A DNA stretch of 64,000 nt from Pirellula sp. SH-Sr6A (lineage in GTDB: Bacteria > Planctomycetota > Planctomycetia > Pirellulales > Pirellulaceae). Positions 1 through 64,000 of this stretch are shown here, in pieces. The notes under the pieces are model-generated. The model was given only the letters and a program-made list of their open reading frames with translations. It ran no database searches and was not told the origin of the DNA. Each line of letters starts with the position of its first letter. Position 1 is the stretch's first letter. A program made the translations under genes and the position numbers. The DNA lies in NCBI RefSeq assembly GCF_001610875.1, contig NZ_CP011272.1, positions 2,461,988 to 2,525,987 on the forward strand. The letters run 5' to 3'.

Positions 1-330
1 AGGCCCCCAAAAATCGAGCCGCAGAGAGCCATGAGGATGGAAAACGGTAGTCTCTTGCCCAGTGAATTCTTATCCCCTGGAGTCATTCTCTCGACATGGC
101 TAATGGAGGGCTCGTACGGGTTCACGGGTGTGGCGCTCGGTTCGCCACCCCGTAGAGTTCGATCCGCATTCATTCGTCTTCCTGCGGTTTAGTTGGCAAT
201 AAGTTCTAGCTACGGTCCTCAACTATATCCAATCGATTTCCCCACTACCACCATCGGTCGCCAACGGTATCCCATCACCTCCCTCGCCCCTCCGCCCCAG
301 AACGCCCCCCCAAAAAAGCCCCCAACCACC
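1..330. other. No gene seen; one strong hairpin
   Basis: No reading frame here has coding character. The clearest structure is an inverted repeat at 124-153, an 11-bp stem with one bulged T and a 7-nt loop. It could be a terminator remnant or part of a structured RNA running in from the left edge. I recognise no RNA family. Confidence 0.5.
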
Positions 331-403
331 GGGGACACTCACCACCAACTGGGGACACTCACCACTTTTTGAGGGACACTCACCAACACTGGGGACACTC
401 ACC
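331..403. repeat. Four GGGGACACTCAC repeats downstream of the RAYT gene
   Basis: Four copies of the 12-mer GGGGACACTCAC (the third begins with A) start at 331, 351, 372 and 391. They lie in direct orientation with irregular 19-21 nt spacing. The same 12-mer, in the same orientation, forms the core of the large array at 1903-2890 on the other side of the transposase gene. The transposase is therefore bracketed by one repeat family. Confidence 0.9.
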
Positions 404-629
404 ATTTTTTGACACAAGACACTGGGAGACACTGGGGGTGGGAAGTGGGGAGTGGCCCCCCGAAGGTGGGGGCGAGAGGGGGTGGTTCGAGGGGAATGGG
501 GGCCGAGGGGCGGTCAAAGACGGGTTTTTGGACCGTTTGACTCTCGAGGCGCGCAGCGGCGAACCCAGTGCCGCTCCAAGGGTCACTCTCAAAGAAGAAG
601 ATGCTCGCGGCCTGTACGGCTACAAGCTC

Positions 630-1736
630 TTAAGAAGGTCGCTGGAATCGCGGACAGTAGATCTGCCGCTGGGTGACCAGCGTTCGAGCCTCCTTCATAC
701 TGCGCACACTTCCAGCCGCCAATGAGAACATTCGACTGAAATGGGTCGTGTAGTCGATCCAACGCTCGGGATCCAATCCCAACCGCTCCAACACCGGAGG
801 CACCTCCTCGGGTGTAAACCCTTTCTTGCCTTCCCGGATAATCCTCGCCGTCGCATCCAATAGCTGGATATAGTTCATCGATGACAACGGTACCACGCCC
901 TTGTCACTGCAACGCTTCTTCGTCTTGCTCGGTTTGCTCCCCTGGCTTCCTCTCTCATCGATCAGCTCTATCGGGGCTAAATACGCGTCTGGTAACAGAC
1001 GCTGTGGCAAGGCAGGATCTTCGCTGGGCGCTGGGAACTGCGGCGATTCCGTTTGAGTTCCCTCCGGGGGCGGTTCCGGCTTGGCAAGCTCCTGCTTCAG
1101 GGCTGCGATTCGCTGGGCTACCGACGTGTACTGGGATGCCTCGAGCGTCTGGGCTACCTGGGCGCGGATGGGATTCAAATCCACATAGCTCACGCAGGCC
1201 AAGATGGCTTCGTCATCGAGCAACCGCACCGCCTTGAACCGGCCATTGAAGAGACGGCCCGTCTCTTGGAGCTCCAGGTTGGCGCGCTTGGCGACTCGCT
1301 GGCAAAGGATGCGCATCCACCACGAGATATCGCTGAGCCGCAATCGGATCTCTTTCAACTTCTCGGGCTTGGTGCGGATCGCATCGAGCTCCTTTTCGTT
1401 GGGCTCCGCTGGAGTCTTGTCTTTGTTCTTCCTCTTGGGACACATCAACATCCAGCGCCTGGCCACTTCGGTATCGTCCCACTCTTGGACAATGTCGGGG
1501 CGAGACCGCAAGACCGAGTGGAAGTGGTTGCTCATGATGGCATGACCTAGGACGTCGATGCCAAAGTACTGGGCTTGCTCCTCGATCTGCTTGGTGATCC
1601 AGAGACCGCGATGGCTGTGATCTTTGCGGGTGAGAGCATCATCGCCGAGCAAGAAGTACTTGCGAACAATGGTGGCGATGGTGTGGACCGTAGCGACTTC
1701 GTCGGGACGGTAGATATCGGCGCGGGCGCTGCGCAT
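630..1736 (-). CDS. RAYT-like REP-associated transposase (Y1/HUH, IS200-like)
   Basis: 368 residues from the preferred ATG at 1736. The frame stays open further upstream, to 1928, but that part is translated repeat DNA. The HUH metal-binding motif appears as SNHFHSVLRSRPD (His71, His73). The later segment SYVDLNPIRAQ resembles the NP-R-A signature of TnpA-REP proteins, and Tyr184 there is one candidate nucleophile. Y1 proteins of this type nick single-stranded DNA and are linked to repeated palindromes next to their own gene. Here copies of one 12-mer flank the gene on both sides. The C-terminal 130 residues are Pro/Glu/Lys rich and look like a lineage-specific extension. There is no partner tnpB. 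Family is secure; activity and repeat recognition are inferred. Confidence 0.85.
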   Translation of the reverse strand: MRSARADIYRPDEVATVHTIATIVRKYFLLGDDALTRKDHSHRGLWITKQIEEQAQYFGIDVLGHAIMSNHFHSVLRSRPDIVQEWDDTEVARRWMLMCPKRKNKDKTPAEPNEKELDAIRTKPEKLKEIRLRLSDISWWMRILCQRVAKRANLELQETGRLFNGRFKAVRLLDDEAILACVSYVDLNPIRAQVAQTLEASQYTSVAQRIAALKQELAKPEPPPEGTQTESPQFPAPSEDPALPQRLLPDAYLAPIELIDERGSQGSKPSKTKKRCSDKGVVPLSSMNYIQLLDATARIIREGKKGFTPEEVPPVLERLGLDPERWIDYTTHFSRMFSLAAGSVRSMKEARTLVTQRQIYCPRFQRPS

Positions 1737-1902
1737 GATCTGAATTCCTTGGGCGAAAGGGAAAACATCGGCAAAACAAGGGACGATTCGTTCGGGTTGC
1801 CGGGCACGATCCTGTGCATAGAAGTGATTGGAGCGTCTCGAGACCCCAGATACAAGAGTGGGGAAGGGGGCGCCAAAAAGATTTTTCAGGACACCGGAAA
1901 TG

Positions 1903-2890
1903 GGGACATTCACGCGCACTAGGGACACTCACGCGTACTAGGGACACTCACGCGTACTGGGGACACTCACGCGTACTGGGGACACTCACGAGGACTGGGG
2001 ACACTCACGAGGACTGGGGACACTCACGAGGACTGGGGACACTCACGAGGACTGGGGACACTCACGAGGACTGGGGACACTCACGAGGACGGGGGACACT
2101 CACGAGGACGGGGGACACTCACGAGGTCGGGGGACACTCACGAGGTCGGGGGACACTCACGAGGACGGGGGACTCTCACGAGGACGGGGGACTCTCACGA
2201 GGACGGGGGACTCTCACGAGGACGGGGGACTCTCACGAGGACGGGGGACTCTCACGAGGACGGGGGACTCTCACGAGGACGGGGGACTCTCACGAGGACG
2301 GGGGACTCTCACGAGGACGGGGGACTCTCACGAGGACGGGGGACTCTCACGAGGACGGGGGACTCTCACGAGGACGGGGGACTCTCACGAGGACGGGGGA
2401 CTCTCACGAGGACGGGGGACTCTCACGCGTACTGGGGACACTCACGAGGACTGGGGACACTCACGAGGACTGGGGACACTCACGAGGACTGGGGACACTC
2501 ACGAGGACTGGGGACACTCACGAGGACGGGGGACACTCACGAGGACGGGGGACACTCACGAGGACGGGGGACACTCACGAGGACGGGGGACACTCACGAG
2601 GACGGGGGACACTCACGAGGACGGGGGACACTCACGAGGACGGGGGACACTCACGAGGACGGGGGACACTCACGAGGACGGGGGACACTCACGAGGACGG
2701 GGGACACTCACGAGGACGGGGGACACTCACGAGGACGGGGGACACTCACGAGGACGGGGGACACTCACGAGGACGGGGGACACTCACGAGGACGGGGGAC
2801 ACTCACGAGGACGGGGGACTCTCACGAGGACGGGGGACTCTCACGAGGACGGGGGACTCTCACGAGGACGGGGGACTCTCGACTGGACGG
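1903..2890. repeat. Tandem array of about 52 x 19-bp units
   Basis: Each unit is a 12-nt core (GGGGACACTCAC, or the ACTCTC variant) plus a 7-nt tail (GCGTACT, GAGGACT, GAGGACG or GAGGTCG). The period is exactly 19 bp. Variants lie in blocks: GCGTACT tails, then GAGGACT, then GAGGACG, then a long run with the ACTCTC core. At about 2425 a GCGTACT unit recurs and the same order of blocks follows to 2890. The array abuts the 5' side of the transposase gene. The 361-residue open frame across it is an artefact of periodicity. Seven-nt tails are too short for CRISPR spacers. Confidence 0.95.
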
Positions 2891-2959
2891 GGGCGATGAT
2901 ATTCGGATTGGCCAGGCAATTGGGGTGGGCGATTTAGGGGTGCGTCAGGGATGCTACAT

Positions 2960-2976
2960 GGATAGGCATGCTATCC
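2960..2976 (-). terminator. Hairpin after ppk1 (weak terminator)
   Basis: A 6-bp perfect inverted repeat (GGATAG/CTATCC, 5-nt loop) lies directly after the ppk1 stop codon. No U-run follows on the minus strand, so termination is only suggested. Confidence 0.35.
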
Positions 2977-2978
2977 TC

Positions 2979-5090
2979 CTAGGATTGGCCGGCTGCTTTG
3001 TGGGGCTCAAAAGTGGTGCGAGCCGCGTGTTCTGCTTGCTTGATCGCTTGCACTGCCGAATCGTAGAGGGCCCGCTGGGCACGGAATTTGGCATGTGAAC
3101 CTTCCACTTCGATTCTCTCGTATCGTCCCTCCGCGTTTAACCGCCACGAGTTTTGATTGTCGCGAAAATAGGTGTCGAGGATCTCCATCAATCGATGCTT
3201 GGACACTGTATCTTCCAAAGGGACTAATAACTCGACCCGTCGATCGAAGGAACGAGGCATCCAGTCCGCGCTGCTAATAAATACCGCGTCATCTCCACCG
3301 TGATAGAAGTACAAGACCCGTGCATGCTCGAGAAAACGATCCACGATGCTTACTACAGAAATGTTGTCACTCAACCCTGGAACTCCGGGTCTGAGACAAC
3401 ATATTCCGCGTACGTTGAGCCGTATCACAACCCCCGCTTGGCTCGCTTCATACAGCGCTGCAATTATCTCTGGATCCACCAATGCATTCATCTTTGCGGC
3501 AATATACGCTTTATGGCCGTTCTTTTTGTTTTGTGTCTCAACCTGAATTAGCGATAAAAGCTTTTTTCGTAGGCCGAGCGGGGCAGAATCGAGTTTGTCG
3601 TAAGGCTGCGGTTGGCTGTACCCCGTGATGGCGTTGATGAAGGAACTGGCGTCGCGACCAAGCGATTCGTTGCACGTAAAGTAGCTTATATCGCTGTAAA
3701 TGCGCGATGTCACCTCATTGTAGTTGCCTGTGCCAAAGTGAACGTATCGCACAATACCGGATGCTTCTCTTCGAACGACGATACAAACCTTCGCATGGGT
3801 CTTCAATCCGCGCACGCCATAAACCACTTGCACGCCTGATTTTTCAAGTTCCCTCGCCCACTCGATATTCCGTTGCTCGTCAAAACGGGCCTTGAGTTCC
3901 ACGATCGCCGTTACGTACTTGCCCCTCTCGGCCGCCGATTTCAGGGCCGCAACGATGGGACTCTTCCGGCTGGTCCTGTAGAGAACTTGCTTGATCGCAA
4001 GGACATCGGGGTCTTTCGAAGCTTCTTCGATGAAGCGTACGACGGGTTCAAAACTCTCATAGGGGTGGCAAAGCAATACATCGCGCTCGGCAATCGTCTC
4101 GAACATGCTTTGGGACGGATCAATTACCGGAGATCGTTGCGGAACCCAGGCCGTGTCTTTCAACGCTGGAAAACCCTCTATGTCCGCGACGTACATCATG
4201 CTTGAGAGATCAAGCGGACCGGGAATTCGAAAAACGTCTTGCGGCTTTAATCGCAGTCTAGCCGTGAGAAACTCGACCGTGGGGTCCGATGCCTTGGACT
4301 CGATTTCAATGCGCACGAATCCCGCCGACCGGCGGGAATGCAGCACTTCTTCCATTCCAAGCATGAGATCTGATGCGCTATCTTCTCGTACTGATACATC
4401 TGCATTTCGAGTTACCCGAAATGCAACACATTCCTCGACCCGCTTTCCGGGGTAGTACTCCTCGATGAAGTGGGAGGCAACATCCTCAAGCAGCGCGTAG
4501 GAATAGCCCTTATCGCTGGGTAACGTGATAAATCGCGATAGCGCTTTTCCTACCGGCACAATGGCGAATCGATGAGGCTTCTCCGAGTCTCCGCTTGCCA
4601 TGCGAACACACAGGTGCATCCCTAGGTTCGCAAGAATAGGAAAGGGACCTTCTGGGTCGATATCCATCGGCGAAATGACGGGATAGGCTTCTTCGCGGAA
4701 GAATCGGACGAGCGTTTCGCGGTGTCGAGCAGAGGCCTTGGCAGCTGAGACTCGCTCCAATCCTTCGGCCGTCAGTGTCGGCTCGATCTGCGTCAGAAAA
4801 CAGTTGTATTGGTCGCGAATGATAGCGTGAACGCGTTCATCAATTTGCTCGAGTTGCTGGGAAACCGTGAGCCCACTCGGATCGCTCGTCTCGACGCCTT
4901 GCGATTGCTGCAATTGCAACCCGCCCACACGCACCATGAAGAACTCGTCCATGTTACTGGCGGTGATCGCGAGAAATTTCAATCTTTCTAGGACCGGAAC
5001 CTTCGAATAGAGGGCTTGCTCCAAAACCCGCTGATTGAATTCCAGCCAACTAAGCTCTCGATTGATGAAATGGGATTTGTTGGGTTTCAT
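2979..5090 (-). CDS. ppk1: Polyphosphate kinase 1
   Basis: 703 residues, the usual PPK1 length. The enzyme reversibly transfers the ATP gamma-phosphate onto polyphosphate. The N-terminus (NRELSWLEFNQRVLEQA, then ITASNMDEFFMVRVGGL) is the classical PPK1 N-domain. LKTHAKVC contains His432, matching the autophosphorylated His435 of the E. coli enzyme, and HFGTGNYNE and SSADWMPRSFDRRVE belong to the two phospholipase-D-like catalytic domains. It follows rpsI on the same strand but is separated from it by a terminator at 5152-5179, so it is probably transcribed alone. No ppx lies alongside. Confidence 0.97.
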   Translation of the reverse strand: MKPNKSHFINRELSWLEFNQRVLEQALYSKVPVLERLKFLAITASNMDEFFMVRVGGLQLQQSQGVETSDPSGLTVSQQLEQIDERVHAIIRDQYNCFLTQIEPTLTAEGLERVSAAKASARHRETLVRFFREEAYPVISPMDIDPEGPFPILANLGMHLCVRMASGDSEKPHRFAIVPVGKALSRFITLPSDKGYSYALLEDVASHFIEEYYPGKRVEECVAFRVTRNADVSVREDSASDLMLGMEEVLHSRRSAGFVRIEIESKASDPTVEFLTARLRLKPQDVFRIPGPLDLSSMMYVADIEGFPALKDTAWVPQRSPVIDPSQSMFETIAERDVLLCHPYESFEPVVRFIEEASKDPDVLAIKQVLYRTSRKSPIVAALKSAAERGKYVTAIVELKARFDEQRNIEWARELEKSGVQVVYGVRGLKTHAKVCIVVRREASGIVRYVHFGTGNYNEVTSRIYSDISYFTCNESLGRDASSFINAITGYSQPQPYDKLDSAPLGLRKKLLSLIQVETQNKKNGHKAYIAAKMNALVDPEIIAALYEASQAGVVIRLNVRGICCLRPGVPGLSDNISVVSIVDRFLEHARVLYFYHGGDDAVFISSADWMPRSFDRRVELLVPLEDTVSKHRLMEILDTYFRDNQNSWRLNAEGRYERIEVEGSHAKFRAQRALYDSAVQAIKQAEHAARTTFEPHKAAGQS

Positions 5091-5151
5091 AAGAATGCCG
5101 GGAATCGCTTTTCATTCCGGTTGTGAGTCAACCGATTCCTTTTAATGCGCA

Positions 5152-5179
5152 AAAACCCGAGGTGTAAACCTCGGGTTTT
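5152..5179 (-). terminator. Terminator of the rplM-rpsI operon
   Basis: Inverted repeat AAAACCCGAGG...CCTCGGGTTTT with a 6-nt loop. The T-rich arm trails on the minus strand, 51 nt after the rpsI stop codon and before ppk1. Confidence 0.85.
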
Positions 5180-5229
5180 GCGTGATGAATGTTTCGTAAA
5201 TCGAATCTTCCCGGATAAGCAAAGATCGA

Positions 5230-5643
5230 TTAACGCTTCGAGAACTGAACGCCTCGGCGAGCCCCTCGAAGGCCGTACTTCTTGCGTTCCTTCATGCGGG
5301 AATCGCGAGTGAGGAATCCGTCGTCCCGAAGAGCGTTGAAGTTCTCTTCACTGAGCCCAACCAGTGCACGAGCAAGACCCATGCGGAGAGCTCCAGCTTG
5401 ACTGATGACACCACCGCCGGATACGCGAGCGACCACGTCGACTTTATCACGGTGCGCTACGTGATCCAAAGTCTCCACGACCAAACGTCGTTCGCCATCG
5501 TTGGGGAAATACTCCTCGAAAGGACGATCGTTGACGGTGATCTTTCCTGTCCCCGGGCGAATGCGCACGCGAGCGACCGCCGTTTTGCGTCGACCTGTAC
5601 CGAGGGAATCTCCGCTTATTTTATCTTTTTTTGCGGTTAACAT
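5230..5643 (-). CDS. rpsI: 30S ribosomal protein S9
   Basis: 137 residues. GTGRRKTAVARVRIRPGTGKITVN at the N-terminus and the basic tail ending KKYGLRGARRGVQFSKR are diagnostic for bacterial S9, whose C-terminal tail reaches the decoding site. It is downstream of rplM on the same strand, the conserved L13-S9 order. The 156-nt gap between the two is longer than usual. The frame continues a few residues upstream of the universal core, as is common for S9. Confidence 0.97.
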   Translation of the reverse strand: MLTAKKDKISGDSLGTGRRKTAVARVRIRPGTGKITVNDRPFEEYFPNDGERRLVVETLDHVAHRDKVDVVARVSGGGVISQAGALRMGLARALVGLSEENFNALRDDGFLTRDSRMKERKKYGLRGARRGVQFSKR

Positions 5644-5799
5644 CCGTTTGTCTTTCGGAATCGCTTGTTGTTGTTACCGTAAACCGATTTCGGCTCTTAG
5701 GTCGATTGACGCCAAGGCCACTTCGTAGAGCGTTTTCGCAATCGCTCTCCCTGCCGCGAGCGACAGAATCACACTCTACCGCCCGCAACTCCGCTCCGT

Positions 5800-6249
5800 C
5801 TAGCTCTTCTTCACGAATGGAGCCGGGATTGGCTCTTGAGCTTGGTGAGGGTGATCTGGGCCAGCGTACACCTTCAGTTTCGCCAACATGTGGCGACCAA
5901 GGTTGTTCTTAGGCAGCATTCGCTTCACAGCGAACTTGACCAAGTCCGTTGGCTTTCGTTCCAGACGCTCTGCGTAGCTTTCCATCTTTTGGCGGTTGTA
6001 GCCGTTGTACCAAGCGTAATGTCGCACGTTGAGCTTGTTGCCCGACATGACGACCTTTTCCGCGTTGACAACAACGACGTATTCACCCGTATCAACGTGC
6101 GGCGTGTATTCGGGACGGTGCTTACCCATCAATACGGTGGCGATCTCGCTCGCCAATCGTCCAAGAACACAGTCGGTCGCATCGACGATGTACCACTTTT
6201 GCTCAACGGAGTGAGGCTTTGCGACGTAGGTTTTAGGTTGTGCTACCAT
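5800..6249 (-). CDS. rplM: 50S ribosomal protein L13
   Basis: 149 residues. Diagnostic segments are KWYIVDATDCVLGRLAS, GKHRPEYTPHVDTGEYVVVVNAEKV and MLPKNNLGRHMLAKLKVY. L13 is an early-assembly protein of the large subunit. It is the first gene of the rplM-rpsI transcription unit on the minus strand, with its promoter presumably in 6250-6566. Confidence 0.97.
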   Translation of the reverse strand: MVAQPKTYVAKPHSVEQKWYIVDATDCVLGRLASEIATVLMGKHRPEYTPHVDTGEYVVVVNAEKVVMSGNKLNVRHYAWYNGYNRQKMESYAERLERKPTDLVKFAVKRMLPKNNLGRHMLAKLKVYAGPDHPHQAQEPIPAPFVKKS

Positions 6250-6566
6250 TTCAAAACTCGGAGGGAAAACGGCCCCTGAACCATGTGGTTCGTCACTAAT
6301 CCCCTCGAAACGCTGAAAATGCCGGGAATTAAGGTGGGAGAGTATATCGGTCGCGGGAAGGGATCACAAGTGCTTTTGATGGCCGAATTCTCCGGTATTT
6401 CGCAGGCTCGCGCGTCCCAGGTGCCGAACTTAGTTCCTGCGGGTTAGGTGTACCGGAGTTCAGATTTCGCAGGTATAACGATCACGCAGGGTTTTATCAA
6501 GTTTTCCGATTTTGTCCTTTTGGAGGTTTCTTTACATTCCAGGAGGGCATTTTTGGCAAACATTTT
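6250..6566. other. Divergent intergenic region, rplM / FAAL fusion
   Basis: No gene I would defend. The region should hold the minus-strand rplM promoter and the plus-strand promoter of the fusion gene at 6567. A purine-rich AGGAGGG at 6541-6547 is the best ribosome-binding candidate for the latter, but it lies about 20 nt from the annotated GTG. Confidence 0.5.
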
Positions 6567-9500
6567 GTGGTTCATAGGGGTCAACACGTGTTGGATTTGA
6601 AAGGGCTTTTTGCCCCCCACCCGTTGCCAACTGGCGACATCATCGATGCGCTTCGTTATTGGGCCAACGTTGCGCCCAACAAGGTTGCCTTCTACTACAC
6701 GGACGGGGAGACCGATAGCGACCAATCTCTCACCTATGCCGAACTCGATCACGCCGCGAGGGCGGTGGCGGTTCGAATTCTCGAGAATCACAAGCCAGGC
6801 GAGCGAGGCTTGCTTCTTTACCCTCCCACCATGGAGTTCGTGATCGGGTTTTTCGGGTGCCTTTATGCCGGTTGCGTGGCGGTGCCAGCCTATCCCCCTC
6901 GGCGCAGCCGCAAGGGCGCTCGCATCCAAGGCATCGCGCAGGATTGCCGCGCGCAGTTCGCGCTGACGACCAGCGATACGGTCGCCCAAATCTTGAAAGA
7001 TGAGGGGATGAAGGCAGAGACCGAGTCGATGCGTCTGCTCGGAACCGATTCGGTCGACCGCTCCATTGCGATTCAATACCAAGAACTTCCGGTCGACCCG
7101 CGTTCGCTGGCGGTGCTCCAGTACACTTCCGGCTCGACGGGGCAGCCGAAGGGGGTCATGCTCACCCATGATAATTTGCTCAAAAACTGCGAAATGATTG
7201 CGCAGTTGTTTCAAAACAACCATGAGAAACGGGGAGTCAGCTGGCTCCCGATGTACCACGACATGGGCTTGGTAGGAGGAGTCCTGTCGCCGGTTTACAT
7301 GTCGGCAACGATGACTCTGATGAGCCCGATGTCGTTCATGCAGCGACCGATTCGATGGCTCAAAACGATAAGCAAGTACAAAGCCACTACCAGCGGTGGC
7401 CCCAATTTTGCCTATCAGCTCTGTATCGATAAGGTCACCGAGGAAGAACTGGACGAGCTAGACCTTTCCAGTTGGGAGGTTGCGTTCAACGGCGCAGAAC
7501 CCGTCCGCGCCTCGACGTTGGAGATGTTCACTCGCAAGTTCTCGAAATGCGGTTTCTCCCACCGATCGCACTTCCCCTGCTATGGCATGGCGGAAACGAC
7601 GTTGATCGTAACCGGCGGACCTTTCCAACAGCCGCCTGTTATCCGCGCATTCGATAGTCGAAAGCTCGATGCCAGAATCGTCACTCCAGTGGACTCCAAT
7701 GCTGCAGAGGCTCGCGGTATGGTGGGGTGTGGTCGTGCGACGGAAAACGAGAAAGTTCTGATCGTCGACTCCGAGACCAAGAAGCCGCTTGGGGATGAGT
7801 TGATCGGCGAGATTTGGGTTCAAAGCCCAAGCGTTGGAAAAGGTTATTGGGAGAAGGAGGAGCTGTCCAAAGAGACGTTCCAAGCGATCACATCGGACGG
7901 GCAGGGGCCGTTTTTGCGAACAGGAGATTTGGGATTCTGGAGCGAAAACCAACTCTATGTCGCTGGCCGCGTGAAGGACTTGATCATCGTCCGCGGCGTC
8001 AACCGCTACCCGCAGGACATTGAGGAAACGGTCGAACAATGTCACGAATCGATATCTTCGTCCGCGGCGGCCGCATTCGCCGATGATTCGGGGCCTCGGG
8101 AAAGGTTGATCATCGCGGTCGAAGTCCAGCGTTCTCTCGAAGCGGATTGGGGCCCAGCGGTGCAGTCGATCCGGAGGGCGGTGACCCAGGTCCATGAACT
8201 ACCGCCGGACGCCGTCGTCCTAGTGCGTCATGGTTCGCTCCCGCGCACGTCGTCGGGCAAGATTCAACGGCACGCTTGCCTCCGCGGATTCCGCGAAAAC
8301 AGTTTTCGGGTAATTCACCAATGGCTTTCGTGGGAAGAGGAGCTCCCAGGGCAATCGCCGATGATCGCTGCGGCGACCGTCGACGATTTGAAGTCCGGGT
8401 TCCAACGCAACACCGGAACCAAGAAGACACGCGATCCTGACCCCGCCGTGGTGGAGTTGGTACGGCGTGCGGTGAAGTCTGTTGCGCAGGAGAGAGCCAA
8501 GCTCCTGGACTTGGACACCAACGTCATCGTCGATTTGGGATTGGATAGTCTCGAGCGACTCCAAATCGCGCACACGCTGGAAAACGCGGTGGGAGGACGG
8601 TTCCCCGAAGAAGTTCTACAAGAAATCGAAACAGTCCGAGAAATCGCCGAGGCTATCGAGCAGCACTTCGGGAAAGACCGAATTCGAGAGGACTTGGTCG
8701 CTTCGGAATCGGACCAGCCCGCGCCACGAGAAGTTGCACCGGAGGACTATCGTTTTGAGCTTATGCCGGAGTACCGGCGACTCAAGCAGATGATGTCGCA
8801 GTTTGACATGACAGGCATCCCGAACCCGTACTTCTCGGTGCACGAAGGGTTGACGCGCGACACGACCACCGTGGCAGGGAGGCAGTTGATTAGCTTTGCG
8901 AGTTACAACTATCTTGGGATGAGCGGCGACCCGACCGTCACCGAGGCGGTGATCCAATCGGTAAAGAAGTACGGAACGAGTGTATCGGCGTCGCGATTGG
9001 TGAGCGGTGAGAAGGATATTCACCGCGTTCTCGAGCAGGAGATTGCTCGCTGGGTCGGGGTGGAGGATTCTGTCGTCTTCGTCGGCGGTCATTCGACCAA
9101 CGAGACGGTCATCGGGCATCTAACCGGTCCCAATGACTTGATTTTGCACGATGCCCTTTCTCACAACAGCATCGTCCAAGGGGCCATACTATCGGGAAGT
9201 CGCCGTAGAGCATTTGCGCATAACAGCTATGAAGCCTTGGATGAGGCGTTGACCGAACTTCGGACTCGCTATCGCCGTGTGTTGGTGATCGTAGAAGGTG
9301 TCTACAGCATGGACGGGGATTACCCCGAGCTCCCCGCCTTTATCGAAGTCTGCAAGAAACACAAATGTTGGTTGATGGTAGACGAAGCGCACTCCATCGG
9401 AACGATGGGAACTCATGGTCGAGGTATCGCAGAGCACTTCGGCATCGACCCAACCGATGTTGATATCTGGATGGGGACTCTCAGCAAATCATTCGGCTCC

Positions 9501-9980
9501 TGCGGTGGCTACATCGCCGGAAAGAAAGAGCTAGTTGAGTATCTCAAGTACACCACTCCGGGGTTCGTGTTCAGTGTTGGTCTTTCGCCGGCGAACACCG
9601 CGGCTGCGATTGCATCGTTGAAGGTAATCGAGCGAGAACCCAATCGGGTTGACAGGTTGCATGAGGCGTCCGCGTTGTTCTTGAACGAGGCTCGCAAACA
9701 TGGATTGAACACTGGAAAGAGCGCAAACACGCCGGTCGTCCCTGTCATCACCGGAAACTCCTTGCACGCCCTGCTACTGTCGCGTCGCATGAACGAGTCC
9801 GGTGTGAATGTGCAGCCGATTTTGTACCCCGCAGTAGAAGAATCCGCTGCACGACTGCGGTTCTTTATCAACTCGACGCACACAAACCAACAGATTCTTT
9901 ATGCGGTCGACAAATGCGCAGAGCATTTCAAAGCGATTGCGCCCGAGCATTTCCGTGCCCCGCATGCCGTAGAAACCTGA
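6567..9980 (+). CDS. Trifunctional fatty acyl-AMP ligase / acyl carrier protein / alpha-oxoamine synthase
   Basis: 1137 residues in three modules. Residues about 1-590 are an acyl-adenylate-forming enzyme of the FAAL type, with the P-loop [18 protein letters not shown] near residue 185 and the later motifs LRTGDLGF and [20 protein letters not shown]. Residues about 610-690 are an acyl carrier domain with LGLDSLE, where Ser661 is the predicted phosphopantetheine site. Residues about 730-1125 are a PLP-dependent alpha-oxoamine synthase (BioF/serine palmitoyltransferase fold), with [10 protein letters not shown] and [16 protein letters not shown]; Lys974 is the Schiff-base lysine. Inferred reaction: activate a fatty acid, load it on the in-cis ACP, then condense it decarboxylatively with an amino acid to give an alpha-amino ketone. 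The start is uncertain: GTG at 6567, or a nearby non-ATG codon closer to the Shine-Dalgarno. Confidence 0.9.
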   Translation: [1137 protein letters not shown]

Positions 9981-9987
9981 GCGCCGC

Positions 9988-10527
9988 ATGACCGTACCCT
10001 TGAATCGTACGATCTTTCGACCGGAGTTGATTGCGTCCGACGCATTTGTAGCCCCCAACGCAACCTTGCTCGGGGAAGTGTTGGTGGGGAATGAAGCGTG
10101 CATCTTGTTTGGCGCGGTACTGCGTGGCGATTGCGAACCTATTTCCATCGGCGCCCAGACCAACATTCAAGATCATTGCTGCCTCCATGCCGATCCTGGC
10201 TTTCCGTGTGTTGTCGGGAAGCGCGTTACAGTAGGACATGGGGCAATCGTACACGGTGCAACAGTAGAAGACGAATGCTTGATCGGCATTCGAGCGGTAC
10301 TACTGAACGGGTCGGTGATCGGAACTGGGTCTATCATTGCCGCAGGCGCGCTCATTCCGGAGGGGAAGGTCATTCCCCCGCACTCCCTGGTCATGGGGAT
10401 GCCGGGGAAGGTGGTTCGCCAGGTGGGGCCCGACGACCGGGTCTTGATCGAGCGAGGTTGGCAGCACTACGTCGAAACATCCCATGCTTATAGAGCATCC
10501 CTTGCTTCTGGAAAAACAAGTCGATGA
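9988..10527 (+). CDS. Gamma-carbonic-anhydrase-like hexapeptide-repeat protein
   Basis: 179 residues. The sequence is a run of left-handed beta-helix hexapeptides, with three metal-ligand-type histidines in CCLHADPG and VGHGAIVHGATV, in the spacing of the YrdA/CaiE/gamma-CA family. It starts 7 nt after the FAAL-ACP-AONS stop and its stop overlaps the next start (ATGA), so it is in that operon. The family includes true carbonic anhydrases and proteins with no known activity. A role for CO2/bicarbonate handling beside a decarboxylating synthase is possible but unproven. Confidence 0.85.
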   Translation: MTVPLNRTIFRPELIASDAFVAPNATLLGEVLVGNEACILFGAVLRGDCEPISIGAQTNIQDHCCLHADPGFPCVVGKRVTVGHGAIVHGATVEDECLIGIRAVLLNGSVIGTGSIIAAGALIPEGKVIPPHSLVMGMPGKVVRQVGPDDRVLIERGWQHYVETSHAYRASLASGKTSR

Positions 10528-11372
10528 ACCGACGTCGTGACCAAAGTTCTAAGCCTGTCGAATTGCAACCGGGCGATCAAGAGCTTGAGATGGGTGTTCC
10601 CATTCCAGGCATCATCCAACCGAAAGAGCGTTGGACGCAAACCGGAATCAAGAAGTTGCCTGAAGCGGGACCACTGGCCTTGGGTTCGATCTTTGGACGC
10701 GAAGCACCCGTTGCCGTGGATATCGGCTGTGGCAATGGTCGTTTTGCAATCGGTTCGGCGTTAGCAAGGCCGGGTTGGGATCATCTCGCCATTGACTTGC
10801 TTCCAACGGTGATTCGGTATGCGACGCGCCGGGGCAATCAACGAGGTTTGAGCAATGTCCGGTTTCTGGTCTGCGATGGATGGCGATTTTTAGAGAATTA
10901 CCTCAGGCCTGAATCCGTCGACGAATTTCATATCTATCATCCGCAGCCGTATTCCGATCCCGATCAAGCGGAGCGTCGACTGCTTTCCCCAGCCTTCTTC
11001 ATGCTATTGATCGAGCGATTGAAGCCAGATGGCAAGCTCTTTTTGCAAACAGACCGCCGTCCTTATTGGGACTACATGGTTGACTGCGCGAGTCAATTGA
11101 TGGATTGGCAAGAAATGCCCAGCGGATGGGGTGATGAGCCCTTCATCCGTTCCCGGCGGGAGATGATTTCTGCCGATCAGCAGTTGCCTGTGTTCCGAGG
11201 CTTTGGAACTCGCCGGAAAACGCTTTCGCACGAACAGGTCGCTGCCATCGCGAGCGGGCTACCTTTACCCAACTTCATGGTGCATCCGTCGGAAGATCCG
11301 TCCGCGACACCTTCGCGGCGCCGTTCCCGGTTTCGACCGAAGCGTGGGAAGCCCCGAACAGGTCCCCGATAA
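10524..11372 (+). CDS. trmB: tRNA (guanine-N7)-methyltransferase, divergent TrmB
   Basis: 282 residues, somewhat longer than the usual 210-240. The SAM-binding motif is VDIGCGNGRFAIGSAL. FHIYHPQPYSDPDQAERRL takes the place of the typical NFPDPWPKKRH segment, and LFLQTDRRPYWDYM follows, as in TrmB. The first 45 and last 40 residues are extra; the tail is basic (RRRSRFRPKRGKPR) and may bind RNA. It overlaps the preceding gene by 4 nt, so translation is probably coupled. The family call is good; the m7G46 specificity is inferred. Confidence 0.8.
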   Translation: MNRRRDQSSKPVELQPGDQELEMGVPIPGIIQPKERWTQTGIKKLPEAGPLALGSIFGREAPVAVDIGCGNGRFAIGSALARPGWDHLAIDLLPTVIRYATRRGNQRGLSNVRFLVCDGWRFLENYLRPESVDEFHIYHPQPYSDPDQAERRLLSPAFFMLLIERLKPDGKLFLQTDRRPYWDYMVDCASQLMDWQEMPSGWGDEPFIRSRREMISADQQLPVFRGFGTRRKTLSHEQVAAIASGLPLPNFMVHPSEDPSATPSRRRSRFRPKRGKPRTGPR

Positions 11373-11377
11373 CAACA

Positions 11378-11407
11378 ACGACCTAGTTGGTGTCCCAACC
11401 AGGTCGT
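11378..11407. terminator. Shared terminator between convergent genes
   Basis: An interrupted inverted repeat (ACGACCT-a-GTTGG with CCAAC-c-AGGTCGT, 4-nt loop) lies between the end of trmB and the end of the minus-strand lipoprotein gene. It ends in TTT on the plus strand. Confidence 0.7.
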
Positions 11408-11441
11408 TTCAGTTTAGGAGTTCCTCGAAGAGATCACTCGG

Positions 11442-11840
11442 TCATTTGATTTCAACCGGAATATCGTTGGAACCTTCTTTGACATCGACTTTGATGTCGG
11501 AGCTCGACTCGCTCCAATACTTGTCCGGGACGGCTTTGTCCATGTGCATCGGAAGAGGCGCTGCGGTGGCATCCTCAGGTGCAATCGACTTCGGAGCGAA
11601 ATAGACCGTGTACTGACCTACCGGGATGGGATCGGAAAGCTGATAGTTTCCTTGATCGTCTAGGTCTCCGCTAGCGCCATGTCCGGTCTCCAAGCTGACA
11701 AACATAACAGCCGCTTTGTTGTAAGGCTTCCCTTTGACCGTAGCGGTTCCTTTGACGGTTCCGACAGGGTTGGGGTTCGAACATCCAACGGCACTCATCC
11801 CAAAACAAAACAAAGCTATCCAAGTAAATAGGCGGTTCAT
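11442..11840 (-). CDS. Small lipoprotein with carboxypeptidase-regulatory-like fold
   Basis: 132 residues. The lipobox region is MNRLFTWIALFCFGMSAVGC, so Cys20 should be lipidated. The rest (VKGTATVKGKPYNKAAVMF, then DLDDQGNYQLSDPIPVGQYTVYF) is the transthyretin/carboxypeptidase-D regulatory beta-sandwich seen in many planctomycete lipoproteins. It is 47 nt downstream of a DUF1559 gene on the same strand; the same pairing recurs at 43667-45364. The specific role is unknown; cell-envelope location is likely. Confidence 0.8.
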   Translation of the reverse strand: MNRLFTWIALFCFGMSAVGCSNPNPVGTVKGTATVKGKPYNKAAVMFVSLETGHGASGDLDDQGNYQLSDPIPVGQYTVYFAPKSIAPEDATAAPLPMHMDKAVPDKYWSESSSDIKVDVKEGSNDIPVEIK

Positions 11841-11887
11841 ATCGTACTTTCAATCGAATGTGAAATGGTGAAGCTTCCAGGTGCAGT

Positions 11888-12868
11888 CTATTGTTCAATC
11901 GATGTGACTTCACCATCGAGTCGGCAGCAAAGACGTTTGAGCGTGAGAAAGTCGATGGAGTTGGGGATAAAGTGCACGGAACCGTCCGCCAATCCAACTT
12001 CGATACCTCCGGTGTGCATGGAGTTGATGACCGTGTTATTTCGATACATGGCTTCGGTTGCACCTGTTTGAACAATATTGGAGTTTGGCGCAAAGCGGAC
12101 GCAGGTCGTACCGGTTTGCCAGAGATCTCCGCAGCCCTGATTGATGCGACGAGGGTGGCGGGATCCGAACCATCCGCCGTAGTAGTTCGAGGTTCGGTTC
12201 ACGCGATTAACGAGCCCCGATTGGTCGGAGACGAAGATGACGTTTGATGTTCCGTCGGTGATGCTCGACATTTTGGTCGTACCGTTTGGAAATAGGACTC
12301 CATTCTCACAAGACCAACCGTGTCCACAATCGAAGGTTCCTACGTTGGGGTCACCTCCTGGAACAGGGCGCGCAGCACCTTGGATACCTACGTAGCTGAT
12401 ATTCATGGCTCGCCCGTCGTTATTGGACACGGGAGCGATATGGAAAGGCTCGAAGGCCGTCGACGGACAGCGATATGTTGGGACGAGCAGATTGATAAGT
12501 ACTTCATTGCCCGAATAGGCATTAGCACCTGCCGCTCCACCCGACATGAAGTTGGAAGTGAAGGTGAACGAGAGTTGGTTGTACACATTGCCTTGCTCGA
12601 TGAATGGCAACAGCAAGGCTCGCCAATTGGAACCGTTAGCCGGCCATGCCTCTCGCAAATTGAAGGATCCATAGGGGAATGAGCGGTGCGTGTCGTGGTA
12701 ATTGTGCATCGCCAAACCGATTTGTTTGACGTTGTTCGAACAACTCATACGGCGAGCCGCTTCCCGCGCGGCCTGGACAGCAGGCAACAGCAGTCCAACC
12801 AAGATCCCGATGATGGCGATGACAACCAACAGCTCAACGAGCGTAAAGCCTCTACGTTTGACGACCAT
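11888..12868 (-). CDS. DUF1559 prepilin-like protein
   Basis: 326 residues. It begins with the type IV pilin-like leader [20 protein letters not shown], with cleavage expected after the Gly and methylation of the Phe. Next comes the [14 protein letters not shown] segment that defines planctomycete DUF1559 proteins, and it ends with the ADGSVHFIPNSID-type block. Such proteins occur in tens to hundreds of copies per planctomycete genome and their function is not established. GAGG lies 7 nt before the ATG and sets the start. It heads a two-gene unit with the lipoprotein at 11442. Confidence 0.95.
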   Translation of the reverse strand: MVVKRRGFTLVELLVVIAIIGILVGLLLPAVQAAREAARRMSCSNNVKQIGLAMHNYHDTHRSFPYGSFNLREAWPANGSNWRALLLPFIEQGNVYNQLSFTFTSNFMSGGAAGANAYSGNEVLINLLVPTYRCPSTAFEPFHIAPVSNNDGRAMNISYVGIQGAARPVPGGDPNVGTFDCGHGWSCENGVLFPNGTTKMSSITDGTSNVIFVSDQSGLVNRVNRTSNYYGGWFGSRHPRRINQGCGDLWQTGTTCVRFAPNSNIVQTGATEAMYRNNTVINSMHTGGIEVGLADGSVHFIPNSIDFLTLKRLCCRLDGEVTSIEQ

Positions 12869-13229
12869 GACATAACCTCGCGGTAGGAAGAATAAATGAA
12901 GCAGTCAGGCAGAATGGTGATGCTTGCCGTCGAATGGGGCTTCGTCGGCGTCTGGATCCCATTTGGTAGGAGAGTTCGGTCGATCGTAGCGTCTTGTTGC
13001 GGGAAGCACAACAAAAAGTTCAACCATGAATCAACGACGATTCACCCTGTCCAATGGAACTGCTATACAGAGATCACGACTAAGCCTTTGCGCTAATCAT
13101 AGGGGCGTTTCGCAAGCCTTAGAAACTTTCAAAAAATCTGAATCGCCAAGTGAAAACTCGAGGTTGCATTGCAAATAGATTCACCGAAGCTAGCAGATCG
13201 GACATTGCAATTATCAAGCGCCTGCGATG
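12869..13229. other. Intergenic region upstream of DUF1559 gene
   Basis: No gene or RNA recognised. It is A/T-richer than its surroundings, and presumably holds the promoter of the DUF1559 gene and the 3' untranslated region of recR. No convincing terminator hairpin seen. Confidence 0.5.
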
Positions 13230-13829
13230 TCACAGTTTTTGGCGTCCATTGAGGGCATCGGCGAGAATTTCTTTGTTGGTGAACTCGAGTACACTCCCCG
13301 TCGTGACACCCCGAGCGAGTCGAGTCAGTCGGACGGGGTACTCAGCGAGCTGATTGGAGATAAACAGGGCCGTACCGTCTCCTTCCACATTGGGATTGGT
13401 CGCCATGATGACTTCGGTGTAATTACCTGTTCGGACGCGATCGACCAGGGCTTCGATCGTCAAGTGATCCGGGCCGATGCCATCGAGGGGCGCGATCCGC
13501 CCCAGAAGAACGTGATAATGGCCTTGGAAGACCCCGGACTGTTCCAGTGCAATCAAGTCTCTCGGCTGCTCAACGATACAGAGAATGGACGCATCGCGAC
13601 GAGTGTCGGTACAGATGGTGCACAAGTCTCCTTCAGCGAGATTGAAACAGACGGAGCAGTAGCGAACGTTTTCTCGGACACTCCGGATCGCATCGGAGAG
13701 TGCGAACGCTTCCGACTCGTGCACTCGCAGCAGGTGGTAGGCGAGACGTTCCGCTGTTTTCCGACCGATTCCGGGCAATTTGCTCAGTTGATCAATCAAT
13801 TCCGTGACCGACTGCGAAATCTCCGTCAT
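13230..13829 (-). CDS. recR: Recombination protein RecR
   Basis: 199 residues, standard length. An N-terminal helix-hairpin-helix (LSKLPGIGRKTAERLAYHLL) is followed by the four-cysteine zinc finger CSVCFNLAEGDLCTIC and a Toprim domain (ILCIVEQPRDLIALEQSG, then IMATNPNVEGDGTALFI). RecR forms a clamp with RecO and helps load RecA on gaps. dnaX and the YbaB-type nucleoid protein, frequent neighbours elsewhere, are absent. It is divergent from the ABC-F gene, with a 139-nt shared upstream region. Confidence 0.97.
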   Translation of the reverse strand: MTEISQSVTELIDQLSKLPGIGRKTAERLAYHLLRVHESEAFALSDAIRSVRENVRYCSVCFNLAEGDLCTICTDTRRDASILCIVEQPRDLIALEQSGVFQGHYHVLLGRIAPLDGIGPDHLTIEALVDRVRTGNYTEVIMATNPNVEGDGTALFISNQLAEYPVRLTRLARGVTTGSVLEFTNKEILADALNGRQKL

Positions 13830-13968
13830 AGCCTCGTATCCTGCTCTCGTGTGCCTACCTTCCCAAGAGCTCCTTGGTCCTTCCGAGGAGCGATGTTAAC
13901 ATACCAAACGAGAGTGAAACCGCGAGCCGAACCCGTTTTGAACCGCTTCCAGAAAGCACCCCAAATCG

Positions 13969-15786
13969 ATGAGTGTGTTGTTGCAAATCCGTCAAGCGTC
14001 AAAGCGTTATGGTGATCAAATCCTGCTTGATAACGCCGAGTGCACCATCACGAGCGACACCAAGGTGGGTTTTGTCGGTCGAAACGGAGCGGGAAAATCA
14101 ACGTTGCTCCGGTGCCTGCTAGGCGACGAGGAATTGGATTCTGGGCAGATCGTCAAGCACCCGAAATTGCGGATCGGATATCTCCGCCAGCACGATCCTT
14201 TTCTCCCCGGCGAGACCTCGCTGCAGTTTTTGATGCGGGACAGCGGTCAACCCGATTGGAAGTGTGGCGAAGTCGCCGGCCAATTCGAGCTTAAAGGGCG
14301 ATATCTCGAAGGGCCGGTGGGCGAGTTGTCTGGGGGTTGGCAGACCCGGGTCAAGCTGGCCGCTCTTTTGCTGCACGAACCGAATTTGCTTTTGCTAGAC
14401 GAGCCGACGAACTTCCTCGATTTGCGTACCCAGATTCTGCTAGAGCACTTTCTGAAGGACTTTCGAGAGGCTTGTTTGATCGTCTCGCACGACCGAGCCT
14501 TCCTCGGGGCGACTTGCGACTCGACGCTCGACCTGTCTCTCGGAAAGCTCACGATGTACCCTGGCAAGATCGAGGAGTTTCTCGTCTATCAGCAAGAGAG
14601 GATCGAGCACGATCAACGTGTCAACGCGGCGACAGAGAGCAAGCGGAAGCAGCTTCAGGAGTTTGTCGACAAGAATCGCGCGAGGGCCAGCACTGCAACT
14701 CGGGCAAAGTCGAAGAGCAAGATGCTCGATAAGCTGGAGTTCATTGAGATCCAGTCCGAGCAGGCCAAGGCGGTGATCCGCGCCCCGCAAGTCGAACCCA
14801 GGCGAGGTCCTGCCGTTCGGTGTATCGGGCTGAGTATCGGCTACGAAGGGAAGGCGGTGGCGAAGGACATCAACATAGAGATCGAGCATGGATCGCGTTC
14901 CGCGATTGTAGGGGACAACGGCCAAGGAAAAACGACCTTGCTGCGCACCATCGTTCGCTCTCTCGAACCGGTAGCGGGGGACGTACGATGGGGGCACGGT
15001 TGCAATATTGGTACCTATGCGCAGCACGTCTACACGAGTCTACCGGAGAAAAAAACGGTCCTGGAATACCTGGAATATGAGGCCATTCCCGGGACAAAAG
15101 CCCAGACGATTTTGGACACAGCCGGCGCCATGCTTTTCCGCGGCGAAGCGGTGAATAAAAAAGTATCCGTTCTCAGCGGAGGAGAGCGAGCCCGGCTCTG
15201 CATGGCCGCCATTCTACTGGGAAATTACAACATACTCGTCCTCGACGAGCCCGGTAACCACTTGGACGTCGAGACAGTCGACGCCCTGGCGAATGCACTG
15301 TTGGAATTCAAAGGAACGGTGATTTTCACGTCGCACGATCGCCACTTTATGAACCGTGTCGCCACGAGCATTATCGAGGTGAAAGACGGGACTGTGGTGA
15401 ACTATCACGGCAATTACGAATCCTATCTCTACATGGTCAATCAGGAAATCGACGATGCCGAGTTCGCCAGAACGGGTCGTCGCAGTGCGACCAGTGTACC
15501 GGCGAAATCGAAGGAGTCCGACAAGGAGCGAAGTCAGAACAAAAAGAAGCACCCTAGCGATGGCGTATCCAACGACCAGAGGCTTATACGGAAAGAGATC
15601 GCCAACTTAGAGAAGTCGATTTTGAAGCTGGATGGGCAGCGAAAAACGCTGCACGAGCAGTTGATGAAAGCGACCGACCCCATGGAGGCGATGAGGCTTC
15701 ACGAGGAGCTGGAAAAAGTGAGTACCGAGCTGGAGACGGCCGAAATGCGTTGGGCGGAGTTGCAGGAGCAAGTCGAAGCCGATTAG
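13969..15786 (+). CDS. ABC-F family ATPase (EttA/Uup-like)
   Basis: 605 residues with two tandem ATPase domains and no membrane segment, the ABC-F layout. Domain 1 has Walker A GRNGAGKS near residue 37, signature LSGGWQTRVKLAALLL and Walker B LLLLDEPTNFLDL. Domain 2 has Walker A GDNGQGKT near residue 315, LSGGERARLCMAAILL and ILVLDEPGNHLDV, where PGN replaces the usual PTN. A charged linker (DKNRARASTATRAKSKSKML) joins them. The last 80 residues form a Lys/Glu-rich coiled coil as in Uup. ABC-F proteins act on ribosomes; the exact subfamily cannot be decided here. Confidence 0.92.
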   Translation: MSVLLQIRQASKRYGDQILLDNAECTITSDTKVGFVGRNGAGKSTLLRCLLGDEELDSGQIVKHPKLRIGYLRQHDPFLPGETSLQFLMRDSGQPDWKCGEVAGQFELKGRYLEGPVGELSGGWQTRVKLAALLLHEPNLLLLDEPTNFLDLRTQILLEHFLKDFREACLIVSHDRAFLGATCDSTLDLSLGKLTMYPGKIEEFLVYQQERIEHDQRVNAATESKRKQLQEFVDKNRARASTATRAKSKSKMLDKLEFIEIQSEQAKAVIRAPQVEPRRGPAVRCIGLSIGYEGKAVAKDINIEIEHGSRSAIVGDNGQGKTTLLRTIVRSLEPVAGDVRWGHGCNIGTYAQHVYTSLPEKKTVLEYLEYEAIPGTKAQTILDTAGAMLFRGEAVNKKVSVLSGGERARLCMAAILLGNYNILVLDEPGNHLDVETVDALANALLEFKGTVIFTSHDRHFMNRVATSIIEVKDGTVVNYHGNYESYLYMVNQEIDDAEFARTGRRSATSVPAKSKESDKERSQNKKKHPSDGVSNDQRLIRKEIANLEKSILKLDGQRKTLHEQLMKATDPMEAMRLHEELEKVSTELETAEMRWAELQEQVEAD

Positions 15787-15815
15787 CCCAATCTTCAAAC
15801 GGCCACATCCTCGTG

Positions 15816-16370
15816 TTATGGTGCCCGCTTTCGAAGTTTACGCTGCAGGGATCGGCGATGGATCCCGAGGCGTCGGGCTGCTTCCGAAATGTTTTGATCG
15901 CAATCAGCGAGGACACGATGGATGTGTTCCCATTCGGCTTGAGCCAGAGTCGGGACCGGGATTTCTTCGTTCGATTCCGTGACCTCCACCTCCGAACCTC
16001 CTCGCTTGAAAGCGCTGAGAATATCGTCGGCGTCAGCGGGTTTAGGAAGGAAGTTTGCGGCCCCGAGCTTGATCGCATCGATCGCGGTGGCAATGCTTCC
16101 GAACCCCGAAAGGATGAGGACTTGGACCTCAGGCTTGATCGCTTTGAGGTCCGCGATGACCGTCAAGCCTGTTCGACCGGGCATACGCAGATCGACGACG
16201 GCCAAATCGGTGGGATTGCGACGAAATACCTCGACTCCTTCCTCGCAGTTTCCCGCCACTTCGACCCGGAAGCCACGTTCTTGGAACGCTTCTGCCAAAC
16301 GGTCACGAAGGACGTAGCTGTCGTCGACGAGCAAGATGCTCTGGGAAGAATTCTCTTTGCTATCCATCAA
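15816..16370 (-). CDS. Response regulator, ActR/RegA (PrrA) type
   Basis: 184 residues. The receiver domain carries the acidic pair in LLVDDSY, the phosphoacceptor Asp60 in LAVVDLRMPG, and Lys110 in FLPKP. A short linker leads to a C-terminal Fis-type helix-turn-helix (ISEAARRLGIHRRSLQRKLRKR). This is the RegA/PrrA/ActR layout, known for redox-responsive control in proteobacteria. No histidine kinase lies nearby, so it is an orphan here. Either of the two initial Met codons could be the start. It converges with the ABC-F gene, 29 nt away. Confidence 0.9.
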   Translation of the reverse strand: MMDSKENSSQSILLVDDSYVLRDRLAEAFQERGFRVEVAGNCEEGVEVFRRNPTDLAVVDLRMPGRTGLTVIADLKAIKPEVQVLILSGFGSIATAIDAIKLGAANFLPKPADADDILSAFKRGGSEVEVTESNEEIPVPTLAQAEWEHIHRVLADCDQNISEAARRLGIHRRSLQRKLRKRAP

Positions 16371-16793
16371 GTTTTTCCTGCAGAACGCAGCGTGTTTCCT
16401 TCAACGAGGCCAATCAGTTCAGCCCCAATCCTAGCACAAAAAACAGGTTCCATTCCGGCTGCTTTGGTGTCTTTTGAAGGGTTAACGGGATCCAACACCC
16501 TGGATCTTGGAAAAGGTGCCGCCAGAGGGTATGCGCGGTCGCAGGGATCTCACGAGGGAAGCTGGTCCGGTTGAAACGATTAAGCCGGAGCTACCAAAAA
16601 TAGGAATTCCGAGGAACTTTGAGGGGAAAACCCGCATCGTACACCAGGTTCGTTTTGTTGACACGCATAGTCGTCCAACTACGATGGAAATTCGCTTGTA
16701 TTGGCAGACATCCCGAATTGGTGGGATGAAGTCCCTCGCTAGATCCAAGTAAACCGCGTTTCTTTTCCAACCGTTTATCACCTTGGGGATCTC
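16371..16793. other. Divergent intergenic region, regulator / surface protein
   Basis: 423 nt without a credible gene. Apart from a good promoter at 16658-16685, nothing is recognised. The 5' untranslated region of the surface-protein gene would be about 100 nt. Confidence 0.5.
16658..16685 (+). promoter_or_regulatory. Candidate sigma70-type promoter of the surface-protein gene
   Basis: TTGACA at 16658-16663 and TACGAT at 16680-16685, separated by 16 nt. The predicted transcript starts about 16692, some 100 nt before the ATG at 16794. Confidence 0.5.
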
Positions 16794-19700
16794 ATGTTGA
16801 GTCCACGTAAGTTCGCTGCCGGTAAGAAGTTCCTTCAACGATGGCAGAAAGCCAAGAAGCGTCAAGCTAAACGAGGAATTCAGCTTGAGTCTCTCGAAAA
16901 GCGGGAACTGATGGCTGCTGATTTTTCTCCTGGTGTCGAGTCGGCGTTAGCGACAATGCGTATCGCGGACCCTGCCATCCGAGTCCAAATCGGAAACATG
17001 CTCACCGCACGATATGGCGGCGGTAGCTCGACCTCGTCGGGTACGGGAGGGCTTTCCGGAGAAAGCGGCGCTCCGTTCACCACCTCGGAAGCGGAACCGA
17101 ACTCCGTCCGTTCCCAAGCCAACTTTTTGCCATTCGGGATTGGCCCTGGCAAGAACTCGGTGGTGAATGTCAACGGTCAGATGAACAACAACTGGGACGA
17201 AGACTACTTTGCCTTCGATCTGAAGAAGGGGGACATCATCGACATCCGGGCCAATGCTCTTGGTGTCGTTCAGCCGGGACTCACCTTGTTCAATTCCGCT
17301 GGACGAGAGTTGCTCCACAGCAAGCAGCCCTTTTATCCGCCCGCAGTTGGTCGACCGATTCCCGACAAGTCTCCGCGTTTCACAACGGGAGGTTCCACGC
17401 TCACTTACGTGATCGACACCGATGGTCGTTACTTCTTGAGCATCAATGATGCCAGCTTGAACTACTCCATCAATATGCGGGCCTATCGCCCGACGATCGA
17501 GCAAGAGCCGATTGGTACCAAGCAAAAATTGTTTGTCGATTTCGACGGTGCGTTTCTCCGTTCGGATGTCGTGGGATTGAATCCGACGGCGGTTCCCTCC
17601 ACTGTCCGTATTCCGGGACTTTCTCAAGCCCTTCCGCAGTTGGGACTTACCGATGCGGACGAGCCTGCTTTGATCCGCAACATTATGAATCGGGTCGAAC
17701 AAAAGCTTCGATTGCAGCTCGCACAGGATAGTTTGAACGGATGGTATTCCCAAACCGGTAACCCTGGCGACTTTGATATCGAAATCTTGAACAGTCTGGA
17801 ACATCCAGACGTTTGGGGACAACCCAATGTGGCCCGCATGATCGTCGGTGGTAATGCGCCCCAGTATGGCTTCCCAGCGGGATTATATGGTATCGCCGAA
17901 TGGGTCGACATCGGTAACTTCAACCGTGAGGACACTGCAGTTACATTCCTGGACGCGGCTATTTTCGAAGCCCAAACCACGCCGCGAGCAGGAAACGTTC
18001 CTCTGGCTGACTCCTTTGCTCAGAGTATTGCGGACACGATCGTTCACGAAATGGGTCACTTGCTCGGTGTTGCCCACACCAGCTTTACCAATAATGTGAT
18101 CACGATCATGGACGGTTTCTTGATCGATCAAATCGGGCAGGATGGTTTGTTTGGAACGCCGGACGACCAATTGCTGACCTTCAAAAACGACGAATACGAA
18201 CTGGGTGAGACGACTGCAGGTGGCGGTGTCAACAACACAGCGCAAGTCGTGGCTTGGGCGGCGGCGACGGGCAAGGTTGGCTCGACCATCTCCGGTCTCG
18301 TTTACAACGATATCAATCGCAACGCTCGCCAAGACGCGGGGGAAGCGGGCATTGGCGGCTGGGAAGTCTACGTCGACCTCAATAACAACGGCTCTCGCGA
18401 GCTAGGCGAACCGCGAGCCACGACGGCGGCAAATGGTTCGTACACCTTGTTCGTCGCTGCAGGCACTTACAACGTTCGCGTCACTCGACCTGCAGGCTGG
18501 GTTGCGTCGACCAACGCAGAGGTCGTGAAGTCCGTTACTGTGACCACCGCCGGAGCGACCGCAAACTTTGGTTCTTCGCTTCCCTCCAACCTGGCTACGG
18601 GTTTCAAGTGGTTGGATATCAATGGCGACGGTATCAAGGATTCGAATGAACCGGGACTGGCTGGCGTCTACATTTACTTGGACCTGGATGGCGACGACCG
18701 ACCGGACGTAGGGGAACCCGCATCCATTACCAAGGCGGATGGATCGTACTCCCTCACACCACCATCGGCTGGTGTCTTTACAATTCGAGAAGTGGTCGAT
18801 GCTGGCTACCGACAAACCTTCCCCGCATCCGGAGAACACATTGTGTCCTTCGACGGGATCACGCCATTGCGTGGCTATGATTTCGGCAATACCGAGTCGG
18901 CTGACTGGGGGGATGCACCATCTCCGTATCCAACCAATCGTTCGCAGAACGGAGCGTACCATGGTCAGCTCAGTGGTCTTCGTTTGGGAGTGAACTGGGA
19001 CGCCGAGCAAGACGGTCAACCATCGACCACAGCTACCGGTGACGATGTCAACGGAATCTTGGACGATGAAGATGGAGTAAGTCTGCTGGCACCGATCGTT
19101 CGCGGAGACAATTCGAACATTCTCCAATTCAACATCACCAACACGACCGGGAGCCCTGCTTATCTGCAAGGTTGGGTCGATTTCAATGGTGACGGCGATT
19201 GGAGCGATACCGGCGAGCAGATCGTTACCAATCTCATGGTTTCGGCGAGCGGATTGCAAAATGTAACCTTCTCGGCACCTGCCAATGCCGTGAATCGAAC
19301 CTACGCTCGTTTCCGACTTTCCCAGACGCAGAATCTTGGTCCGGCCGGACGAGCGGGTACTGGCGAAGTCGAAGATTACGTGTTTGACATCGTTAACGGT
19401 CCCCGGACTCTGTTGCAGCCCGATACGGCTACCGTGGCTCGCAATAGCCAAAGCAACGTGATCGATGTGATCGCCAACGACTTTGCACTTCCAGGGGAAA
19501 GCTGGCGAATTACCGGTGTGAGCTCTGGTTCCCGAGGCGGTCGGGTCACAATCGACACAGTCAATAATCGCGTTCTCTATACCCCTGCCTTGAGCTTCAT
19601 CGGAGTCGATGAGTTCACCTACACTGCCGTGACGGCAACGGGGCGTTCCGAGACGGCTCGCGTTACGGTCAACGTCGTCGCACAGTTCTTGGATCCGGTC

Positions 19701-21872
19701 GCGGTCGATGATTCGTTCGACGTTCCAACCAACTCGATCGGCTTCCCGCTCAACGTTCTTGCGAACGATGTTGAAGGTGCTGGCGGAGCATTGGTGGTTA
19801 CGAACGTAACGACTCCAGATAAGGGTGGTTCGGTTACCATTGGTTCGGGAGGACAAAGCATTCGCTACACGCCTCGCCGCGATTTTGGTGGAACGGAAAC
19901 GTTCTCTTACACTGCAACCGATGCGACGGGCAAGTCCACGACAGCCAAGATTACAGTGCACACCATCGCAGGAGACCGCGCCGATGATTTGGTTGAATTC
20001 AGCTTCGGCTTCTACAACCTCGCTGGCGAGCCGATCACTGAAATTCGTCAAGGTGAGCAGTTCATCACTCGCGTTTTTGTCGACGATCTACGTCCGGAGC
20101 GTGGAGCTGCCCAAGTTCCTCCTCTGTTTGTAACGGATCCCGGCGTTTACGCTGCTTACTTGGACATCCTTTACAGTTCCGGATTGGTGGCACCTGCGTC
20201 CCCAACTACGAACAATGGTTTGGACTTTGAGACCGCGTTCTTCCCACCCTATCAATCAGGGCGTGACGGATCAGCGGCCATCCCTGGAATCATCGACGAG
20301 TTTGGTGCATTCGCAGGTTCCGTACCTTCGATGAATTTCCCCAATCGTGTTCCTTTGGCCAACATTGTCTTCACGGCAACAAATCCCGGTCTCGCTGAAT
20401 TTGTCGGCGATCCTGCCGATCGATCGCCGCAAAGCGATGTTGTTTTCTACAATACCACACGATCCGGGGTTCCCATCGAAGAAATTCGGTACGGTCGCTC
20501 GACCCTCGAAGTGGTACCCAGCGGAGTGAACTTCCCTTATGCCAAGGATGATTCGCCGGCTCGATTGCCAGCGGGTCAGTCGTCGACCATCGATGTGCTG
20601 GCGAATGACATTCAAGGAACTCAGCCACCGATCCGAATCTCGTCCACCACGCAACCTGCGGGAGGTCAAGTTCAGATCTCGGATAGTGGAACTCCGACCA
20701 ACTTCTCCGACGATCGGATCATCTACACTCCGAATACGAACTTCACAGGTACCGATTCCTTCAAGTACACGATCACCGATCAACGAGGCTTCACCTCGAC
20801 GGCAACGGTGACGGTTCAAGTGGGAACCGAGGCACAGGTCCAAGCGGATGACTTGGTTCAACTTCGGCTCTCGATCACCGATTTGGCGGGTCAAGAGATT
20901 ACGCAGGTCACCGCTGGTTCGAAGTTCCAACTGCGAGGATTCGTCCAAGACCTTCGCAACAATCCAGTTGCAGCAGGGGTTTTTGCGGCCTACCAAGACA
21001 TCCTTTACAGTTCGAATTTGGTTTCGGTCGACACTCAAGCGAATGCACCATTCTTCCAAATCACCTATGGTCCTGACTATGTCAATGCGACCTCGGGAGA
21101 TGTTCGCATCGCTGGATTGATCAATGAAGTTGGTTCAGCACAAACGAGCGGTGCCCCCCTCGGGACTTCCGAGCGATTGCAATTCGTAATCACCATGACT
21201 GCGAACGCGGCAGGGGTAGCATCCTTCGTCGGAGATCCGGCTGACATCAAGCCGTTCAATGACACCCTTCTGTTTAACCCAACCAGCCCACTTGCCACCA
21301 ATCAGATTCGATATCTATCGGATTCCCTGGTGATCGTGGGCAGTGGCGGGACCGGTGGAACGGGCGGAGGTGGCGGTGAAGGCTTCACCAATCTCCGTAA
21401 CGCGTTCGACGTGAACGACGATGGATTCGTTTCTCCGATCGACGTACTGATCTTGGTCAACTCGTTGAATGCGGGCGGTGGCGGGGCGTTGTCGAACAAC
21501 ACCGATCCTGGCGCATCCGGAGAATCGACCGAGCATTATTACTTCGACGTGAACGCGGATACCTATCTGAGCCCGCTCGACGTTTTGGCTGTGATCAACG
21601 TGTTGAACTCTCGCTCGGCATCGGGCGGTGAAGGGGAAGACTCTAGCAGCGCACCATTGGTGGAAGCCAACGCACCAACCAATGAGTTCGTCGAAGTTCC
21701 CTTCCAGTCCAACAAACTCCTCGATGCGGCTGTCGCAACCCTTTACGGTCCGATGATGGAAGAAGTCGAAGAGGACGAGGAAGAGCTGTTGAGCTTAGCC
21801 GCTTACCTGGAGAACCAAGATTCCGATGAGGAAGATCTCTTTGATGGCTTAGCATCTGCTCTCAATGGCTGA
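16794..21872 (+). CDS. Giant surface protein: metzincin-like, SdrD-B, GEVED, Ig-like and dockerin domains
   Basis: 1692 residues. The basic N-terminus leads to LESLEKRELMAAD, the LE-R-L-A motif typical of exported planctomycete giants. HEMGHLLGVAH at 418-428 is a full HExxHxxGxxH zinc site of metzincin metalloproteases. Two SdrD-B-like domains follow (about 505-600 and 600-700), then a GEVED domain (about 700-870, ending GTGEVEDYVFDI). Next are VLANDV-type cadherin/Ig-like repeats and two copies of a roughly 190-residue cohesin-like module (from about 1060 and 1351, each starting ADDLV and holding a FVGDPAD block). The C-terminus has two dockerin-like calcium loops (FDVNDDGFVSPIDVL, FDVNADTYLSPLDVL) and an acidic tail. 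Protease activity and calcium binding are inferred. Confidence 0.92.
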   Translation: MLSPRKFAAGKKFLQRWQKAKKRQAKRGIQLESLEKRELMAADFSPGVESALATMRIADPAIRVQIGNMLTARYGGGSSTSSGTGGLSGESGAPFTTSEAEPNSVRSQANFLPFGIGPGKNSVVNVNGQMNNNWDEDYFAFDLKKGDIIDIRANALGVVQPGLTLFNSAGRELLHSKQPFYPPAVGRPIPDKSPRFTTGGSTLTYVIDTDGRYFLSINDASLNYSINMRAYRPTIEQEPIGTKQKLFVDFDGAFLRSDVVGLNPTAVPSTVRIPGLSQALPQLGLTDADEPALIRNIMNRVEQKLRLQLAQDSLNGWYSQTGNPGDFDIEILNSLEHPDVWGQPNVARMIVGGNAPQYGFPAGLYGIAEWVDIGNFNREDTAVTFLDAAIFEAQTTPRAGNVPLADSFAQSIADTIVHEMGHLLGVAHTSFTNNVITIMDGFLIDQIGQDGLFGTPDDQLLTFKNDEYELGETTAGGGVNNTAQVVAWAAATGKVGSTISGLVYNDINRNARQDAGEAGIGGWEVYVDLNNNGSRELGEPRATTAANGSYTLFVAAGTYNVRVTRPAGWVASTNAEVVKSVTVTTAGATANFGSSLPSNLATGFKWLDINGDGIKDSNEPGLAGVYIYLDLDGDDRPDVGEPASITKADGSYSLTPPSAGVFTIREVVDAGYRQTFPASGEHIVSFDGITPLRGYDFGNTESADWGDAPSPYPTNRSQNGAYHGQLSGLRLGVNWDAEQDGQPSTTATGDDVNGILDDEDGVSLLAPIVRGDNSNILQFNITNTTGSPAYLQGWVDFNGDGDWSDTGEQIVTNLMVSASGLQNVTFSAPANAVNRTYARFRLSQTQNLGPAGRAGTGEVEDYVFDIVNGPRTLLQPDTATVARNSQSNVIDVIANDFALPGESWRITGVSSGSRGGRVTIDTVNNRVLYTPALSFIGVDEFTYTAVTATGRSETARVTVNVVAQFLDPVAVDDSFDVPTNSIGFPLNVLANDVEGAGGALVVTNVTTPDKGGSVTIGSGGQSIRYTPRRDFGGTETFSYTATDATGKSTTAKITVHTIAGDRADDLVEFSFGFYNLAGEPITEIRQGEQFITRVFVDDLRPERGAAQVPPLFVTDPGVYAAYLDILYSSGLVAPASPTTNNGLDFETAFFPPYQSGRDGSAAIPGIIDEFGAFAGSVPSMNFPNRVPLANIVFTATNPGLAEFVGDPADRSPQSDVVFYNTTRSGVPIEEIRYGRSTLEVVPSGVNFPYAKDDSPARLPAGQSSTIDVLANDIQGTQPPIRISSTTQPAGGQVQISDSGTPTNFSDDRIIYTPNTNFTGTDSFKYTITDQRGFTSTATVTVQVGTEAQVQADDLVQLRLSITDLAGQEITQVTAGSKFQLRGFVQDLRNNPVAAGVFAAYQDILYSSNLVSVDTQANAPFFQITYGPDYVNATSGDVRIAGLINEVGSAQTSGAPLGTSERLQFVITMTANAAGVASFVGDPADIKPFNDTLLFNPTSPLATNQIRYLSDSLVIVGSGGTGGTGGGGGEGFTNLRNAFDVNDDGFVSPIDVLILVNSLNAGGGGALSNNTDPGASGESTEHYYFDVNADTYLSPLDVLAVINVLNSRSASGGEGEDSSSAPLVEANAPTNEFVEVPFQSNKLLDAAVATLYGPMMEEVEEDEEELLSLAAYLENQDSDEEDLFDGLASALNG

Positions 21873-21904
21873 TGTTTACAGCTCAGACCGTTTTGATTTG
21901 TTCG

Positions 21905-21940
21905 AGACGCCATCTTGCCTCCAGGATGGCGTCTTTTTTT
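21905..21940 (+). terminator. Terminator of the surface-protein gene
   Basis: GACGCCATC...GATGGCGTC hairpin followed by seven T residues, 33 nt after the stop codon. A textbook intrinsic terminator on the plus strand. Confidence 0.92.
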
Positions 21941-22010
21941 ATTTGCTAGACTGAGCATACCGAAAGGTATGGGCGGTTCTCCATATATGCGACTCAACAG
22001 GAGCTTGGAA

Positions 22011-22685
22011 ATGAAACGAATATTTTGTGGTGCGTTATGGATCTGTGCAGTCTATGGATGCGCGAATCTGGCAACAGCTCAAGACGTCACGAGCAATCGT
22101 GAAAAGATTCGCATGTTGATGCAGGAGGCCCAGGAGCTTGCCAAACTCGGAGATGACGAGGAGGCATATCGGATTCGCACCAAGATAGCTGAAATGTTGG
22201 ACGAGCAACGGAAAGAATCCGCTCCCTTTTCCCGCCCTCCCTTGGAACGCCGTGACCGTCCCGCAGAGCCGCCGTATCAGCCAGAGTCCGCGCGCCGCTA
22301 CCAAGGCCCACGAGATCGTATGCCAGGTCCTCCCCGGCCTCCACACGCTCGCCATCACGGCTCTCATCTGGATATGGCCCTAGAGCATATGCGAATGGCC
22401 GAACACCATTTGCTGGAATCGGGCATGACAGAACCAGCAGAGCAGATGCACCGACAGATTGAGGAAATCCAGGCGCGTCTGCGCCCGGTCCACGAGCAGA
22501 AAACGCAGCCCCAGCAGGAGTACCGCACCGAGAATCTAGACCGCGTCCCACCTCGCGACAGACCGGATGGACGCGAGGAACAAGAATGGATTCGGCGAAG
22601 TCTCCAAGAACTTCGCGAGGAAAATCAGCGGCTCCGCGAAATGATGCGAGAGTTGCACGAACGGGCGGGCGACCGTAATCGCTAG
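22011..22685 (+). CDS. Secreted coiled-coil protein of unknown function
   Basis: 224 residues from ATG 22011, chosen because AGGAG lies about 8 nt upstream and a signal peptide follows at once (MKRIFCGALWICAVYGCANLATAQ). The mature part opens with a helical Glu/Lys-rich segment (REKIRMLMQEAQELAKLGDDEEAYRI), then a Pro/Arg-rich middle, a His-rich HARHHGSHLDMALEHMRMAEHHLLE stretch, and a C-terminal coiled coil (LREENQRLREMMRELHERA). I recognise no family. Its stop codon overlaps the convergent nusB stop by 4 nt. Confidence 0.75.
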   Translation: MKRIFCGALWICAVYGCANLATAQDVTSNREKIRMLMQEAQELAKLGDDEEAYRIRTKIAEMLDEQRKESAPFSRPPLERRDRPAEPPYQPESARRYQGPRDRMPGPPRPPHARHHGSHLDMALEHMRMAEHHLLESGMTEPAEQMHRQIEEIQARLRPVHEQKTQPQQEYRTENLDRVPPRDRPDGREEQEWIRRSLQELREENQRLREMMRELHERAGDRNR

Positions 22686-23152
22686 TTGGCCAACTGCGGG
22701 GACGCTTCCTCGGATTCTGCGGGCGGCTCAGCAGTTGGCTCGGCAGGTTTCTGATGCTCCTTGAGGATCCGGTCCAAGATTCCATTGACGAATTGGCCGG
22801 AATTGCGGCTTCCGTATCGCTTTGCAAGCTCGATCGCTTCATTGATCGAAACCCTGCCCGGAACATCTCCAAAGAGGATCTCGTAAGCCGAGATTCGCAG
22901 GATGTTCCGATCGATGGTCGTCATTCGCTTCAAGGACCAATTGGCCGCATGCTTCGAAAGAACTTGATCGATGTCGGTCCGATGGTTTCGAACGCCGTAG
23001 AGAAGTTCCAAAGCGAACGTCACCAAGGGCTTGTTTTGCAGCATGCGTTTTTGAACAAACTGATCTGCAACACTGAATTCCCGAAGGGGATTGATGTCTT
23101 CTTCGTAGAGAACTTGAAGGGCAACCTCACGGGCACGTCGACGTGTTGTCAT
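22682..23152 (-). CDS. nusB: Transcription antitermination factor NusB
   Basis: 156 residues. RRRAREVALQVLYEEDINP at the N-terminus, then RMTTIDRNILRISAYEILF and INEAIELAKRYGSRNSGQFVNGILDRI, define NusB. It binds boxA RNA with S10 during rRNA antitermination. The last 22 residues (Pro/Glu/Ala) are a non-conserved tail. ribH, its common partner, is not next to it. Confidence 0.96.
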   Translation of the reverse strand: MTTRRRAREVALQVLYEEDINPLREFSVADQFVQKRMLQNKPLVTFALELLYGVRNHRTDIDQVLSKHAANWSLKRMTTIDRNILRISAYEILFGDVPGRVSINEAIELAKRYGSRNSGQFVNGILDRILKEHQKPAEPTAEPPAESEEASPQLAN

Positions 23153-23209
23153 ATTTGAAATTGGGAAAGATCAGAGTCAGGGAGGGATTTTTCGCAGTCC
23201 CTACATCAT

Positions 23210-24652
23210 TCAATGGGAGGGGGAGATCGTCAAGCTGGATTTGGTCAACATTTGATCGACTTCATTTGAAACGATGACTCCATAATTGATCGCACCGAGC
23301 CACCCCGACATGATGATGCCGACGCTTCCCGCGTGATAAAGCCCTCGGATTTGTTGCGGTAGCCCGCGGGAGACCGCAAGCCCCTCGAACTTGGTGCCAA
23401 AGCTCGCTCCGAGCTGATGCTTGGTGTAGTGCTGGAACGTCCTGGGCGTCGCAGCTTCGACGTGATCAATCATATCGCGACATCCCGGCACATACTTCTC
23501 CAGTGAACGGAGAGTGGACTCGATCAAGTCGGCTTTGCTGGCTTCGTATTCGGCGTCGCTGAGATTCGCCCAGTCGCTCCAATTGGCGTTGGTACTGCTG
23601 ACAATCGCATACCGTTCCTTAGCATGAGGCCGAGTTCTCGGGTAGTAGAAGCTGAACGTGCGAGAGGTGATATTCCTGTCCAAAAGCAAATCGGTTCGGA
23701 ATAAATTCGCAGTGGAGCAGAAAAGCAAATCCCCTGTCGATTCCTCCACCGTACAGCCTGGCTTCAACGCCATGTAGACTTGTGTGCTGCTGTTGTTGAG
23801 GCGTACGGCTTTTGCTTCCTGGACAAACTGTGGATCGAATTTGTCCTCCCCCACCATATTGAAGATTGTCGATCGCAAATTGGAATTGCTCACGACAGCC
23901 CGACACTTGATCTCGCGACCGTTCGCCACCACACCACGGACTCCGTCGGGGCCAACCAAAATGCTCGAGACTTCGCATCGGATTCGCGTGTCGACTCCGT
24001 TCTTGGTCAATTCCGTTTGCATTTTGGACACGAGATCATCCGTGCCCCCCTCATAAATGTAGACCCCTTTGGCCATGAAATTCGAGAAGACAATGCCGTA
24101 GGTGATCGCTGGGTCTTCCAAGGTCGATCCGTTGGCGTAGGTGATCGGCTCCATCAAGAGTCGAACAACATCCTCGCGTCCAGGAAAGAACTTTTCGAAC
24201 AACTCACCAGTCGTCATCCGCTGATCGTCGTAGAAGTTCATCCCTCGCGCGGTGTCGAAAAATTGCGTCACGACACGCTCTTCGATACCGAATCGCTCGA
24301 CCAGGAGTCGCGTGAAGTCCTCGCGATTGAAGGTAGTCGTGAGCGAGAACATGGGGTTATCGAACCGAATATTCTTTAACTGAACGATTTTGCTCGCGAT
24401 CTCTTCGCTCCAGTAACGACGGCAGCTTTTGATCATGCCGTAGGGGAAGCCGTGGAGAGAGATATCGAATGTGTGGCTTCCTGGACGCTTGAACCATGTT
24501 GCCAAGCCACCGAGTTTGTAGTGCTGTTCCAGCAACAGGACACGATGCCCGGCGCGTCCCAAAATATTGGCCGCGGTCATGCCTGCCAAACCGCTCCCGA
24601 TCACTACGACATCGTACTCGGGCAAAACACCAGCAAGGAAATCTTTTGGCAT
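23210..24652 (-). CDS. FAD-dependent oxidoreductase, phytoene-desaturase/CrtI-like
   Basis: 480 residues. The N-terminal FAD site is [35 protein letters not shown], and the C-terminal flavin contact is [22 protein letters not shown]. The overall layout matches the phytoene dehydrogenase/carotenoid isomerase/retinol saturase superfamily. No crtB, hpnC or hpnD lies nearby, so the substrate (carotenoid, squalene precursor or other) cannot be assigned. It sits 57 nt from nusB on the same strand and could be the upstream gene of that unit. Confidence 0.85.
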
Positions 24653-25143
24653 AAAGGCTTCAAAGGCAAACGCGTGAAAAGTCGCGAGGAATTGGGAAAC
24701 AGGTCATTGTTTCAACGGGTGGACGAACCAGCAAGCCGCATTCGAGCAGATCTCTACCGGAACATTCCGACGTGCTACGCGGAAACCCAAAAAGCAGCCC
24801 CAGCCGATCCCCCTACTTCCGACGAAAGAACCCCTGATCGCAATGGCCCTCATCGCAACGGAATGGATTCTCGCCGAGGGCGCCTGCACGCCCAAGACAT
24901 CCTCAGATTGCGAGACATTGTTTAGAGAGGGCAATGTTTCGAGAAGAGAATGGGTAGAGCAAGCAGTGGCTCGAAGCGGGGCAGCAGACCAAAGATTTGG
25001 CTATGGCCAAAAGACTGGCGTCCCAGGGTTGCGTCGCGATGCCATGAGCGGTGCAACTCCGCTCAGAGCAGATCCGTAGGGTTAAGATCCGTTCAGGACA
25101 GCTCAGCTCAGTACTACCCAGTACTGTGCAGATGGGAGGACAG
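24653..25143. other. Non-coding stretch before tRNA-Leu
   Basis: 491 nt with several short overlapping frames but none with a recognisable protein. Small direct repeats (CAGCTCAGCTCAGTAC, CCCAGTACTGTGCAG) lie at about 25095-25133. I see no RNA gene or mobile-element end. Confidence 0.45.
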
Positions 25144-25233
25144 TGCGGATGAGAGGAATCGAACCTCCACGGCCGTATGTATTAGGCCACTAGATCCTGA
25201 GTCTAGCGCGTCTGCCAATTCCGCCACATCCGC
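25144..25233 (-). tRNA. tRNA-Leu (anticodon CAG)
   Basis: The minus strand folds as a type II tRNA. The acceptor stem is GCGGATG/CATCCGC, the D-arm contains AATTGGCAGACGCG, the anticodon stem-loop is CTAGACTCAGGATCTAG with anticodon CAG, and a long variable arm (GGCC...GGCC) identifies Leu. The T-arm is GAGGTTCGATTCCTC. The 3' CCA is not encoded. It reads CUG leucine codons. Confidence 0.95.
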
Positions 25234-25308
25234 AAGAAATCGGGCAGGCAACCCCCGATTTGGTAGGAGATTAGCCGGGAAGAACGGTTTGGTCAAGCCG
25301 CATCGACA

Positions 25309-25337
25309 TTGGAAATGGCTGGACGCGCGCCTATACT
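25309..25337 (+). promoter_or_regulatory. Candidate promoter of msrB
   Basis: TTGGAA at 25309-25314 and TATACT at 25332-25337, 17 nt apart. This gives a short leader ending in a strong Shine-Dalgarno (GGAGG, 25381-25385) before the ATG at 25392. Confidence 0.6.
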
Positions 25338-25391
25338 AGAGTCAGACAGAATAACTTTCCAAAAGTCCTTAATCCCATTAGGAGGTCGAGG

Positions 25392-26090
25392 ATGCTTAAG
25401 ATGCAATGGTTGGCACCAGGTTTATTTGTAGCGGCAGGCTGCGGTTGGATGATCGCTGCGGATCCCCCAAAAGCGGACCCCAAGGATTCCGTTGCGACCA
25501 AAGACAGCGTAACGGCTGAAAAGTCTTCGGACGAGAAGACCACGAAGAAGGCAACCGGGAAGATCAATAAGAAGACAGGACTCCCCATGTTCAACCGACT
25601 CTCATCAGAAGAAGAGCGCGTCATTCTCTATAAAGGGACCGAGCGAGCATTCACCGGCAAGTACACCGATTACAAAGCGGACGGGACTTACATCTGCCGA
25701 CGCTGCAACGCACCCCTTTACAATTCCAAAGACAAGTTTCACAGCGGTTGCGGATGGCCTAGCTTTGACGACGAAATCAAGGGCTCGGTAAAACGCGTGA
25801 TCGACGCAGATGGCTATCGAGTCGAGATCCTTTGCAAGAACTGCGGCGGCCACCTGGGCCACGTCTTCGAAGGGGAACGCATGACCGCCAAAAATACGCG
25901 TCACTGCGTCAATAGCGTCTCGATGCTGTTCGTGCCCAAAGGGAAGGAGCTACCCAAGGTGATCACGGCAACGCCGGACGAAGAGGGAGCATCCGAGTCA
26001 GCTGGATCGATCGACAAGCCTACGGAAGAGGCCTCACCTGCCGAAGCATCCAAAGCGGGTGGCGAGAAGGCCAAGCCCGCAATCGAGTAA
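25392..26090 (+). CDS. msrB: Exported peptide-methionine (R)-S-oxide reductase MsrB
   Basis: 232 residues. A signal or lipoprotein-type leader ([19 protein letters not shown], possible lipid Cys17) precedes a Lys/Asp-rich linker, so the enzyme should act outside the cytoplasm. The MsrB domain covers about residues 68-185: [21 protein letters not shown], zinc pairs CRRC and [20 protein letters not shown] and the catalytic Cys in RHCVNSVSM. An Ala/Glu-rich tail follows. It repairs methionine-R-sulfoxide in proteins. The start is fixed by GGAGG 7 nt upstream. Confidence 0.95.
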
Positions 26091-26127
26091 AAGAATATTG
26101 AGTCGGCCAAGCTATCTTGGTCGCGCG

Positions 26128-27042
26128 TTACGGACGGGACAGAAGTCCGCAATCGGTGAGCCATTCCGCGAAGCGGACGGGCCACGCTCCATAAGCAGCC
26201 TTGGCCTCGGGGCGGTAGCCAAAGCCATGTCCTGCATTCGAATAAATATGAAGCTCGGCGGGAACGCCAAGCTTTTTGTATTTGAGATAGACCTCAGCCA
26301 TCCCGATCGCGATATCATCCCGGTCTTTATAGCCCAACGCAATGAAGACGGGAGGCATTTCCTTTTCCACGGTGAAGCGTTTTGAACTCCCTGGATAGAT
26401 GAGGGCTTGGAAGTCGGGCCGGCTCGAAACACGCTCAATGGGGTCGGCGGATGAGGCGGCTCCTTCGACAGGTTGCATCGCTGCTAGAGCGGCTAATTCC
26501 CCTCCCGCAGAGAAGCCGAGCACTCCGATGCGATCGGTCCGAATCTCCCACTCCTTCGCCTTGGCACGGATCATCTGGAGAGCGCGCCGCGTGTCAGCCA
26601 TCGCATGATCATCGATCGTGTAAGTAGAGCCTTCTTCGCGCGCTAATCGGTACTTCAATACGAAAGCGGCGATGCCTTGCGAAGCAAACCATTCCCCGAG
26701 CGAGTATCCTTCGTGCCCCATGCAAAGCATGCGATGTCCGCCACCCGGCGCGATCAGAACAGCGGTCCCCGTTCCCTTTCCCTTGTCTGGTAGATAAGGG
26801 ACGATCGATGGATTGTGAATGTTGGTCACATTGCACTTGCCTGGACCGATGTCCTCACGTTCCGGTTCCTTGGCCCTCGCCTCGAAACCAGGGGCTCCTT
26901 TGTCCCAAAGCGGGATCGCGGTTGGCGTGCTTTCTTTTGCAATCGGTTCCGCTCCTGCAACCTTTCCCGCAAGGAAGAGGCAAGAGCTGAAGAGCAAGGG
27001 AACAGCGAGAGAGACCCGGCGTACAAACTGCGCGCGTTTCAT
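26128..27042 (-). CDS. Exported alpha/beta-hydrolase (carbohydrate-esterase-like)
   Basis: 304 residues with a signal peptide (VSLAVPLLFSSCLFLAGKVAGAEP). The oxyanion segment is AVLIAPGGGHRMLCMGHEG, the nucleophile elbow is GFSAGGELAAL, and the late His is in NAGHGFGYRPEAKAAYGAWP, with the acid in ALGYKDRDDIA. This is the layout of planctomycete xylan-esterase/BD-FAE-like enzymes, often found in polysaccharide-degrading sets. No glycoside hydrolase is adjacent here. Substrate unknown. Confidence 0.85.
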   Translation of the reverse strand: MKRAQFVRRVSLAVPLLFSSCLFLAGKVAGAEPIAKESTPTAIPLWDKGAPGFEARAKEPEREDIGPGKCNVTNIHNPSIVPYLPDKGKGTGTAVLIAPGGGHRMLCMGHEGYSLGEWFASQGIAAFVLKYRLAREEGSTYTIDDHAMADTRRALQMIRAKAKEWEIRTDRIGVLGFSAGGELAALAAMQPVEGAASSADPIERVSSRPDFQALIYPGSSKRFTVEKEMPPVFIALGYKDRDDIAIGMAEVYLKYKKLGVPAELHIYSNAGHGFGYRPEAKAAYGAWPVRFAEWLTDCGLLSRP

Positions 27043-27204
27043 GGAGCGATCCTACAGATGCGAGATGGAGGGAGACAAAGAGAGACCAAATCGAGGGCAT
27101 GGTCCGCTCCATTTTATCACACGGGTCACCGGGAGAGTGCGGGCTGGAGTGTGCAGATCCACGCGCTGAAGACCGCCGATGGTTGGCGACCGACACCTGT
27201 GAGT

Positions 27205-28053
27205 CTAGAGGCTGCCCCGGGCGCTTTTTCGCGCGGCGAATTTTAATGACCGCGCTTTTACGACTCGGAACGCTCTTAGCAGATCGTTCGCATCGCGGTA
27301 GCGGCGGGCCGGTCGCATCTCCAACGATCGACGAATCACTGCGATCAAATCGGGGTGCGCTTTGCGACGAAGGGTGGTATAGCCAGTCGGAGGCCAATCG
27401 AAGGGCCATTCAGGAAGATGTCCGGTCAGAATGCGGTACATGATCAATCCGAGCGAGAACACATCGGAACGCGCGCTCGGCCTCCCCATCGCTTGTTCTG
27501 GTGCCATATATCCGACCGTCCCCGAACCGGACGCGATCATCGTTTTTACGATCGTTCGCTGTGCGACCTTCGCAATGCCGAAATCGGTCAATTGCAATCG
27601 CCCATCTGGCAAGAGAATCATGTTATCGGGTTTGATATCGCAGTGGATAATCTTGTTTCGATGGGCATAGGCCACGGCGTCAATCATTTGATCGATGAGG
27701 CAGATAGCCGTTGAAAAGGAAACGCGATTGCGAAGTCGATCGCTCAGCGTCTTCTCGCCCAGCTTGCTCGCGATCACAAATCGCCCATCGATGAAGCTCG
27801 CGTCCTTCAGGGGCAGGATATTGGGATGATCCAGCTTAGCCACCAAGCGGGCTTCTCGTTGGAATGTATCCAACATACTCGCCGTCACGTTGTACTGGTG
27901 TGGCATTTTCAGTGCGACGCGAACACCTTCGATCGTGTCGAGCGCTTGATAGACGTGCGCAAAGCCGCCCTGTGCGATACGACGCTCTATTCGGTATTTA
28001 CCCAATCGTTGTCGTGCACGTAGCGAGCCGTTGTCGCTTTGCGTTTTTGGCAT
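27205..28053 (-). CDS. Hanks-type serine/threonine protein kinase
   Basis: 282 residues from the preferred ATG (MPKTQSD...); the frame stays open 14 codons upstream. The kinase core is complete: glycine loop RIAQGGFAHVYQA, ATP lysine in RVALKMP, catalytic loop IIHCDIKPDNM (Cys replaces Arg of HRD), DFG in LTDFGIAKV, and GTVGYMAPEQA. The HCD variant resembles non-RD kinases. There is no transmembrane or sensor domain, only a short basic tail, so it is a soluble single-domain kinase. Many planctomycete kinases are much larger. Confidence 0.9.
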   Translation of the reverse strand: MPKTQSDNGSLRARQRLGKYRIERRIAQGGFAHVYQALDTIEGVRVALKMPHQYNVTASMLDTFQREARLVAKLDHPNILPLKDASFIDGRFVIASKLGEKTLSDRLRNRVSFSTAICLIDQMIDAVAYAHRNKIIHCDIKPDNMILLPDGRLQLTDFGIAKVAQRTIVKTMIASGSGTVGYMAPEQAMGRPSARSDVFSLGLIMYRILTGHLPEWPFDWPPTGYTTLRRKAHPDLIAVIRRSLEMRPARRYRDANDLLRAFRVVKARSLKFAARKSARGSL

Positions 28054-28435
28054 CGCGCTGAAACTCAGTGCAATCATTACCGTGATGACGATCAACGAGG
28101 ATGAACAACGCGAACAACGCGATGCGGTCGTTGAGGAAGCGGAGCGGAAACCCTCTCCATTCTAGCTCTGCCGACGGACAATCGCGCCAATTCTCGATCG
28201 AAAAACAGAAAGCAATCTCATCGACTCCCCTCCGCCTATTCCTATCTATCGGCACCGATGGAATCGATTCTTCGGCTTGGCCTGGGATTCGCCCCGGAAT
28301 ACTCAAGTTCTTCGTGAAGGAGGTGACCGCGAAGGGAAGGTGACCGCGAACAAGAGTGGAACCAATGGCTTCTTAAACGAATCGAGCTCGCAGGGGATGC
28401 GAGCTCGATTTCATTCCAACGATTCTTAAGATCGA
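28054..28435. other. Intergenic region with long perfect inverted repeat
   Basis: No gene seen. A 12-bp perfect inverted repeat at 28381-28409 lies next to the end of the Gly-rich gene. A short direct repeat (GGTGACCGCGAA) occurs at 28322 and 28340. The kinase promoter should be near 28060-28140. Confidence 0.5.
28381..28409 (-). terminator. Hairpin after the Gly-rich gene
   Basis: ATCGAGCTCGCA and TGCGAGCTCGAT form a perfect 12-bp stem with a 5-nt loop, 27 nt after the stop codon at 28436. Only a short T-run follows on the minus strand, so this may be a terminator or an mRNA 3'-end stabiliser. Confidence 0.6.
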
Positions 28436-29242
28436 TTAGGTTCGGTCTGGACCGCGATCTCCACCTCGGCCACCGCGACCGCCAGGTCCACCAGGGCCTC
28501 CCGGACCTCCAAATTGTGGAAGCTCAAACTTTTCCCCCTTGAGCTCATCGAACTTCTTCTTTTGATCGGCAGTCAGCACGCCTACGATCTTCTCTTCGGT
28601 TTCCTTGCGAGCGGCCTGCATTTTCTCAAACATTTCAGGACCTGGGCGTCCGCCACCACCGGTGAACATTTCGCGAAGCTTCTCGCCTGATTCCTCTTCA
28701 ACGGTCTTCATCTTTCCTTTTTGTTCTTCGGTGATCACAAGTCGCTCTGCAATGAGTTTGTGATTCAGCGCACGAACGGCGTCCTGTTGGGCAAAAATGC
28801 CGAGCAGACGGTCGAACTGGGTGGGATCGAGAATATCTTGGATCTTCGAATCGGCCTTGGCTGCCATCTCCGCCATCTTGGCACGCATTTCTTCCGACAT
28901 GCCTGGGAATCCGCCCCGACCGCGGCCACCCCCTTGAGTGTCTCCACCCTGGACGCTGTTCCGCATCTCTTCGCGAAGCTTGTTTTGCTCTTCACGCATC
29001 GACTCTTGTGCTTCACGCAACTCTGATTTTTGCGTGTCGTCCAGCTTCAAGTGCTCTTGAACGGTCGGCATGCCAAGAATGCCCGACAAACCACCTCCCA
29101 TACCCATACCGAACCCGCCGCGACCGCCAGGACCTCCCTGACCGCGCTGACCTCCCGGTGGCTGTGCGGTAGCGATCGAGCAAGGAACTGCGACCAAACA
29201 ACCCAACAAAAGAGAATAACTTAACCAATTACGGAATCGCAT
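28436..29242 (-). CDS. Gly-rich secreted protein with Spy/CpxP-like LTxxQ helices
   Basis: 268 residues. The signal peptide (LLLGCLVAVPCSIATAQ) is followed by a Gly/Met-rich segment, then helical blocks that each hold a (L/I)-(D/T)-x-x-Q signature: LKLDDTQKSELREAQESM, ILDPTQFDRLLGIF, LVITEEQKGKMKTV and VLTADQKKKFDELK. A PGGPGGPGGRGGRGG tail closes the protein. Repeated LTxxQ-type helices recall periplasmic Spy/CpxP chaperones. The Gly-rich ends may be disordered. Function is inferred only from this similarity. Confidence 0.75.
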   Translation of the reverse strand: MRFRNWLSYSLLLGCLVAVPCSIATAQPPGGQRGQGGPGGRGGFGMGMGGGLSGILGMPTVQEHLKLDDTQKSELREAQESMREEQNKLREEMRNSVQGGDTQGGGRGRGGFPGMSEEMRAKMAEMAAKADSKIQDILDPTQFDRLLGIFAQQDAVRALNHKLIAERLVITEEQKGKMKTVEEESGEKLREMFTGGGGRPGPEMFEKMQAARKETEEKIVGVLTADQKKKFDELKGEKFELPQFGGPGGPGGPGGRGGRGGDRGPDRT

Positions 29243-29399
29243 TTTCGCAACCTCAGAGAGGAAAATAAGACAGACAAGAGGCCAACCTACAATTTAAAGC
29301 CTTCTTTGCTAAACACAGTCTGCTCGGAATCGTTCCGATGGTGCGAAAAAAATTTTTCGTTTGGGGGTTGCCTTGAGTGACAACCGAAGTCCACATTCG

Positions 29400-29990
29400 C
29401 TACTTGGACCCGCTGGCAGTCCCATCTTGGGCCGCGTTCGGAGCCACCATCTGCTTCGACGGGGTGTTCAACCCGGTGAAGGTACTCAAGCGGGGGGCTG
29501 GCGTCGTCCTAATGAGGGCGCGATGGACGAGATTCTGGTAAACGCCCGAGGAGGTCGGTGGATCGATTTCCGTGACCAAAATCTGCGGCAAAGCGCCGGT
29601 GGGCATCAGTGCCGAGACGGCGAGTTGTACGCTTTCCACACGCGCATCGGTCGACTCCTTCGTCGATCCCGATTTGACATAAATGACACGCTGGCTTTGC
29701 GGGGCATGGACGAGAACCCACTGGATCTTGAGTTTGCCCGCTTCGCTCAATTCGTCTTCTTGCGAGAAAAGCAGACTGCCTAGCGTGTTGTTCTCGCGCC
29801 AGCCGTTGGCTTTCATGATTTCAAAGGGTGCGACGACCGCTTGAGCATCCGCAGCTCGAAACGGCTGCGGCCAAGCGTTGTTGCGAGCTCGATCCACGCT
29901 CGCTTTGTGTTTCCAAGGCCAATCGGCATAAGTCGCCGACGACGAGGCCAACACAACTAGCAACGCGATCCCCGGTTTTCTTACTCGCAT
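29400..29990 (-). CDS. Exported protein of unknown function
   Basis: 196 residues from ATG 29990, preferred because AAAAGGGA lies just upstream and a signal peptide begins directly (MRVRKPGIALLVVLASSSATYADWPW). The mature part has an alternating alpha/beta look (LKIQWVLVHAPQSQRVIYVKSGST, then VESVQLAVSALMPTGALPQILVTE). The C-terminal 40 residues are Thr/Pro/Ala rich and low complexity. I recognise no domain; it may be a small planctomycete-specific periplasmic protein. Confidence 0.7.
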   Translation of the reverse strand: MRVRKPGIALLVVLASSSATYADWPWKHKASVDRARNNAWPQPFRAADAQAVVAPFEIMKANGWRENNTLGSLLFSQEDELSEAGKLKIQWVLVHAPQSQRVIYVKSGSTKESTDARVESVQLAVSALMPTGALPQILVTEIDPPTSSGVYQNLVHRALIRTTPAPRLSTFTGLNTPSKQMVAPNAAQDGTASGSK

Positions 29991-30250
29991 GGAAAATCCC
30001 TTTTCTTCAAGCGTCCTATCATCCCTTTTGCTATCGGCGAAACGCCCCCTTTTGCAACGCGTTGAATGCCAGGAGCCGGAGAATTTGCCCAAGCCGCAAC
30101 GTCGAGCTTCCGATCACTCGCCCGCAAAATCTACCAGGATTACTTAATCTCTTCAGCCGGAATATCCGATCCATACCCTACGGACCTCACAATCGCTAAC
30201 GTCCATCCCAACTACAAAACATCCGCGCCCTCCCATCCGCTGAGGAAAGC

Positions 30251-31810
30251 ATGTCATCAGCCACCGTTCGCCGCCGACTCCAACTAGTTGCACTGCTCGC
30301 TGCAGGCTTGGCATTTCCAAGTCTCGCTCAAGCGCAGAGCAACAGCGAGGGTTCGACCAAGACGTCTGTGTCGAGCCGTAACTCCACGCGTCCCTCTCGA
30401 ACAACCGCCCCGGCGACCATTCGCAAAGCCTCCGCCGAAAAAGTCACCCGCGACAATCTGGCCGAACCGGTACGAGTGGTAGCCCGTCCTGCTTCATCCC
30501 AGAGATCTGCTGCGAGCTCGCGACCTGCCCCTTCCCCCTCTAACGCCGTGGAGCAAGCTGCTTGCAAAAATTGCCAAGCTCACGGGGGATCCCACTCGGC
30601 TCACCCGATCGAAATGGTTCATGAAGAGCCGGTCCTCGATGAACACTCCACTCTTTACGAGCCTGAGGCCTACCGCTTCCAGCCGGAAGCGTGCGATTCA
30701 TGCGGGCCCGGAAATGTCGTACACCCCCTCGGTGTTTTGGGATCGATGCTTCGGTTTTCGCAATTCCGCGTCGAAGCGGCTACGTTTTGGGCTGATGGAC
30801 AAAACCTCCCCGCGTTGGTTACCACCCGACGACCCGCTAATGATCCCGCCACCGACGGACTAATCGGCCGCAGCGACACAATTCCCTTGTTCGGAGGACG
30901 CGAGGTACTCGACGATTCCACGCAAGGGATCCGAGGCGAGATCGGTCTCTTTTTCGATCCATGCCGAACACGCGGCTTCATGATCCGGCTGTTCGACGCT
31001 TCGAGTAACTCGGAGACGTATAACAGTGCGAGCACCGGAGAGCCCGTGGTGATGCGTCCCTTTTTTAGCACTGCGGACAATGCCCAATCCACCATCGCGA
31101 TCCAGTATCCCGGCAGTACCTCCGGATCGATCGCAGCCAATATCACCAGCGATGTCTACGGTGGCGATGTGCTCTATCGAAAAACCATCCATCAAGATCA
31201 TGCAGGTCGATTTGAGTTCTTGGCGGGCTACCAAATGATGCGCCTCGAAGAATCTCTTTCCCTGGTTTCGTCGTCGACAGCCTTGACGAACACTCCAGCC
31301 CCGACAGGAACGATTTCGATCCTCGAAGATCACTTTGCCACATCCAATCGTTACCACGGCGCGGCCTTCGGATTCAACACCCATCTTCGAGAGGGATGTT
31401 GGAGTCTCGGCGCGATGGCAAAGCTCGGTCTGGGAAATGTTGATCGCGAAGTCAGTATTCGGGGTGCTTCTCAGATTACAGTACCGGGGAACCCGCCCAG
31501 CACGAGCAGTTCTACCAATGGATTGCTCGCACGAAACACCAACGAAGGTATCTACGAAACGAATACCTTTGTCGTCTCGCCGGAGGTCGCTGTGAACCTT
31601 GGCTATCGAATTACTCGCGGTCTCGAAGCGACCGTCGGTTACTCGTTCCTCACCTTGCCGAAGGCGGCTCGGGTGGGAGACCAACTCGACCCACAGCTCG
31701 CTTCCAACTTAGGAAATCCACCTTCGGGCGCCGCGACACCTCGATTCAATTTGGTCGAATCGAACTACTCGTTGCATAGCCTCAGCTACGGTCTTCAGTA
31801 CCGTTACTAG
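30251..31810 (+). CDS. BBP7-like outer-membrane beta-barrel protein
   Basis: 519 residues. The signal peptide (LQLVALLAAGLAFPSLAQAQ) is followed by a Ser/Arg-rich linker, a Cys-containing segment (CKNCQAHGG, EACDSCGPG), then about 360 residues of alternating beta strands with tight turns. It ends in SLSYGLQYRY, with a C-terminal aromatic as expected for barrels inserted by BamA. RGEIGLFFDPCRTRGFMIRLFDASSN and VAVNLGYRITRGLEATVGYSFL match the BBP7-type barrels that are abundant in Pirellulaceae. Its cargo or ligand is unknown. Confidence 0.82.
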   Translation: MSSATVRRRLQLVALLAAGLAFPSLAQAQSNSEGSTKTSVSSRNSTRPSRTTAPATIRKASAEKVTRDNLAEPVRVVARPASSQRSAASSRPAPSPSNAVEQAACKNCQAHGGSHSAHPIEMVHEEPVLDEHSTLYEPEAYRFQPEACDSCGPGNVVHPLGVLGSMLRFSQFRVEAATFWADGQNLPALVTTRRPANDPATDGLIGRSDTIPLFGGREVLDDSTQGIRGEIGLFFDPCRTRGFMIRLFDASSNSETYNSASTGEPVVMRPFFSTADNAQSTIAIQYPGSTSGSIAANITSDVYGGDVLYRKTIHQDHAGRFEFLAGYQMMRLEESLSLVSSSTALTNTPAPTGTISILEDHFATSNRYHGAAFGFNTHLREGCWSLGAMAKLGLGNVDREVSIRGASQITVPGNPPSTSSSTNGLLARNTNEGIYETNTFVVSPEVAVNLGYRITRGLEATVGYSFLTLPKAARVGDQLDPQLASNLGNPPSGAATPRFNLVESNYSLHSLSYGLQYRY

Positions 31811-31861
31811 TTCAGACGAATTAGTCCAGACAAACGAGTTAGACAACTCCAAGACACGCAT

Positions 31862-31920
31862 CATGCGATTCGGGGGAGCGATAATTGCCAGGGGGGCTTA
31901 TCGCTCTCCTGGATCGCATG
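31862..31920. terminator. Long hairpin between convergent genes
   Basis: A near-palindrome of 59 nt: CATGCGAT and ATCGCATG at the ends, and GGGAGCGATAA pairing with TTATCGCTCTC inside. It separates the outer-membrane protein gene from the convergent adaptor gene and can act on either strand. Confidence 0.75.
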
Positions 31921-31925
31921 ATTCG

Positions 31926-33176
31926 TTATAGGTCACTGCGAATGGTCACGTCGACCTGCAGTTGAATCCGCTCAGCCGCTTGTTCGGTTTGCGAGGGATC
32001 GATCTCAATCCAAACTCCGATCGCTCGGAAATCCGATCGCGCCATCGGGTTAGGTGAACGAAGCTGTGCAGCTCCGACTACGCGATCGATCCGAGCGACG
32101 GTCCCACGGAGCTCCGAAGTCAACGCCGACGATCGAATGGTTGCGGCATCTCCAACCTGAATGCGAGGGACATCCGCCTCGTAGACTTCCGCGATACAAA
32201 CCATCTTGGAAACGTCCGCGATTTCGACCACGGGCAAGGTAGTCGTTCTTTCACCACGTTCGGTCAACACCTGGAGAACGATGGCGTCGTAAGGTGCTCG
32301 CAACGTGCTCTCGTCCCCTTGCAGTCGCAGGACCGCGGCTTGTTTCTCCAACGAAAGCGTAGGGGAATTCTTCTGGGTCTCTTCCCAAGTTTCTTTGGCT
32401 GCGAGGTATGCCTCCGTAGCCGTTTTTGTCTGCAGCTTCGATTGCTCGATTTGGTGATCGGCGGCTTGGACGGCTTGTTCGGCTTGAAGCCGAGCCTTTT
32501 CGACTTCAAGCTCCTTGGTCTCGAGCTCGATGGCTCCCACCGCCGCGCGGGTGAGCGGGTCTTCTCGCAATCGCCTCAGTCGAACGACTTGTTCCGCCAA
32601 CGCGTCGACCTGGCGAAGCGACTGCATCGATTGGTTTTTTTGAGTGGCAGCGAGTGTTTCGAATTGCTTGGCCGCTTGCACCTTGGCATCCGCGGATTGA
32701 ATGGCGATCTGCAGTTCTCGCAATCTCGCTTGAAACGCTACTTCCGCCTCTCGGATCTTGAGTTCTAACGCCTCCAGTTCAAGCGATCGAACTTTTTGGC
32801 TTTGCATGATGGCCAACGGATCGTCGGCTTTCACTTTCTGCCCGGCTCGGACCAGGACCGACTCCACGCGATCCCCTGGTAGCCCGCTCAATCTCGCAAT
32901 GCCGCGAGCCGGCATCAGCTTCCCTTGGGCATGGATCTCGCCCTTGGCAGTAGAAGCATTCGTGGTCGCGGTGGAACGCGTCTGAGGCTCGAGTGTGGCG
33001 AGCGCTAGCATGGCTGGTGACGAGTCGGATACCGGGATCCCCGCCGCGGGACCAATCCAGTTGGAAGAAGAGCACCCTGAAACGGCTCCAATTGCCACCC
33101 AGGCGAGAGATCGAAAGACTCGACCCGCATTCCTCTCGTTTTGAAATTCCGACAGCAAGCTTCGTAGGCTAAACAT
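31926..33176 (-). CDS. Periplasmic adaptor (HlyD/DevB-like) of an ABC exporter
   Basis: 416 residues from the preferred ATG 33176; upstream codons are open but non-conserved. A lipobox-like leader (AWVAIGAVSGC) precedes a lipoyl half-motif (IHAQGKLMPARGIARLSGLPGDRVESVLVRAGQKVKADDPL). A long coiled-coil hairpin of about 150 residues follows, then the second lipoyl half (LRAPYDAIVLQVLTERGER) and a beta-barrel domain. This is the DevB layout, coupling a DevCA ABC transporter to an outer-membrane channel. The gene is divergent from a DevA-like ATPase, with 201 nt between them. No DevC permease is present nearby. Confidence 0.87.
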   Translation of the reverse strand: MFSLRSLLSEFQNERNAGRVFRSLAWVAIGAVSGCSSSNWIGPAAGIPVSDSSPAMLALATLEPQTRSTATTNASTAKGEIHAQGKLMPARGIARLSGLPGDRVESVLVRAGQKVKADDPLAIMQSQKVRSLELEALELKIREAEVAFQARLRELQIAIQSADAKVQAAKQFETLAATQKNQSMQSLRQVDALAEQVVRLRRLREDPLTRAAVGAIELETKELEVEKARLQAEQAVQAADHQIEQSKLQTKTATEAYLAAKETWEETQKNSPTLSLEKQAAVLRLQGDESTLRAPYDAIVLQVLTERGERTTTLPVVEIADVSKMVCIAEVYEADVPRIQVGDAATIRSSALTSELRGTVARIDRVVGAAQLRSPNPMARSDFRAIGVWIEIDPSQTEQAAERIQLQVDVTIRSDL

Positions 33177-33377
33177 GGAGCGCAGAGCGACGGTGGGTTG
33201 AGCAACGAAGAAGGATGGCAACGATCGATCGGACTTTGTCACATTTTCGGACCCGAAGCGCCGATCCCTAACTTCATAGGTTACACTCTGAACCGATGCA
33301 GGAAGCTTTCCATCGAAAATTAGGCATGAAAAACTCGTATCCACCTCCGATCGAGAGGTTCATTATCGAGACGCAAT

Positions 33378-34541
33378 ATGGAGCCAGGTAAAGTTCAGCG
33401 GGCAACCCTCTTTGATCCGCAATCCCGCATTCGGCTCGCCCAAGGTGCGACGCCTTCGATCCGAGCGATGGATCTCCAGCATCATTTTGGAGAAGGAGAG
33501 CTTCGCAAGCAGATTCTGTTTGACAACAACCTGACCGTCTATCCCGGCGAAATCATCATCATGACCGGTCCAAGCGGATCGGGCAAAACAACTCTTCTAA
33601 CCCTCATCGGTGCGTTGCGAACGGTTCAGGCAGGAAGCCTTGAAGTACTGGGGCGGGCCCTCCAAGGGGCATCGGCATCCGCCCTGCAAGATTTTCGCCG
33701 CGATATCGGGTTCATCTTCCAAGCGCACAATCTGTTCGAGTCCCTCACTGCGCAGCAGAATGTTCGGATGTCGCTCGAACTCCACCAAAAGGACGGAAAC
33801 AACCGCGATTGGAATGCCAAAGCGAAGGACATGCTAGAAAAGGTTGGATTGGGCAACCGAATCCATCACAAACCCAAGCAGCTCTCCGGCGGACAGAAAC
33901 AACGAGTCGCCATCGCCCGCGGTTTGGTTCATCAACCCAAACTGGTTCTCGCTGATGAACCGACAGCCGCCCTCGACGAACAAAGCGGACGCATGGTCGT
34001 CGAACTTCTTCAGCGACTTGCGATGGAGCAGCAAACGACGATCCTCATGGTCACCCATGACAATCGAATTCTCGATGTGGCTGATCGAATTGTGACGTTG
34101 GTCGATGGCCGCATTCGCAGCGATGCTTTGATGAAAGAAGCCGCTATCCTGACTCAGATGCTGGCGAAGTGCGGCGTATTCGAACGGGTCACGCCTCGGA
34201 CATTAACACGCATCGCAGACGAAATGACGATCGAATTGGTCCCCGCAGGAACAAGAATCATTCGAGAGATGGATCCGGGCGATCGCTTCTTCTTGATTCG
34301 CCAAGGCTCCGTAACCGTGCGACGCGGCACCCCCGAAGTTAACGTGGCGACCCTGCATGCTGGCGATCATTTTGGCGAAGCCGCCCTTCTCACAGGACGC
34401 CCGCGAAACGCCAGCGTCTATGCGAACGAGGACTCGTATATCTGCTCGCTTAGCAAAGCAAGCTTCCAATCCGCCATGGCCGAATCGGCATCGCACGACA
34501 ACGAGATCCGAAACGCCTACGCAGGGGCTTTTGATCGGTGA
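33378..34541 (+). CDS. DevA-like ABC ATPase fused to a cyclic-nucleotide-binding domain
   Basis: 387 residues. Residues about 25-250 are an ABC ATPase of the LolD/DevA group: Walker A GPSGSGKTT, Q-loop FIFQAHNLF, signature LSGGQKQRVAIARGL, Walker B LVLADEPTAALD and H-loop VTHD. Residues about 265-380 are a cNMP-binding fold (IELVPAGTRIIREMDPGDRFFLIRQGSVTV, then the phosphate-binding-cassette-like HAGDHFGEAALLTGRPRNASVYA). The extra domain suggests that transport is gated by a nucleotide or another ligand. With the divergent adaptor it would form a DevAB-type exporter, but a permease partner is not encoded beside it. Confidence 0.9.
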   Translation: MEPGKVQRATLFDPQSRIRLAQGATPSIRAMDLQHHFGEGELRKQILFDNNLTVYPGEIIIMTGPSGSGKTTLLTLIGALRTVQAGSLEVLGRALQGASASALQDFRRDIGFIFQAHNLFESLTAQQNVRMSLELHQKDGNNRDWNAKAKDMLEKVGLGNRIHHKPKQLSGGQKQRVAIARGLVHQPKLVLADEPTAALDEQSGRMVVELLQRLAMEQQTTILMVTHDNRILDVADRIVTLVDGRIRSDALMKEAAILTQMLAKCGVFERVTPRTLTRIADEMTIELVPAGTRIIREMDPGDRFFLIRQGSVTVRRGTPEVNVATLHAGDHFGEAALLTGRPRNASVYANEDSYICSLSKASFQSAMAESASHDNEIRNAYAGAFDR

Positions 34542-34594
34542 GCATGCGGTGGAGGATCATCTCTACCCGGAAGAGAAACAGATCTCTTCTCTCA

Positions 34595-35140
34595 CTATCT
34601 AGAGCGAGGCCGCCACTGATCCTTGGCTGGCATCGGATCTGCGAATTCGGAACCAGTCGACGTGAACTGACCTTCGACTCCGGTTCTCGTATCGGGAAGT
34701 CCTCGTCCGTTCGGAATTCGAGATGGGTTCGCCATGGCCCGCGATGTGTTGACGCTCGATAATGCAGATCCAGAGGATCCATTGCGGCTGGCCAGCTCTC
34801 GATCGTTGCCTATACGCAACTCCGACCCAACACGGCCTCGACTCGACGCGCGACCGTCGGCCAGATTCTGGCGAGCAATCGCCTTCTCCGATTCGGCCAA
34901 CCGCTGCTCCAGCATGCGATTTCTCGCTGCAAGATCCTCCGCACGCTTCTTTTCGGCGCGAAACTCTCCAAGCAATCGTTCGCGATCGATCTGGAATTGA
35001 CTCGCCTGCTGGCTCCCAGGCCATTTTTGACATCCCGTTGCACCGATGAGCACCAAGCACAAAACCCCCAAGGCCTGCACATGAATCCGCGCGCAGGGCA
35101 AGGTTTTGCGAATAGGGCTGATCCAAAGAGACTGAGACAT
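34595..35140 (-). CDS. Coiled-coil lipoprotein of unknown function
   Basis: 181 residues. The leader ends in LGVLCLVLIGATGC, a good lipobox, so Cys37 is predicted to be lipidated; the initiation codon could lie further in. A coiled coil follows (FQIDRERLLGEFRAEKKRAEDLAARNRMLEQRLAESEKAI), and the last 85 residues are Ser/Arg/Gly rich and probably disordered. No family recognised. It converges with the ABC ATPase gene (54 nt). Confidence 0.7.
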   Translation of the reverse strand: MSQSLWISPIRKTLPCARIHVQALGVLCLVLIGATGCQKWPGSQQASQFQIDRERLLGEFRAEKKRAEDLAARNRMLEQRLAESEKAIARQNLADGRASSRGRVGSELRIGNDRELASRNGSSGSALSSVNTSRAMANPSRIPNGRGLPDTRTGVEGQFTSTGSEFADPMPAKDQWRPRSR

Positions 35141-35262
35141 GGCAAGCGTTTTGGAACGCCGGGTTAGAATTTCAAAGGTTAGCTTTTGGAGGCTGGAATT
35201 TCAGACGCGCCAACAATTCAACGACCTAGGAGCAATAGCAAATCTAGGAGGTTAGCGCAAGA

Positions 35263-37065
35263 TCAATTCAGGGTGACATCTCGGAGAGAGGATGGCTCGG
35301 CGGGTTCACGATGCAGTTCTGAGGCGGGAGGAGAGGGCTCGACCAGTAGCAAACGGGCTCCTGCTCCCACTCCGTCGATCGACTCGGTGACCCCGCTGGG
35401 CCAATGAATTCGCAGCGTTCCGATTGCCATCTCCGCTCCGAGGCCGACATGAATCCGATTCCCAAAGCTACTTTGGTAGGAACGGCTCGTGAGGACTTGA
35501 TCCACAAACTGCCGATTCCCCTGAGAAAAATCGACGCGAACTCCAGTGCCATCTCGCGCCGATCGAGTCCCACGAAATGCTAGCTGCACCCAAGCCCCCG
35601 ATTGCGAATCGTTTTTGAGAACGGTGACGCCTGATTTGGAGTTGAGAAGGATGACATCCAGATCTCCATCATTGTCGAAGTCCTCAGCGACCATCCCACG
35701 GCTGCTTTCGACTGCTTGGAGACCATCGCCGACTTCCTCCCCCAGACTTCGAAATCGTCCTGTCCCTTGATTCTCGAAGACAGAGTTCTTCACTTTCCAC
35801 GCGGTCGTGTAGGCCCACGATTGGACCATCGGATCGGTATGACCATTGGCTACGAAGATATCTTTGTCGCTGTCGTTTTCCATGTCAAAGATTGCTACCC
35901 CCCAGTTCGCGTGGGGAAAGAGATCTTTTCCAGCATTTGTGGCGAGCAACGCATCTTCAAACATCGCCCCTCCCAAGTTGCGGTACAGGACAGGGTACTC
36001 ATTGCTAAATGTAGTGCTATAGAGGTCGGGCAATCCGTCATTATCAATGTCACCGACATCAATACCCATATTGCCATTCATCCTCCCGTCGTAGGCGAAG
36101 GCGACTCCGTTGGTCACACCGCATTCCTCGAAGCTCCCATGACCATCATTGAGGAAAAGAAGATTCTTATCGACATCATTCACGACGACGAGGTCCTCAT
36201 CGCCGTCGCAATCCAGGTCTGCGGCCAAAACTCCCATCGATGTCGTGAAGAAGCCATCGAAGCCCGCCTCCTTGGTGTGATCCACAAAAGTTCCATCGCC
36301 GCGGCTCAAATAAAAACGGTCCTGGCCTCCGCGAAAATCGAGCGGTCCGGGATAGCTGGGAAACCCTTCGGTGGTCCGTTTGATATTCTTCGAAACAGGA
36401 TCCTCAACGTAGTTGGCGATGTACAAATCCAAGGCGCCGTCCCGATTGGCATCAAAAAAGCAAACACCTGCACCCATGTCGTCTTCGAGGGCCAAACCAA
36501 GCTTCGACGCGATATCGGTAAATGTTCCATCCCCATTGTTTCGTAAAAAGCGATTGGCCCCGTAGTTGTTGGTAAACAAATCAAAGAATCCGTCGTTATC
36601 GAAGTCCGCCACGCAAACGCCCATGCCGAATTCTTCCACTCCACCGTTCGCAGCTTTCGTCACATCTTGAAAGTGCATGTCACCACGGTTGCGGTAGAGT
36701 TTGTTCGGAGAGATATCGTCCGGCTGCTGGGGAATAGTCGAACCGTTCAAAAAGTACACATCGACCATTCCGTCGAGATCGTAGTCGAGCGATGCCATCC
36801 CACCTCCTACCGTCTCGATGATGTACCGTTCTCCAAAGCCGTCGTAGGTGTGCACAAAGTCGATACCTGATCGCTGTGTCCAGTCTGTCCAACGAATCGC
36901 GAAGGTAGCGGATGTGGGAGAGGGAATCGGCTCCGTGGGTGGGGGCTTGGTAAGGGAAGCGGCCGACTCTCGCAACGGGGCATCGGCATCGTTGGATTCC
37001 GCATGGCATCCCAGAAAGAAACAACCCAGTGCTGCCGCGATGATTTTGACGATCCCGTTATTCAT
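35263..37065 (-). CDS. FG-GAP repeat / ASPIC-UnbV (CRTAC1-like) protein
   Basis: 600 residues from ATG 37065; the frame is open 7 codons further. A lipobox (AALGCFFLGC) gives an exported lipoprotein. At least six FG-GAP/VCBS blades carry the calcium-type DxDxDGxxD signature (LDYDLDGMVDVYF, ADFDNDGFFDLF, FDANRDGALDLYI, ADLDCDGDEDLVV, EDFDNDGDLDVIL), forming a beta-propeller. The end is the ASPIC/UnbV domain (SRSYQSSFGNRIHVGLG, then LRIHWPSGVTE). Its start overlaps the upstream TPR gene by 8 nt (ATGAATAA), so translation is probably coupled. Molecular role unknown. Confidence 0.9.
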   Translation of the reverse strand: MNNGIVKIIAAALGCFFLGCHAESNDADAPLRESAASLTKPPPTEPIPSPTSATFAIRWTDWTQRSGIDFVHTYDGFGERYIIETVGGGMASLDYDLDGMVDVYFLNGSTIPQQPDDISPNKLYRNRGDMHFQDVTKAANGGVEEFGMGVCVADFDNDGFFDLFTNNYGANRFLRNNGDGTFTDIASKLGLALEDDMGAGVCFFDANRDGALDLYIANYVEDPVSKNIKRTTEGFPSYPGPLDFRGGQDRFYLSRGDGTFVDHTKEAGFDGFFTTSMGVLAADLDCDGDEDLVVVNDVDKNLLFLNDGHGSFEECGVTNGVAFAYDGRMNGNMGIDVGDIDNDGLPDLYSTTFSNEYPVLYRNLGGAMFEDALLATNAGKDLFPHANWGVAIFDMENDSDKDIFVANGHTDPMVQSWAYTTAWKVKNSVFENQGTGRFRSLGEEVGDGLQAVESSRGMVAEDFDNDGDLDVILLNSKSGVTVLKNDSQSGAWVQLAFRGTRSARDGTGVRVDFSQGNRQFVDQVLTSRSYQSSFGNRIHVGLGAEMAIGTLRIHWPSGVTESIDGVGAGARLLLVEPSPPASELHREPAEPSSLRDVTLN

Positions 37066-38434
37066 TGACGAGCCTTTCGATCGCATTCTTGGCTTCTAGA
37101 TTATTAGGATCCAGCTCCAGCGCCTTTTGAAGGTACTCCCGAGTCTTCGCTTTATCTCCGACGTTGTAGTAGGAAGTCGCGACCAAGTACGCGTGGAAAG
37201 AGCTGCTGTCCAGATCGAGGGCTTTCAACGCATGCTCAACTCCCTTTTGTGGATTCCGATCTTTGGGCATCTGGGTTTGGGCCAACAGCGCATACGCTTC
37301 AGCATTCTCGCTTTGGACAGCAATCACCTTTGCCAAACTCGCCTCGGCTTCCGTGAAAGCCCTTTGCCGCAAACTCCATTTTGCATACGCCAGTCCGATC
37401 CTCGGATCGTTCGGCCTCGATGTCGCGAGTTGCTTTAGAAACGCGGTCCCTCGTTCCAATCGATTGCGGCGACCGTATTCTTGGATCAGCGACTCCAGAA
37501 GCGATTTCTCGGTTGGAATCAGCTGTACCAATTGCTCTCGAGCGGTCAACGCGTCCTCGTAATCGCCGTGTCGCTCAAGCAACCGGATCGCTTCGGAGAA
37601 CGCAAATCTCGCAAAACCCTGTACCTTCTCGAGGTCGGTATCAGCACGCGGCCCCACTTCCTCGCCTGGTCGGCGTTCTTTATCGAGAATCGAAAGCCTT
37701 CTCTCGTACCGTTTCGCGCGTTCTTTGTTGCCGGCTTTAGCAAAAAGTTGCACCAATCCGATCGTCGCATCGCGATTGCTAGGATCCATCACGAGGGATT
37801 CGGAATATTGGTTGATGGCCAATTCCGTATCTTTTACCATGATCGCCGCGAGCGCGATCTGATTGCGGATTGCAGGGGAATCGTTTCGCGAAAGGCATTC
37901 GAACCAAGCGTTCATGGCTCCCTTCCAATCCTCCTTGGCTAGATAAACCTTTCCGAGAGCTTCCAAGACATCGAGTCTGTCGGGTGCAAGGAGCATCGCT
38001 TGGGAAAAGTATTTCTCTGCCGCGTCAAGCTTACCCTGCATCTGCTCATAAAAGCCGAGATCGACCCAAGGCTCGGCATGGTCGGGGAAACGAGCGAGAA
38101 CCGCTTCCCAAATCTCCACAGCGCCGGTGGGGTTCCCCGCTCGCAAATGAACTTTACCAAGAAGACAAAGAGCATCCGGATCTTGCAGGTGATTGCGGGC
38201 GACTTGCTCCACCAAGTTAAACGAAGTGTCGCGGATCTGTTGAATCGATGCGGCATTCGGAGAGAGCGTATCGCCCCCTGTCGTCGCGGGACGAGCAGGT
38301 AAGACAATCGACTCCGACGTATCGGACACAGAGCGAGCCTTCAAAATCCCTTCGGGGTGAAGCAGGAGCCATGCGATGGCGGCAGAGTTTCCCAAAAGGA
38401 TTGTCAAGAGGACTGCCACCCATTTTGTTGCCAC
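37058..38434 (-). CDS. Membrane-anchored TPR protein
   Basis: 458 residues from GTG 38434, chosen because AAGGAG sits 6 nt before it; a TTG at 38494 would add 20 residues. One transmembrane segment (WVAVLLTILLGNSAAIAWLLL) is followed by about ten tetratricopeptide repeats, for example AEPWVDLGFYEQMQGKLDAAEKYFSQAM and ARTLEL-like helices near the end. It presents a protein-binding solenoid to the periplasm. It is the first gene of a two-gene unit with the CRTAC1-like lipoprotein. Confidence 0.88.
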   Translation of the reverse strand: MATKWVAVLLTILLGNSAAIAWLLLHPEGILKARSVSDTSESIVLPARPATTGGDTLSPNAASIQQIRDTSFNLVEQVARNHLQDPDALCLLGKVHLRAGNPTGAVEIWEAVLARFPDHAEPWVDLGFYEQMQGKLDAAEKYFSQAMLLAPDRLDVLEALGKVYLAKEDWKGAMNAWFECLSRNDSPAIRNQIALAAIMVKDTELAINQYSESLVMDPSNRDATIGLVQLFAKAGNKERAKRYERRLSILDKERRPGEEVGPRADTDLEKVQGFARFAFSEAIRLLERHGDYEDALTAREQLVQLIPTEKSLLESLIQEYGRRNRLERGTAFLKQLATSRPNDPRIGLAYAKWSLRQRAFTEAEASLAKVIAVQSENAEAYALLAQTQMPKDRNPQKGVEHALKALDLDSSSFHAYLVATSYYNVGDKAKTREYLQKALELDPNNLEAKNAIERLVNE

Positions 38435-38630
38435 CGATTGCTCCTTCAGGTTGGGTACGAATGGTCCGTACGTAGGGGACGGGATGCCGTGCAAGGGAAA
38501 TGAAACTACCTACACGGCAGTATTGCGGAAGATTATGCTGTATATTGTTGACGAATTCCATTCCTTTGTCGGCTCCTTTTTCTAGGGAGCCCCGCGATCC
38601 TTTTCGCTGCCCCAGCCCGCTCGAGCTGCC

Positions 38631-40091
38631 ATGCCAAATTCCAGTGCTCGACGCCGTCTCGCACCTGCCAATCCCGATAAACCAGTCTCCTCGTTCGAGC
38701 GAGCGCACGGAAAGACTCCGCGCTGGTTCGGTCTTCTGCTCGCGGCGACAGTCGCCGCTTCGGTCGTTCTCCTCATCGCTTTGATCCTTACCCCCCTTAC
38801 CCCCGTCGAAGAACCTAGCACCGCGATCATTCCACTGGTGGAAACCGACTCGGTTGAGGCTGTCAAACGAAAGCTTGAGACTCGTTCCAACGCTATTCCG
38901 ACTCGCCGCGTCGTACTTCCTTTGGAGGGAAGGAAGATCAACAACGAATTGGAGCAAGCCGATTTACTGGAGAGACTGGAGGGCGCACGAAGCCAGTTCG
39001 CAGAGGATGCCGTCGTGCATCGCATCGCAGGCATCACCTACGCGGAGCTCCAACTCTCCGAGCAAGCTGCCGAGTGCTTCGAACGCTCGCTTCAACTCCA
39101 GCCCCAGTCTGTCCAGACTGCCGTGGAGTACGCAGCTCTGCTGTCTCAGACCGGAAAACAGGATCAAGCGATCGAGCGACTATCAAAACTAAAAGATGCA
39201 CCGGATTCCGACGCCAAGCTATTCCAGACGTTGGGATCAGCGATGATGCAGCAAGGAGAGATCGAGGAAGCGATTCTCCTATTCAAGAAAGGGCTAGCGA
39301 AGTACTCGAACGAAACGAAGCTTCTTTCATTGCTCGCGCAAGCCCAGAATCAAGCAGGTGAGTTTGCCGCCGCGGAATCGAACGCCCGTCGCGCTATGGA
39401 GCTTGGGGATAGCGGCGAATCTTTAGTGATGGCTCTGTCAACATCGTTGATTCGTCAGGGGAAACGTGAGGAGGGGCTCGCAGTCCGCCAGCAACATTCT
39501 CAAAAGAAGGTCACTCCCAAGATCGACGACGAGACCTACAAGGAGTCGTTTGCTCAATTTGCGAGCCACACCTATGGACTTTTGGCGACTGTCTACGAAT
39601 CGCATGGCGATGCACAGTCTGCGGAAAAATGGCGTGTCTTCGGACTGGAAATGAATCCGGCAAATACTCGGATTTTGGTGAGTCTCGGCGAGATGCTTCG
39701 CAAATCAGGCCGGCTCGATGAAGCGATCCCCATCTATCAGCGATTACTTGTTTTGGAGCCGGACAATATGGCCCATTACAACAATTTAGCCAGTCTCGCA
39801 TTGTCCAAACAGGATATCCGACTTGCTATTTCCGCTCTCGAACAGGGAGCGGGGCGCGATCCCACCGGTTACCTAAGCCTGCAGACAGCTCGCGTCGCAT
39901 TCGAAGTAGGAGATGGAATCAAAGCAGAACGTTACGCGTCCGATGCTGCCTCCAAAATGAAAACACCCGATGCTTACCTCCTTTGGATTGCCGTACTGCG
40001 AGGGCTTCAAAAGGACCAAGCCGCCTTCAAAACATTGGCCACCGCCAAGGCTCTCTTTCCCAATGATCCACGCTTTCAGCAAATTCCATAA
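38631..40091 (+). CDS. Membrane-anchored TPR protein (second locus)
   Basis: 486 residues. A transmembrane segment (WFGLLLAATVAASVVLLIALIL) after a basic N-terminus is followed by TPR helices: HRIAGITYAELQLSEQAAECFERSLQLQPQ, KLFQTLGSAMMQQGEIEEAILLFKKGL and ILVSLGEMLRKSGRLDEAIPIYQRLLVLEPDN. It is divergent from the TPR gene at 37058-38434 (196 nt apart) and has the same layout, so the two loci look like a diverged duplicate pair. It overlaps the next gene by 29 nt. Confidence 0.88.
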   Translation: MPNSSARRRLAPANPDKPVSSFERAHGKTPRWFGLLLAATVAASVVLLIALILTPLTPVEEPSTAIIPLVETDSVEAVKRKLETRSNAIPTRRVVLPLEGRKINNELEQADLLERLEGARSQFAEDAVVHRIAGITYAELQLSEQAAECFERSLQLQPQSVQTAVEYAALLSQTGKQDQAIERLSKLKDAPDSDAKLFQTLGSAMMQQGEIEEAILLFKKGLAKYSNETKLLSLLAQAQNQAGEFAAAESNARRAMELGDSGESLVMALSTSLIRQGKREEGLAVRQQHSQKKVTPKIDDETYKESFAQFASHTYGLLATVYESHGDAQSAEKWRVFGLEMNPANTRILVSLGEMLRKSGRLDEAIPIYQRLLVLEPDNMAHYNNLASLALSKQDIRLAISALEQGAGRDPTGYLSLQTARVAFEVGDGIKAERYASDAASKMKTPDAYLLWIAVLRGLQKDQAAFKTLATAKALFPNDPRFQQIP

Positions 40092-41757
40092 GCTCCATCC
40101 GCCCCGAGCTTTTCTCACACAGGTAGCTTCTTGGCTCGTGGCTGGAGTGTGCCTACTGGCAGTTGGCAAAGCCTGGAGTCAGTCGGCGATTTCGTTCGTC
40201 GACTCTTCCCTCGCTCGCGGACTGGATTTCAAGCATGACGACATGGCCGGCGAGGAAGGCTATTTGGTTTCGATGATGGGAAGCGGCTTGGCGAGCTTCG
40301 ATTACGATGGAGATCGCCGCATCGATCTCCTTTTCCTCAACGGAGCCAAGCTCGATGGATCCTCTGTCGCCCCATTCGGACTCTTTCGTAACGAAACGAA
40401 TGCTTCGATGGTTCGGCGAACCGATGCATCGCAACTGAAATCCACCGCATTCGGCCTCGGCGTTGCCATCGCCGATGTGGATAACGATGGGTTCCAAGAT
40501 ATCGCGGTCTCTAGCTTCGGATCTGCCTCCCTTTGGAGAAATATGGGGGATGGCACCTTTGTCGACGCTTCCTCCACATCCGGGATTTCCCAAGTATCGA
40601 TCGCATTCGGTGCAGGCGTTTGTTTTTTGGATGCGAACGGCGATGGACTGAGCGATCTGTTTTTGGCGGACTATGTTGAATTCACTCTCCCAAGATTTCA
40701 GATCGCCTCCAAAAGTTCCTTTCCCTATCCGCCGGGACCAGGTGACTTTCCCTATCGCCCCGATCATCTATTGATCAATCGCGGCGATGGGACATTCGTC
40801 GATGAAAGCGAGAAACGGGGGCTATCGGCGATTCGGTCTCCGAGCATGGGGACGATTTGTGGTGACTTGGATCAAGACGGTGATAGCGATATCTTCGTTT
40901 GCTCCGACGCTCGACCAAACCTCCTGTATATCAACGATGGCAAGGGCGTATTCACCGAGGAGGCGCTCCTCTACGGCGTCGCCAACGCTGCGTCCGGAGA
41001 GATTGTCGGCAGCATGGGGGTGGATGCTGCCGATTTGGACAACGATGGTTGGGAGGATTTGTTTATCACCGATTACTCGGCGCAGGTACCGTTGCTATTT
41101 CGCAATATTGACGGACTAGGGTTTGAGGATATCGCTCTTCGAAGCCGGGTTGGGAAAGATTTGCTGCCTCATGTGAATTGGGGGCTGGGGTTATGCGATT
41201 TCGATAACGATGGCGACCGCGACTTGATGGTGGGCAATGGTCACCTCTTTGCTTGGGCGAAGAAAGTTGAACAGCTTACCGATTTCAAAGTCCGCAATAC
41301 GCTGATGGTGAACGACGGGCGCGGTTTCTTTCAGAACGGAACCGCAACGGCCGGAAGCGGGATGGAGCAAGTGGAAAGTACACGCGGCATGGCCTTTGAT
41401 GATTTCGACAACGATGGGGACATCGACGCGGCCGTTCTCAACAGCGACGCGCCTGCCAGCTTGCTGGAGAATAAATCTTCCCATGCGGGGAATTGGCTAC
41501 AATTGGAACTGGTTGGAACAGCTATGAACCGCGACGCGCTGGGAGCCCAAGTCCGCGTGAAGACGAATGGAAAATGGCAGTTCGCGGAAAAGCGGAGCGG
41601 TCGCAGCTACCAAAGTCATTACGGTAGCCGCCTCCATTTCGGCCTCGGAACGATGGACAAGGTAGAAATGGTGGAGGTCCGATGGAATAATGGCGTGACA
41701 CAGCACCCCAGTCTTGAAGCAAACCATCTGCACGTCCTGGTTCAACCCACGCAATGA
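40063..41757 (+). CDS. FG-GAP repeat / ASPIC-UnbV (CRTAC1-like) protein
   Basis: 564 residues from ATG 40063, chosen because a signal peptide follows (FLTQVASWLVAGVCLLAVGKAWSQ); this start lies inside the upstream TPR gene. The propeller blades are clear (ASFDYDGDRRIDLLF, ADVDNDGFQDIAV, LDANGDGLSDLFL, GDLDQDGDSDIFV, CDFDNDGDRDLMV, DDFDNDGDIDAAV). The ASPIC/UnbV end is RSGRSYQSHYGSRLHFGLG then VEVRWNNGVTQ. It is secreted, in an operon with the TPR gene before it and a paralogue after it. Confidence 0.9.
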   Translation: MIHAFSKFHKLHPPRAFLTQVASWLVAGVCLLAVGKAWSQSAISFVDSSLARGLDFKHDDMAGEEGYLVSMMGSGLASFDYDGDRRIDLLFLNGAKLDGSSVAPFGLFRNETNASMVRRTDASQLKSTAFGLGVAIADVDNDGFQDIAVSSFGSASLWRNMGDGTFVDASSTSGISQVSIAFGAGVCFLDANGDGLSDLFLADYVEFTLPRFQIASKSSFPYPPGPGDFPYRPDHLLINRGDGTFVDESEKRGLSAIRSPSMGTICGDLDQDGDSDIFVCSDARPNLLYINDGKGVFTEEALLYGVANAASGEIVGSMGVDAADLDNDGWEDLFITDYSAQVPLLFRNIDGLGFEDIALRSRVGKDLLPHVNWGLGLCDFDNDGDRDLMVGNGHLFAWAKKVEQLTDFKVRNTLMVNDGRGFFQNGTATAGSGMEQVESTRGMAFDDFDNDGDIDAAVLNSDAPASLLENKSSHAGNWLQLELVGTAMNRDALGAQVRVKTNGKWQFAEKRSGRSYQSHYGSRLHFGLGTMDKVEMVEVRWNNGVTQHPSLEANHLHVLVQPTQ

Positions 41758-43562
41758 TCGCCACCTCATCTCTTCCGAAATCCCCCGTTCTGCCATACGC
41801 AACCCCTCGCCACCGGAACCGTCGAACCATCGCTCGGTTGTTTCAACAGCGAGATCGATCGGCAAGATCGCTGCGATGGCTATTGGCGGGCCTGAGTTGT
41901 TGGGGACTGTTCGAGAGCGAGGCGATCGCCCAGCAGCCCTTTTCCGCAACGATCGAAACGATCCAGCCGAAGGATGCGGGGATCGATTTTATTCACACCG
42001 ATGGGAGCAACAACAAGCACTACATCATGGAGACGGTGATCGGTGCACTCGCTCTGTTCGATTACGACAACGACGGACTCATCGATATCTATTTGGTCAA
42101 TGGTTCCCCTTTACCTGGGACTCCCCCCAACCTAACAGCGACCAACCGACTCTACCGAAACTTGGGCGATTGGAAATTTCGAGATGTTACCGAGCAGGCA
42201 GGGGTGGGAGACGCACAGTATGGGATGGGAGCAACCGTTGGTGATTTCGACAACGACGGTGACTTGGATCTTTTTGTTACCAACTTCGGTGAGAACGTCT
42301 TTTATGTGAACGAAGGGGATGGAACGTTTCGCCAACGCACCGACCGAGCAGGTCTCTTTTCCGGAGAACGCTTCGGTGCAGGTAGTGCCTTCCTCGATAT
42401 GGATCTCGATGGCGACCTCGACCTTTACTCCGCGAGCTATGTGCGGTTTGACTGGAAGCTGCACAAGATCCGGACGATCAACGGCAAAGAGTTTTCGGTG
42501 GGACCTAATGACTACGAGCCCGCGAAGCACTTTCTTTATCGAAACGAGGGAGACGGACACTTTACCGACGTCTCGGATCACTCGGGGATCTCCGCGATTC
42601 GTTCGCCTGGCATGGGGGTGCTATCCGCAGACTTCGACGACGATGGCGACATGGATATTTTCGTCGCGAACGATCAAAAACCGAATTCGTTGCTCATCAA
42701 CGATGGAGCTGGCATCTTCACCAACGAGGCGATCTTGGCAGGCATCGGATTCGACCGAAATGGCAAAGCGAATGGAAACATGGCCGTCGAATACGCGGAC
42801 ATGAACCACGACGGATTGCTCGATTTCCTTACCACAACTTATCAAGACGAGATGCCGGTCTATTTCGAATGTCTCGGACCTGGCTTATTTGGTGACTCCA
42901 CAAACATTGCGAAGATCGACCCAAAGCTTTTCCCGCATGTGAAGTGGGGAGTGGGCCCGATCGACTTCGATCACGACGGCGATCTCGATCTCTTCTACGC
43001 ATGCGGGCACTTCTTGACCAACCTTCGATTCATCGACGATCGGACCGATGTGAAGGTGCAGAGCTTTTTGCTCGCCAACAACGGGCGCGGGCGATTTGAG
43101 AACGTCTCCGATTCGGCGGGCGACTTCATGAAGATCGTCGAAAGCAGTCGATCGGCTGGGTTCGACGATTTGGACAACGACGGCGATATCGACATTATTG
43201 TCTTGAACACGAACGCTCCTCCCTCGCTCGGTAGAACGGTTGTGACGAGCGGTGCTCCGTCGTTGCTCGTTCAGCTGGTTGGGGTAAAGAGCAATCGAAT
43301 GGCGGTGGGCGCGGTGGTGGAGTTGGAGAGGTCCGACTCGAAACGGCTCAAGCACGTTGTTCATGCGGGGAGGGGATACGAAAGCCACTACAGCAATCGC
43401 ATCCATTTCGGTTTGGGGAAAACCGAACCGACAACAGTTCGTGTTCAGTGGCCCACAGGACAAACGCAAACCTTTTCGATCACACCTGGGAGTCGGAGGC
43501 TGCTTTTGATCGAGGGCGAATCTCTCCCTGTTCAATCGCCAGGCACTGCCACAAAGCCATAG
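41754..43562 (+). CDS. FG-GAP repeat / ASPIC-UnbV (CRTAC1-like) protein, third copy
   Basis: 602 residues. Its ATG overlaps the preceding stop (ATGA). A long basic N-terminus leads to a hydrophobic segment ending SEAIAQQ, a likely export signal. IDFIHTDGSNNKHYIMETVIGALALFDYDNDGLIDIYLVNGS opens the propeller in the same way as the copy at 35263. Further blades are GDFDNDGDLDLFVTNF, LDMDLDGDLDLYSA, ADFDDDGDMDIFVAND and DDLDNDGDIDIIVLN. It ends with RGYESHYSNRIHFGLG and VRVQWPTGQTQ. It is closer in motif wording to the minus-strand copy than to its own neighbour. Confidence 0.9.
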   Translation: MIATSSLPKSPVLPYATPRHRNRRTIARLFQQRDRSARSLRWLLAGLSCWGLFESEAIAQQPFSATIETIQPKDAGIDFIHTDGSNNKHYIMETVIGALALFDYDNDGLIDIYLVNGSPLPGTPPNLTATNRLYRNLGDWKFRDVTEQAGVGDAQYGMGATVGDFDNDGDLDLFVTNFGENVFYVNEGDGTFRQRTDRAGLFSGERFGAGSAFLDMDLDGDLDLYSASYVRFDWKLHKIRTINGKEFSVGPNDYEPAKHFLYRNEGDGHFTDVSDHSGISAIRSPGMGVLSADFDDDGDMDIFVANDQKPNSLLINDGAGIFTNEAILAGIGFDRNGKANGNMAVEYADMNHDGLLDFLTTTYQDEMPVYFECLGPGLFGDSTNIAKIDPKLFPHVKWGVGPIDFDHDGDLDLFYACGHFLTNLRFIDDRTDVKVQSFLLANNGRGRFENVSDSAGDFMKIVESSRSAGFDDLDNDGDIDIIVLNTNAPPSLGRTVVTSGAPSLLVQLVGVKSNRMAVGAVVELERSDSKRLKHVVHAGRGYESHYSNRIHFGLGKTEPTTVRVQWPTGQTQTFSITPGSRRLLLIEGESLPVQSPGTATKP

Positions 43563-43563
43563 G

Positions 43564-43601
43564 CAAAAAAACAGGTTGGTGTACCGATGCACACCAACCT
43601 G
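43564..43601 (-). terminator. Terminator downstream of the second DUF1559/lipoprotein locus
   Basis: A perfect 11-bp stem CAGGTTGGTGT/ACACCAACCTG with an 8-nt loop. It is followed by seven T residues on the minus strand and can also serve the plus-strand CRTAC1 gene that ends at 43562. Confidence 0.88.
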
Positions 43602-43666
43602 AGATATTAAGTGAGGCTAACGATCAGCAGGCAAGACCGCTTCCATCGTTTGCGATCGACAGCGAG

Positions 43667-44155
43667 TTACTTGCCAGCTCCTTTGAAGTCGGCTTTCAAA
43701 TCGAAGTCGAATTTGTTTTCACCAGCGCGAACGCTAACGGTAAGACCAGAGGTGTCTGGATTCTGGTAGGCAATAGGCAACTCAGACTTGGGTCCTTGTA
43801 CTGTATTGCGAGCAGCCTTGTTTTCTTCGGGTGGCTTATACCCGGAAGATTCGCCGGTCATCTTCGACGTGTCGTTGGAGCTGGGCTTGTACCAGAGGAT
43901 ACCGACACGGTATTCGCCTGGCTCGGCACCAGGCCCCGCATCGGGCCGCATGTCGGTGATGGTGTAGACGCCATTCGCATCGGCTGTTCCGGTCGCAGGT
44001 TTGCCTTCCGCTAATGGTTTCAGGGTGACCGTGGCTCCGGAGAGTGGCGCGCCGTCGAGAGTGACCTTGCCGGTTACGGGGTGCAGGTTGTATCCGCTAC
44101 CACATCCCAAGGAAAATCCGGCGAGGACCAGAAGACTAAGACAGAGGGCTTTCAT
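43667..44155 (-). CDS. Lipoprotein with carboxypeptidase-regulatory-like domain
   Basis: 162 residues from ATG 44155, preferred because the lipobox leader MKALCLSLLVLAGFSLGC begins there; a TTG 12 codons upstream is open. The domain reads HPVTGKVTLDGAPLSGATVTLKP, then GTADANGVYTITDMRPDAGPGAEPGEYRVGI. This is the same fold and layout as the lipoprotein at 11442, but the two are not near-identical. It follows a DUF1559 gene, from which it is separated by a terminator-like hairpin at 44192-44218. Confidence 0.85.
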   Translation of the reverse strand: MKALCLSLLVLAGFSLGCGSGYNLHPVTGKVTLDGAPLSGATVTLKPLAEGKPATGTADANGVYTITDMRPDAGPGAEPGEYRVGILWYKPSSNDTSKMTGESSGYKPPEENKAARNTVQGPKSELPIAYQNPDTSGLTVSVRAGENKFDFDLKADFKGAGK

Positions 44156-44191
44156 GATTTTTGGCCGTGAACTGTTCGAAGGAGGAAACAA

Positions 44192-44218
44192 AAAGAGGGC
44201 CGAACAACGTTCGGCCCT
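44192..44218 (-). terminator. Terminator between DUF1559 gene and lipoprotein gene
   Basis: GGGCCGAAC/GTTCGGCCC stem (9 bp, 3-nt loop) followed by five T residues on the minus strand, 28 nt after the DUF1559 stop and 37 nt before the lipoprotein start. It probably lowers read-through into the second gene. Confidence 0.85.
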
Positions 44219-44245
44219 TCGGTCAATTAGTTACTCAGACAACCA

Positions 44246-45364
44246 TTATTCAGGCATCTGAACGGTCTCTTTTCCAGACATCGATCCCATAGCACCCCAA
44301 ACACCCCAGAATGATGGTCCGGCGTAGGTTCGCGAGTTGGCTGGGGTCGCTGGCATCGTCGCGGATAGGTTACCCGTGTCGATGTTTTGGGAAACAAATC
44401 GAAGCGAACCATCGCACATCGCCACATTCACCCCACCGGTGTGTCGGCTGCTGGCGGTTGGCATCGCATTGGCTTCCGCATTGTCGTTGGAGCAAGTCGG
44501 ACCGTTCGGTGGGAGGATTGTAAAGAATCCGGTGAACGCGTTGAGCGAATCACCCCATCGTCGTCCCTTGCCCCAGCCTGTATTTCCCCAAGAATCCTGA
44601 AGCGAAGGAGCGACCAAGGTTCCGTTCGGACCACGTCGGCTCAAGCAGAGCGAAGGAGTGAATTGACCACCCACTGGGCCGATCGAGTCCCGAGCGGTAC
44701 CTTCCAAAATGGTGTCTTGGCCCGACACTCCGTTCTGGCGTCCGATAACCAATTCAGACAACATGACCGTATTGGACGACCCGTCGCTGATCGTTCCGAA
44801 ATCTGCACGACCGCGCTCTCCGTTGGAGAACACACCGCGCCATTCCCAGTCACCCGAGTTCAGGTAAATGTCACCACGGTTGCAAACGTAGTTGGTTGGC
44901 TGCGCATCATCTGGGTTCAACTGAACGCCATCCGATGGGCATCGGAAAGTCGGAACGTTTCGCTTAAAAGGGCTCTCTACTCCGGGAGTCGCTCCCGCAT
45001 TTCCAACCGACCAAGGGTTTCCACCCGCCAAGTGGTAGGGCTGGATTTGTTGGTAAAGTGCGTTTTGCTCAATGAAGGGCAAGGTTTGAGTCAGATAGCT
45101 AAGCCGATCCCAAGCATTCCCTGCGTTGAGGGCCGTTCGCCACCTGGGGTCGTGCGACGCAGGTGCGAACTTCTTGTAGGCGTCGTGGTGGTTGTGCTGC
45201 GCCAACGCCAAGTTCTTCAAGTTGTTAGAGCACTGCATGCGCCGAGCTGCTTCACGAGCAGCCTGGACAGCGGGCAGAAGCAACCCCACCAAAATCCCAA
45301 TAATTGCAATCACAACGAGCAATTCAACCAGCGTGAATCCTCGTCTTCCGGTCATGTGCCTCAT
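44246..45364 (-). CDS. DUF1559 prepilin-like protein (second copy)
   Basis: 372 residues. The pilin-like leader [20 protein letters not shown] is followed by [35 protein letters not shown]. The C-terminal block [28 protein letters not shown] is the typical DUF1559 signature. GGGAGG lies 5 nt before the ATG at 45364. The N-terminal 40 residues nearly match the copy at 11888-12868, while the rest diverges strongly, as usual for this family. Confidence 0.95.
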
Positions 45365-45653
45365 AGGGGCCTCCCGTCATTCGAGCAAGAAAAGAAAAAA
45401 AGAAAACTAATCGGGCCGATTGTACCGCGAATCGGCACTTAAGGCAATCTAAATCGACACAAAGTGGCTATTCGCTCTTTTGTAAATGGGGTTTTTCGCT
45501 TCGGAATGACCAGAAAGACGCCAAAAAGCTGCCTTGTGAAAGGATTCCGCGAACACGAATTCTTCGACTTCCTCAAAACTCCGGCTGTCGCAATTTGAGA
45601 CAGCATGCCATAATCTCCGATGGGGGCGAGTTTGACCACACTACCAAAACGTT

Positions 45654-47501
45654 ATGGCTACCTATCTTCTTGTAACGCGAGGGCGGGACTTGGATTCCCG
45701 CTACGCGCTGGACCGAAACGGCGATACGACGATGGGACGCGGACTGGAGTGCCAAATCCAGCTCCAAGACCCCCTCGCCTCGCGCGTCCATGCGCGGATT
45801 TATTACCGTGCCGCACAATGGCAGATCGAGGATTTGCAGTCCCGCAACGGTACCCTTCTCAATGGGGCGAAGATCGATCGCGCGACGCTTGCTCACGGAA
45901 ATCGCATTGCGATCGGGAATACCGAACTGGAATTCAACGACGACACGATCAATGAAGATCTGACCGTCGAACGTATCAATCTCTCCCACGATTTGCGCGA
46001 GATCAAAACCGGAGGACTGACCGACGGGACTGGCACAGGAATGTCAGCATTCCTTTCCCTGCGCAAAGCGAATCGGAACGAAGATCTCTCCGATCTGCAT
46101 CAACTCTCGATTCGCTGCATTTCTCTGGTGACACCGGAGCAGGTGACCGAGCTAGCGAGCGAAGTCCTCAAAACGCGAACCCAAGCGACTCTCGTGGCCT
46201 TTCTTCTCGCCGATCAAGACGGTGAGTTGGTCGACCAGCGCCGAGTAACTACCTCCGCATCCCCTCGCATCACCCTGAGCAGCCGATTGACCGACATGGT
46301 ATGCCGACAAGCCAAGGCGGTCTGGGTCAAGAACGAAGTTCGGAACGTGAGCGATGGTCCACTGCGCCATTATGCCGATGCGATATGCATTCCGCTCCTT
46401 CACGACGAAAACGTGATCGGCGTCATCCACCTGTACCGTGAAAAAGAGAACTTCGATAAACACGCCTTCCACTTTGCTATCGCCGCTGCGAGCTTCTTAG
46501 CCCCTTCGATCGTCCGGGCTCAGAGCGAGTCGTCGCTCCGGATCAATCATGGTCGGCTTCAGAGCAAGAGCGCGGACTTTGATGAGCTCCTCGGGAACAG
46601 CGCTCCCATGGTGGAGCTGAAAGAGAAGATCGTTCGGGTCGCCGGTGCAACGGGTTGTATTTTAATTCGAGGTGAAAGCGGATCGGGGAAAGAGCTCGTT
46701 GCACGCGCCATCCATCGAGCCAGTTTGCGCGCGTCGCGGCCTATGCTGAGCGTCAATTGCGCTGCGATACCAGCCGAACTGATGGAGAGCCAATTGTTCG
46801 GTCACGCCAAGGGGGCTTTCACGGGTGCGGACAAGGATCACATCGGATGGTTTGAACAAGCCCACGGAGGAACGCTATTCCTCGATGAAATCGGTGAGTT
46901 GACATTGGAGGGGCAGGCAAAGTTGCTCCGTATTCTCGAAGGACACCCTTTTCTCCCGGTCGGCGGCAGAAAAGAAGTGCGAGTCGACGTGCGTGTCCTC
47001 GCAGCAACCAACCGAGACCTGAGCGAGTTCGTCGCGGACAAACGCTTCCGTGAAGACCTTTACTATCGATTGAGTGTGTTCGAGTTAAAAGTCCCGCCCC
47101 TTCGAGGTCGCGGCGATGACGTAGGGCTGCTGATCGATCATTTCCTAGACCATTTCTCCACCCTCCATGGCCGGCCGCAGATCAAGCTCAGCGAAGGAGC
47201 GAGAACGCGGATGTTGGAATACAGCTGGCCAGGAAACGTCCGACAGCTCCGAAATGTCATCGACAGCGCAGTCGTACTCGCGGCGAGCGAAGAGATTGAA
47301 GCCAGTGAGCTGAGCCTTCATGAGCCCAAGCCCGATTTATTCGACACGCTCAATGTCGAGCAATGGGAACAACGCTTGATCCGCGAGGCGTTGAAGAGGA
47401 CGCGGGGGAACATCCCGGAATCGGCGGAACTCCTAGGCATCTCCAGAGCAACGCTCTATCGAAAGCTGGAATCCTACGGCATCAACAAAGAGGAATACTG
47501 A
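45654..47501 (+). CDS. FHA-GAF-sigma54 enhancer-binding activator
   Basis: 615 residues. An N-terminal FHA domain (about 1-100; MGRGLECQIQLQDPLASRVHARI, LQSRNGTLLNG) reads phosphothreonine. A GAF-like domain spans about 140-290. The AAA+ sigma54-interaction domain spans about 305-540: Walker A GESGSGKE near 340, the sigma54-contacting GAFTGAD near 387, Walker B GGTLFLDEIGEL and the arginine-finger region REDLYYRLSVFEL. A Fis-type HTH closes it (IPESAELLGISRATLYRKLESYG). The FHA domain in place of a receiver implies control by Ser/Thr kinases rather than a two-component kinase. No obvious target operon is adjacent. Confidence 0.94.
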   Translation: MATYLLVTRGRDLDSRYALDRNGDTTMGRGLECQIQLQDPLASRVHARIYYRAAQWQIEDLQSRNGTLLNGAKIDRATLAHGNRIAIGNTELEFNDDTINEDLTVERINLSHDLREIKTGGLTDGTGTGMSAFLSLRKANRNEDLSDLHQLSIRCISLVTPEQVTELASEVLKTRTQATLVAFLLADQDGELVDQRRVTTSASPRITLSSRLTDMVCRQAKAVWVKNEVRNVSDGPLRHYADAICIPLLHDENVIGVIHLYREKENFDKHAFHFAIAAASFLAPSIVRAQSESSLRINHGRLQSKSADFDELLGNSAPMVELKEKIVRVAGATGCILIRGESGSGKELVARAIHRASLRASRPMLSVNCAAIPAELMESQLFGHAKGAFTGADKDHIGWFEQAHGGTLFLDEIGELTLEGQAKLLRILEGHPFLPVGGRKEVRVDVRVLAATNRDLSEFVADKRFREDLYYRLSVFELKVPPLRGRGDDVGLLIDHFLDHFSTLHGRPQIKLSEGARTRMLEYSWPGNVRQLRNVIDSAVVLAASEEIEASELSLHEPKPDLFDTLNVEQWEQRLIREALKRTRGNIPESAELLGISRATLYRKLESYGINKEEY

Positions 47502-47563
47502 TAGTCCATTATTCCCAGTCCACGGCTGATTCGAATCGACAATGGAGAGCAGCAACCAGCCTC

Positions 47564-47658
47564 GGGCCGCTGGAATGGCTACGGGCCGCTGGAATGGCTA
47601 CGGGCCGCTGGAATGGCTACGGGCCGCTGGAATGGCTACGGGCCGCTGGAATGGCTAC
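47564..47658. repeat. Five 19-bp tandem repeats at the end of the mutarotase gene
   Basis: GGGCCGCTGGAATGGCTAC is repeated exactly at 47564, 47583, 47602, 47621 and 47640, and a partial unit continues at 47659 inside the gene. The unit contains, on the minus strand, the gene's last codons and its TAG stop, so the array looks like serial duplication of the gene's 3' end. The period equals that of the array at 1903-2890, but the sequence is unrelated. Confidence 0.95.
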
Positions 47659-48527
47659 GGGCCGACGGAGTAGCGCACACCGATGATGTGTGTTTCGCTC
47701 GGCGCCAACGTCATGCGATGATCGCGAACCGAGGCCGTTTCGATGCAACACATGCGGTGGTATTCCTCGTCACCGAAGTCGGGCATGCGTTTCGACTTTT
47801 CTACCCACGGATTCCAGACGATGGTGGAGTTCGCGTTTGCTGAGTCGATCGAGATAGTGCGATTGCGCTCGGCATCTCGAAGCAGGATGCTTCCTACGGG
47901 GCCTTGATAGATTCGGTCTGTCTCCCTATCAAACCGAACCGGCTTGTGCTCAGCGGAGCAAACCTTTCGGCTGAGCTGATCGAAATAGGGAACCTTTTCC
48001 AAGCCTTCGACGGAGACCTTTTCGATAGCGGCAACGTCGAAATACGTATGCAATGCGACTTCACAATCGCGTGTCTGTGAAGATCGATTGGTCATTTTCA
48101 GTTCGAGCGCGAGCTCGGTGCCGAACTCCACTTTGCACCGAAGCAGGAACTCGTCTGCGATGCGTTCCATGACAACACGAACCGATTCGTTCTCGAACCG
48201 GCTTTCGACAAACTTCCATCGAGCTTGTCGAACCAATCCATGGGCCGGCTGCGAGGGATCTGTGGGATGGGCGGAGAACCACGGAAAGCAAAGGGGGATC
48301 CCTCCTCGGATTGGCTTCCCTTCTGCGAAACTGCTTTGCTCACTCATAAACAAAACGGGCCAAGCGGTATGGGAAGGATGCCAATGCGACACATGAGCAC
48401 CGTGCAGAAAGAATCGCCCCTCGCAAAACTTCGTCTGAACAACACCCTGCACCAAACCACTCGAATGGTTTTCAAAACAAAGAGCGGAATCGATACCAAA
48501 AGTCTGCTGTAACTGGTGTGCATCCAT
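47655..48527 (-). CDS. D-hexose-6-phosphate mutarotase (YeaD-like)
   Basis: 290 residues. IRGGIPLCFPWF, AHGLVRQARWKF, CEVALHTYFDVAAIEKVSVEGL and the late STIVWNPWVEKSKRMPDFGDEEYHRMCCIETA are hallmarks of the aldose-1-epimerase-like YeaD family, which interconverts glucose-6-phosphate anomers. The conserved His of HTYF and Glu of CIE match the catalytic positions. The stop codon is the first TAG of the 19-bp repeat array. Confidence 0.92.
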   Translation of the reverse strand: MDAHQLQQTFGIDSALCFENHSSGLVQGVVQTKFCEGRFFLHGAHVSHWHPSHTAWPVLFMSEQSSFAEGKPIRGGIPLCFPWFSAHPTDPSQPAHGLVRQARWKFVESRFENESVRVVMERIADEFLLRCKVEFGTELALELKMTNRSSQTRDCEVALHTYFDVAAIEKVSVEGLEKVPYFDQLSRKVCSAEHKPVRFDRETDRIYQGPVGSILLRDAERNRTISIDSANANSTIVWNPWVEKSKRMPDFGDEEYHRMCCIETASVRDHRMTLAPSETHIIGVRYSVGP

Positions 48528-48556
48528 GTTTACGTTTGTTCTTGACGGGAATGGGG

Positions 48557-50002
48557 CTAGAAGACTTCGATCGTCTTGACCGCATTAGAACCTTGAACTT
48601 CTGCGGCATCGAGGCATCGCCATGCACCCTCGATCAAGCTGGTGACTTCAAAACTCGCTGTAGGGTCGATTACCGTCGAAACCCCGGCGACGAAGTAGTG
48701 CGATAATAGCGACTTTCCGTCGCGAGATGGCGCGGCTTTCCGTTGTTCAAACGCTTCACGGATCCTGCGGGCCAATTCGGAACGATCCAATCCAGAATAG
48801 ACGAAAACCCAATCATTCTGCTCCGTGCGGAACATGGCTTCGACCGTTGCGATGTCGTCGTCGCACAGTTCAGGGATGCAGTCCGGCGCCTCGTCAGGGT
48901 GGCCGGTAGACTTCGAGGATGGGTTCGGAATAGCCCGGAGTACTGCCAGCGAGATAACGCACTCCTTCTCCGAGGACTGCAGAAGGTCGCGAAGCTTCGA
49001 AGTTAGGTCCCGTGCATTTCGGTCGGAAATGGGCACGATCTTCTGAAGGTACGGAGCGGGATCTCTGTCGATCGACCGAGAGATCGATGATTGCGTCTCA
49101 TCTTCGGCTATCGCCTCCGGTTGCGAGCCGCCGTTCGCACGGGTACGCGGCTTGGATTCCGCCAGCGTTCGCGTCAACCGTTTCCAATGCTCTCGCATAT
49201 CCACAGCGCTTAGCGCGGAGTTACCCGAGAGCTCCGTCGCATCGACAAGCGCCTCTTCCCGAAGGAGCGTCGATGCGAGTTGCCACGTTTCGGTCTCCCA
49301 TTCGCAACTTCGTGTTGAAGTGACTGGCAGCAGTGCATGCTGGGTTTGGCTCGCTAGCTCAAGCCAATAGCAATGAGAAAGATGGTTGATGCAAAGGTGA
49401 AATGCGTTCTCAATCCGAAGAGCCAGCGATTCGCTTCCGAAATCGGGACGGCGAAGCCACGATTGAATCCCAGCCGATTGCAGGGATTCTTCCCAGAGGA
49501 TTAAGACAGCATGTCGTCGGAGAAGCTGCAGCGAGTGGCTAAGATGGTGTTCCCACGATTCATTTTTCTGGATGCAGTAAAGCGGTAGCATCGCTTGCAA
49601 TGCCGATTGCGCTCTCCAAGTGTCATGCTCCCAAGGGGCTCGATGATAAATCCAATTCCAGCAGCGAGCCAATCCGGAAACCAATCTTTGGTGATGCTCC
49701 AACCGAATAGGAGAGACGGACGAATGAAGACTCCTCGGGTTCAACAATTCGCTAATAGCTTCCGTCGTGGCATATTGGGTCGATTCGCGCTCTTCCCCTG
49801 CGATAGGATTCAAAAATGCCATCGCGATGTCGCTTGGAACCGGGAATTCGTCGGAAAGGGCAAACGCGAATCGCTCGGAACGCAGCTCCACTTCGGCAGG
49901 AAGCAGATCGCCTGGCGGGGACAGAGGACACGCCTTGTCGCAGTCAGTGGCAGGAACGAGAGAGTCGGCGGAAAAGGTGAATGGAGATGTCGCGACCGAC
50001 AT
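48557..50002 (-). CDS. Large protein with degenerate GGDEF-like C-terminus
   Basis: About 481 residues from ATG 50002 (MSVATSPF...); the frame is open to 50248, so the true start is unsure. The N-terminal two thirds, rich in Trp, His and Leu helices (GLARCWNWIYHRAPWEHDTWRAQSALQAM), match no family I know. The last 150 residues follow the order of a diguanylate-cyclase domain: a strand-helix unit ending WVFVYSGLDRSELARRIREAFEQ, then HYFVAGVSTVIDPTASFEVTSLIEGAWRCLDAAEVQGSNAVKTIEV. In active enzymes these are the GGDEF region and the SIGVA...ADRALYRAK...NRV tail. The GGDEF loop is replaced by EQNDW, so catalysis is not expected. Confidence 0.65.
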   Translation of the reverse strand: MSVATSPFTFSADSLVPATDCDKACPLSPPGDLLPAEVELRSERFAFALSDEFPVPSDIAMAFLNPIAGEERESTQYATTEAISELLNPRSLHSSVSPIRLEHHQRLVSGLARCWNWIYHRAPWEHDTWRAQSALQAMLPLYCIQKNESWEHHLSHSLQLLRRHAVLILWEESLQSAGIQSWLRRPDFGSESLALRIENAFHLCINHLSHCYWLELASQTQHALLPVTSTRSCEWETETWQLASTLLREEALVDATELSGNSALSAVDMREHWKRLTRTLAESKPRTRANGGSQPEAIAEDETQSSISRSIDRDPAPYLQKIVPISDRNARDLTSKLRDLLQSSEKECVISLAVLRAIPNPSSKSTGHPDEAPDCIPELCDDDIATVEAMFRTEQNDWVFVYSGLDRSELARRIREAFEQRKAAPSRDGKSLLSHYFVAGVSTVIDPTASFEVTSLIEGAWRCLDAAEVQGSNAVKTIEVF

Positions 50003-50239
50003 AGTTGCCGTCTTTGATAGGGATCCAAAAGGAGTGGCGTTCGTCTGGGCGAGTCTACGTTCGGATGCGGCGCCTGCATTCGAATCGGGGGGAGGAAGAT
50101 GTGGGAACCGACAACCGGCTGGTTCGAATATCGCGATTGTGACGGTCGATTCGGTGGAAGGGGTGCGAACCTTTCCCCATCGAGGCCACTCATTTCTGTT
50201 CGAGCCTCTGATCCGAGCTCCCCCGTGGACGCTTCCCCG

Positions 50240-50268
50240 TTGACGCATTCCCGTGCCGGAGCTAGTCT
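50240..50268 (+). promoter_or_regulatory. Candidate promoter of the leuA leader
   Basis: TTGACG at 50240-50245 and TAGTCT at 50263-50268, with a 17-nt spacer. This places the transcript start near 50275, about 45 nt upstream of the leader peptide. Confidence 0.5.
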
Positions 50269-50319
50269 AAATGCTTCACGGGCGGAAGAATTGGACGCCT
50301 CGGCTACACCGACTGGAAC

Positions 50320-50376
50320 ATGATGAACCGACGACTGCCAACCTTGAAAAGCCTTGAGCTACTCCTCGCTCTCTAG
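50320..50376 (+). CDS. leuL: Leucine-rich leader peptide of leuA
   Basis: An 18-codon frame starting ATG ATG and ending TAG encodes MMNRRLPTLKSLELLLAL. Seven of 18 codons are Leu (CTG, TTG, CTT, CTA and three CTC), and five of the last seven residues are Leu. It lies 109 nt before the leuA ATG and is followed by an intrinsic terminator. This is the classic arrangement of amino-acid attenuators, in which ribosome stalling at Leu codons reports scarce charged tRNA-Leu. The symbol leuL is given by analogy with enteric leu leaders. The ribosome-binding site (TGGAA) is weak. Confidence 0.8.
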   Translation: MMNRRLPTLKSLELLLAL

Positions 50377-50461
50377 CGAGCGGAGGGGCTTGGTCGTTTG
50401 GATCCATACAACAAAAACCCAACCAACCCTGAGTTCGCATTGCGAATGTCAGGGTTTTTTT
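50349..50461 (+). promoter_or_regulatory. Transcription attenuator of leuA (pause hairpin, antiterminator, terminator)
   Basis: Three competing pairings are visible. 1:2 is a hairpin of CTCC+TCGCT (50362-50370) with AGCGA+GGAG (50375-50385), extendable by AAGCC (50349-50353) with GGCTT (50387-50391); its left arm is the Leu codon run. 2:3 pairs GGG-C-TTGGT (50386-50394) with ACCAACCC (50422-50429). 3:4 is the terminator, AACCCTGA (50425-50432) with TCAGGGTT (50449-50456). Segment 3 cannot pair with both 2 and 4. Stalling on Leu codons should free segment 2, form 2:3 and let RNA polymerase continue into leuA. Confidence 0.75.
50425..50461 (+). terminator. Intrinsic terminator inside the leuA leader
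   Basis: An 8-bp outer stem (AACCCTGA/TCAGGGTT) plus an inner TTCGC/GCGAA stem, followed directly by a U-run (50455-50461). It ends 23 nt before the leuA start codon and so lies in the untranslated leader. Confidence 0.9.
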
Positions 50462-50484
50462 ATAGCGATTATCGAGACACGAAG

Positions 50485-52140
50485 ATGGCAAAATACTCCC
50501 CATTCCCGCCGATTCAGCTCCCCGATCGGACCTGGCCAAATTGCACGATCACCCAAGCACCGATTTGGTGTTCGGTCGATTTACGGGACGGGAATCAAGC
50601 CCTCATCAACCCGATGGGTCCGGCGAAGAAGATGGAACTCTTCCGAACGCTCGTGAAAATCGGTTTCAAAGAAATTGAAGTCGGCTTCCCTGCCGCATCG
50701 GAGACCGATTTCGCTTTCGTGCGCGAATTGATTGAAAAGGATCTCATTCCTGCGGATGTAACCATTCAAGTCCTCGTGCAGTCGCGAAAGAATTTGATCG
50801 ATCGGACCTTCGAAGCGATTCGTGGGGCCAAGTCGGCCATCGTGCACTTGTACAACTCCACGTCCACTCTGCAGCGAAGGGTCGTCTTTCAAGCATCCAA
50901 GCAGGAGATCGTCCAACTCGCAATCGATGGCGCGACCCATATCCGAGATCTTGCGCGAGGTTCTGAAAACCCGGTTCGATTCCAATACTCCCCCGAAAGC
51001 TTTACCGGTACCGAGCTCGACTACGCCGTCGAGATTTGCGAAGCGGTTTGCGACGTTTGGCAGCCGACTCCGGAGAACAAGACCATCATCAATCTGCCAT
51101 CCACGGTCGAGTTGGCAACACCCAACGTCTACGCCGACCAAATCGAACTCTTCTGCAGACTCTTTCGGCCGCGTCAGAGCACTCTCATCTCGCTCCATAC
51201 TCACAACGATCGCGGGACCGGGATCGCCGCCTCCGAGTTAGGGCTCATGGCAGGGGCTGACCGCGTCGAGGGAACTCTGTTCGGAAATGGGGAGCGGACG
51301 GGCAATCTGGATATTGTCACCATGGCTCTCAATATGTTCACCCAAGGGGTTGATCCCAAACTGGACTTTTCCAACTTGAAAGAGATCCGCCGCATCGCGG
51401 AATTCTGCACGGAACTTAAGGTCCATGAGCGAATGCCCTACGCCGGCGACCTCGTCTTCACCGCGTTCTCCGGCTCCCATCAAGACGCGATTAAGAAGGG
51501 TTTCGCTGCGATGAAGGAAACCGGGCAAGATGCGTTCGAAGTTCCCTATCTCACCATTGATCCAGCCGACATTGGACGGCAGTACGACCCCGTGATCCGA
51601 GTGAACTCGCAATCGGGGAAAGGTGGTGTCGCGTTCTTGGTCGAAAGCGAACTCGGCTTCCAATTACCCCGCCGACTCCAAATTGCGTTTAGCCAAGTCA
51701 TCCAGAGAATCACCGATCAAACCGGCAAAGAGATGCCAGCGAGGGAGGTCGCCAGCAAGTTTGTCGAAACCTACATCCACCCTCCCGCGACGCTTCAGTA
51801 TCACTCTCACACCCCGATCGAATGCGATGCAGAGGACCAGGAACGTTATCGGTTCTCCGTGACCTACCAAGGAGAGAAATCGGAAGTGGAAGGGCAAGGT
51901 TCGGGCCCGATCGATGCCTTCGTACACGCGATTCGTGATCAGTACGGATTGGCTTGCGATATCCTCGATTACCACGAACACGCCATGGAAGCCGGAAGCG
52001 ACTCCACTGCTGCCGCCTACATCCTGGTCCGAACGCCCGACGGTCAAGAACTGTTCGGTGTCGGTCAGCATCGGTCCATCACCAAAGCCTCCCTCCTCGG
52101 GTTCATCGCAGCCGTCAACCGCAGCTTGCAGGCCCGATAA
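50485..52140 (+). CDS. leuA: 2-isopropylmalate synthase
   Basis: 551 residues from ATG 50485. A longer frame from 50398 would run through the terminator hairpin and is rejected. The enzyme condenses acetyl-CoA with 2-ketoisovalerate, the first committed step to leucine. The TIM barrel has CSVDLRDGNQALINPM (metal Asp, catalytic Arg) and ISLHTHNDRGTGIAASELG (metal His pair), with GTLFGNGERTGN between. The C-terminal allosteric domain includes EGQGSGPIDAFVHAI and GVGQHRSITKASLLGF. It is of the longer, LeuA2-like class. It is a single-gene unit with its own attenuator; leuB, leuC and leuD are not adjacent. Confidence 0.96.
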   Translation: MAKYSPFPPIQLPDRTWPNCTITQAPIWCSVDLRDGNQALINPMGPAKKMELFRTLVKIGFKEIEVGFPAASETDFAFVRELIEKDLIPADVTIQVLVQSRKNLIDRTFEAIRGAKSAIVHLYNSTSTLQRRVVFQASKQEIVQLAIDGATHIRDLARGSENPVRFQYSPESFTGTELDYAVEICEAVCDVWQPTPENKTIINLPSTVELATPNVYADQIELFCRLFRPRQSTLISLHTHNDRGTGIAASELGLMAGADRVEGTLFGNGERTGNLDIVTMALNMFTQGVDPKLDFSNLKEIRRIAEFCTELKVHERMPYAGDLVFTAFSGSHQDAIKKGFAAMKETGQDAFEVPYLTIDPADIGRQYDPVIRVNSQSGKGGVAFLVESELGFQLPRRLQIAFSQVIQRITDQTGKEMPAREVASKFVETYIHPPATLQYHSHTPIECDAEDQERYRFSVTYQGEKSEVEGQGSGPIDAFVHAIRDQYGLACDILDYHEHAMEAGSDSTAAAYILVRTPDGQELFGVGQHRSITKASLLGFIAAVNRSLQAR

Positions 52141-52592
52141 CCGACCTGCCCCGATCTAGGCACGCAGCCCAACAATCTGCCCGCGGCATGCTTACAAACT
52201 AAGCACGCCGGGACGGATCAAGGAAATTTTTGGATCGATTCATCCTTGGTGCAGAAAAAGTTCTTCTCTCGCAACTCGCCAAAGTTCAAGAGATTCGATG
52301 CTCTTATTCTGCACATGCCATTAGGTGGCACCCACCTTCTGCCCTGAGGGCACAATTTTGGCACATCTATTGCTCCATTATCAAGACGGTGAGTTCGCTC
52401 GGTTTTCGGGCGGGTTCCCCTCTACCCAAGAAAAGTCATCGGGTGTCGGAAAGGAGCATTGAGGCTCCTTTCCGCACTCCGGCGACTCTCCTCGACTTGT
52501 TGAATCCACCGGAGTTTGCGTCGGTTCGCCGACAGCGAAGGTACCCCGCGGCCCGTTTGCAGTGTCCGCCTCATTGCGCGGGCCGGGGTATT
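52141..52592. other. Intergenic region with several hairpins
   Basis: No gene seen. A perfect 11-bp stem at 52447-52474 (CGGAAAGGAGC/GCTCCTTTCCG, 6-nt loop) lacks a T-run. Smaller palindromes occur around 52322-52350. A GC-rich interrupted repeat (ACCCC, GGCCCG with CGGGCC, GGGGT) at about 52543-52591 lies just past the stop of the broken carrier gene and could terminate it. Confidence 0.55.
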
Positions 52593-53153
52593 TTATTTCT
52601 CTGCGCTCCGCGGTGGCTTTGCTTCCTGGCCCAACCGTTGAAAGAGTTCTTGTAACAAACTCCGAGCAGCTTCGTAGGCGGCAGGGACTTTACTAGCTCG
52701 AGGCCCTGCCACGTTCAGTACGCGAATAGGGTAGTGCGACAACCATATTAGAATGGAGGGAAGCTCTCGGTTCCGGCTTAATGGCCGGTGGATCGTGCTG
52801 TCCCACACCACCCCGGAAGCCATTTCCGGCATTTTGATCGCGAGAAAGGGCTTCTGGAGTTCCCGTGCCATCCGGAGCGTCAGCAAGGAACCCCCGGAGA
52901 GCCGTGGCGGTCCCAAGATCAACGTTCCGTCGGCGGCGATCACATTCTGCCGCGTCCTCTCGGTGTAATCCATCGACGGGAGCTCCTCGAGGCGATAACG
53001 GTCAGGTATCGGCCCCTCTTCCGACATCCTCCCCTTCGGACATCACCCCCCGTGGTCGATTCCTGCTGCCATCGCCGCATCGAGCGCCGCCCGGTCCACG
53101 CCCGTTTGACCGCCGGAGATCACGCATTGGAGCGGGACGGCGGGGTAGATCAT
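52593..53153 (-). pseudogene. Molybdenum-carrier-like (circularly permuted YpsA) gene broken by one TGA
   Basis: Reading from ATG 53153 gives 36 residues containing VISGGQTGVDRAALDAAMAAGIDHGG. Then comes TGA (53045-53043), after which the same frame continues CPKGRMSEEGPIPDRYRLEELPSMDYTERTRQNV, DGTLILGPPRLSGGSLLTLRMAREL and LNVAGPRASKVPAAYEAARSLLQELF. In this family the motif reads GGWCPKGR, so TGA replaces the conserved Trp codon TGG. Without the stop the protein would have 186 residues. No frameshift or other stop is present. Re-initiation at ATG 53027 would give 144 residues lacking the nucleotide-binding GGQTGVDR motif. Options are a recent pseudogene, sequencing error or recoding. Confidence 0.85.
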
Positions 53154-53334
53154 TTCGCGGGAGGTGGGCGTATTCAAACCGATTGTTCCGAATGGTGGGC
53201 TTGGGCGGATTAGACGGATCTCGGAGCTTGGAAGATCGTGCCGTAGCTCGGATTTTACCTTTCCGTTCGGATTTTAGTCTTAGGGTTGGGTGGTTTCCGA
53301 CTTCCGTTGTTCTTTTCTTGTTAGCCCCAAACGT

Positions 53335-54492
53335 ATGAATCGACAAATTCTCTTGGTCTCATTGTTCGTTTGCCCCACCGCATCGATCGTGATCGGCATG
53401 GGTCACCCCATCACCAAGATGGACCCTCGCGATGCGAAATGGCAGGTCGCCATCGATCCCCACAAGGTCGTCGGCGTGGCAAGTTGCGAGAAATGCCACG
53501 CACCGGAAGTACAGACATGGAAGCGAACGCCCCATAGCGAGACTTTCGTGACCTTGCACCGCAAGCCCGAGGCCCAGCAAATCGCCAGCAAGCTTGGTAT
53601 TACCAACTTCAAAAGCGACTCGAACTGCATCCAGTGCCATTACACGATGGATTCCACAGCGGATTCCACTGCGGGGTCCACTGCGGGGTCCACTGCGGGG
53701 TCCACTGCGGGGTCCACTGCGGGGTCCACTGCGGGGTCCATAGCGGGGTCCATAGCGGGGTCCATAGCGGGGTCCATAGCGGGGGCCGCAAAATTGGAAG
53801 CGATCGCAGGAGTCTCCTGCGAATCGTGTCACGGAGCCGCTGCAGATTGGATCTCCGTCCACAACGATTACGGCGGTCCCAATATGACCAAGCTGCAGGA
53901 ATCGCCGCAGCACCGAGTCGAGCGATTCTCCCGGAGTATCGAGTTGGGGATGCGGAATCCCGTCAACGTCTACTTGCTCGCTCAAAGCTGCTACCGATGC
54001 CATACGGTTCCTGACGAAAAGCTAGTGAACGTCGGTGGGCATCATGCCGGTAGTCTCGATTTTGAGCTCGTCAGTTGGTCGCAAGGGACTGTTCGGCACA
54101 ACTTTGTACGCACCGATGGGAAATCGAATGCCGAAGAAACCGCGGGACGGCTGCGGCAGCTCTTTGTGGCCGGTCTGATCGCAGACATCGAGTTCAGCAT
54201 GAAGGCGACGGCGATGGCGACGGAGAAGGCAACGTTTGGCATCACTTCGGCGCAGCGAACCGCTCGAGCGATCGAACGACTGAAGTCCGCGCAGACCAAG
54301 GTGCAAGCACCCATCCTAGATGAGGTCCTCGCGGTCGCGACATCGGTGTCCCTCAAACTGAACAACCGTCAGCCCCTCGAAGAGGCCGCCGAGAAGATTC
54401 ACGACTTGGGTGTTCGATTTGCATCCACCGTCCGAGGGGACGACTTGAGTGCCATCGATTCCTTCATCCCTCCTAAAGACAAATGGAAATAA
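53335..54492 (+). CDS. Tetraheme cytochrome c (c554-like) with a low-complexity insert
   Basis: 385 residues from ATG 53335, where a signal peptide starts (MNRQILLVSLFVCPTASIVIG). Four CxxCH heme sites are present: CEKCH, CIQCH, CESCH and CYRCH, as in cytochrome c554-type multiheme proteins that pass electrons in the periplasm. Between hemes 2 and 3 there is an array of DSTA/GSTA/GSIA units encoded by an exact 12-bp repeat (53650-53781). Spare His residues (RTPHSET, GGHHAGS) could be distal ligands. The C-terminal 130 residues are helical. Its stop overlaps the ATG of the next frame. The electron partner is unknown. Confidence 0.88.
   Translation: MNRQILLVSLFVCPTASIVIGMGHPITKMDPRDAKWQVAIDPHKVVGVASCEKCHAPEVQTWKRTPHSETFVTLHRKPEAQQIASKLGITNFKSDSNCIQCHYTMDSTADSTAGSTAGSTAGSTAGSTAGSTAGSIAGSIAGSIAGSIAGAAKLEAIAGVSCESCHGAAADWISVHNDYGGPNMTKLQESPQHRVERFSRSIELGMRNPVNVYLLAQSCYRCHTVPDEKLVNVGGHHAGSLDFELVSWSQGTVRHNFVRTDGKSNAEETAGRLRQLFVAGLIADIEFSMKATAMATEKATFGITSAQRTARAIERLKSAQTKVQAPILDEVLAVATSVSLKLNNRQPLEEAAEKIHDLGVRFASTVRGDDLSAIDSFIPPKDKWK
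53650..53781 (+). repeat. In-frame 12-bp tandem repeat, 11 units
   Basis: Units of GGGTCCACTGCG (first two begin GAT; the last four carry ATA in place of ACT) encode DSTA x2, GSTA x5, GSIA x4. The reading frame is kept because the unit is four codons. Variants are clustered by position, as expected for expansion by slippage or unequal exchange. Confidence 0.95.
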
Positions 54493-55064
54493 CAACGAAC
54501 GAGAGAGAGGCTTGGATCCCGCTCGCCGAGCGAGAATCGGCGAGCGAATCCCGTTCGTTACAGTCTCATCGATCGCGAGAATCGCTCTTCGAATGCGACG
54601 AAGAGCCATTTCAGTTATGGCTTCGTCGAATCGTTCCCGACTCATCCCGACCGACGATCGATGGGGAGTCTATGGACTCGAAGCCATCGGAAACAGAAAA
54701 ACCGCGAGATATCTACTGGCGAGCCGACTTGCCCCATGCGGTTGTTTCACGGTCGCCGGTGGACCAAACAGGGGATTGCACCGAACCGCTGCTTCGAACC
54801 GATCAGCGCTCGTTGTTTGGAAGATGCGCCCCGTTGCCGCTGGTTGGCGATGCGAGACCTGAAGAACCGAGGTCATTAGATTGCCTCACGGAATCGGCCG
54901 ATGGTTGGAAAGCGGAGGGTTGCTATGATGAGGCGATCGCATCGCGGGAAGACGCGGTGCGCATCCTTCAACTCCTTGAGTATCACCAATCGCAATGGCT
55001 GACGACCCCCGAGCTTGTTCATCTCCTCCCGCTCCCGAGGCTTCCGGGATCGCCCGAATTCTAG
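54483..55064 (+). CDS. Doubtful ORF between cytochrome and dehydrogenase genes
   Basis: 193 residues. Its ATG overlaps the cytochrome stop codon and its end overlaps the next gene by 70 nt. This fits an operon, but a 70-nt overlap is long. Composition is Arg/Glu/Ser rich with no signal peptide and no recognisable domain; a helical stretch (CYDEAIASREDAVRILQLLEYHQSQWLTTPE) is the most protein-like part. Other frames in this stretch are no better. It may be a fast-evolving gene or non-coding. Confidence 0.4.
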   Translation: MEITTNEREAWIPLAERESASESRSLQSHRSRESLFECDEEPFQLWLRRIVPDSSRPTIDGESMDSKPSETEKPRDIYWRADLPHAVVSRSPVDQTGDCTEPLLRTDQRSLFGRCAPLPLVGDARPEEPRSLDCLTESADGWKAEGCYDEAIASREDAVRILQLLEYHQSQWLTTPELVHLLPLPRLPGSPEF

Positions 55065-55930
55065 TCGTCGGTGCAGGATGGGTGGGGCGCCAGATCGTCG
55101 GCCAGTTCGCTGCCAACGGTTTCGTCGTCGAATGGCTCGATGCTTCGGAGACTGCGCTTCGATCCGGTGAAGAGTGGTTGCGCAGCAAAGCAAACGAAGC
55201 GGAAATGGCCGCGTATTGGCCTGCAGACCGACTCTCCACGATCAGGGATCGCGTCCTCTTCTTGACGAAAATCTCGGACGCTTCCGACGCGGTCGACTTG
55301 GTTCTGGAAAGTGTCACCGAGCAAGTCTCCGTGAAGCGCAAAGTCCTTCAAGCGGCTTCGGCCCGATTTCCCGAACGCGTATTGATCGCATCCAACAGCT
55401 CCTACTTCACGCCTTCGATGCTGGACCGCTTCGTCACCCATCCCGAGCGATTCGCCCACATGCACTTTCATGTACCGGTTTGGCGAACTCGATTGGTCGA
55501 TGTGGCTTGCTCGCCCAGGACGAGTTCGGCTACGGCGAAATCCCTTTCTAGATTAGCAGCCGAGATCGGGCAAAAGGCGTTGGTGGAGACGGTGGAAAAT
55601 CCCGGATACGTCTTCAATTGGTTGCTGCGGTCGTTGCTTCAATCGGCGCTGCAGCTGAAGGCCAAGGGGGTGGCGGAACCGGAATCGATCGATTTTGCAT
55701 GGAGGCAGGTAACAGGAATGGAATTGGGTCCGTTTGGGATCATGGACCAAATCGGTTTGGATCTCATTCACCAAACCATGTCCGCTGCGAGATTCGTGGA
55801 CGGCGACGCCCAGTGGCAGCCCCTCATCGACCAGCTTCAACCGCTCGTCGACGCAGGGAAGCTCGGACTGAAGACCGGCGAAGGATTTTTTAAGTACCCT
55901 TCGACCGAGGGCAACGATAAGAACGTCTGA
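54995..55930 (+). CDS. 3-hydroxyacyl-CoA dehydrogenase family protein
   Basis: 311 residues. The NAD-binding motif ILVVGAGWVGRQIVGQFAANGFVVEWLDAS, the catalytic-type Asn-Ser in LIASNSSYFTPSML, HMHFHVPVWRTRLVDV with the catalytic His, and ENPGYVFNWLLRSLLQSAL leading into the dimerisation domain (FGIMDQIGLDLIHQT) are typical of short 3-hydroxyacyl-CoA or 3-hydroxybutyryl-CoA dehydrogenases. No thiolase or enoyl-CoA hydratase gene is adjacent, so its pathway is unassigned. The first 17 residues (Ser/Pro/Ala) precede the Rossmann fold and may be dispensable. Confidence 0.88.
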   Translation: MADDPRACSSPPAPEASGIARILVVGAGWVGRQIVGQFAANGFVVEWLDASETALRSGEEWLRSKANEAEMAAYWPADRLSTIRDRVLFLTKISDASDAVDLVLESVTEQVSVKRKVLQAASARFPERVLIASNSSYFTPSMLDRFVTHPERFAHMHFHVPVWRTRLVDVACSPRTSSATAKSLSRLAAEIGQKALVETVENPGYVFNWLLRSLLQSALQLKAKGVAEPESIDFAWRQVTGMELGPFGIMDQIGLDLIHQTMSAARFVDGDAQWQPLIDQLQPLVDAGKLGLKTGEGFFKYPSTEGNDKNV

Positions 55931-56251
55931 TTCTCACAAGTTTGCGAGAATTCCTTGAGTCCCTTCGGCGATGATTGCCGAAGAGGACAGCTTGGACTCT
56001 CCCGGGCGCGAGCGGTGGCAGGTCAAGGGGTTCAACGTGGAATCCCGGACTCCATGAAAAATGCGTGCCAAAGGCGACAATTAAGCCTTGTCAGGTCGAG
56101 CCATCCCTCGTTACACTCTGGGGCTTTCCCATTTCGGGCACGCTGCGTAGCAACGCGGCGACCGTACCGTCGACGGCAATAGCCCATCGATGGCGCAGAG
56201 TCCGAGTTGATTACAACCCTTGAACCGCACTAGGCTTAGGAGTAGGCAAGC
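55931..56251. other. Intergenic region before rpsM
   Basis: Two hairpins follow the dehydrogenase: TTCTCACAA/TTGCGAGAA at 55931-55950 (one mismatch, 2-nt loop) and CTTCGGC/GCCGAAG at 55963-55983; either may end its transcript. The remaining 270 nt should hold the promoter and leader of rpsM (Shine-Dalgarno AGGAG near 56237). rpmJ (L36) and infA, which often precede rpsM, are not found here. Confidence 0.55.
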
Positions 56252-56635
56252 ATGCCGCGTCTGCTCGGTGTTGACATTCCGAACGACAAACAAGTCGTAT
56301 ATTCCCTTCAGTATCTTTACGGCGTCGGCCCATCGGTCGCTCGTGAAGCGTGCGTGAAGACCAAAATCGACCCCAGCAAGCAAGCACGTGAACTGGACGA
56401 AGATGAGTTGAGCCGCTTGGCTAGCTTGTTGGAGCGCGAGTACACCGTCGAAGGACCGCTGCGACGTCAAGTCGGGCAGGCGATCGGACGGTTGCGTGAA
56501 ATCAAATGCTATCGCGGGATGCGTCATAAGCTTGGTCTTCCCGTTCGCGGTCAGCGAACCCGAACCAATGCGCGGACTCGAAAGGGTCCTCGTAAGACGG
56601 TTGCTGGTAAGAAGGGTGTTAAAGATTTGCGATAG
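56252..56635 (+). CDS. rpsM: 30S ribosomal protein S13
   Basis: 127 residues. MPRLLGVDIPNDKQVVYSLQYLYGVGPSVA, IGRLREIKCYRGMRHKLGLPVRGQRTRTNARTRKGP and the basic tail define S13, a head protein contacting the P-site tRNA and L5. It is the first of four alpha-operon genes in this window. Good Shine-Dalgarno (AGGAG) upstream. Confidence 0.97.
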   Translation: MPRLLGVDIPNDKQVVYSLQYLYGVGPSVAREACVKTKIDPSKQARELDEDELSRLASLLEREYTVEGPLRRQVGQAIGRLREIKCYRGMRHKLGLPVRGQRTRTNARTRKGPRKTVAGKKGVKDLR

Positions 56636-56922
56636 CCCAATTGGGTTGTCGGCTTGCTGCGAGTGGGCCATGGCTCACCGCAATGTGGCTTAGCGGACCT
56701 TTTGGTTGGCTCGGTTGCTCCGCAGGTTGGCAGCTTGATAGATTGGGTTTTTGCACGCGTCGAGTACCCTGTAGTACGGTTGGCTCCACGCAAAATACAA
56801 AGTAAGCCGGATACGAATTGTTGTTCCGGTTGCAGCAGTCGGTTAAGGCCGTCCGCCGCGTCAGAGCAAAGATTCACAGAACAAATAGTTTCTAGGTTTA
56901 GATACGATTCAAAGGGTTTGTT
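56636..56922. other. Long spacer between rpsM and rpsK
   Basis: 287 nt without a gene, although S13 and S11 genes are normally separated by a few tens of bases. Short repeats (GTTGGCTCGGTTGC, GGTTGGCAGC) and GTACCCTGTAGTAC are present. It may hold a second promoter or a regulatory RNA structure. Confidence 0.5.
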
Positions 56923-57327
56923 GTGGCCAAGGCATCTGGTAACAAGTCGGGTGATGGAAAGCGACGCAAGATTCGTCGCAATGTGACTGCAGGGATTGCG
57001 CACATCAAGGCGACCTTTAACAACACAACGGTGACGATCACCGACACCAAGGGTGACACTCTTTGCTGGGCGAGCGCTGGAACGAGTGGTTTCAAGGGTT
57101 CGCGAAAGAGCACTCCGTTCGCTGGCCAATCGGCTGCACAGCAAGCAGCTGAGAAGGCACTGAAGTACGGGATGAAGGAAATCGAGGTCCGAGTCAAGGG
57201 TCCGGGATCCGGGCGAGAGTCCGCGATCACCGCTTTGCAAGCTGCAGGAATCAGCGTCAAGCAAATCGAAGACATCACCCCTATCCCACACAACGGTTGC
57301 CGACCTCGCAAACGACGTCGCGTGTAA
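56923..57327 (+). CDS. rpsK: 30S ribosomal protein S11
   Basis: 134 residues from a GTG start. [57 protein letters not shown] and the C-terminal THN-like [18 protein letters not shown] are diagnostic of S11, a platform protein contacting the mRNA exit site. rpsD (S4), which usually follows, is missing, and rpoA comes next. Confidence 0.97.
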
Positions 57328-57378
57328 CGACCGGTTTCGAAATCAAAGTAACGATTCCTTTTTTGGAGTACCCTAGGA

Positions 57379-58362
57379 ATGCATGTTCGTTGGCGTGGAT
57401 TAGAGCTGCCCAGCCAAGTTAATGTAGACCGATCGACATTGACCTCGACGTTTGGCCGGTTCGTTGCAGAACCGTTCGAACGAGGTTTCGGCGCCACCAT
57501 TGGTAACAGCCTTCGTCGAGTTCTCTTGTCGAGCCTGGAAGGAAGCGCGGTAACCCAGATCAAGATTCGCGGCGCTCAGCACGAATTCTCGTCGATCCCC
57601 GGCGTCCTCGAGGACGTGACGGAAATCGTCTTGAACGTGAAGGCGTTGGTGGTCAAGAACCACAGCGACAACACGCGTGTTCTCACCGTAAGTGCCGACA
57701 AGGCAGGTGTGATCACCGGTGCGGACGTTCAAACCGATTCCGATGTCGAGATCATCAACAAGGATCACGTCCTAGCGACTTTGACCGCCGACGTTCCATT
57801 CATGATGGAAATGGTTGTCGAAAACGGTCGTGGGTACGTCCCTGCCTCCGAGCATAGCTCAGGCGATCACGAAATCGGAATTATCCCGGTCGATGCGGTT
57901 TACAGCCCCGTTGTCCGCGTCCGATATTTCGTGGAAGAAACACGCGTTGGACAAAAGACCAACTACGACCGACTGATTATCGAGCTCTGGACCGACGGAT
58001 CCGTCCCACCCGAGATGGCATTGGTCGAGGGTGCCAAGATTCTTCGCAAGCACCTCAACCCGTTTGTGCAATCGAGCGAGCTTGGCAAGCAAGTTCATGC
58101 GGTTGCTCGCGGCGGTCCTGGCTCCGCAGAGGCTCAGTTGGAAGCGAAGCTCAACACGCTCATCGCGGACTTGAAGCTCTCGGTTCGGGCCAACAATTGC
58201 TTGGAAGCTGAAGGGATCCGTCTCGTTCGAGACTTGGTCCAACGCACCGAAGATCAGCTGCTTGAAGTTAGAAACTTTGGAGAGACCACGCTCAATGAAG
58301 TGCGCGAGCGACTGAGCGGTATGGGTCTCCACCTTGGCATGCGAGTCCCATCGATGCGGTAA
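57379..58362 (+). CDS. rpoA: RNA polymerase alpha subunit
   Basis: 327 residues, normal length. The N-terminal assembly domain includes [35 protein letters not shown] and [21 protein letters not shown]. The C-terminal promoter/UP-element-binding domain includes [41 protein letters not shown]. It lies 51 nt after rpsK and 54 nt before rplQ, in the conserved order. Confidence 0.98.
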
Positions 58363-58416
58363 GACGCACCACGGGCAACTACCACAAATTCACCAATTGT
58401 TTTTGGATAAGAAGTC

Positions 58417-58995
58417 ATGAGACACTTAAGAAAAGGGCGAGTACTCGGTCGTAGCCCGTCCCACCGCAAAGCGTTATTTTCCAACTTGGTCGCCGCGATC
58501 ATTTTGACCGAGCGCGAGGTAACGGAATTGGAGCCCAACGCTCCGAAGGTGCCTGGTCGCATCATCACGACCCTGGAAAAGGCGAAGGAAATTCGTCCTT
58601 TGGTTGAAAAGTGCATCACCATTGCAAAGTACGGGGTGATCGCTGACGCCAAAGCGGAAGAATTCGCCACCAAGGCGGAACGTGGCTCGGAAGAGTGGAA
58701 GGCATGGCGCAAGAGCGATTCTTGGCAAAAGTGGGCAGCAGCCCGCGCCCCAGGCGTCACGGCTCGCCGTCGCGTTTTTGCGATCGTTAAGGACAAAGAG
58801 TGCGTGCGGATTTTGTTCAACAAGATCGCACCCCGATTCCTGGAACGAAACGGTGGTTACACGCGCATCATGCGATTGGCCAAGCCGCGATTGGGTGACA
58901 ACGGCACCCGAGCTATCCTCGAGTTCGTCGGACAGAATGACCGCACTTCGAAGAAGTCCACCAAGCCTGCATTCGAAGCGACCGCTTCCGAGTAG
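58417..58995 (+). CDS. rplQ: 50S ribosomal protein L17, extended form
   Basis: 192 residues against about 120-130 in most bacteria. The N-terminus MRHLRKGRVLGRSPSHRKALFSNLVAAIILTEREV and the end APRFLERNGGYTRIMRLAKPRLGDNGTRAILEFV are L17. The extra length lies mostly between them (EFATKAERGSEEWKAWRKSDSWQKWAAARAPGVTARRR), an insertion of about 50 residues with a basic and Trp-rich character, and in a short Lys/Ala tail. It is the last gene of the operon, followed by a strong terminator. Confidence 0.95.
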   Translation: MRHLRKGRVLGRSPSHRKALFSNLVAAIILTEREVTELEPNAPKVPGRIITTLEKAKEIRPLVEKCITIAKYGVIADAKAEEFATKAERGSEEWKAWRKSDSWQKWAAARAPGVTARRRVFAIVKDKECVRILFNKIAPRFLERNGGYTRIMRLAKPRLGDNGTRAILEFVGQNDRTSKKSTKPAFEATASE

Positions 58996-59037
58996 GCTGA
59001 TCCCATCGATCCAGCAGATCGACGGAAATTCAAAATC

Positions 59038-59072
59038 CAAAGGGCCATGGAACGATCCATGGCCTTTTTTTT
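59038..59072 (+). terminator. Terminator of the rpsM-rplQ operon
   Basis: AGGGCCATGG pairs with CCATGGCCTT (6-nt loop), followed by eight T residues, 43 nt after the rplQ stop. Confidence 0.95.
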
Positions 59073-59099
59073 GCCCTTTTTCGTGCTTATGAGAAGGTG

Positions 59100-59972
59100 A
59101 TGAGCGAAAGCCAAAGTCGCCCACGAACATCGAGTTACTGGCGTGTCTTTGTCGCAGGGGCTAGGAACAGCCTGATACGGGACATGACCTTTCGTGGCAA
59201 TTTCCTGCTCGATTGCGTGTCGAGTCTCTCCTGGCTCTTGATGAATCTCGGTTTTTATCTTCTCGTCTTTTTTCACGTGCGTTCAATCGGTGTCGAGACC
59301 GGGTGGGGCCGGAACGAGTTCTTTGTCTTTCTAGCAACAACTTGGCTCATCAATTCGATCGTGCAAGCCTTCTTGATGCCCAACGCACAAGAGTTCAGCG
59401 AGTTGATTCGCACCGGCGGACTCGATTATGTGCTGCTCAAGCCTATGGATACGCAATTCCTCATCTCGTTTCGTCGAGTCGAGTGGTCCTCCCTTAGCAA
59501 CTTCGTTCTCGGCTTGATTATTCTCGTGTATGGTCTGCTGCAGTTGCAGGGCAGGGCCTCACCTGCATGGGAATGGAGCTGGATTTCATTTGCGCTCTTT
59601 TGGTTCTATGTCGGTTGTGGAGTATTCCTCCTTTATAGCCTCATGATTTGCTTGGCCGCGACCAGCGTTTGGCTCGGAAGGAATCAGAGTCTTTACGACT
59701 TTTGGTTTTACATTACGAACTTCTCTCGATATCCCATGGAGATTTACGAGGGAGGATGGGGCTATCCGCTCTGGCTCCTCTTTACGTTTGTTGTCCCTGT
59801 TCTCGTCGTGGTGAATGTGCCGGCCAGGATCTTGGCTCAGCCACTGTCGCCGCGCGAGCCGTGGGAATGGGGGTTGGGAATCTTTGCTTTGTTTGCAACT
59901 GTGGTTTCCCTTTTAGCAAGCCGTTGGATTTTTCGACGGGCCCTTCGCAGCTACTCCAGCGCGAGCAGCTGA
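59100..59972 (+). CDS. ABC-2 type transporter permease (PF06182-like)
   Basis: 290 residues from ATG 59100 (a GTG one codon upstream is also possible). About six hydrophobic segments are visible, for example FLLDCVSSLSWLLMNLGFYLLVFF, FVLGLIILVYGLLQL and WGYPLWLLFTFVVPVLVVVNVPA. The motifs GGLDYVLLKPMDTQFLISFRR and FWFYITNFSRYPMEIYEG are typical of the ABC-2 permeases that work in pairs with a second permease and an ATPase. Neither partner is adjacent downstream. Confidence 0.85.
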   Translation: MSESQSRPRTSSYWRVFVAGARNSLIRDMTFRGNFLLDCVSSLSWLLMNLGFYLLVFFHVRSIGVETGWGRNEFFVFLATTWLINSIVQAFLMPNAQEFSELIRTGGLDYVLLKPMDTQFLISFRRVEWSSLSNFVLGLIILVYGLLQLQGRASPAWEWSWISFALFWFYVGCGVFLLYSLMICLAATSVWLGRNQSLYDFWFYITNFSRYPMEIYEGGWGYPLWLLFTFVVPVLVVVNVPARILAQPLSPREPWEWGLGIFALFATVVSLLASRWIFRRALRSYSSASS

Positions 59973-60057
59973 CACCCATTCACGCCCTTGGCTTGCCGTT
60001 TAGCAGCCTAACGTCCGCCAGCCCTGATCTCCTCTTCACTTTTGAAAGGTTTTGCCG

Positions 60058-61017
60058 ATGCCTCGTACCTTTATCAGCGATATTCAGCCGCAGATGCAGA
60101 TCGACGAGGTCTTTCGTATCGCGGATCGGCAATTGCGAGCCAATCGACAGGGGGGACACTATTTGCTGCTTCAGTTGCAAGACCGGACAGGGACGATTTC
60201 GGGAATGCGATGGAATGCAGATGAACGCATAGCCGACAAATTTCAACGAGGAGCCTATGTGCGTGTGCAAGCCGCATCGCAGCTTCACAACGGCGTATTG
60301 CAACTAATTGTCCATCAAATGCAGGGGGTGGAGGAGGGCCAAATCGAGCCAGAAGACTTTGAAAGCGCGACGCGCGTCGACGTGCCTTCGCTTTGGAACG
60401 AACTACGTAGTTTGCTGGACTCGATTCAGGATCCCACGCTGCGGGCGATCGCGCAGTCGTTTGTTACCGATCCTGAAATCGAAGTCGCCCTCAAAATAGC
60501 GCCTGCTGGAATCAAGACCCATCACGCCTACCCGGGTGGATTGCTGGAGCACATTGTATCTTTGGTAAAGCTCGCTTCCGCGCTGGCCTCCCATTACGCT
60601 TACCTCGATCGAGATATCTTGCTCGCAGGTGCCTTTTTGCATGACATTGGAAAGCTAGAGGAACTCGCTTTCGACGGTGAACTGACTTACACCGACGCGG
60701 GGCAATTGATCGGACATCTGGTGCAAGGCGTCGGAATGGTCGAACGTAAAGCCGCGGATCTCGTACGCGAAGGGTGCGACCTGGACCCGAACAAGTTGCT
60801 GCACCTCAAGCACATCATTGTGAGCCATCATGGATGCTTGGAACATGGCAGCCCAAAGGTACCGATGACCATGGAGTCGATGGCATTTCATTACATCGAT
60901 GAGATGGATGCAAAGTTGAGTTCGATTCGCGGAATGATCGAGGCCGATCGCACGCGAGATACCTGGACCCCTTACAACCCCTCCTTAGCGAGAAAGATTT
61001 TAAAGCCCCTGTCCTAG
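60058..61017 (+). CDS. 3'-5' exoribonuclease YhaM-like (OB fold + HD domain)
   Basis: 319 residues from ATG 60058 (AAAGG 8 nt upstream). An N-terminal OB-fold (YLLLQLQDRTGTISGMRWNA, GAYVRVQAASQLHNGVLQL) precedes an HD phosphohydrolase domain: THHAYPGGLLEHIVSLVKLA, then the metal pair in LLAGAFLHDIGKLEEL (His195-Asp196), LKHIIVSHHG and AFHYIDEMDAKL. This order is that of Bacillus YhaM/CbfI nucleases, which trim RNA and DNA 3' ends. It is 85 nt from the permease gene and probably unrelated to it. Confidence 0.9.
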   Translation: MPRTFISDIQPQMQIDEVFRIADRQLRANRQGGHYLLLQLQDRTGTISGMRWNADERIADKFQRGAYVRVQAASQLHNGVLQLIVHQMQGVEEGQIEPEDFESATRVDVPSLWNELRSLLDSIQDPTLRAIAQSFVTDPEIEVALKIAPAGIKTHHAYPGGLLEHIVSLVKLASALASHYAYLDRDILLAGAFLHDIGKLEELAFDGELTYTDAGQLIGHLVQGVGMVERKAADLVREGCDLDPNKLLHLKHIIVSHHGCLEHGSPKVPMTMESMAFHYIDEMDAKLSSIRGMIEADRTRDTWTPYNPSLARKILKPLS

Positions 61018-61081
61018 GTCTTGGTAACAATAGAATCGGCCCGGAGGGATTGGACGACGAGGTCTCGTAATCGAGGAGCGG

Positions 61082-61816
61082 ATGGATATGCCGAAATCAA
61101 TTTCCAATGCATTGACCGAGTTGACCTCGCAGTTTTGCCATGATGTTTCGTCTCTGTCTTTTCGGGCCCCGGTAGAGTGGGTCTACAATCCCTTGCAATA
61201 CGCATGGGAACCCCACCGGGAATATCTGCGTCGCTACGGGGGCCGTCAAGGCCGCGCTGTCTTTCTCGGTATGAATCCAGGGCCATTTGGAATGGCGCAG
61301 ATTGGTATACCGTTTGGAGAAATTGCACTAGTCCGTGATTACCTAGGGATCGTGGCTCCGGTCGGTCGTCCTGAAAAGGAGCATCCGAAACGCCCTATCG
61401 AGGGATTCGCATGCAAGAAATCCGAGGTATCGGGCCGTCGGTTTTGGGGGCTTTTCGCCAAACGCTTTCCTTCGCCGGATATGTTCTTCCAGAACCATTT
61501 CGTGTCGAACTATTGCCCTCTGGTGTTCATGAACGAAAGCGGACGCAATATCACGCCGGACAAACTTCATCGGGAGGACAGCAAAATGCTCGAAGCATGC
61601 TGCGATCGGTTCCTCGCTGACTCGCTCGCGATCATGAAACCATCCATCGCAATCGGAGTTGGAGCCTACGCCGAGAGCTGCTTGAAGCGTGTTCTAGGCG
61701 AAGCCAACGGAATTCCTGTGAGCAGAATACTGCACCCGAGTCCCGCATCTCCTGTCGCCAATCGGGACTGGGAGGGGCAAGCGGTTCGTCAGCTTACCGA
61801 AATGGGAATCTGGTAG
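61082..61816 (+). CDS. SMUG1-type uracil-DNA glycosylase
   Basis: 244 residues. The active-site motif is VFLGMNPGPFGMAQIGIPFGE (about 61-81), the middle motif FVSNYCPLVFMNESGRNITPDKL supplies the base-binding Asn, and the C-terminal loop is LHPSPASPVANRDW with the catalytic-pocket His near 216. SMUG1 removes uracil and 5-hydroxymethyluracil from DNA. It is common in planctomycetes but rare in most other bacteria. The 3' end overlaps the convergent gene by 23 nt. Confidence 0.95.
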   Translation: MDMPKSISNALTELTSQFCHDVSSLSFRAPVEWVYNPLQYAWEPHREYLRRYGGRQGRAVFLGMNPGPFGMAQIGIPFGEIALVRDYLGIVAPVGRPEKEHPKRPIEGFACKKSEVSGRRFWGLFAKRFPSPDMFFQNHFVSNYCPLVFMNESGRNITPDKLHREDSKMLEACCDRFLADSLAIMKPSIAIGVGAYAESCLKRVLGEANGIPVSRILHPSPASPVANRDWEGQAVRQLTEMGIW

Positions 61817-62390
61817 GAGCCGGATATAGCCGTTGACTTGTCGTGGGTACGGATGGCTGGGACATCTTCGGTGCAGGCAATGGTTCGGCGCCCCCAGGCG
61901 ATCGTAACCTCGGATTCGCATCGCTCGGAGACGCGAGAGGAGCAGGTCGAGTCGGCATGGGAGAGATGGGGGCCGGCTTCGGCGTCAAAAAAGTTGATGT
62001 CGGCGGTGCGGTCGCGGAGCTGCCCTGATCCGGCGAAGCGTACAGCGAGTATCCGAGGGACGAAGACTGCTCCATCGACTGATACTGGCTCCAATTGCTG
62101 CCGCCCAAATCGGGCCATGGATCGCGGGTCGCTGGAGTTGGGGTGGGAGCAAGGGGACGTGCGAAAGAGACGGGTACCGAAGCAGCGCGATGCAATTGCG
62201 ACACAGGGGAACAGCTTCCCGAATTGCATGCGTGGTAACCCTGGCCGTATCCGATTCCGTGGTATCGCCCCAAGTAGGTTAGCACGGGATAATTCGTGCC
62301 GTTGCCGAACTGAGCTCGGCATTCGGATGCCCCCAACTCGACACCGAGCAGAGCGAACCCCAATCCGAAAATGCGGTAGCAACGACGCAT
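61794..62390 (-). CDS. Pro-rich exported protein of unknown function
   Basis: 198 residues from ATG 62390, chosen because a signal peptide begins there (MRRCYRIFGLGFALLGVELGASECRAQ); the frame is open 13 codons upstream. The mature start (FGNGTNYPVLTYLGRYHGIGYGQGYHAC) is Gly/Tyr rich. The rest is Pro/Ser/Thr/Ala rich (PLAPTPTPATRDPWPDL, PKPAPISPMPTRPAPLASP) and likely disordered. No domain recognised. It could be a small envelope or S-layer-associated protein. Confidence 0.65.
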   Translation of the reverse strand: MRRCYRIFGLGFALLGVELGASECRAQFGNGTNYPVLTYLGRYHGIGYGQGYHACNSGSCSPVSQLHRAASVPVSFARPLAPTPTPATRDPWPDLGGSNWSQYQSMEQSSSLGYSLYASPDQGSSATAPPTSTFLTPKPAPISPMPTRPAPLASPSDANPRLRSPGGAEPLPAPKMSQPSVPTTSQRLYPAPTRFPFR

Positions 62391-62554
62391 GCGCTGACTC
62401 CTTTCATCGCGAGCGATTTCAACGACCATGCATCGAATTTCGGACCGTGACGAATGCGTCGTGCAGCCAACTGCCTCGGTCCGTGCAACCCCGCAATCGA
62501 ATCCGTTGCGACGCGAGGGTTGGGCAAGATTTGCCGGCAGCCGAGACTCTTCGT

Positions 62555-63952
<1,398 letters not shown>

Positions 63953-64000
63953 CTACCCATATCCAGTGCGGGCCAAATCCCGAGGCACATCGAAACAGAA

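Follow-up and report, generated by a model that had tools for sequence, protein, structure and literature searches.

A predicted leucine-leader attenuator precedes leuA in Pirellula sp. SH-Sr6A and recurs across its planctomycete class

The leuA gene of Pirellula sp. SH-Sr6A (Pirellulaceae) is preceded by an element that is very probably a ribosome-mediated, peptide-leader transcription attenuator. The parts of this element, their conservation, its specificity for leucine, the match between the two arms of the antiterminator, the placement of the first of these arms at the leader stop codon, and an upstream promoter are all seen directly in the sequences compared here. From the same comparisons, the element appears widespread in the class to which the organism belongs, and within the Pirellulaceae it seems to have been kept while the enzyme encoded behind it was exchanged. 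The window, the whole stretch of DNA that we analyzed, comprises 64,000 nt (NZ_CP011272.1, positions 2,461,988 to 2,525,987, forward strand), and positions are given in its own numbering. The features of the leuA locus are as follows.

50240-50245 and 50263-50268, + strand: −35 box and −10-like box of the promoter-like TTGACG-N17-TAGTCT, from the sequence
50320-50376, + strand: reading frame of the leader peptide MMNRRLPTLKSLELLLAL, with its TAG stop codon at 50374-50376, from translation
50351-50370, + strand: arm 1, which overlaps the Leu codons and pairs with arm 2, from the fold
50375-50394, + strand: arm 2, the left arm of the antiterminator (GCGAGC...GGGG.TTGGT), which overlaps the leader stop codon, from duplex energy and conserved columns
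50422-50438, + strand: arm 3, the right arm of the antiterminator (ACCAACCCT..GTTCGC) and also the left arm of the terminator, from duplex energy
50425-50456, + strand: intrinsic terminator hairpin (3:4), with a U7 run at 50455-50461, from the fold and covariation
50485-52140, + strand: leuA, encoding a long-type 2-isopropylmalate synthase, from NF002991 and TIGR00970

A first-pass annotation, made from the sequence alone, had read this region as a leucine attenuator. Translation of 50320-50376 bears out the 18-codon frame that it described, with Leu at seven codons, five of these among the last seven; the ribosome-binding site ahead of the frame (GGAA, 50315-50318) looks weak. The promoter-like sequence is where it had been placed, at 50240 and 50263 with a spacer of 17. 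The predicted terminator (50425-50461), which shares segment 3 with the alternative pairing as proposed, folds at −18.3 kcal/mol (z −5.8), an energy equalled by none of 200 shuffles. Simple promoter and terminator scans list neither of these two features, the promoter because only three of six positions match in its −10 box and the terminator because its stem is bulged. The alternative pairing, given as 50386-50394 with 50422-50429, is present, but arm 2 had been drawn too narrowly: its essential part starts at the leader stop codon and takes in GCGAG. In the window, the 2:3 duplex has an energy of −23.5 kcal/mol (shuffle p 0.00, 100 shuffles) and joins GCGAGC (50376-50381) to GTTCGC (50433-50438), GGGG (50385-50388) to CCCT (50427-50430), and TTGGT (50390-50394) to ACCAA (50422-50426). 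The 56-nt stretch 50380-50435 folded by itself has no unusual energy (z 0.3). The hairpin formed by the Leu run, 1:2 (50351-50394), does fold, at −19.2 kcal/mol, but its energy is ordinary against shuffles (z −1.1). The fold of the whole 201-nt region is likewise unremarkable (z −0.9), so that energy by itself would have missed the element. A degenerate 14-bp repeat, GCTTCCCCGTGGAC, present in 2.8 copies at 50217-50255, overlaps the −35 box.

Across both strands of the 64-kb window, four short reading frames carry at least five Leu in eight codons, and the leuA leader is the only one of these with a U-run terminator within 130 nt. With a laxer cut (four Leu in eight codons), the window yields five other frame-terminator pairs, all of them on the + strand. 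We consider the comparative evidence to be the decisive argument against chance.

That evidence comes from up to 700 nt upstream of planctomycete leuA genes (less at contig ends, for example 236 nt at L005), scanned for a frame of 8 to 50 codons with at least four Leu in eight codons and a stop no more than 130 nt before a U-run hairpin of −12 kcal/mol or lower. This combination is present in 129 of 260 regions, a count that includes one match judged false by eye (L252), misses elements accepted by eye (L013 and L029), and excludes L133 as a duplicate of the L008 locus. The same scan of the reverse strand found it in one region, and the same criterion applied to other amino acids found at most 12 of 260 (Arg). 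The upstream set was drawn from among the matches listed, with 20 of these left out, and the 80 regions of the class sample were a non-random choice, made by hand according to family and rank. Among long-type leuA genes of the Pirellulaceae, the clade of the window's gene, 12 of 13 have the element; the sole exception has just 106 nt of upstream sequence, with a terminator at its edge. The first-pass annotation had made lack of conservation of the Leu-rich frame, or of compensatory base changes, a ground on which to abandon its reading, and the recurrence of frame and terminator in these close homologs, as in the wider set, supports it instead.

The distribution within planctomycetes is uneven. 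In the window's genus (g1), all five long-type loci (L001-L004 and L031) and none of the 14 short-type loci have the element. It precedes short-type leuA in 25 of 28 Pirellulaceae regions outside that genus and in 28 of 33 regions from other Pirellulales (together 53/61). Counts by family are 31/32 in f21, 11/15 in f118 (which we take to be Gemmataceae), 4/6 in f119-f121, and 3/15 in f22 (presumably Isosphaeraceae). Other classes contribute 10 of 91 short-type regions, L252 being one of these ten, and five of eight long-type regions; long-type leuA genes at 54-56% identity have it in none of five. The leuA of strain K23_9 (L058, record CP036526) has the element. The 131 regions with no such combination include 12 of the 15 in f22 and 81 of the 91 short-type regions from other classes. 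A Leu-rich frame is nevertheless found in 11 of the 15 f22 regions, mostly with no U-run terminator, and these leaders perhaps use another way of terminating.

Several variants came to light in these regions. Several f22 leader frames (within L353-L366) share the type LRL..ILGLTGRV before a short-type leuA. Four long-type loci of other classes (L044, L045, L047, and L048), whose LeuA lies on a different branch, have Leu leaders that make up a set of their own, sharing an LRLT core ahead of a U-run terminator. Many f21 genomes encode two short-type LeuA-like proteins at E ≤ 1e-90, and upstream regions were viewed for the better matches listed.

Among 24 relatives, mostly genus-mates whose leuA is without the element, leuC has no Leu leader (0/20 regions), ilvB no Ile, Leu, or Val leader (0/20), and trpE no Trp leader (0/21). 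This control is small in that only six, six, and seven of these regions, respectively, belong to genomes with the element before leuA (G000, G025, G027, G029, G030, and G032, with G011 for trpE). The loci used were 20 of 23 for leuC (L273, L275, and L276 being left out), 20 of 20 for ilvB, and 21 of 28 for the trpE family. Scattered frame-terminator pairs for residues outside the pathways (among them Ser, Ala, Met, and His, and one Trp before ilvB) occur in the same regions.

The competing pairing was examined in 71 elements, namely 73 candidates minus L133 as a duplicate and L252 as false by eye; this set keeps the doubtful L259, which the 129 criterion matches lack while including L252. Three others on the by-eye rejection list (L195, L199, and L232) had already been removed by the −12 kcal/mol cut. 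Because several families were misplaced in a MAFFT alignment of 26 diverse elements (A2), which we kept out of the pair counts, we used permutation across species, in which each arm 2 is paired with its own arm 3 or with that of another species. In the 71 elements, own duplexes average −19.2 kcal/mol versus −14.9 kcal/mol with the arms of other species, and 37 of the 71 pair better than shuffles at p < 0.05; the median gap between leader stop and terminator is 33 nt. For 36 representatives, the values are −20.0 and −15.4 kcal/mol (z −8.6), and none of 20,000 permutations reached the mean of the own duplexes. Restricted to the window's clade, the permutation gives p 0.02-0.04, and for the five long-type elements of other classes it gives p 0.25. 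Pairing is poor in L046-L048, L142, L157, and L259. The letters of the two arms differ by family yet still match: GGTCTTAGG with CCTGAGACC in f21, GCGGATAGG with CCTGTCTGC in f77/f84, AAGCGT with ACGCTT in L040, and GCGAG..GGGG with CCCT..CTCGC in the window's clade, where the GCGAG and GGGG columns of arm 2 are conserved (alignment A1).

Arm 2 is also set on the leader stop codon. A narrow search, from −18 to +28 nt around the stop, finds the best arm 2 touching the stop in 65 of 71 elements, with 72% in shuffled sequences; because this placement is partly built into the search, a wide search from 80 nt before the stop to the terminator is the fair test. There, 62 of 71 elements have their best arm 2 in contact with the stop codon, compared with 30% of shuffled sequences, and the center of the arm lies at the stop (median +0.2 nt).

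The annotation had also suggested a test of covariation in the three pairings. In 12 sequences, the terminator covaries, with 92.3% of its cells paired and a covariation score of 0.272 versus 0.186 for shuffles, none of 500 of which reached it. The antiterminator has 84% of cells paired in the 12-sequence alignment versus at most 56% when slid, but its columns show no significant excess of covariation within this 12-member clade. For the 1:2 hairpin, comparative support appears weak (permutation p 0.04 for all representatives, 0.01 for short-type elements, and 0.91 in the window's clade).

Three other explanations can be weighed against this one. The element could be an ordinary upstream reading frame with a terminator, which would act as a fixed brake or through Rho or translation coupling and would sense no leucine. 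Leu-rich short frames are indeed frequent, occurring in 49 of the 91 short-type regions from other classes, 10 of these with a terminator, yet requiring a terminator brings out a specificity for one amino acid (129 regions for Leu against 12 for Arg), and a fixed brake has no need of an arm 2 that is matched to arm 3 and set on the stop codon. We regard this explanation as improbable. Still less probable is that a hydrophobic micropeptide, a small membrane protein, is the conserved product and the terminator incidental. Runs of Leu are hydrophobic, and the position of the frame is conserved; against this, the frame is tied to the terminator, residues other than Leu vary even among neighbors (MSNTYTSLPAVILLSDLLLLPLALGER in G173, read from an internal ATG, and VNFTSSNLLLSGLALLALADCER in G356), and the final residues track the RNA arm (GCGAG, GGTCTTAG). 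Although some upstream-frame elements were at first mistaken for riboswitches, according to passages of PMC11109978, a T-box or other tRNA- or ligand-binding leader RNA with a chance reading frame is scarcely credible here, given that neither the window nor any of eight related loci has an Rfam match at gathering score, tRNAs excepted, that the whole library, searched at this threshold and also with E values of up to 10, yields nothing relevant and no T-box or riboswitch model match, that the two sub-threshold matches in 50200-50500 score 13.9 bits (cut-off 45) and 11.6 bits (cut-off 50), and that the alignments show no evident conserved domain beyond the competing hairpins.

A promoter of fixed form accompanies the element. 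The pattern TTGACN-N17-TANNNT, which was framed after several of the sequences had been inspected, was sought in a 160-nt stretch whose end lies 30 nt upstream of the leader stop. It occurs there in 74 of 128 elements; mononucleotide shuffles predict 0.16, and the reverse strand has none. The set behind this count (129 elements, 128 of them tested) is not quite identical to the 129 criterion matches. Among the 12 long-type elements of the Pirellulaceae, nine have the promoter at exact spacing. In the last 400 nt before short-type leuA genes that have no element, the pattern occurs in three of 80 regions, and in the corresponding stretch of the short-type regions of genus g1 it occurs in none of 14. 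Because the promoter often accompanies the element and is scarce without it, the conserved unit comprises promoter, leader, attenuator, and leuA.

We infer from this arrangement how the attenuator would work. Transcription would start immediately downstream of 50268, followed by translation of the 18-codon leader. With ample Leu-tRNA, the ribosome would reach the stop codon at 50374 and its footprint would lie over arm 2 (50375-50394); with arm 2 covered, the 2:3 antiterminator could not form, the 3:4 terminator would form instead, and transcription would end near 50461. With Leu-tRNA scarce, the ribosome would stall on the Leu codons, masking arm 1 and leaving arm 2 free, so that 2:3 would form and RNA polymerase would read into leuA. 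Were the leader not translated, 1:2 might form and the terminator would stay on. The location of arm 2 on or next to the stop codon is what would let a finishing ribosome cover it and one stalled at the Leu codons leave it free. Stalling, footprint geometry, termination, and the response to leucine are thus predictions from the order and pairing of the parts.

The enzyme behind the attenuator is unusual for planctomycetes. The LeuA of the window scores 836 bits with NF002991 (cut-off 455) and 759.7 with TIGR00970 (cut-off 697.4). Long-type LeuA proteins (E ≤ 1e-100) are encoded, with the window's genome included in each count, by 5 of the 27 genomes in the genus, 14 of 241 in the family, 8 of 396 in the order sample, and 11 of 392 in the phylum sample. 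A short-type LeuA, ≈30% identical to the long type, is present in 286 of the 297 genomes of the class sample, and we therefore take it as the ancestral planctomycete enzyme. In a tree of 44 sequences, which has long branches between groups, several of these open or flagged, the 13 long-type proteins of the Pirellulaceae come together in a single group with full support, amid homologs from Proteobacteria and elsewhere. The five long-type proteins of other classes that have a Leu leader lie across a fully supported branch, beside three that have none. The leader label requires two changes on this tree, which would mean either two gains or one gain and one loss.

A profile HMM built from the 12 long-type attenuators and run against 231 short-type upstream regions ranks two short-type genomes of genus g26 at the top (G173 at 5.5e-13 and G165 at 9.8e-9), both matched over nearly the full length; matches weaker than ≈1e-4 may reflect only the palindrome of the terminator, the best reverse-strand match being 1.9e-4. 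Besides these two, genus g26 holds seven long-type genomes. In short-type G173 and long-type G356, both flanks of leuA are colinear and encode proteins that are 49-86% identical; the two LeuA proteins are 28% identical. At the nucleotide level, the two genomes share a 106-nt match at the attenuator (72.6%, E 1.7e-8) and no match within leuA. Two further long-type members of the genus, G418 and G268, have 8 to 11 reading frames in common with G173; in nucleotide comparison, their flanking genes match those of G173, but the attenuator does not. The window's own locus is colinear with none of the short-type loci compared.

The simplest reading of the g26 locus is that one leuA coding sequence replaced the other at the same position and the switch was retained, with an exchange in the opposite direction being possible. 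Because the enzyme differs between two species at a g26 locus whose flanks and attenuator are homologous, switch and enzyme are separable. A joint origin of leuA and attenuator from Proteobacteria is unsupported: the five nearest gammaproteobacterial homologs (L059-L063, 56-58% identical) have no such leader in 450 nt, and the nearest relatives of the attenuator are short-type Pirellulaceae elements, which further disfavors it.

We think it likely that attenuator and promoter form a separable module found across much of the class (Pirellulales, f21, and f118) and kept through the exchange of the enzyme, and that planctomycetes, among them the group in which the two processes are proposed to be spatially segregated, couple transcription with translation. 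Coupling is implied because such an attenuator would work only with a ribosome close behind RNA polymerase. Such segregation has been proposed for Gemmata, and the nature of planctomycete compartments is debated, according to PMC5394234 and PMC6212462, which cite Gottshall 2014. If the assignment is right, a leucine switch over much of a class would be a defined case of amino-acid control in planctomycetes; a working attenuator would be a natural reporter for the debated question of coupling, and the exchange of an enzyme under a retained switch would clearly exemplify regulation that outlives the gene under its control.

The logic of peptide-leader attenuation is that of the enteric leu, ilv, and trp operons. 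Like the enteric leu attenuator (Rfam Leu_leader), the planctomycete element has a Leu-rich leader peptide, competing antiterminator and terminator, and leuA under its presumed control, the mechanism being assigned by analogy. Unlike the enteric system, it occurs in a different phylum, precedes a long-type leuA in the window, and has no leuBCD directly behind (the next long frame after leuA, 52593-53027, is on the opposite strand). The Leu_leader covariance model gave no match in the whole-library search. Rhizobium leuA leaders are similar in that a Leu-rich frame (...TSLLLLGLTRGCRVL and stop) precedes a long-type leuA; they differ in having no terminator by the U-run criterion, and the Rhizobium LeuA falls on a separate branch with full support. 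In Rhizobium and its kin (L064-L131), the leader is mostly near-invariant, ends in TSLLLLGLTRGCRV(L/R), and lies ≈210-265 nt upstream of the long-type leuA.

Amino-acid leaders outside Proteobacteria include the actinobacterial LEU element, which precedes leuA, and the ilvB and trp attenuators, as covered in part of PMC1262725. That paper describes LEU elements as forming a conserved pseudoknot and gives the mutation data on leuA of Streptomyces as inconsistent with classical attenuation; unlike the LEU element so described, the window has the parts of a classical attenuator. By their descriptions in sections of PMC2965389 and PMC5794164, respectively, the Firmicute hisS leader peptide is a case of attenuation outside Proteobacteria and Actinobacteria, in another phylum and for another gene, and the leucine-rich ilv attenuator of Staphylococcus aureus is a similar element in another phylum and before other genes. 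The 2010 survey, in those sections (PMC2965389), states that such systems had previously been shown in Proteobacteria and Actinobacteria only and added Firmicutes. The portions of PMC4833913 that count leader frames near Planctomycetes genes name no leucine attenuator. The mechanistic class is an old one, with further background in parts of PMC8632094 and PMC10117765. The first-pass annotation knew of no peptide-leader attenuator described in Planctomycetes, and our search of the open-access literature, a scope that leaves most subscription journals outside, likewise found no report of one in Planctomycetota. The mechanism is classical; the phylum and the breadth are new to us.

The window holds several other repeats. 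A 19-bp unit, GGGGACACTCACGAGGACG, is present in 52 tandem copies (97% match) at 1902-2893, and a related shorter array with GGGGACACTCACC lies near 325-412. A perfect 19-bp tandem repeat, CGGGCCGCTGGAATGGCTA, occurs in 5.4 copies at 47563-47664, just past a long frame resembling a sigma-54-type regulator. Finally, 11 copies of a 12-bp repeat at 53653-53784 lie inside a frame with multiple CxxCH motifs (cytochrome c-like), where they give a GSTA/GSIA run.
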